Position numbers and translations under genes: made by a program. 22,734 nucleotides of DNA from a virus, in IMG/VR virus record IMGVR_UViG_3300017706_000001, positions 1 to 22,734 of that record, one strand, 5' to 3'. Under the pieces are notes generated by a model that searched no databases, was not told the origin of the DNA, and was given only the letters and a program-made list of their open reading frames with translations. This document shows, in pieces, positions 1 to 22,734 of the stretch. Within the stretch, counting starts at the first letter, position 1. Each line of letters begins with the position of its first letter.

Positions 1-177
1 ATATCCACCTTGGTCATCTAAGAATTGTTCGTCAATATTAAGGATTGTAAAGTATCCGGTAGGTTCTGGAGTTGTGACAAGAGCATCAAATGTTTTGAGT
101 CTTAGTACTTCTAATGGTACACTATTGAATAGTAATGGTAAGGTTAGTAAAGCTAATAGTAGTGATGACCACTTCAT
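1..177 (-). CDS. CHASE2-domain protein, N-terminal part (cut by window edge)
   Basis: I see 59 codons running off the left edge, so the C-terminus is missing. The product starts with a hydrophobic segment (about residues 4-19, rich in Leu) that is either a signal anchor or the first membrane helix. It continues with 'LEVLRLKTFDALV' at 22-34 and 'FTILNIDEQFLDDQGGY' at 43-59. That pattern (helix with L-x-x-K-T-F/Y-D, then a beta strand ending in I-D-E/D, then L-x-x-x-G-x-[YW]) is the start of the CHASE2 extracytoplasmic sensor domain. In bacteria CHASE2 proteins often have three C-terminal membrane helices and sometimes a nucleotide cyclase or kinase, and they often sit beside FecR-domain genes, as here. 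The start ATG overlaps the stop of the upstream gene (ATGA), which supports it and suggests translational coupling. The family call rests on 59 residues only, and the output domain is unknown. Confidence 0.7.
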   Translation of the reverse strand, partial: MKWSSLLLALLTLPLLFNSVPLEVLRLKTFDALVTTPEPTGYFTILNIDEQFLDDQGGY

Positions 178-560
178 TTTATAATATTATAATTATTTAT
201 AACAACAAATGTTAAAACTATATTCATAGAAGTTATATAATTTTTACTAGAATTTTGAGAAATAAACCCAGCTACTATTGCTTTTTGTATTAAAAGATTA
301 TCTAAGTGTGGCTTGTCTTCTAGTAAAGGATTTTTTTCATACACGTTTGGTTTCTTTAAACCTTCATAAGTTGTATAAACATCTAAAGCATTTAAAGTCC
401 AAAAAAATATCATTTGATTTCTTGTTGGAGGTTCGTTGTAGTCTCCTACATTAAAAATAAATTCTTTAGGAGGAACATAGACTGCAGGTTGTTCAGGTAT
501 TGTTAAGTCTAGTTCAGCTTTTAAACTCAGGGATAACAACATTAATAATAAATACTTCAT
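174..560 (-). CDS. Small exported/membrane protein, DUF5658-like
   Basis: This 128-residue protein has a cleavable-looking signal peptide (MKYLLLMLLSLSLKA, residues 1-15) followed by a Pro-rich stretch up to about residue 46. Residues 50-75 contain 'FFWTLNALDVYTTYEGLKK' and then 'EKNPLL'. A D-x-x-T-T-x-x-G-L...E-x-NPLL arrangement in membrane helices is typical of the DUF5658 family, whose function is unknown. Two more hydrophobic segments follow at about 88-99 and 108-122. The start is well supported: an AAGGAG ribosome-binding site lies inside the last codons of the FecR gene, with normal spacing to the ATG. The gene sits between FecR and CHASE2 genes and overlaps the CHASE2 start by 4 nt, so it is probably made with them. 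DUF5658 membership is from pattern recognition and not a profile search. Confidence 0.7.
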   Translation of the reverse strand: MKYLLLMLLSLSLKAELDLTIPEQPAVYVPPKEFIFNVGDYNEPPTRNQMIFFWTLNALDVYTTYEGLKKPNVYEKNPLLEDKPHLDNLLIQKAIVAGFISQNSSKNYITSMNIVLTFVVINNYNIIK

Positions 561-561
561 A

Positions 562-1635
562 CTAATCTCCTTGTGTTATCTTAATAGTAGAGTCACCACC
601 ACCATTAACAACTATCTGTGTACTCTTACCGTTCTGTATCATTACAACAGTGTAAGCATTTGATTTATCTAAATCTAATTTAATAGTATCTTCTAAAATT
701 TTGTAGAATGTTATGACATTATCTGTTATAAAAGTATTTATTTGAGTATCACTATCGTATCCTACTTTAGTACCTTTTAAATCTATATCAGTTTTTAAAA
801 TTGTTGAAGTTTGGTCTAGCTCATTGACATCTTCTATAATGTCTAACAAGTCTTCAAGAAAGTTTACATCTAAATAATTAATGTCTAACTCTGTAAACTC
901 TAAACTGTCTTCTGCAAGATAGTCTGTTTCTAAATCATCAAACTCAAGGAAGTCAACATCAAGACTACTAACATTACTCCCTCCATCTTCTCTTTCATTC
1001 TGTGTCACTTCCCTAGGTGTATTTACAATTAACATGTTATCAATTAACTCTAGGGTCAAGTCAAGGATAACGGGATTTGTTGGTTTAGTTTCAAACATAG
1101 AAACTGTTGTAGCTTGGTAAGGTTTGTTAAGAACTACCTGTCCCATAGCTGTTGCGACAACTATCTCTCCACTTGGAAGACCGTCATCATCTGGTAATAA
1201 TATAACTAAGCTTCTACCTAACTCATCTACAGTCACAGTAAAATCTGTACCACGAATACCAATCGTAGCACTTGGAGTATTAATAGTTATATTTTCTTTA
1301 TCTATTGTAGCTAACTTACCGGTGATAAATCTTGCAGTACCACTAGCAAACTGAAGTGCCATCTTAGATTTAGAAGGGTCTGGGTCATAGATAAATTCAT
1401 CTATAATTAATTCAGAATGTTCAGTAAGTCTAACTTGACTGTCATCTAAAAAAGTAATGCCCAATCTCCCATTAGAAGTTTGGACATTATCGTAGCTGTT
1501 GATGTCTAGGTCTAATGCAGCTTGAAAAGTTAAATCTCTTACAACTCTACCACTACCTTTTAATTCTGTTATGTTTCCAATATTAGCAGCTTGTAGTTGT
1601 ACCACCATCATTTTGAACAATACAAACAGTACCAT
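562..1635 (-). CDS. FecR-domain periplasmic protein with curlin-like C-terminal tag
   Basis: The reading frame is open from 1746, but I prefer the ATG at 1633-1635. From there the protein starts MVLFVLFKMMVVQLQAANIG, a good signal peptide with a QAA cleavage site, and overlaps the curlin gene by only 53 nt. The longer form (394 aa) adds 37 residues but has an AGGA ribosome-binding site at good distance, so it cannot be excluded. The mature protein carries a FecR domain (about residues 70-205 of the long form), with the signature 'TPSATIGIRGTDFTV' near 155-169. FecR domains are periplasmic beta-rich domains involved in signalling and surface-structure systems. Residues 257-312 are an acidic segment of D/E-L/Y/F repeats. 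The last residues, GGGDSTIKITQGD, match the repeat of the neighbouring curlin protein (S-x5-Q-G-D). There is no cytoplasmic sigma or anti-sigma partner in view. Confidence 0.8.
   Translation of the reverse strand: MVLFVLFKMMVVQLQAANIGNITELKGSGRVVRDLTFQAALDLDINSYDNVQTSNGRLGITFLDDSQVRLTEHSELIIDEFIYDPDPSKSKMALQFASGTARFITGKLATIDKENITINTPSATIGIRGTDFTVTVDELGRSLVILLPDDDGLPSGEIVVATAMGQVVLNKPYQATTVSMFETKPTNPVILDLTLELIDNMLIVNTPREVTQNEREDGGSNVSSLDVDFLEFDDLETDYLAEDSLEFTELDINYLDVNFLEDLLDIIEDVNELDQTSTILKTDIDLKGTKVGYDSDTQINTFITDNVITFYKILEDTIKLDLDKSNAYTVVMIQNGKSTQIVVNGGGDSTIKITQGD
567..572 (-). promoter_or_regulatory. Ribosome-binding site embedded in the FecR gene end
   Basis: The minus strand reads AAGGAG followed by six bases and the ATG of the 128-residue DUF5658-like gene. 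It is one of the stronger Shine-Dalgarno matches in the left part of the window and overlaps the last codons of the FecR gene. It fixes the start at 560 and links translation of the two genes. Confidence 0.7.
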
Positions 1636-2299
1636 TGTTACCGTTAGAATTGATTTGCAACCAGTCTGAAACCAATGTTGAAGATTGGATAATGTTAAAT
1701 GTTCTGCTGTCACCTGTGTGGTCAAGGTAGAAGTATCCGTCTGCATATCCGCTTCCTGTAAAGTTTACTGTGTTGCTATCACCATCTACATCTACGTAGT
1801 TAGTAGCTCCATCATAGTTAATATCAAAATCAAAGGTGTTACTATCACCATTGATAATCCAGTCTAAGTCAACCGTACCTGCAAGTGCAGATGTACCTGT
1901 GTCTAATGTAAATGTGTTAGAACTTCCAGTTACATCAACATTGTAATCAGAACCATCTATCCCATAAGTATCAGTTGGGTCTCCTTGAATAGTAAATGTA
2001 TTACTATCTCCGTCAAACTCAAAAAAACCTGTAATGTTATCTCCAAGTATATCGCCTAAGAATTTATTGGTATTACCGATTTGATTTATATCTAATGTAA
2101 GATTCAAACCGTCTAAGTCTAATGCTGTTAATGTACCAGCAACAGAATCTAGTCCACCAATAATGTTAGAGTTTCCAAGTTGTTCTAAATCAATATTTGC
2201 TGTAGCACCAGATTGGTCAACATATATTTCGTTGTCAGCCCCGTATAGCAGTGATGCACTCATCATCACAACTAGGCTCATTAATTTTAATGTTTTCAT
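1583..2299 (-). CDS. Curlin-like repeat protein, probable secreted amyloid substrate
   Basis: This 238-residue protein begins with a signal peptide (MKTLKLMSLVVMMSASLLYGA, cleavage near residue 21). The rest is built of about eight imperfect repeats of roughly 20-30 residues, each with a short beta strand, a G-[DN/S]-[ST]-N turn and another strand: 'QLGNSNII' (40-47), 'QIGNTNKF' (73-80), 'GDSNTFTIQGD' (97-107), 'GSSNTFTLD' (125-133), 'GDSNTFDFD' (151-159), 'GDSNTVNF' (173-180), 'GDSRTFNIIQ' (196-205) and 'GNNGTVCIVQ' (220-229). Curlin repeats of CsgA/CsgB follow S-x5-Q-x-G-x-x-N-x5-Q. Several repeats keep this spacing, while others replace Gln by Asp. Two cysteines, at 226 and 238, close the protein. 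The gene overlaps csgG by 65 nt, and M1 is preferred because it gives a charged signal-peptide n-region. Its place beside CsgG/CsgF makes it the obvious substrate. Amyloid formation itself is inference. Confidence 0.75.
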   Translation of the reverse strand: MKTLKLMSLVVMMSASLLYGADNEIYVDQSGATANIDLEQLGNSNIIGGLDSVAGTLTALDLDGLNLTLDINQIGNTNKFLGDILGDNITGFFEFDGDSNTFTIQGDPTDTYGIDGSDYNVDVTGSSNTFTLDTGTSALAGTVDLDWIINGDSNTFDFDINYDGATNYVDVDGDSNTVNFTGSGYADGYFYLDHTGDSRTFNIIQSSTLVSDWLQINSNGNNGTVCIVQNDGGTTTSC

Positions 2300-3092
2300 A
2301 TTCCCAATAGCCTCTCTCTATTCCAATATTTATTATATTTAATACTCCAGTCTCTATTGCTTTTTGTAAAGCTATAGAAACACTTTCATTCTCAGCAACT
2401 CCTCCTTCTATTTCTACCAGTTCAGTACCGGCTTCTATAAAACGAAATACATCCTGAGAAATACTTGTGGATATAATACTTTTAGAAACTAATGTTTCGG
2501 TAAGCACTTCTCCAGTTGACACAGAAACTAATCGTAATGATATAGTAACTGTATCTTCTCTATACTGTTTACTATTACCTATTCCTAAGTATCTAGCACC
2601 AGCACCTCCAGATTTGAGGTTAGCTTCATAACTAACAACTCCTCCCTGAACTAATAACCCTGCAAATAGCAGTGGTTGCATCTTATTATCTTCTTTAAAC
2701 TCTTTACGTGTAGCCCTAATTAATTGTCTTTCTTTTGTTAAGTCATCTAATCCTACACGTTCTACAACTCTGAAAAATTTACCACCTGCAGCATGTTTAA
2801 AAGCTCTTATAAGAAATGCTTCAGGAGCTTGTGTAATAGCTGTGCTAAACAAAGCAAACGAACTATTACTTCTACGTTGTCCTGTTAAGTCTCTAAAGCT
2901 ATCGGGGTATATAGCTATAGTAGGTTTTACTTTTGCTCGTGGTAAGTTTTTTAATTCTTCTGACTGTAAATCTAATATAGAACTAGGCTTAATATCTTGT
3001 GTTAATGTTAAGTCTTTATTCTGATTTAAAACAGCACAACTAGAAAGTAAAACTACCGATAGGCAAAGAAATAGTCGTTGTATTTCCATCAC
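2235..3092 (-). CDS. csgG: CsgG, curli secretion channel lipoprotein
   Basis: The 285-residue length is close to E. coli CsgG (277). CsgG forms the nonameric outer-membrane beta-barrel that secretes curlin subunits. The N-terminus, IQRLFLCLSVVLLSSCAVL, is a lipoprotein signal with lipobox LSSC (Cys19) and resembles the E. coli signal itself. Recognisable family segments are 'DLTGQ' (68-72), 'FSTAITQ' (82-88), 'RVVERVGLDDLTKERQLIR' (108-126), 'YEANLKSGGAGARYLGIG' (155-172), 'LRLVSVSTGEVL' (187-198), 'FRFIE' (216-220) and 'AIETGVLNIINIGIERGYW' (245-263). The channel-constriction loop differs from E. coli (see findings). The gene overlaps csgF by 53 nt upstream and the curlin gene by 65 nt downstream. 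The tail after 264 is short, with two Cys (275, 279). Confident as a CsgG homologue; whether it is functional is not shown. Confidence 0.95.
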   Translation of the reverse strand: MMEIQRLFLCLSVVLLSSCAVLNQNKDLTLTQDIKPSSILDLQSEELKNLPRAKVKPTIAIYPDSFRDLTGQRRSNSSFALFSTAITQAPEAFLIRAFKHAAGGKFFRVVERVGLDDLTKERQLIRATRKEFKEDNKMQPLLFAGLLVQGGVVSYEANLKSGGAGARYLGIGNSKQYREDTVTISLRLVSVSTGEVLTETLVSKSIISTSISQDVFRFIEAGTELVEIEGGVAENESVSIALQKAIETGVLNIINIGIERGYWEYENIKINEPSCDDECITAIRG

Positions 3093-3534
3093 TGTCCGTT
3101 ATGTTTAAAGTTATTATTCCATCGACAACACTATATTCTATTGTGTTACCTTCTAATTCTAATATACCACTATCACTAGCAGTCTCTCCAAATAAATTTT
3201 CTACTAACTGTCTAGATAATTGTGCATATATTCTAGACTCTAAGTTTCTTATAAATCTTGCAAGAGTTGTATTCTCTTTGTCTCTTTTTATCTGGTCTTG
3301 AAGTGCTTTTATTTCTGCCTTTAATGCTTCTTTACGATTGAACTCTTGATTTTGGATTGTAAGATAATGTGATGATGTACCAACACCATTAAAGCTAGGA
3401 CTTTTAAACTTAAATACTACTTCATCTGCAATACTTCCTACAGACCAGAACATAATTAACATAGACCAAAAGAATATACAAAACTTACAGTTCCTTATAG
3501 TCTTTTCACTTTTAAATGTTGGTTTTAATTTCAT
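3040..3534 (-). CDS. csgF: CsgF, curli assembly factor
   Basis: CsgF binds the CsgG channel with its N-terminus, forming a second constriction, and helps couple secretion to fibre nucleation at the cell surface. This 164-residue protein has an unusually long signal peptide ending about SVGSIA/DE (residues 36/37). The mature N-terminus 'VVFKFKSPSFNGVGTSSHYL' (39-58) matches the channel-plugging segment of E. coli CsgF (TFQFRNPNFGG). The C-terminal 'DGIITLNITDSDGNTTTISL' (138-157) matches the E. coli DGQLQLNVTDRKTGQTSTI strand pair. Between them lies a charged, helical, coiled-coil-like stretch (about 64-92) that makes the protein longer than E. coli CsgF (138). The ATG overlaps the stop of the upstream small gene (ATGA), which supports the start although no clear ribosome-binding site is visible. 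The gene is the first of the curli block. Confidence 0.9.
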   Translation of the reverse strand: MKLKPTFKSEKTIRNCKFCIFFWSMLIMFWSVGSIADEVVFKFKSPSFNGVGTSSHYLTIQNQEFNRKEALKAEIKALQDQIKRDKENTTLARFIRNLESRIYAQLSRQLVENLFGETASDSGILELEGNTIEYSVVDGIITLNITDSDGNTTTISLPIGSFTF

Positions 3535-3707
3535 AATATTTTATCGTTTATCCAAAACATAAATAACATAAATCCAAATACAGATACTTGTACTATAGAA
3601 GCTACAGTAATTTGTTTCATTGGATGTACATCTTGCATCTTCTCTATCCAAGATTCATTTGGAGAAAGATTAACTGCTTGTAATATTTTCTTATCATCTA
3701 TTTTCAT
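3531..3707 (-). CDS. 58-aa single-TM protein between lysis and curli genes
   Basis: This small reading frame encodes 58 residues: a hydrophilic N-terminus (MKIDDKKILQAVNLSPNESW...), then one hydrophobic helix at about 34-53 (ITVASIVQVSVFGFMLFMFW), then a short tail INDKIL. It fits exactly between its neighbours, with ATGA overlaps on both sides (29-aa gene upstream, csgF downstream), and this is the main argument that it is real. I do not recognise a family. A C-terminally anchored protein in this place could be a second holin, antiholin or spanin component, or an accessory of the curli pore. These are guesses from position only. Confidence 0.65.
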   Translation of the reverse strand: MKIDDKKILQAVNLSPNESWIEKMQDVHPMKQITVASIVQVSVFGFMLFMFWINDKIL

Positions 3708-3793
3708 TGTAGTTGTTCTAATACACTTATAATAAATAAAAATACAAATATACTTATAATAGGTATTTCTAGTTTAATCTTTTCTTTTATCAT
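3704..3793 (-). CDS. 29-aa transmembrane micro-protein
   Basis: A 29-residue reading frame, MIKEKIKLEIPIISIFVFLF followed by IISVLEQLQ, with Lys-rich ends of the n-region and one hydrophobic helix at about 10-24. It overlaps the 3' end of the 116-residue gene by 20 nt and the next start by an ATGA junction (3704-3707). Without it, 66 nt would be non-coding inside an otherwise gap-free chain. A weak purine stretch (AAAAGAG) lies directly before the ATG. Very small size makes chance possible. The hydrophobic helix with positive n-region and the tight packing favour a real gene. Confidence 0.5.
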   Translation of the reverse strand: MIKEKIKLEIPIISIFVFLFIISVLEQLQ

Positions 3794-4124
3794 CTCTTTT
3801 AGCTTTTGAAATCTTAGCAGTATCAATTAATTGAGGTACTCCTAGTATTGTTTTAATCATAGTATCTTGTCTTATGATTTCATTATCAAGACTTCTTACT
3901 CTATCTATTAATGCAACTAAGATGCCATGTTGTGTATCTAACTTTACACCTAGTCTTTCTTCTATAGCTGCTATCTGTGCTTCTACTTTTGCATCAACAG
4001 TATCTAGTTTTGCTTCCATACCATCAACAATACGTATAACTAACTTATAAATAAACCAACCAAGACCTATTGCTGCTGCTATAGGAAATCCAACTTCTTG
4101 AATAAATACTACTACTTGTTCCAT
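3774..4124 (-). CDS. TM plus coiled-coil protein, lysis region
   Basis: This 116-residue protein has an N-terminal hydrophobic helix (about 9-30, GFPIAAAIGLGWFIYKLVI). A heptad-like helical region follows (about 34-95: 'AKLDTVDAKVEAQIAAIEERL', 'LIDRVRSLDNEII'), then a very basic tail (SKAKRDDKRKD). The architecture is like an inner-membrane spanin or holin accessory, but the Lys/Arg just after the helix would place the coiled coil in the cytoplasm by the positive-inside rule, so a spanin role is doubtful. Its start overlaps the holin stop (TAATG), indicating translational coupling. An 80-residue protein at 15378-15620 has the same layout. No family recognised with certainty. Confidence 0.8.
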   Translation of the reverse strand: MEQVVVFIQEVGFPIAAAIGLGWFIYKLVIRIVDGMEAKLDTVDAKVEAQIAAIEERLGVKLDTQHGILVALIDRVRSLDNEIIRQDTMIKTILGVPQLIDTAKISKAKRDDKRKD

Positions 4125-4597
4125 TAGTCTTTAGAAGTGTTAGAAGCTCCAAAGTAAAAAGATATAACAGCACTTGCCAAGCCACCAAGGTATCCAAGTA
4201 CAAGGTTTATAAGAGCTTCAGAGTTTTGCTCTGGTGGTTGTAGAGTGACAAGGAATATGTATCCCATAAATCCACCTACAACAGCTATGCCCATGATACG
4301 TGCTGTCCAGTCTTTACTGAACTTATTCCTAGCATCTTGTCCATCTTGTGTTTCTAATTTAAACACATCTACTTCAAGCTCTTTCATCTGTACTTCAAAA
4401 GCTTGTTCAGCTTTTTTAAGTTCTAACATTTGTTCAGGTGTAGCTTCTGCTATTCCTTTCTCTATAGCTTTTGGAGTATTAGGAACACCTAACACTTCTG
4501 ATATCATGTTAGCTGCCATGCCTCCCATCGGTCCACCCAAGGCAGTTCCTAATGTAGGTGCAACAGCTCCAACTATGTTTTTTAATAATCCTTTCAT
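4124..4597 (-). CDS. Holin, three-TM gene-transfer-agent type
   Basis: A 157-residue protein with a Gly/Ala-rich hydrophobic N-terminus (LLKNIVGAVAPTLGTALGGP, about 3-30), a charged helical middle (about 45-90, 'TPEQMLELKKAEQAFEVQMK') and two hydrophobic helices near the C-terminus (about 98-116 and 128-150, ending FYFGASNTSKD). This order, including the K-D-W-T-A-R-x-M turn before the second helix, is that of the GTA_holin_3TM family. Holins form inner-membrane lesions that release a signal-less lysozyme, and the lysozyme immediately upstream indeed lacks a signal peptide. One base separates the two genes and TAATG links it to the next gene. Confidence 0.8.
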   Translation of the reverse strand: MKGLLKNIVGAVAPTLGTALGGPMGGMAANMISEVLGVPNTPKAIEKGIAEATPEQMLELKKAEQAFEVQMKELEVDVFKLETQDGQDARNKFSKDWTARIMGIAVVGGFMGYIFLVTLQPPEQNSEALINLVLGYLGGLASAVISFYFGASNTSKD

Positions 4598-4598
4598 T

Positions 4599-5072
4599 TC
4601 AGGCTCCTAATACCATTTCTTGTAATTCTTTACTACGTCTACCAACTTGTCCATACCAACGACTGTCTTGCATTTGTACAGACATTTCTTTCCAGTTGTG
4701 TTCTCTACAAGCTTTTAACATGTTACGAAACTTTGAAAGTCTTGTACCACCTAGATTAAAACACATGTTGACTAACACTCTCTGTATAACTTCTGGTAAC
4801 TTTTCAAAGTCTTCCTCGCTTCCAAAGACATGTATAGTTTCCTTATAGTGCTTTTCAAAGTCATCCTCATAGTACATGTCTACAACTTCTTGAGTAACAG
4901 GTGTGCCAACTTCCCAATCATATTCCGGGTCGTTAGGTTGGCAAAGGTGTCCAACTCCTAGAGTTTTATAGCCTAGACTATCCATATAAATTTCTAACAC
5001 TTCGCCTTCGTGTCTCTTTATTTCAGCTTTGCAAAGTTCTATATCTAATTTATTATTTTTCTTGAAAAACAT
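4599..5072 (-). CDS. T4-type lysozyme (endolysin, GH24)
   Basis: A muramidase that cleaves peptidoglycan at lysis. The 157-residue protein contains the GH24 catalytic triad in T4 spacing: Glu22 in 'RHEG', Asp31 in 'YMDSLGY' and Thr37 in 'KTLGVGH' (T4 E11, D20, T26; same 9 and 6 residue intervals). The C-terminal half has the family helices 'VLVNMCFNLGGTRLSKFRNM' (about 99-118) and 'DSRWYGQVGRRSKEL' (about 136-150). The N-terminus MFFKKNNK is not a signal peptide, so export must depend on the holin encoded next. The start overlaps the end of the preceding 1375-codon gene by 20 nt and follows AGGATTAA, a reasonable ribosome-binding site. Confidence 0.93.
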   Translation of the reverse strand: MFFKKNNKLDIELCKAEIKRHEGEVLEIYMDSLGYKTLGVGHLCQPNDPEYDWEVGTPVTQEVVDMYYEDDFEKHYKETIHVFGSEEDFEKLPEVIQRVLVNMCFNLGGTRLSKFRNMLKACREHNWKEMSVQMQDSRWYGQVGRRSKELQEMVLGA

Positions 5073-8000
5073 TTAATCCTAATTCCTCCATCTGTGCTGA
5101 GTAAGGTTGTCCTGTAAAAGGGTCTACTCTATTAGCTGGATTTTCTTTTGTAAATGGTACATCGTCTTTACCTTCTACTAGTCCACCTTTAGATTCTTGT
5201 TGTCTTAAAAAATCTTTCGGACTTTCTATAAGCTCAATAGCTTCTTGTTCTTTAACATTTAAATTTTCTAATTCTAATAAAGGTAGACTTGAAAGTTTAG
5301 TATATAAATTATTATATTGTCTTTTAAAATTACCGTAATTTATATCTACAAAATTACTAGCATTATAAATATTTTTTAAATTCAATTCAGTCAATCTTAT
5401 AGGTTGAAAATAATTATCTCCAGCAACCATGTTATTTATTTCTTGTGTATTTAATCCTGCAGAAGTTAAATTTCTTTTAGCTATACTTTTTATTTCAGAC
5501 CTTGGTAAGTTTAAAACTTTTGCAGCTTCTATAGCTTGATGCATGTTTACATAGTTTCTATAGTAAGCATTATTAGCTTCTAAATAATTAATTAATAAAT
5601 CTTCTGTCGTATTTGCTTGTCTAACATTTAATAATCGTTTAGATTCTTCTTGTTGTTTATCAAAATCTCTTATTTTAAAATACAAACTTGTAGCTAATTT
5701 ATCTTTTGTAACATTATAAAATTTTTGTCCAGTAAATTTAGAAGCAAGTTCTTGTCCATAGTCTAGTTCACCTTCTTTTAATTTTTCTGCTTTTTCACCC
5801 CAAGTATAATCAGCTCCTTCTCTAATAAATCTAGGAACTAAAACCTCTCCAACATACTTTGCTTTTGCAAGTGCATTATTTATTTTACTATTTTGAGGAT
5901 TATATCCTTCTATAAAATTACCATTTTCATCTTTACCATCAAAAACCCCTATAACTCTAGCAGTAAATAAAGGTTGGTCAGTAAAAGGTTCTAAAAATGT
6001 TTTAAGAGATTGTTCTAAACCATTAGCGTACCTATTTCCAATAGTTGTTAAAGGTGTTTTAGGGTCAAATATTTCATTAGTAAAAGCTTTTATAGTGTTT
6101 ATAACCGGAGCATCTGGGTCTGAAAATGTTAAATCAACATACATTATGTTACCAAATTTATCTCTTTTAAAAGCTAATGTTCCATTTTTTGACCAAGGTG
6201 GTAAGGCTAAATCTCTAATAGCTTTCTCTTCTTCATCACTAACTCCATATGCATTTTTAGTATAGGTGTTTAAACCCTCTGCTCCCATGTATCCTATAGC
6301 TGTTTTAGCTGCTAGTCTTTCATATCCTCTTTCCATTAATACAGGATTATCAGAATGTATTTCTTCAAATCCTTGTTTTAAAGTATGATAATTATTTCTC
6401 CATCTTTCAGCAAAGAATGAATAAAAGTTACCAAAAACAGGAACAGCTCTTAATTCTCTAGCACCTAAAGGAACTAAATCATAAGTAGGAAAAGTATTTC
6501 TAATTATTGTAGCTGCATCTTTTTCTAACTCTTGTAAAGTTTTATTAGGAAAAGCTTGTTGCAAAGTTTTTAATTCTTTTTGAAAGGCTGCTATCCTCCA
6601 TAAATCATCTTCAGCTACATAAGTTTTATTAAAAGCTTTATTTACTTGACTAACTGCTTTTTTACCTGTACCTACTAGTGCATTACTTGAAAATTTATCA
6701 TCTAATTTATTAACCCAGTTAGGCTCTGAGTATTCATTAATTAATTTTTTAAATTCATTAACTCTTACATTTTGATTTACAAGTCCTAATTCTTGATATC
6801 TAGCATATAAATCAGTTAAAGCTTCATCTTTACTTTTAGTTGTAGTGTATAGTTCGTTTTTTAAAGTTTTAAAAGCGTTTCTAGTTTCTGCATCAAAAGG
6901 ATTCATACCGTTAGAAGCCATTATAACTCCTCCACCTATAGTGTTACGAGCATGAGTAGTTAAACTATAAACAGTTGCAAAGGCTTGTCCAAAACCTTTA
7001 GCACCTAATATAGTATTCATCATAGGTATATTTCTAATACTATCTATCCAACTTCCTTGAGTCTTATCAAAAAACTTTGCAATTTGCGGAGTTGTTTTAA
7101 CACCGTTTAAATTAGCAAATCTGTCTCCTTTTATAGTAGCTGAAGTTCTAGCTTGAGTAACTGGTACTTTAGCAGTATCATCAAAAAACCATTTACCTTT
7201 ACCACTTTCATATAAGTCATCATACATTTTTGTATCAGTTATATAATGGCTTAAAGTTTCTAAAGTTGTAAAAATAGATTTAGTTGTATCTTTTATTTTT
7301 CTTTCACCAAATAATTTTCTAAAAGGTTCATCAATATTTTTCCTAGTAGAAAAAAGAATATCTGCTTTAGTAACACCAAACACTTGGTCTAAGTGAGTAT
7401 CTATATTTTTACCGTCTTTTAAAATGTCATCAATAATATTTCTAGCTTCTATAACTCTTTCATCTAAATCTAGCCTTCTTCCTTGACCAAAAATATCTTG
7501 CTGAACAGGCTGTTTTAATTTACCTGCTAATGCTTGTACAGCATCTTCTATAACATCAGCACTGGGTTTATAGTTAGGATTTTCAAACATCTCATAACTT
7601 TTTCTAATGTACTTACCCATATTAAGACGTATAACATTTTGAATTTCTTTAGGCACGTGTTTAGATTCAAGCATCATTTCACTTAAATCATCAATAGTGT
7701 CTCTCGCTTCTTCTGCAATATCTTTTAAATCTTCAGGAAGTTTACTTAATTTAATTTTACCTGTCATAAAATCATTTAACATTAAATCTAATTTTTCTTT
7801 AGAAATATTTTGTTCTTTAGAAATGTTTTTCATTTTAAAAATTAAATTATCAAATAAGTTATTAGCTTTTAATGACCAAGCAACTTTAGCATTTTCAGAA
7901 TCTTTTAATATTGAATGCATTTCTGCACTGTAATATCCTCTAGTTGTAAAAAATCTTCTTCTAATATTTCCTAATTTATTTGTAATTGTAGTAGCACCTT

Positions 8001-9180
8001 TTTTTATAAGACTATCTGTAGCATATTGATTAGCTTCTACAAACACATCATCTTCTATAGAGTCTGTAATTTTTCTAGGTAAAAAAGGTTCAGCTTTTTC
8101 TTTAATAGGTTTAATTATTTTTTTAAATTGCTCTACAGCTTTAGGATTTTGTTTTATAGTTTGAAGAAGATTACTTAATTTTTCTTTTGAAAACTTTGCA
8201 CCTTGTACAAATGTACCTATTAGTCCTGTAAAAACTGCACCGTCTAATAATAAAGTTAATCTTCTTTGAGCAACACTACTATCTTCATCAGCATCTAAAT
8301 AATTTAAAAATTCTCCTACAAAATTATCATCATATCCTGAAGTTTTTAATTGGTCGTTTAAGTATCCAGCTACTATAAACATTTCTGGATTATCTGCAAA
8401 TACAACTTGAGATGAAAGTTCAGCACTTGCTAAATTTTTACCTAAATTAATTTTTTTATTACGTAATGTTTTCTTTACATCTAATTCTTTAGTTCCTTTT
8501 TTGAGAACAACATCGTCTACATTAGAACCCATTCCTTTTCTAAACTTACTCATTCCATAAACAAAAGGAACAACGTCTACAGCTAACTTACCTACAATAC
8601 CTTCCGGCTTTTGTATAGTTTCTCCATCGTAAATATCTTCTCCTACTACAGGTTTTATAACAGATGTTACTCCTTTTTGAACTAATTCCTCTCTTTCTTT
8701 CTGAAGATTGTTTTTTAATTCATCATAAGAAATATCTTTTTTTTCAGATAACTTTTCAAGAACTTCTGACTGTCCAAAAGTATCAAACAAATTAGTTAAG
8801 TCCATTCCAAAGTTTATAGTTCCTTTAGTAATATTGTCTGCAATTCCTCCTAAAGTACGTCTATAATTTTTAAAAGGTGCTACCTTATTAAAATCTTCTT
8901 TAGTCATTTTGAATTTACGCTTATATTCATCTTGACCATAATCAATTATAGGCTTTGTGTAATTTTTTAAAGGGTCTTCTTTTTTAGGAGTTTCAACCAT
9001 AGAAAGTATTTCTTTATTTAAAGGTTGTTCAGATTTTTCTGTAGCATACGCAACAAATTCTGCAAAGCCATAGTTTTTTTTGTAAGCATCATAAGAATTG
9101 TAAAGCTTACGAAGTTCTTCTAAATCATTTTTAGAAGTTATATCTTGTTTAGATTTATAAATCTCAAATAATGAAGGCAT
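5053..9180 (-). CDS. Very large internal virion/DNA-ejection-type protein
   Basis: At 1375 residues this is the largest product in the window. It is mostly helical, Lys-, Asn- and Leu-rich, without signal peptide. Hydrophobic patches lie near 195-210 (VDVVPFVYGM) and 308-325 (LLLDGAVFTGLIGTFVQG), and a Gly/Ala-rich segment near 725-760 (GAKGFGQAFATVYSL, GGGVIMASNGMNPF). A more conserved-looking block at about 875-945 contains 'DDLWRIAAFQKEL' and 'VPVFGNFYSFFAERWRNN'. No lytic transglycosylase motif is obvious. The place, last before lysozyme and after three other putative core proteins, corresponds to T7 gp16, the 1318-residue ejection protein. The similarity is in size and order, not in sequence that I can see. 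An in-frame TAA precedes the ATG directly, which fixes the start. Confidence 0.75.
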   Translation of the reverse strand: MPSLFEIYKSKQDITSKNDLEELRKLYNSYDAYKKNYGFAEFVAYATEKSEQPLNKEILSMVETPKKEDPLKNYTKPIIDYGQDEYKRKFKMTKEDFNKVAPFKNYRRTLGGIADNITKGTINFGMDLTNLFDTFGQSEVLEKLSEKKDISYDELKNNLQKEREELVQKGVTSVIKPVVGEDIYDGETIQKPEGIVGKLAVDVVPFVYGMSKFRKGMGSNVDDVVLKKGTKELDVKKTLRNKKINLGKNLASAELSSQVVFADNPEMFIVAGYLNDQLKTSGYDDNFVGEFLNYLDADEDSSVAQRRLTLLLDGAVFTGLIGTFVQGAKFSKEKLSNLLQTIKQNPKAVEQFKKIIKPIKEKAEPFLPRKITDSIEDDVFVEANQYATDSLIKKGATTITNKLGNIRRRFFTTRGYYSAEMHSILKDSENAKVAWSLKANNLFDNLIFKMKNISKEQNISKEKLDLMLNDFMTGKIKLSKLPEDLKDIAEEARDTIDDLSEMMLESKHVPKEIQNVIRLNMGKYIRKSYEMFENPNYKPSADVIEDAVQALAGKLKQPVQQDIFGQGRRLDLDERVIEARNIIDDILKDGKNIDTHLDQVFGVTKADILFSTRKNIDEPFRKLFGERKIKDTTKSIFTTLETLSHYITDTKMYDDLYESGKGKWFFDDTAKVPVTQARTSATIKGDRFANLNGVKTTPQIAKFFDKTQGSWIDSIRNIPMMNTILGAKGFGQAFATVYSLTTHARNTIGGGVIMASNGMNPFDAETRNAFKTLKNELYTTTKSKDEALTDLYARYQELGLVNQNVRVNEFKKLINEYSEPNWVNKLDDKFSSNALVGTGKKAVSQVNKAFNKTYVAEDDLWRIAAFQKELKTLQQAFPNKTLQELEKDAATIIRNTFPTYDLVPLGARELRAVPVFGNFYSFFAERWRNNYHTLKQGFEEIHSDNPVLMERGYERLAAKTAIGYMGAEGLNTYTKNAYGVSDEEEKAIRDLALPPWSKNGTLAFKRDKFGNIMYVDLTFSDPDAPVINTIKAFTNEIFDPKTPLTTIGNRYANGLEQSLKTFLEPFTDQPLFTARVIGVFDGKDENGNFIEGYNPQNSKINNALAKAKYVGEVLVPRFIREGADYTWGEKAEKLKEGELDYGQELASKFTGQKFYNVTKDKLATSLYFKIRDFDKQQEESKRLLNVRQANTTEDLLINYLEANNAYYRNYVNMHQAIEAAKVLNLPRSEIKSIAKRNLTSAGLNTQEINNMVAGDNYFQPIRLTELNLKNIYNASNFVDINYGNFKRQYNNLYTKLSSLPLLELENLNVKEQEAIELIESPKDFLRQQESKGGLVEGKDDVPFTKENPANRVDPFTGQPYSAQMEELGLNVFQEK

Positions 9181-9193
9181 TTAATATTCTCAT

Positions 9194-10717
9194 TTACAAA
9201 GGAAGATTATCTAAATTTATATTTGATATAGCTTTTGTTGAAAATAAGTTAGCTAAATTAAATTCATTTTGTACATATTGTTGTTCTTGTAAACTTTTAA
9301 TTATACCAAGCTCTCTATCATTTAAATTATTATTTTTATTAAAATTATCTAAACTATCAAATTCTATATAAGTATTATATATATTAGGATTATTTTGTTC
9401 TAAATATATTAATTTTTCTTCACTTAATTCTGTTTCCTTTATAGCATTTAGTACGGTAGGATTTTCAGAAGATATTCCATCATAAACTTTATACATTCTA
9501 CCTTTTATAATATCTGCTTTTACTTCATTAAGATTTATAGCTCCAGTTGCTTTTCTTATATCTTCAGATAAAACATCTTGAATAAATTCTGCTCTTTCTT
9601 TATCAGTTATTCCTTGATTAGAAGCAATATTATATAATTGATTAGCTCTATAAACTGCATCTGCACTTAAATCTTCTATATCTAAAGCAGTTCTTTTAGC
9701 TTTATCTAAACCCATTTGCCACTGTTGTAGTTCATTTTCATTTGTAGGTTTAGGATTAACAGCAGTATATTTAGCTTCTGCTGCTTTTAAATCAGCTAAG
9801 TTTTGTCTAGAATTAAATCCTTCTTCTATAGCAGCTATAGCATCTACTGCAGACTCATATGTTTTACCACCTTCTATCCACTCTGCCCTAACTTCTTGTC
9901 TTAGTCTTCCAGCATCTAATCCAGTATCTCCTAAAGAAGTATTTGCCATTAATGAAGTTAAATCTTCTTTGTTAATTTTTAAACCAAGTAACTGACTTTC
10001 AGGAACTTGTTGAGATTTTATTTGTTTTATATCTGCTTGTGTAAAACCTTGTATTCTTTCTTGATTAAGATTTCTAGCTTTTTGAAGCTCTTCAACTTTT
10101 TTATTTAATGCTTCATCTTTATTACCAATACCTATTTTACTAAACATATTATGAACTAAGCTTACATTTTTAGGATTCATTATTTTTTCTTTTTGAGCCT
10201 TATAATAATCCATGTAAGGTTTTGTAAATTCTTCTTTTACTTCTATGCCTTTATTAACTCCTTGATATCTTTGCATAAATTCATCTTCATATTGTTTAGC
10301 TTGATTATTCATCCAATCATTTTTATATTTAGCAATAGCACCACTGGACATATTAACTATTTCTTTGTTTTCAAGATGAGCATTTTTAAAATTTTCTTCA
10401 AGTTTAGTTTTATAAACATTAAACGCACCATCATTTTGAATTTTATCGTATTCAGTTTGTAATCCTGTTCTTGTTTCCCACTGCTTGTTAAGCTTTGCAA
10501 GTTCTAAAGTTTTTTGTTCTTCTAATTCTTGTAGGTTTTTCATAACTTTAGACTTCATATTAGCTTCTTTAGCATTAAAAAATAACGTAGCCAACAAAAC
10601 ATTTCTAGCTCTACTATCTTTTTTTCTACCGCCAGATAAGTAAGCTCCTGCTATATCTCCCCAACTTGCACCTGAACTTCTACCTAATAAACTTGTATAA
10701 TCTTTATCGTCTGCCAT
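9194..10717 (-). CDS. Helical internal virion protein (putative)
   Basis: A 507-residue protein, highly charged and almost wholly helical in appearance. A Gly/Ser N-terminus (MADDKDYTSLLGRSSGASWG, then LSGGRKKDSRARN) is followed by a short hydrophobic segment (about 41-50, VLLATLFFNA) and then long coiled-coil-like stretches ('ELEEQKTLELAKLNKQWETR', 'KKVEELQKARNLNQERIQG', 'LADLKAAEAKYTA'). No enzymatic motif recognised. Between putative structural proteins and the 1375-residue protein, it takes the place of a T7 gp15-like core protein. This is inference from synteny. It ends 13 nt before the next gene. Confidence 0.7.
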   Translation of the reverse strand: MADDKDYTSLLGRSSGASWGDIAGAYLSGGRKKDSRARNVLLATLFFNAKEANMKSKVMKNLQELEEQKTLELAKLNKQWETRTGLQTEYDKIQNDGAFNVYKTKLEENFKNAHLENKEIVNMSSGAIAKYKNDWMNNQAKQYEDEFMQRYQGVNKGIEVKEEFTKPYMDYYKAQKEKIMNPKNVSLVHNMFSKIGIGNKDEALNKKVEELQKARNLNQERIQGFTQADIKQIKSQQVPESQLLGLKINKEDLTSLMANTSLGDTGLDAGRLRQEVRAEWIEGGKTYESAVDAIAAIEEGFNSRQNLADLKAAEAKYTAVNPKPTNENELQQWQMGLDKAKRTALDIEDLSADAVYRANQLYNIASNQGITDKERAEFIQDVLSEDIRKATGAINLNEVKADIIKGRMYKVYDGISSENPTVLNAIKETELSEEKLIYLEQNNPNIYNTYIEFDSLDNFNKNNNLNDRELGIIKSLQEQQYVQNEFNLANLFSTKAISNINLDNLPL

Positions 10718-10718
10718 T

Positions 10719-11318
10719 TTATTCCTCTCTACCTAATAGATTTTTTGATTGTGTTTCTTCTTCAACTCTTTGTAATAAGCTAGGAGCTAATTTTGTTTCT
10801 TCTATTACTTCTCTAACATCTTGTGGTACTGACTGTGGACTTACTCTACTAGCAGCTATTTGTTTCATTTTATCTAATTCGTTTATACCGCCTTGTAATG
10901 TTTCTACAGCTTTGTCTCCAGACATTTCTACAGGAGTTTCATCATCTCCAGCTTCTAATGAATAAGGTATGTCTGCTTTTTCTGCAAGAGCCATAATCAT
11001 AAACATAGTTGGCTCCATTAATAGTAACATTAAATCAGGACTCCATTTACCTTCTAAAAATCCAGAGTATAAAGTAATAGAAGCAATATCTATAACTCCA
11101 ACACCATTACTAAGCGATAGTAAAAGATTTGTAGTAGTTTCTGGAACTGTTAAAGTTTCAAAAACATATAACATAGCTTCTTTAGGATTAGTATACTCTG
11201 AAGGCTTTTCCCAGTTGTAAGGTTGGTCTGGTGCATTAGTAAGACTTTGACCCGGTATAGGTCTGCCTTTTTCTAAACTGCCTTGTATAAAGTTAATTGC
11301 TTTTTCTGAAACTGCCAT
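10719..11318 (-). CDS. Hypothetical virion-associated protein
   Basis: A 199-residue protein. Its central part (about 46-130) is hydrophobic: 'EAMLYVFETLTVPETTTNLL', 'GVGVIDIASITLYSGFLEG' and 'LMLLLMEPTMFMIMALAEKA'. Hydrophilic ends flank it, the C-terminal one helical with 'DVREVIEETKLAPSLLQRVE'. One base separates it from the next gene. I do not recognise the family. Its position within a run of ejection-type proteins and its amphipathic core suggest a membrane-interacting virion component, which is inference. Confidence 0.65.
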   Translation of the reverse strand: MAVSEKAINFIQGSLEKGRPIPGQSLTNAPDQPYNWEKPSEYTNPKEAMLYVFETLTVPETTTNLLLSLSNGVGVIDIASITLYSGFLEGKWSPDLMLLLMEPTMFMIMALAEKADIPYSLEAGDDETPVEMSGDKAVETLQGGINELDKMKQIAASRVSPQSVPQDVREVIEETKLAPSLLQRVEEETQSKNLLGREE

Positions 11319-11322
11319 AATA

Positions 11323-12027
11323 TTATCCCATTTGTCCCATTAAATATTGTGGTGAAAGTGTACCATAAAATAAAGACTGATTAAGCTGATTAAAGTTTGT
11401 AGCTTGAAAATTTGGTATTTGATTTCTAACTTCTTGAACATATGAAGCTTGTGGAGCTTCAAAAGAACCTACTTGTGGCATTACACCAAATCCTGCAGTT
11501 TGTTCTTCTGGTTCTCCTTCTAATGCTCCCATAACATACTGCTGACCTACAGACTTAGTAACATCAGCAGCAAACTCTCCAACAGAAGAAACATCAGGCA
11601 ATAAAAAGTCTTTTGTTTCTACTCCTACTTTAGCTATTTTTTGACCTAAATCTAATTGAGAAAAAGGAATATCTGTAAGTGTTCCAGATGTTGTTTTTGC
11701 AATTTCAATACCTGCTTTTGCTGATTCAGCAGCACCTGCAAGAGCTTGACTTTTAAAAGTTTCTGTTCCTCCTGCTACTGCAGTATCTGCTACAGTGTTT
11801 CCAGCTACTTCAACTGCAGAAGTAATATCTCCTTTAGCAAAAGGATTTATTTTATTTAAATTTGTTTTAAGTCCCTTAAACCAATTTGTTTTCCCAAATA
11901 AAGCATTAGCTCCACCCCAGAACATCATAGCTAATCCTATGCCTCCTAAGATTTTACCAAACTTTCCACCTAAAAGTTTTTTTACTTTCTTTTTAATTTT
12001 TTTACCTATTTTTCTTAAAAATCCCAT
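11323..12027 (-). CDS. Virion protein with cationic amphipathic N-terminus
   Basis: This 234-residue protein opens with an extremely basic stretch, MGFLRKIGKKIKKKVKKLLG (1-20), followed by a Gly-rich hydrophobic helix (about 25-44, KILGGIGLAMMFWGGANALF). This resembles membrane-active peptides. The middle (about 65-130) is Ala/Thr-rich and low in complexity; the C-terminus is Gln/Asn-rich (VRNQIPNFQATNFNQLNQSL) and ends YLMGQMG. No catalytic motif is visible. It lies between the 1105-residue repeat protein and the 199-residue protein, so a role in the virion core or in membrane penetration during DNA entry is plausible but inferred. Confidence 0.7.
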   Translation of the reverse strand: MGFLRKIGKKIKKKVKKLLGGKFGKILGGIGLAMMFWGGANALFGKTNWFKGLKTNLNKINPFAKGDITSAVEVAGNTVADTAVAGGTETFKSQALAGAAESAKAGIEIAKTTSGTLTDIPFSQLDLGQKIAKVGVETKDFLLPDVSSVGEFAADVTKSVGQQYVMGALEGEPEEQTAGFGVMPQVGSFEAPQASYVQEVRNQIPNFQATNFNQLNQSLFYGTLSPQYLMGQMG

Positions 12028-12041
12028 ATTAATTTCCTATT

Positions 12042-15000
12042 TTATAATCCGCTTCTATATGAACTACCTATTGTTGTTAATAATCCATTTAAGTAGTCAT
12101 CGTATTTCTGACCCGGTTCTCCTTCGTTAGCAATAGCTGTAGCAATAATTTGAGCTTTTCTATTTTCTTCATTTTCATAAGCTCTAAAATCAAAATCAGC
12201 TTGGTCTCTTAATTCTTGCCAAAGAAACGATAAATTCTGTGAACTAAAGTTAAAAGCGTTCATAGAATTTTGCATATTAATTTGATTCTGTGCAGCAGTA
12301 TTAACTGTATTAGCTTGTCTTCGCCACTGTACGTTTGAAGCTTCAACAGCAGCAGCATTCTGTGCGTTCCATTGATTCCTTGCAAAATCTTGTTGACTAT
12401 TAAATTGGTCTACTTGAGTTGTAAGCTGTGCATTAAATTTTTCAATGTCAGCATCTCTACCAGCTCTTCTAGCTTCAGCAGCATTCTCTTGAGTAGCATT
12501 AAACTGACTCATTGCATTAGACTGTGAAGCATTGTATTGACTCATCTGTGCATTAAGACTAGCCATAAACTGATTAGTTTGATTTTCAGATGTTGCATTA
12601 AATTGAGCTGCAGCATTTTGAAAAGACTGATTGCTTAACAATCTTTGTTGATTTTGTTGAGCTTCTAAAATATTAGCTTGTTGTTGATTACTAAGATTAG
12701 CCATATCTACTTGTAAAAAAGCTTGTGCATTTTGTGCAGATAGTTTAGTTCTAGCATCTAAGTTTGCTAAATCCATTGAAGCTAATCTAGTAGCATCTTG
12801 CATAATAGCTTGTTGGTCAGCATTAAAATTACTAAGAGTAGCTGTTTGCATAAACTTACTATCAGCTAAAGCTTTCTGTTGGTCAAAACTAAACTGAGCC
12901 ATATCAAGATTCGCATTAATCTGAGCATTGGTCATTCCAGTTTGTTGCTCATTTGAAAGCTCTGCAAGTCCTAACTGTTGTGCTAACTGTGCATTTGTTT
13001 GAGCAGCAGCCATACGTTTATTAAGATTTGCTAACTCTATCTGATTTTCTGCAGACATGCTTTCGCTATCTGCTTGGTTTCTAGATGTTAAGTTTGCTAA
13101 TGCTATCTTTTCTTCAGCACCTAACTTAGCCATTTCTGCTCTTTGTCTTAGTTCAGCATTTTGAGATAAAACAGAAGCAGTAGTTGCTAACTCTTGTAAT
13201 CTAAATCTATTGGCTTCTGTAAAGTTTGCACTATCTGCAGCAGCTCTTTCTTGCAAGTTTGCAAGTTCCATTTGGTTCTCAGCAGACATATTTGCTAAGT
13301 CCATTTGTTGTGCTAAATTAACATTAGTCTTTTTAAAGTCTACAAGAACATTAAGATTTGCTAATCTCATTTGTTGTTCATTAGACATTGACTCTCTAGC
13401 AGCAGCATTTAACTCTGATAGATTAGTTAATTCAACTCTAAGTCTAGCATCAAGATTAACTTTTTCCATGTCTTGTTCAAGCTCTGCTTGTCGCATAGTC
13501 CTATTAACTTTAGCTTGATACTCTGTTAATCTTCCTTGTTGTTCAGCAGACATGTTTTCTCTTGAAGCTTGATTAAGCTGTTCAAGATTTGCAAGGTCCA
13601 TTTTAGCACCAACATCTAAATTAGCTAAAGCAGCTTGTTGTCTTTGTGAAGACTCTTGTGAAGCTCTTTGTTGAGCATTTTGAATGTTAGTCATTCTAAC
13701 TTGTTGCTCTTGTTGAGCTGTAGTTAGAACTGCTTGTTGTTCAAACTCACCCTGCTTTAATACAACTTGTTGTGCCATTTGTGCAGTTTGTGAAGCTGCT
13801 GTTTGTTGGTTAGCAAGATTAGTCATTCTTTGTTGCATTACTTGACTAGCTTGTTGTAAGTTTGCTTGTTGTTCGTTACTTAAGTTTTGAGTTGCTCTAG
13901 CTTGTAAAGCTGTAGCATTGCTCTGTGCAATTGGTAAAGCACTTTGAATAATAGCATTAAATAAAGCATCTCTTCCAACTGTAGAAGCATTTAAACCTCT
14001 TTGAGCCATCATTTGATTAACTGCATCTACAGCAGGTCTAGCCCATACAGGTGTTTTATTATCTTCAATACCTGCAAGTAAGTTTTCCATCTGTGTAGAT
14101 ACTAAAGCTTCTTTTGGAAGTGCTGCTACTGCTGCTATAACATTAACAGGTTCAGTATCTATTTTAGCTTCTACTTCTGCAGGATTTTCTATAACTGCTG
14201 CTGTTACTTCTGGAGGTAGTTCACCAACGACAGCTAACATATCTGCTGCTGCAGTTGTACGAGCTGTTCCAGTTACTGCCTGTCTTGATGCAGCTTGAAA
14301 AGTTGGTATACCACCTATCTGAGCAGCATCACCTTTAGCAACTCCATCAGAAGTTATACCAGCTCTAGTAGCTGCGTCTTCACTTGGAGCTGTTCCTAAT
14401 TCTTGTGCTATTTTTGTATTAGCTTCTGCAACTTGTGCAGTTCTTTGTTTAGCTAATTCATATTGAGGTATATTATTTAAGTCTACTCCCTCACCTGTAA
14501 CATTAGCTAATACATCTGTTTTTTCTTTTTCAGATATAGTTTGTGCAATTCTTGTAGTAACTTCAGCTTCATCTACAGGAGCAACTTCAACTGCTTCTTT
14601 AGGAGCAATGTAAGGAACTGTAGAAATAGGTCTAAGACTACCTTTAACTTCTGGTGTTAAAGCTTTTTCTATTTCTTGTCTAGCTATTTCAGCAGCTTGT
14701 GTTGGGTCACGTTCTGCAATTTCTTGAACTTTTGCTGTTATTCTATTTTTTAATTCTGGAGTAAACTTTTGTATAGCTGCTTGTACGTCTGCTGGTTGAG
14801 TTTTTACAATAGCACTAAAAGTAGCTGCTTCTATTTGTTTATCTACAACACCTTCTTTAATATCTTTTTTAGCTACTGTACTTACATCTTCTGGAGTTAC
14901 AGCTTCTGCTTCTTTAACTTTAGCTTTTGTAGGTTTTGCCATTGTTGTAACTTCTTGAGGAATTTCTTCAGTTACTTTTTCAGCTTCTGGAATTATAGCT

Positions 15001-15359
15001 GCTGATGGCATTACTCCAACTGCACCTGCTTGTATTTGTTTTGCAGTTTGAGCTATACGTTCTGTTCTTTCTTGACCTGCGGTAGTATCTAAATCCATTT
15101 GAGGAAGAGCAGGTGTGTCCTCTACAGGAGGTACAGGTGGGTCTTTATCATCATCTTTATCTTCATCTTCATCGGGACCACCACCACCCGGACCATCATC
15201 CGGAATATCTATAATAACTTCTTTTTCTCCGGGAAAACCAGCCTTTCCACCCGGAGCAAACCCTACTCTTCCACCCTTAGACATATCTAACCTATTAGCA
15301 GTAACGTACTTTCCTTGATATTTTTTATTTCTTTTCTTTTGTTGTTTATTTTTTTTCAT
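12042..15359 (-). CDS. Gln/Ala-rich repeat protein, putative internal virion protein
   Basis: A 1105-residue protein in three parts. The N-terminus (1-90) is basic (MKKNKQQKKRNKKYQGKY), then has the motif 'SKGGRVGFAPGGKAGF' and a Gly/Asp/Glu/Pro linker. The second part (about 90-420) is Ala/Val/Thr-rich. The third (about 450-1060) is a long helical region of degenerate repeats of about 13-25 residues, with forms such as 'MDLANLEQLNQASRENMSAEQQ' split over units: 'NMSAEQQ', 'SMSNEQQ', 'MANLSNQQQ', 'ANLDAR'. The repeats probably form a long coiled coil or a stack of helices. The 'GGRVGF..GGK' motif recurs in marine phage proteins as far as I recall. The position suggests a gp14/gp15-like core protein or a tape-like scaffold. 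No enzyme motif is present. Confidence 0.75.
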   Translation of the reverse strand: MKKNKQQKKRNKKYQGKYVTANRLDMSKGGRVGFAPGGKAGFPGEKEVIIDIPDDGPGGGGPDEDEDKDDDKDPPVPPVEDTPALPQMDLDTTAGQERTERIAQTAKQIQAGAVGVMPSAAIIPEAEKVTEEIPQEVTTMAKPTKAKVKEAEAVTPEDVSTVAKKDIKEGVVDKQIEAATFSAIVKTQPADVQAAIQKFTPELKNRITAKVQEIAERDPTQAAEIARQEIEKALTPEVKGSLRPISTVPYIAPKEAVEVAPVDEAEVTTRIAQTISEKEKTDVLANVTGEGVDLNNIPQYELAKQRTAQVAEANTKIAQELGTAPSEDAATRAGITSDGVAKGDAAQIGGIPTFQAASRQAVTGTARTTAAADMLAVVGELPPEVTAAVIENPAEVEAKIDTEPVNVIAAVAALPKEALVSTQMENLLAGIEDNKTPVWARPAVDAVNQMMAQRGLNASTVGRDALFNAIIQSALPIAQSNATALQARATQNLSNEQQANLQQASQVMQQRMTNLANQQTAASQTAQMAQQVVLKQGEFEQQAVLTTAQQEQQVRMTNIQNAQQRASQESSQRQQAALANLDVGAKMDLANLEQLNQASRENMSAEQQGRLTEYQAKVNRTMRQAELEQDMEKVNLDARLRVELTNLSELNAAARESMSNEQQMRLANLNVLVDFKKTNVNLAQQMDLANMSAENQMELANLQERAAADSANFTEANRFRLQELATTASVLSQNAELRQRAEMAKLGAEEKIALANLTSRNQADSESMSAENQIELANLNKRMAAAQTNAQLAQQLGLAELSNEQQTGMTNAQINANLDMAQFSFDQQKALADSKFMQTATLSNFNADQQAIMQDATRLASMDLANLDARTKLSAQNAQAFLQVDMANLSNQQQANILEAQQNQQRLLSNQSFQNAAAQFNATSENQTNQFMASLNAQMSQYNASQSNAMSQFNATQENAAEARRAGRDADIEKFNAQLTTQVDQFNSQQDFARNQWNAQNAAAVEASNVQWRRQANTVNTAAQNQINMQNSMNAFNFSSQNLSFLWQELRDQADFDFRAYENEENRKAQIIATAIANEGEPGQKYDDYLNGLLTTIGSSYRSGL
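12640..13880 (-). repeat. Degenerate Gln/Ala-rich tandem repeats in the 1105-aa protein
   Basis: The coding sequence shows recurring blocks such as ttagctaa, gttgttg and cagcagacat on the plus strand. They correspond to repeated A-N-L-x-x-x-x-Q-x-S/A-x-x-N-M-S-A-E/N-Q-Q units of 13-25 residues. Units are degenerate at both protein and DNA level, which points to old duplication and not recent slippage. Confidence 0.7.
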
Positions 15360-15377
15360 AGTTATATACTACCTATT

Positions 15378-15620
15378 TTACTTGACTTCAAAGAGTTTGT
15401 CAAGCTTTTCTCCGATTTTATCTATTCTATCCATGAGGATTCCCATGTCATCTTTTAATTCGTTTTTGGTTACGTACTCTCTAGCTATCTCTTCACGAGT
15501 CTTGTTTAAAAGTATGTCAAGTCGTTTAGACTCTTCTGTGTTTTGTCTAATGCTGTAAAGCACTGGTGCTAACACCAAAGTTATGAAGATGTTCCAAAAC
15601 AAGTAAGGTGTTAGTTCCAT
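15378..15620 (-). CDS. Small TM plus coiled-coil protein
   Basis: An 80-residue protein with one hydrophobic helix at the N-terminus (about 6-24, YLFWNIFITLVLAPVLYSI). A charged helical region then ends 'GILMDRIDKIGEKLDKLFEVK', with clear heptad spacing. The layout is the same as the 116-residue protein of the lysis cassette. It lies among structural genes and six bases from the following gene. No family identified; it could be a membrane accessory or a holin-like protein. Confidence 0.75.
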   Translation of the reverse strand: MELTPYLFWNIFITLVLAPVLYSIRQNTEESKRLDILLNKTREEIAREYVTKNELKDDMGILMDRIDKIGEKLDKLFEVK

Positions 15621-15625
15621 AGTGT

Positions 15626-15973
15626 TTATGCTCCGATAGTTTTAGTAACGGATGTTGGTGTAATAAGTAATGCTATTTTAGCATCTAGACCAGCTTTTAA
15701 AGCTGTTACAGCATCAGCACCCATAGCTGCTTCAACCCAACCTTGTACGTCTGAAGCAGATAAATCTGCAAAAGCTGTAAAGCTTGACAAGTCTGAAGTA
15801 TCTACAGATTGAGTTCCGTAGCTAGTAGCTGTCCAGTTATTATCATCACTATCTTTATTAGTATCATCAGTAGCTGTAATTCTCCAATGAACATTGTAGA
15901 CTACGTCACTTTTACTATCTTTTGTTGGGTATGTATCAACCGTTGACACGTTCCAAGTATATCCAATTGCCAT
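15626..15973 (-). CDS. Conserved marine-phage protein (DUF7936-like)
   Basis: The 115-residue protein starts MAIGYTWNVSTVDTYPTKDS followed by 'DVVYNVHWRITATDDT', an arrangement I recall from many marine cyanophage and pelagiphage genomes (DUF7936-type). It seems to be one beta-rich domain (about 1-60) and a helical C-terminal part (about 68-105, 'SASDVQGWVEAAMGADAVTA'). It follows the tail fibre gene with a clear AGGAGA ribosome-binding site and could be a small fibre accessory or capsid decoration. The role is unknown. Confidence 0.75.
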   Translation of the reverse strand: MAIGYTWNVSTVDTYPTKDSKSDVVYNVHWRITATDDTNKDSDDNNWTATSYGTQSVDTSDLSSFTAFADLSASDVQGWVEAAMGADAVTALKAGLDAKIALLITPTSVTKTIGA

Positions 15974-15988
15974 ATTATTTCTCCTGTT

Positions 15989-18900
15989 TTAAATTGCTGC
16001 AATAATAAATGCTAGAAGTTCGCTATAACGTACTCCTAGTCTTGTTTGTTCTACTCCATCATCATCAGTCCAAGTGGTTGATATAAACATACCATAATTA
16101 CCTGCATCTAATCCTTCAGCAGTAAAAGCATCTTGTAAATCTTGAGCTATGATTCCAAAGTGGATTCTAGCATTATCTCCTTTTGAAGCTACAGCAGACT
16201 TCCATTTGAACTTTCTTAATAGTCCTTTAGCTGCAACAGCTACTCTAGTTTCTGCATCTGTTAAGTCTTCTATGTCTTGTTTTTCGTTCCTGTCTGAAGT
16301 TTGTATAGTTGCATTGGTTGCATAAATGTCATCAAATCTTGCTACCCCAGTACCTAAATCTATAGTATCATCTGTTACTGTACCGTCAACTGTAGTTATT
16401 GGTCGTATACTACCTGTGCCATCATGAAATCTTAAACCAACAACACCTGTGCCAATAGTTAAATCACCACCTTTAGTACCAATAATTCCTTTTGCAATGC
16501 CATCTTTTCTAAATATAATAATATCACCATCTGATGTTTGTCTATTCAATATTAAACATTGACCATCGTCTCTTGTAATTACTGTATTACCAGTAGAACT
16601 TGTTTCAAAACCTACATTGTTACTAGATGCAGAAGTCTTAGCCACCATAAATACGCCTGAAGAATCAATACGCATTCTTTCTGTTAAAGAACCGCCTGTT
16701 GCTTGTGTAGAAAACTTTAAAGCTCCACTATCTGTTGCTCCATCTGTTTTTGCTGAAATAGTAGCTAAGTCAGTATCAGTATTATTACCAAACATAATAC
16801 GACCAATACCTTGGTCAGCATTAGAATCATTTCTTCTTATTTGAATACCATGACCGCCGCCAGAAGCAGGAGTTTCTATTTGCAGTAAATCATCAACATG
16901 ACTTGCAGAATCACCAATAAGTAATTTGCCTGAAGAATCAATACGCATTCTTTCTGCTGCTGCTACATTGAACTGCATATGGTCATCAGAATGGTCGTAA
17001 GTAATAATACCTCTATTTGGTCCATCTCCAGTTGTTCCATCAGCAAAATGTATTGAACCATTACTAGAAGTACCAGTTCTAATAGTCATACCGAAATCTC
17101 CACCACTATTACCAATAACTAAATCATCAGCAGCAGCGTTGAAATCTCCTGGTGCATCTTGTGCTATTCCAACTCGTCCTGAAGAATCAATTCTCATGGC
17201 TTCTGTACCAACACCAAGTCTTAAACTATTACCACTATCTGCAAATACGCCCAGATAACCACTTTCAGCAAGAACGTATCCCTGTCTTGCATTTGAAATA
17301 TCTAAGTCTAATCTTGCTACAGCAGGTGAGTTTATAGTTAATGCAGTTTGACCTGAATAAGAGTTAGGACTAGTCGTTCCAATTCCAACGTTGCCTGAAG
17401 TGTTTTGATAAAAACCTGTTCCTGATGAGCCTGTGCGTATTTCAAAAGGCTTGTATGTATCACGTGCAGCGTTCATACCATAAACACTTGCAATACCACC
17501 ATTATCACCAACAACCACTCCAGAGTTAGTTGTGCCGAAAAAGGCAGCATCTAAAACGTGCAATTGGCTAAGTGGGTTGGAAACTCCAATTCCAACCTTG
17601 CCTGAAGAATCAATACGCATTTTTTCGCTTAACGAATTACCTGTTAATGTTTGGAAACTTAAAAGACCATCTTCAGCACCATTAGTATTATCTTCAATAC
17701 TACCAAAAATAGATGCATAGTTTGTTAAATTATTTGCACTATCATATAGCCTAAAACCAACACCAGTACCTACTCCTACTTGATTTGTTTGTCTTGAAAG
17801 AAACAAAGGTAAAGAAATTGTACCCTCAACTTCAAGATTAGCATTAGGACTACTCGTTCCAATTCCAACTGCATTAGCAGAAGAGTCTACAAATAAAGTT
17901 CCGCTATCCCAGTTTAAGTCTCCAGTACCACCTGTTAGAGCTGTAAGAGTACCAAGGCTTGTAATATTTGGTTGTGCTGCTGTAGCTAGAGTTCCTGTTA
18001 AAGATGTATTAGCTGTAAGAGTTGTGAATGTACCTGCAGCCGGTGTAGCTCCTCCGATAACAGTACCATCAATAGTACCACCATCAATGTCTGGAGTATT
18101 TACATCTGGGCTTGTAAGTGTTTTGTTTGTTAAAGTTTGTGAGCCTGTTAAAGTTGTTACAGTACTATCAATTGCTAGAGTAACTGCATTACCTGTTGCA
18201 GAACTATCAAGACCTGTACCACCTGATACAGTTAATGTTTCACTATCTAAGTCTATTGCAATAGTTCCACTGTCTGTAGTAATGTCTAAGTCTTCTGCAG
18301 TAATTTGTGTATCTACATAGGCTTTAATAGATTGTTGAGATGCTATACCTGTAGCACTGTTTGAAGACATGTCATCTTCATCAAGAAAAGCTTTACCATC
18401 AAGTATGTTTAACTCTGCTGCAGTACTTGTAACACCGTCTAATATGTTTAACTCTGCTGTAGTTGCTGTAACTCCATCAAGTAAGTTTATCTCTGCTGCT
18501 GTACTTGTAACACCATCAAGGATATTAAGTTCTGCAGCAGTACTTGTTACTGTTGTACCATTTATAGAAAGTGCATCAGTTTCTAAAGTTCCATCAATAT
18601 CTGCATTACCTGAAATGTCTAAAGTAGCTGCATCTAACTCACCAGTAATAGTAATATTTCTACCACCAGTAATATCTTTGTTAGCATCTGTAATAATTGC
18701 TTTACTTGCTATAACTGTTCCGTTTGTAATACCATCAATAAGATTTATGTCTGCTGCACTAGCTGTAACACCGTCAAGGATGTTAAGTTCTGCAGTTGTG
18801 GATGTTACTCCATCTAATAAATTTATTTCTGCTGCAGTTGATGTGACACCATCTAAGATGTTTAGTTCTGCAGTTGTAGAAGTTACACCATCTAACAAGT

Positions 18901-19813
18901 TAATTTCAGCAGCAGTGCTTGTAACACCATCTAAGATATTAAGTTCGGCTGCTGTGGATGTTACTCCATCTAATATGTTTAATTCTGCTGTAGTACTTGT
19001 AACTCCATCAAGGATATTAAGTTCATCTGTAGTTACTGTAGCACCGTCTAGTATTTCTAATTCTGCTTCAGAGATATCAGCACTACCAATTACAAAGCTT
19101 GTACCAGTAATAGCTGTACCTGTAATTGTTGTACCTGTAATAGCTGCAGCACTTGAACCACCAATAACAGCACCATCAATAGTACCACCATTAATGTCTG
19201 CTGTATCAGCTACAAGGCTATCAATGTTTGCAGTTCCGTCTATATAAAGGTTTCTCCACTCTTGTGAAGAACTACCTAAGTCATAACTGTCATCATCATC
19301 TGGGATAATGTTAGAGTCTACATCAGCACCGAATACAACATTATCAGTAGCTGCATCACCCATAGTAATTGTGCCACCGTTAAAAGTTGTAGTACCTGTA
19401 ACTGTTAAATTACCACCTACTGCAACATTACCAGTTGTAGTAATTGAATCTATATAAGCATCTTTAAAGTATAATGAACTTGTCCCTAAATCAACATCAC
19501 TATCTGTAACAGGTAATAATGCACCATCTTGTAATCTAATTTGTTCTACTGTATTAGTAGATACTTGTACATAAAATCCCCATCTATTATTTGTGCTATC
19601 TACAACAATCTTGTTAAGGAAATCTAAATCTCCTATTTGTGGAATGTTACCACCTTCTCCTGCACTACCATCATGCCTGTGTCCAGTTGTAGCTTCATTT
19701 GTAGCACTATAGCTAAATGCATTTACTAATTGATTATACTCGTTATTAAAAAGTGCTGCAGTAATAGTATCTCCATCTGCAAAAGAACTTTGTCGTGTAT
19801 ATGTCTGTCCCAT
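15989..19813 (-). CDS. Tail fibre with ILDG repeats and C-terminal peptidase S74 chaperone
   Basis: A 1274-residue receptor-binding fibre. The N-terminus (MGQTYTRQSSFADGDTITAA) with 'GHRHDGS' (64-70) is the usual virion-attachment type of marine fibres. Residues about 245-360 and 405-475 hold 14-residue repeats 'TSTAAELNILDGV'/'AEINLLDGV', probably a triple-stranded shaft. The distal half carries four copies of 'MRIDSSG' followed by G/V-x-I or L-x-I strands. The last 102 residues begin with 'SDRNEKQDIEDL' and contain 'HFGIIAQDLQDAF' and 'RYSELLAFIIAAI'. This is the peptidase S74 intramolecular chaperone, which trimerises the fibre and then cleaves itself before the serine (here Ser1173; Lys1178 is the likely partner). 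The start has an AGGAGA site. Confidence 0.92.
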   Translation of the reverse strand: MGQTYTRQSSFADGDTITAALFNNEYNQLVNAFSYSATNEATTGHRHDGSAGEGGNIPQIGDLDFLNKIVVDSTNNRWGFYVQVSTNTVEQIRLQDGALLPVTDSDVDLGTSSLYFKDAYIDSITTTGNVAVGGNLTVTGTTTFNGGTITMGDAATDNVVFGADVDSNIIPDDDDSYDLGSSSQEWRNLYIDGTANIDSLVADTADINGGTIDGAVIGGSSAAAITGTTITGTAITGTSFVIGSADISEAELEILDGATVTTDELNILDGVTSTTAELNILDGVTSTAAELNILDGVTSTAAEINLLDGVTSTTAELNILDGVTSTAAEINLLDGVTSTTAELNILDGVTASAADINLIDGITNGTVIASKAIITDANKDITGGRNITITGELDAATLDISGNADIDGTLETDALSINGTTVTSTAAELNILDGVTSTAAEINLLDGVTATTAELNILDGVTSTAAELNILDGKAFLDEDDMSSNSATGIASQQSIKAYVDTQITAEDLDITTDSGTIAIDLDSETLTVSGGTGLDSSATGNAVTLAIDSTVTTLTGSQTLTNKTLTSPDVNTPDIDGGTIDGTVIGGATPAAGTFTTLTANTSLTGTLATAAQPNITSLGTLTALTGGTGDLNWDSGTLFVDSSANAVGIGTSSPNANLEVEGTISLPLFLSRQTNQVGVGTGVGFRLYDSANNLTNYASIFGSIEDNTNGAEDGLLSFQTLTGNSLSEKMRIDSSGKVGIGVSNPLSQLHVLDAAFFGTTNSGVVVGDNGGIASVYGMNAARDTYKPFEIRTGSSGTGFYQNTSGNVGIGTTSPNSYSGQTALTINSPAVARLDLDISNARQGYVLAESGYLGVFADSGNSLRLGVGTEAMRIDSSGRVGIAQDAPGDFNAAADDLVIGNSGGDFGMTIRTGTSSNGSIHFADGTTGDGPNRGIITYDHSDDHMQFNVAAAERMRIDSSGKLLIGDSASHVDDLLQIETPASGGGHGIQIRRNDSNADQGIGRIMFGNNTDTDLATISAKTDGATDSGALKFSTQATGGSLTERMRIDSSGVFMVAKTSASSNNVGFETSSTGNTVITRDDGQCLILNRQTSDGDIIIFRKDGIAKGIIGTKGGDLTIGTGVVGLRFHDGTGSIRPITTVDGTVTDDTIDLGTGVARFDDIYATNATIQTSDRNEKQDIEDLTDAETRVAVAAKGLLRKFKWKSAVASKGDNARIHFGIIAQDLQDAFTAEGLDAGNYGMFISTTWTDDDGVEQTRLGVRYSELLAFIIAAI
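16656..17620 (-). repeat. Dispersed direct repeats encoding MRIDSSG in the fibre gene
   Basis: The plus-strand string cctgaagaatcaatacgcat occurs at about 16656, 16929 and 17601, with a variant (cctgaagaatcaattctcat) near 17178. Each encodes the MRIDSSG unit of the fibre. Near-identity at DNA level means these sites could support recombination between fibre segments. Confidence 0.8.
18388..18555 (-). repeat. Second ILDG/LLDG repeat block of the fibre
   Basis: Four 42-nt units encode TSTAAELNILDGV, TSTAAEINLLDGV, TATTAELNILDGV and TSTAAELNILDGK in succession. They are separated from the first block by a stretch of fibre sequence without this motif. Confidence 0.85.
18725..19078 (-). repeat. 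First ILDG/LLDG tandem repeat block of the fibre
   Basis: About eight 42-nt units encode 14-residue repeats in which 'AELNILDGV' and 'AEINLLDGV' partly alternate. DNA identity between units is high but synonymous differences are common, so selection on the protein is evident. The antisense strand is open for 292 codons here, only because of the repeat composition. Confidence 0.88.
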
Positions 19814-19821
19814 TTTATATT

Positions 19822-19827
19822 TCTCCT
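19822..19827 (-). promoter_or_regulatory. Ribosome-binding site of the tail fibre gene
   Basis: AGGAGA on the minus strand, eight bases before the fibre ATG. It overlaps the stop codon of the upstream nozzle gene, so termination and re-initiation are adjacent. Confidence 0.7.
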
Positions 19828-21442
19828 ATTGCCTTCCTGCAGGTCTATAATTTATGTAAATACCGTTTATAGTATAAGGTGCTCTTGTATCTGAACTAAA
19901 AATTCTAAAAAAATTACTGTGTCCACTTCCAGTTAAAGCTTGTCTAACTAATGGTTGTTCAGAAGCTCCAAAAGCTTGTAAGTTAAATTTAGCAGTTCCA
20001 AAAAGAGCAGGTTCTGGTACTGCAGTTAATTCAATATCTGGTGGTTGTGGTGTTTCGTTACTATCGTAATCAAATCTAATTCTTAAAGTAGGTTGTGCTA
20101 ATGCTTCAGGTCTTATAGATAATTTTATATAGTCTAAAGTTTTTAAAGTTCCTAAGTCTCCGTAATCATAATCAGGAGATTGATACTCAGCACTTATTGC
20201 TGTTTCTACACCTTCTGAATTAAAAGTATTACCTACGTTATGATTATAAATATAACCGTTTCTATCTCCGTGATAAAACTTTTCTTCTCCATCGTAAGCA
20301 AATCCTGATGTTATTGCAGGTGCTTGTATTCCTAAAGTTTCTGACCATTCAAATCCATTTGGTTTTAATACACCTATTAAGCCTTTTGAAGTTGATGTAG
20401 AATCTGAAGTGTTACTATAAAACATTCTATATTGAGATTTGTTTCTAATAACAACACTACTAAATTCATATATTGCTCCACCTTGAACAATATCATTTAT
20501 TATTGGTTGAATGTTTTGACTAATAGTTCCTAATTCAACGTCTCCAATTCTTGCTGTACCAGCTACTGTTCTAAATCCATCAGGTGCTAAAAATATTAAG
20601 TCACCTGCTATCTCTTGTATTGTTTGCCCATCTATACACCCTACGTTTTTTGTAATAGGTGTAACTTGTATAGTAGAACTATTATTTATGTTTTCTAATT
20701 TAAATAATGAGTTTCTACAAAAAATAAATAATTCTTTACGAAAACTTTTTAATCCTACAATTTTATCTTCTAGGGTAATACTTCCTGCTCCACCACCACT
20801 AAAATTATCTATGTCTCCTGTATGACTGTAATAAATAGTTTGAGGTTCTGTAGGATTTCCGGCTACGACTAAATGATTATCGTGTACTGTACAAAATTTA
20901 GCTGTTTTAGTACCATCAAAAGTTATTTGTTTAGCAAAAAAAGTTCTTGTACTTAATCCACCTGTTCCTGTCATATAAAATAAAAATGGTTTGTTTGCAC
21001 CACTTTTATCAGTTATAACTAATTCACCATAATCTGTAAGTCCTTCATATACTGTAAACTCACATTGTTCTACTGTTGTTAAAGTTAATTCACTACGTCC
21101 ATTAAAAGTAGCGTAGTTATCTCCGGAAGCATCTACACTATCTTTATTTATTTGCAACCAGCTTGTTCCATCTACACTAAAATAAACATTGTTACCTACA
21201 ACTGCAACAACTCCGTCAGCATAAATAGCTAATCCTCTAACTGGATTATTACTATTCGGTCTTACTGAACTTCCAGCACCAAACAGAGTATATCCATTAA
21301 TTCTTCTATAGCCACCTTCTATAGAGACTTCAAAGTTTCTTAACTTTGTAGCTACTCCGGGTGTCTGTAATAAAGCTAACGAGTTTGTAGACTTATCTAA
21401 TCCACCTGCTAACGATACTGAAAAGGGTTGTCCTGATGCCAT
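19826..21442 (-). CDS. Tail nozzle/tubular protein B-like structural protein
   Basis: A 538-residue beta-rich protein. Its N-terminus 'SLAGGLDKSTNSLALLQTPG' with 'LRNFEVSIEGGYRRINGY' (about 31-52) has the pattern of podoviral tail-tube proteins of the T7 gp12 or nozzle type, in which an N-terminal strand binds partners (GGL..N...L..PG.....N......G...R.GY). Many short strands with W/Y and D-G turns follow ('VVGNNVYFSVDGTSWLQ', 'DNHLVVAGNPTEPQTIYYSH', 'LIFLAPDGFRTVAG'), as in a beta-propeller. It directly abuts the adaptor-like gene upstream and precedes the fibre gene, the normal order in podoviruses. It is shorter than T7 gp12 (794). Confidence 0.75.
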   Translation of the reverse strand: MASGQPFSVSLAGGLDKSTNSLALLQTPGVATKLRNFEVSIEGGYRRINGYTLFGAGSSVRPNSNNPVRGLAIYADGVVAVVGNNVYFSVDGTSWLQINKDSVDASGDNYATFNGRSELTLTTVEQCEFTVYEGLTDYGELVITDKSGANKPFLFYMTGTGGLSTRTFFAKQITFDGTKTAKFCTVHDNHLVVAGNPTEPQTIYYSHTGDIDNFSGGGAGSITLEDKIVGLKSFRKELFIFCRNSLFKLENINNSSTIQVTPITKNVGCIDGQTIQEIAGDLIFLAPDGFRTVAGTARIGDVELGTISQNIQPIINDIVQGGAIYEFSSVVIRNKSQYRMFYSNTSDSTSTSKGLIGVLKPNGFEWSETLGIQAPAITSGFAYDGEEKFYHGDRNGYIYNHNVGNTFNSEGVETAISAEYQSPDYDYGDLGTLKTLDYIKLSIRPEALAQPTLRIRFDYDSNETPQPPDIELTAVPEPALFGTAKFNLQAFGASEQPLVRQALTGSGHSNFFRIFSSDTRAPYTINGIYINYRPAGRQ

Positions 21443-22210
21443 TTAGAAGTATGTCCTATCATCTGTCATATACTTAGGAGCTGGATTTATTAAATTACTT
21501 TTCATATGTTTTACAGCTTTTTTATAATCATCTAAAGCAAATGCAGATTGTTGTAAATTATTTTTAAATTGATGTACATAGTATCTAGCTTTTGCAGTTA
21601 TAACATTACTATATTGGTCTGGCATAATAATAGTATCATCATAGTTAGACAACCTTGTAGGTTTTTCAAAAGCATAAAAATGTACGTTATAAACTTTATC
21701 TGGTATTGGACTTAATCCAAACTTTCTGTGGTCTGGAGATTTTATAACAAACTGTGGTTCTCCATGGTTTTGAGTATCTGCATCGTCTGCATTCTCATTG
21801 TCTCTATAATATCTTTTCCAATCTGCAAGAGTGAGAAACTTTAATCCTTTAGAGACATAAGGAGTTGTTTCTCCACTTACGTTAATAGTGGTCAAATAAA
21901 AATCATCCCAATCTATTGATGCATAGTCTGTAGTAATACTAGAACTACCATCTTTTAAAGTGTACCATCTTGTTCCTGCAACTGTAGCAACTGAAACATT
22001 TCCATAAAAAGGGTCAGTAGCTCCACTTGTACCTGCAGCAAAAAAAGGTAATTGTGGTTCTTCGTTAGCTATATCAAATGTAGCTTTATTAATAGCGTCT
22101 TTTACAAATGCTTGTATTCCTATTGCAGCATCAAAATTAGCAGAAGTTAAAATAACTTCGTTGAGTTCTCTTAATACTTCGTTAGTTATGTCAAGATATG
22201 TAGTAGCCAT
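21443..22210 (-). CDS. Tail adaptor / tubular protein A-like
   Basis: A 255-residue protein beginning 'TTYLDITNEVLRELNEVIL', with helical 'AAIGIQAFVKDAINKATFDI' (about 28-47). A beta-rich middle with 'GTRWYTLKDGSS' (about 79-90) leads to a helical C-terminus ('NVITAKARYYVHQFKNN', 'DDYKKAVKHMKSNLI'). This helix-beta-helix plan with a Y-x-x-x-x-x-N-N motif late in the protein is that of podoviral head-to-tail adaptors (T7 gp11 role). It attaches the tail to the portal. The stop lies one base from the next ATG. The identity rests on pattern and gene order. Confidence 0.72.
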   Translation of the reverse strand: MATTYLDITNEVLRELNEVILTSANFDAAIGIQAFVKDAINKATFDIANEEPQLPFFAAGTSGATDPFYGNVSVATVAGTRWYTLKDGSSSITTDYASIDWDDFYLTTINVSGETTPYVSKGLKFLTLADWKRYYRDNENADDADTQNHGEPQFVIKSPDHRKFGLSPIPDKVYNVHFYAFEKPTRLSNYDDTIIMPDQYSNVITAKARYYVHQFKNNLQQSAFALDDYKKAVKHMKSNLINPAPKYMTDDRTYF

Positions 22211-22356
22211 TATTTTTTATGAACCTTTTGAATTGGAAAGTTTGCTTCTAAACTTGCACCTTTGTGTTTTACAAACTTACCTGTGTGTTTCATTAATTTA
22301 AACGTACCATTTTTTTGTTTCATCCAATGGTGTCCTTTTGGTGCTTTAACTTTCAT
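22210..22356 (-). CDS. 48-aa basic protein
   Basis: A 48-residue Lys/His-rich reading frame, MKVKAPKGHHWMKQKNGTFK..., with a repeated short motif: 'KLMKHTGKFVKHKGASLEAN' and C-terminus 'FPIQKVHKK'. It ends in TAATG, overlapping the next start by one base, and begins three bases after the stop codon of the 55-codon gene upstream. This packing supports reality. The HHW-x-K and basic residues suggest nucleic-acid or capsid binding; this is speculation. I recall similar short proteins next to capsid genes in marine phages. Confidence 0.7.
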   Translation of the reverse strand: MKVKAPKGHHWMKQKNGTFKLMKHTGKFVKHKGASLEANFPIQKVHKK

Positions 22357-22358
22357 AA

Positions 22359-22526
22359 TTAGTTAGCTTTAGCTTTTGGTGTTCCGTTATATACAGGCTG
22401 ACATCCATCCATCTTAACGTCTCCACCATATGCATATGTAGCACGTCCACCCATTCCTTTTTTCTTTCTCATCATTTCAGCGTATCCACCACCCATCTTT
22501 TTCATTCTTTTATCTTTACCGTACAT
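22359..22526 (-). CDS. 55-aa basic Gly-rich protein
   Basis: A 55-residue product, MYGKDKRMKKMGGGYAEMMR followed by 'KKKGMGGRATYAYGGDVK' and ending PKAKAN. It is rich in Lys, Gly and Met. A strong AGGAGA ribosome-binding site precedes the ATG. The 'GGRATYAYGG' motif resembles 'GGRVGFAPGG' in the 1105-residue virion protein of this window. It lies directly after the terminator of the capsid gene. The function is unknown; a small virion protein or DNA-binding decoration is possible. Confidence 0.75.
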   Translation of the reverse strand: MYGKDKRMKKMGGGYAEMMRKKKGMGGRATYAYGGDVKMDGCQPVYNGTPKAKAN

Positions 22527-22530
22527 ATTT

Positions 22531-22536
22531 TCTCCT
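22531..22536 (-). promoter_or_regulatory. Ribosome-binding site of the 55-aa protein gene
   Basis: AGGAGA on the minus strand, four bases before the ATG at 22526. It lies just after the terminator stem and U-rich run, so read-through transcripts or a new start between them would be translated efficiently. Confidence 0.65.
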
Positions 22537-22540
22537 TTAA

Positions 22541-22572
22541 TTTTAAAAGTGGAGGGTCAATTAAGACCCCCC
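22541..22572 (-). terminator. Rho-independent terminator after the capsid gene
   Basis: On the minus strand GGGGGGTC and GACCCTCC form an 8-bp stem with one G-U pair and a six-base TTAATT loop. The stem is followed by ACTTTTAAAA, a moderately U-rich run. It lies 12 nt after the stop of the capsid gene. The plus-strand version has a mismatch and no T-run, so it acts for leftward transcription. It probably reduces expression of downstream late genes relative to capsid. Confidence 0.8.
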
Positions 22573-22584
22573 GAGTTTTGACAA

Positions 22585-22734
22585 TTAGTCAATTACATAG
22601 AATGCACTACATAAAGCATCATCTCTAAGTACTTTCGCACCATAGACATGTAAGCCTCTTACTATATCACCAAATGATGATGGGTCTCTCAACACTTCAG
22701 TTGAAAGAATAGTATTAGCAGTAGCAGTTGATGA
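22585..22734 (-). CDS. Major capsid protein, C-terminal fragment
   Basis: Fifty codons including the stop run in from the right edge; the N-terminal part is outside the window. The visible end is 'STEVLRDPSSFGDIVRGLHV' and then 'YGAKVLRDDALCSAFYVID'. The R-x-L-x-V-Y-G-x-K-V-L-R-x-D-A-L ending resembles major capsid proteins of marine podoviruses as I recall them. A strong terminator directly downstream and the tail adaptor after two small genes agree with a highly expressed capsid gene. Only 49 residues are available, so this is not certain. Confidence 0.7.
   Translation of the reverse strand, partial: SSTATANTILSTEVLRDPSSFGDIVRGLHVYGAKVLRDDALCSAFYVID

Follow-up and report, generated by a model that had tools for sequence, protein, structure and literature searches.

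A probable CHASE2-class III adenylate cyclase gene closes the curli module of a phage contig

Introduction

The stretch of DNA analysed here (the window, 22,734 nucleotides) raises the question of what is encoded by the gene with which it begins, and what that gene contributes to a virus. The record carrying the window is a linear virus contig of 22,734 bp whose left edge falls inside a CHASE2 gene: the start of a sensor is present, its output domain lies elsewhere. A preliminary description, made from the letters of the window, drew attention to this sensor and to its neighbours.

The neighbourhood has a literature. Wittmers et al. (2022; PMC9599517) reported csgF, csgG, csgA/B, FecR, an adenylate cyclase ('AC') and a 'histidine kinase' ('HK') in podo- and myophages of SAR11, proposed an alphaproteobacterial origin of the module together with transfer between phage families, and noted both that the combination is absent from bacterial curli operons and that curli genes without the cyclase occur in phages. 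The phage curli pore is also discussed in PMC7029224 and PMC9004378. CHASE2 is named in the main text of none of these three papers. An annotated cyclase is already found in the records of the cultured phages HTVC008M and Melnitz.

Results

Identity of the cut gene

Read on the minus strand from position 177 to position 1, the cut gene gives MKWSSLLLALLTLPLLFNSVPLEVLRLKTFDALVTTPEPTGYFTILNIDEQFLDDQGGY, that is, 59 residues from the ATG to the end of the contig. This product covers an N-terminal transmembrane helix – a hydropathy scan places a hydrophobic segment at residues 6-24 – and the first part of a CHASE2 domain. Against Pfam CHASE2 the 59 residues alone score 12.8 bits (E=0.09) where the cut-off is 26.3, and since the match is therefore not significant by itself, identity was taken from homologues. 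A tblastn search returned 221 relatives in IMG/VR, the best 80 of which are 68-92% identical across all 59 residues, a degree of similarity that excludes chance. The stretch also matches gp019 of Pelagibacter phage HTVC008M (E=3e-7, 46% over 39 aa), a protein with both a CHASE2 (E=9e-39) and a Guanylate_cyc domain (E=3e-19). On this homology the claim that positions 1-177 are the start of a CHASE2 protein is confirmed, and the tblastn relatives, the full-length homologues and gp019 together lead us to annotate 1-177 (minus strand) as the 5′ end of what is, with high probability, a CHASE2-class III adenylate cyclase gene.

The cyclase domain itself lies outside the window and is predicted from the relatives. 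These share an architecture of approximately 577 aa, comprising CHASE2, a transmembrane region and a class III adenylate cyclase. Among the best 80 loci complete copies are 576-599 aa long and carry the cyclase motifs, except for two frame-broken copies (contigs L021 and L068); the remaining short copies end at the edges of their own contigs. Given that every intact full-length relative read has this composition, the output domain that had been placed beyond the left edge is almost certainly an adenylate cyclase. That the window encodes instead a CHASE2 stub, or a sensor with some other output – a kinase, a diguanylate cyclase or none – is most improbable. Bacterial CHASE2 domains do also occur with kinases (PMC5192318), and the cyclase gene is frame-broken at a few phage loci (L021, L068 and L087; L089 is broken in CsgG), but every full-length ORF with this N-terminus, the frame-broken ones aside, is 576-599 aa long and includes the cyclase, and on these relatives we reject a kinase or the lack of an output. 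Moreover L021 is broken in CsgG too, and L068 in CsgF, CsgG, CsgA and FecR, as would be expected of sequencing errors; breaks in nearly every module gene of L068 suggest such errors and not decay.

Conservation, constraint and structure of the full-length relatives

To compare catalytic residues, 155 phage proteins were aligned with 76 from bacteria. Both aspartates that bind metal (D413 and D457) and the lysine that selects adenine (K453) are present in 155/155 phage proteins and invariant across the alignment, and the transition-state residues N526 and R530 are found in all phage proteins but one, which has a gap (154/155); no sequence that reaches these two positions lacks them. At the second adenine site the phage proteins have Ser or Thr, as do their bacterial relatives; this is what is expected for class IIIb adenylate cyclases. 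From up to 150 podophage pairs we obtained dN/dS values of 0.147 for CHASE2 (median), 0.226 for the transmembrane region and 0.104 for the cyclase (median), which indicates purifying selection on both CHASE2 and cyclase. An AlphaFold2 model of the protein from contig L045 (mean pLDDT 89.4) has the expected helix layout: it begins with a helix, continues with a periplasmic domain of mixed alpha/beta structure and long helices at residues 292-379, and ends in a cyclase fold. All 50 PDB structures listed as matches to this model were cyclases; the best are class III enzymes, among them CyaB of P. aeruginosa (rmsd 1.9). When PDB was searched by sequence the cyclase part alone was matched.

Two contigs carry a composite gene (L066:709-2508 and L078:6001-7800) in which a podophage CHASE2 is joined to a myophage-type cyclase. 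The CHASE2 parts are 84-88% identical to those of the podophage-type proteins of L045 and L052, and 29-32% to those of myophages; the cyclase domains, in reverse, are 62-67% identical to myophages and 41-45% to L045 and L052. The switch point falls near the linker helix, and on these identities the swap is a recombination between phage families at about that position. With only two contigs, whose proteins are 97-100% identical, it was probably a single event. Because the domain swapped in is another intact cyclase, cyclase output appears to be a retained feature, and the swap fits selection for a cyclase as the output.

The gene ends a curli module

Upstream of the cut gene, and on the same strand, the window carries a curli (type VIII secretion) module that was missing from the preliminary description. 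Farthest from the edge is a phage lysozyme or endolysin (4599-5072; Pfam Phage_lysozyme E=5.3e-8; PHROG 7, endolysin, E=2e-18), followed by a 157-aa protein with two transmembrane segments that we infer to be holin-like (4124-4597; PHROG 1544, unknown function, E=1e-25) and by a 116-aa membrane/coiled-coil protein with one transmembrane segment (3774-4124; PHROG 18771, unknown), for which Pfam gave nothing significant. The module proper comprises CsgF (3040-3534; Pfam CsgF E=3.4e-18), the outer-membrane secretion pore CsgG (2235-3092; Pfam CsgG E=2.6e-48), a CsgA/B-like curlin-repeat protein (1583-2299) and an exported FecR-domain protein (562-1746; Pfam FecR E=2.8e-11; PHROG 37870 E=1.8e-79; 41% to the FecR of HTVC008M), and it leads to the start of the cyclase gene. 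The curlin-like product is not matched by Pfam curlin; its assignment stems from its secreted, repeat-rich sequence and from its position, under a blastn match, at that of the HTVC008M 'curlin-associated protein'. As listed, the FecR ORF overlaps the curlin-like gene by 164 bp (1583-1746), so that the real FecR start is probably internal, at about 1608-1635, a start that also suits a signal peptide better. A 'histidine kinase' has been reported ahead of csgF in the pelagiphage module, and we considered the 116-aa and 157-aa genes as candidates: neither has a significant kinase match in Pfam or PHROG, no kinase is recognisable at this place in the window, and the published name for the position of 3774-4124 may be a misannotation. 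PMC9599517 itself calls the HK sequences short and/or diverged, making HK doubtful as a defining feature of the module.

The order csgF-csgG-csgA-FecR-[slot]-cyclase, with the cyclase last, is conserved across viral contigs. Where 1.5 kb or more of sequence precedes the cyclase, FecR lies upstream of it in 104 of 106 phage loci, and where 4.5 kb or more does, both CsgG and CsgF lie upstream in 79 of 80. The loci were collected with cyclase or DUF5658 queries, and linkage to curli genes was thus not built into the count. In several podophages (among them L008, L052, L082 and L030) reading of the sequence shows that the cyclase is followed by a gene set of opposite orientation that resembles ribonucleotide reductase; in another phage type (L083:8362-9046 and L084:3617-4301) the same kind of reading finds, after the cyclase, an overlapping pair resembling inner and outer spanins and then a lysozyme. 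A scan for promoters and terminators gave signals not clearly above shuffled sequence.

As to the phage itself, the only direct relatives detected by DNA comparison were the curli genes of HTVC008M; with regard to a possible place in the HTVC023P-type podovirus lineage, a structural gene of the window is nearest to those of Pelagibacter phages HTVC103P, HTVC115P and HTVC104P (41.5-42.6%). The window also encodes a tail-fibre-like protein of 1274 aa (15989-19813), in which AELNILDGVT-type repeats are numerous and whose end looks like an intramolecular chaperone domain, an Ala/Gln/Asn-rich protein of 1105 aa (12042-15359) that is probably an internal virion protein, and a DUF7936 protein (15626-15973; E=2e-23).

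The slot between FecR and cyclase varies

In the window one small gene (174-560, minus strand) separates FecR from CHASE2. The cyclase start overlaps its stop by ATGA (ATAAAATGAAGTGG), exactly as had been described, and the neighbouring FecR gene, likewise borne out, ends 1 bp before it (TAG-T-ATG). The product was previously called a small exported membrane protein of DUF5658 type, coupled to the sensor. The coupling holds and the N-terminus is signal-like, but the DUF5658 match, although real-looking, does not reach the curated cut-off of 25.2 bits (19.5 bits, E=0.0017). Nor does a simple hydropathy scan pick out a clear transmembrane segment, which leaves the membrane label uncertain. The protein, which has seven close relatives in viral contigs, is best named DUF5658-like only.

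Across the 104 loci in which FecR precedes the cyclase this slot is variable: FecR abuts the cyclase directly in 45, a DUF5658-like gene intervenes in 19 and a PA14/curlin gene in 24, and most of the others hold either a short protein of curlin-like type or an ORF without assignment. Since 45 loci are devoid of any intervening gene, the pair can do without the DUF5658-like protein. The nearest relative of the window, L008, makes the same point on a finer scale: its CsgA and CsgG are 100% identical to those of the window, its CsgF 98%, and its FecR and cyclase N-terminus 92% each, and it has a 579-aa cyclase and no DUF5658-like gene.

Such comparisons bear on whether the edge of the contig is chimeric, with a CHASE2 start derived from another genome. 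The DUF5658-like protein of the window is closest to those of L083 and L084, whose cyclase is of another subtype, and the cyclase start is closest to that of L008, which lacks DUF5658; a chimera might produce this pattern. Two independent contigs (L085 and L087) nevertheless show the same junction, joining a DUF5658-like gene to a cyclase of the window's MKW type with the same 4-bp ATGA overlap. The arrangement of the window is accordingly natural, the slot gene being gained or lost among close relatives; we see no sign of a chimera, and regard one as ruled out by this junction, its likelihood being negligible.

Bacterial relatives

The 80 best bacterial CHASE2-cyclase loci are mostly from Alphaproteobacteria (about 26-34% identity). 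A Pfam scan of 60 bacterial CHASE2-cyclase neighbours found FecR directly upstream in 13; CsgG or CsgF was found near the cyclase gene in none of the 80 loci (up to 8 kb on each side), and FecR or a CHASE2 cyclase near csgF in none of five alphaproteobacterial csgF loci (about 9 kb on each side). These samples (80 and 5 loci) are small and not exhaustive; they agree with PMC9599517. Curli genes and FecR-CHASE2 cyclases were never neighbours in the bacteria sampled, and their joining thus seems to be a viral construction.

On the side of the response, a search for cNMP-binding domains in four phage records found none, a weak negative given that completeness of the records was not rated. A SAR11 16S probe pattern matched 0/190 alphaproteobacterial genomes and so picked out no SAR11 genome. 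The literature on adenylate cyclase in SAR11 yielded, beyond PMC9599517, nothing besides an unrelated Brucella paper.

Discussion

With the operon, the homology, the intact catalytic residues of the relatives, the constraint, the near-invariant pairing of FecR with the cyclase and the near-invariant linkage to CsgG and CsgF established, we think it probable that the cut gene encodes a phage CHASE2-class III adenylate cyclase, placed at the end of a curli module, which signals broadly as follows. Residing in the inner membrane, the protein would have one transmembrane helix at its N-terminus, a periplasmic CHASE2 domain and C-terminal transmembrane helices, after which a signalling helix would lead to the cyclase, which would dimerise in the cytoplasm and produce cAMP. 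As the periplasmic partner of CHASE2, the exported FecR-domain protein would relay to it the state of the outer-membrane CsgGF pore, of the curli fibre or of the envelope, such that infected cells would make cAMP once the secretion machinery has been set up. This relay is suggested by the order of the genes and by analogy with bacteria; that FecR is the direct partner of the phage cyclase is a tentative proposal, to which we give a little less than an even chance, and any specific benefit to the phage is less certain still.

Two rival explanations bear on what the phage might gain. One possibility, which we hold to be doubtful though the better of the two, is that the cyclase regulates the curli module and does not sense it: cAMP would turn on curli secretion or adhesion to hosts, resulting in a biofilm-like behaviour that serves 'sibling capture' or superinfection exclusion. 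The linkage to csgFG (79 of 80 loci), the ideas on aggregation and superinfection in PMC9599517 and PMC7029224, and the presence of FecR and a CHASE2 kinase within a biofilm-regulating operon (PMC5192318) are all consistent with it; yet the module has no identified transcription factor, Pelagibacter is reported to be devoid of curli genes (PMC9599517), and cultures of Melnitz showed no clumping (PMC9004378), although Melnitz is itself reported to lack csgA/B.

A second possibility concerns the timing of lysis. The preliminary description had the sensor co-expressed with lysis genes; these prove to be neighbours further upstream, and the gene belongs to the curli module. The CsgGF pore, FecR and CHASE2 could still sense the envelope late in infection, with cAMP or the pore helping to set off lysis, in line with what has been put forward for the Melnitz CsgGF pore. 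Such a role for the phage pore has been suggested (PMC9004378), the module comes after the lysozyme and the holin-like gene in the window and its relatives, a window-like lysozyme lies upstream in 22 of 44 podophage loci, and in L083 and L084 the spanin-like pair and lysozyme come after the cyclase. But neighbourhood alone is a weak argument, and in HTVC008M the module is found between 2OG-Fe(II) oxygenases or hypothetical genes and a putative tail tape measure gene, there being no lysis gene in the stretch read. We know of no precedent for lysis driven by cAMP, and judge this explanation unlikely, more so than regulation of the curli genes.

Several known systems are close to that of the window. 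The pelagiphage module of PMC9599517 has the gene order of the window, csgF-csgG-csgA/B-FecR-(extra gene)-adenylate cyclase, differing in that its slot holds a second curlin gene where the window has a DUF5658-like one. HTVC008M gp019 (YP_007517885.1) likewise joins CHASE2 to a class III cyclase and lies downstream of a curli module and FecR, but it belongs to a myophage, is 46% identical over the 39 aligned residues and follows a PA14/curlin gene. In bacteria, a Campylobacterota cluster (PMC9239204) combines a CHASE2 adenylate cyclase with a FecR outer-membrane protein, but adds a phosphodiesterase and a TPR protein, and curli genes are not mentioned. The CHASE2 cyclases CyaD1, CyaD2 and CyaK of S. 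meliloti read the outer-membrane beta-barrel receptor NsrA and make cAMP (PMC7529298, PMC13001267); there the downstream regulator is Clr, and the curli pore is absent. The BiofilmReg operon of Burkholderia (PMC5192318) has a FecR-domain protein adjoining a CHASE2 sensor, as in the window, but there a histidine kinase, with a response regulator, provides the output. The pairing of FecR with CHASE2 sensors is already known from bacteria.

Nor is a phage-borne sensor of this type, previously called unusual, without precedent: HTVC008M (gp019) and Melnitz carry such proteins, and FecR, AC and curli genes occur together across pelagiphages (PMC9599517). Once the published module is recognised the surprise of a CHASE2 domain in a phage is largely gone. 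The module is mostly known, and what is left over is that the 'AC' gene is identified more precisely and that its pairing with FecR can be put to the test; the variable slot between FecR and the cyclase, and the swap between podophage CHASE2 and myophage cyclase, are new details. A bolder reading, which we offer as speculative, is that a phage lineage has put together, in a single operon, a surface-signalling circuit found in no sampled bacterium and made up of the CsgGF pore, FecR as relay and the CHASE2 adenylate cyclase, by which the virus would monitor how its own amyloid secretion machine is assembled and report this to a streamlined host via cAMP, with interchangeable curlin and DUF5658-like slot proteins tuning the relay.

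SAR11 is an abundant ocean bacterium, and its phages rank with the most abundant viruses of the sea. Naming their 'AC' as a CHASE2 sensor with FecR would make of a loosely defined auxiliary metabolic gene a specific pair for signalling across the membrane, one with bacterial precedents in S. meliloti and the Campylobacterota.
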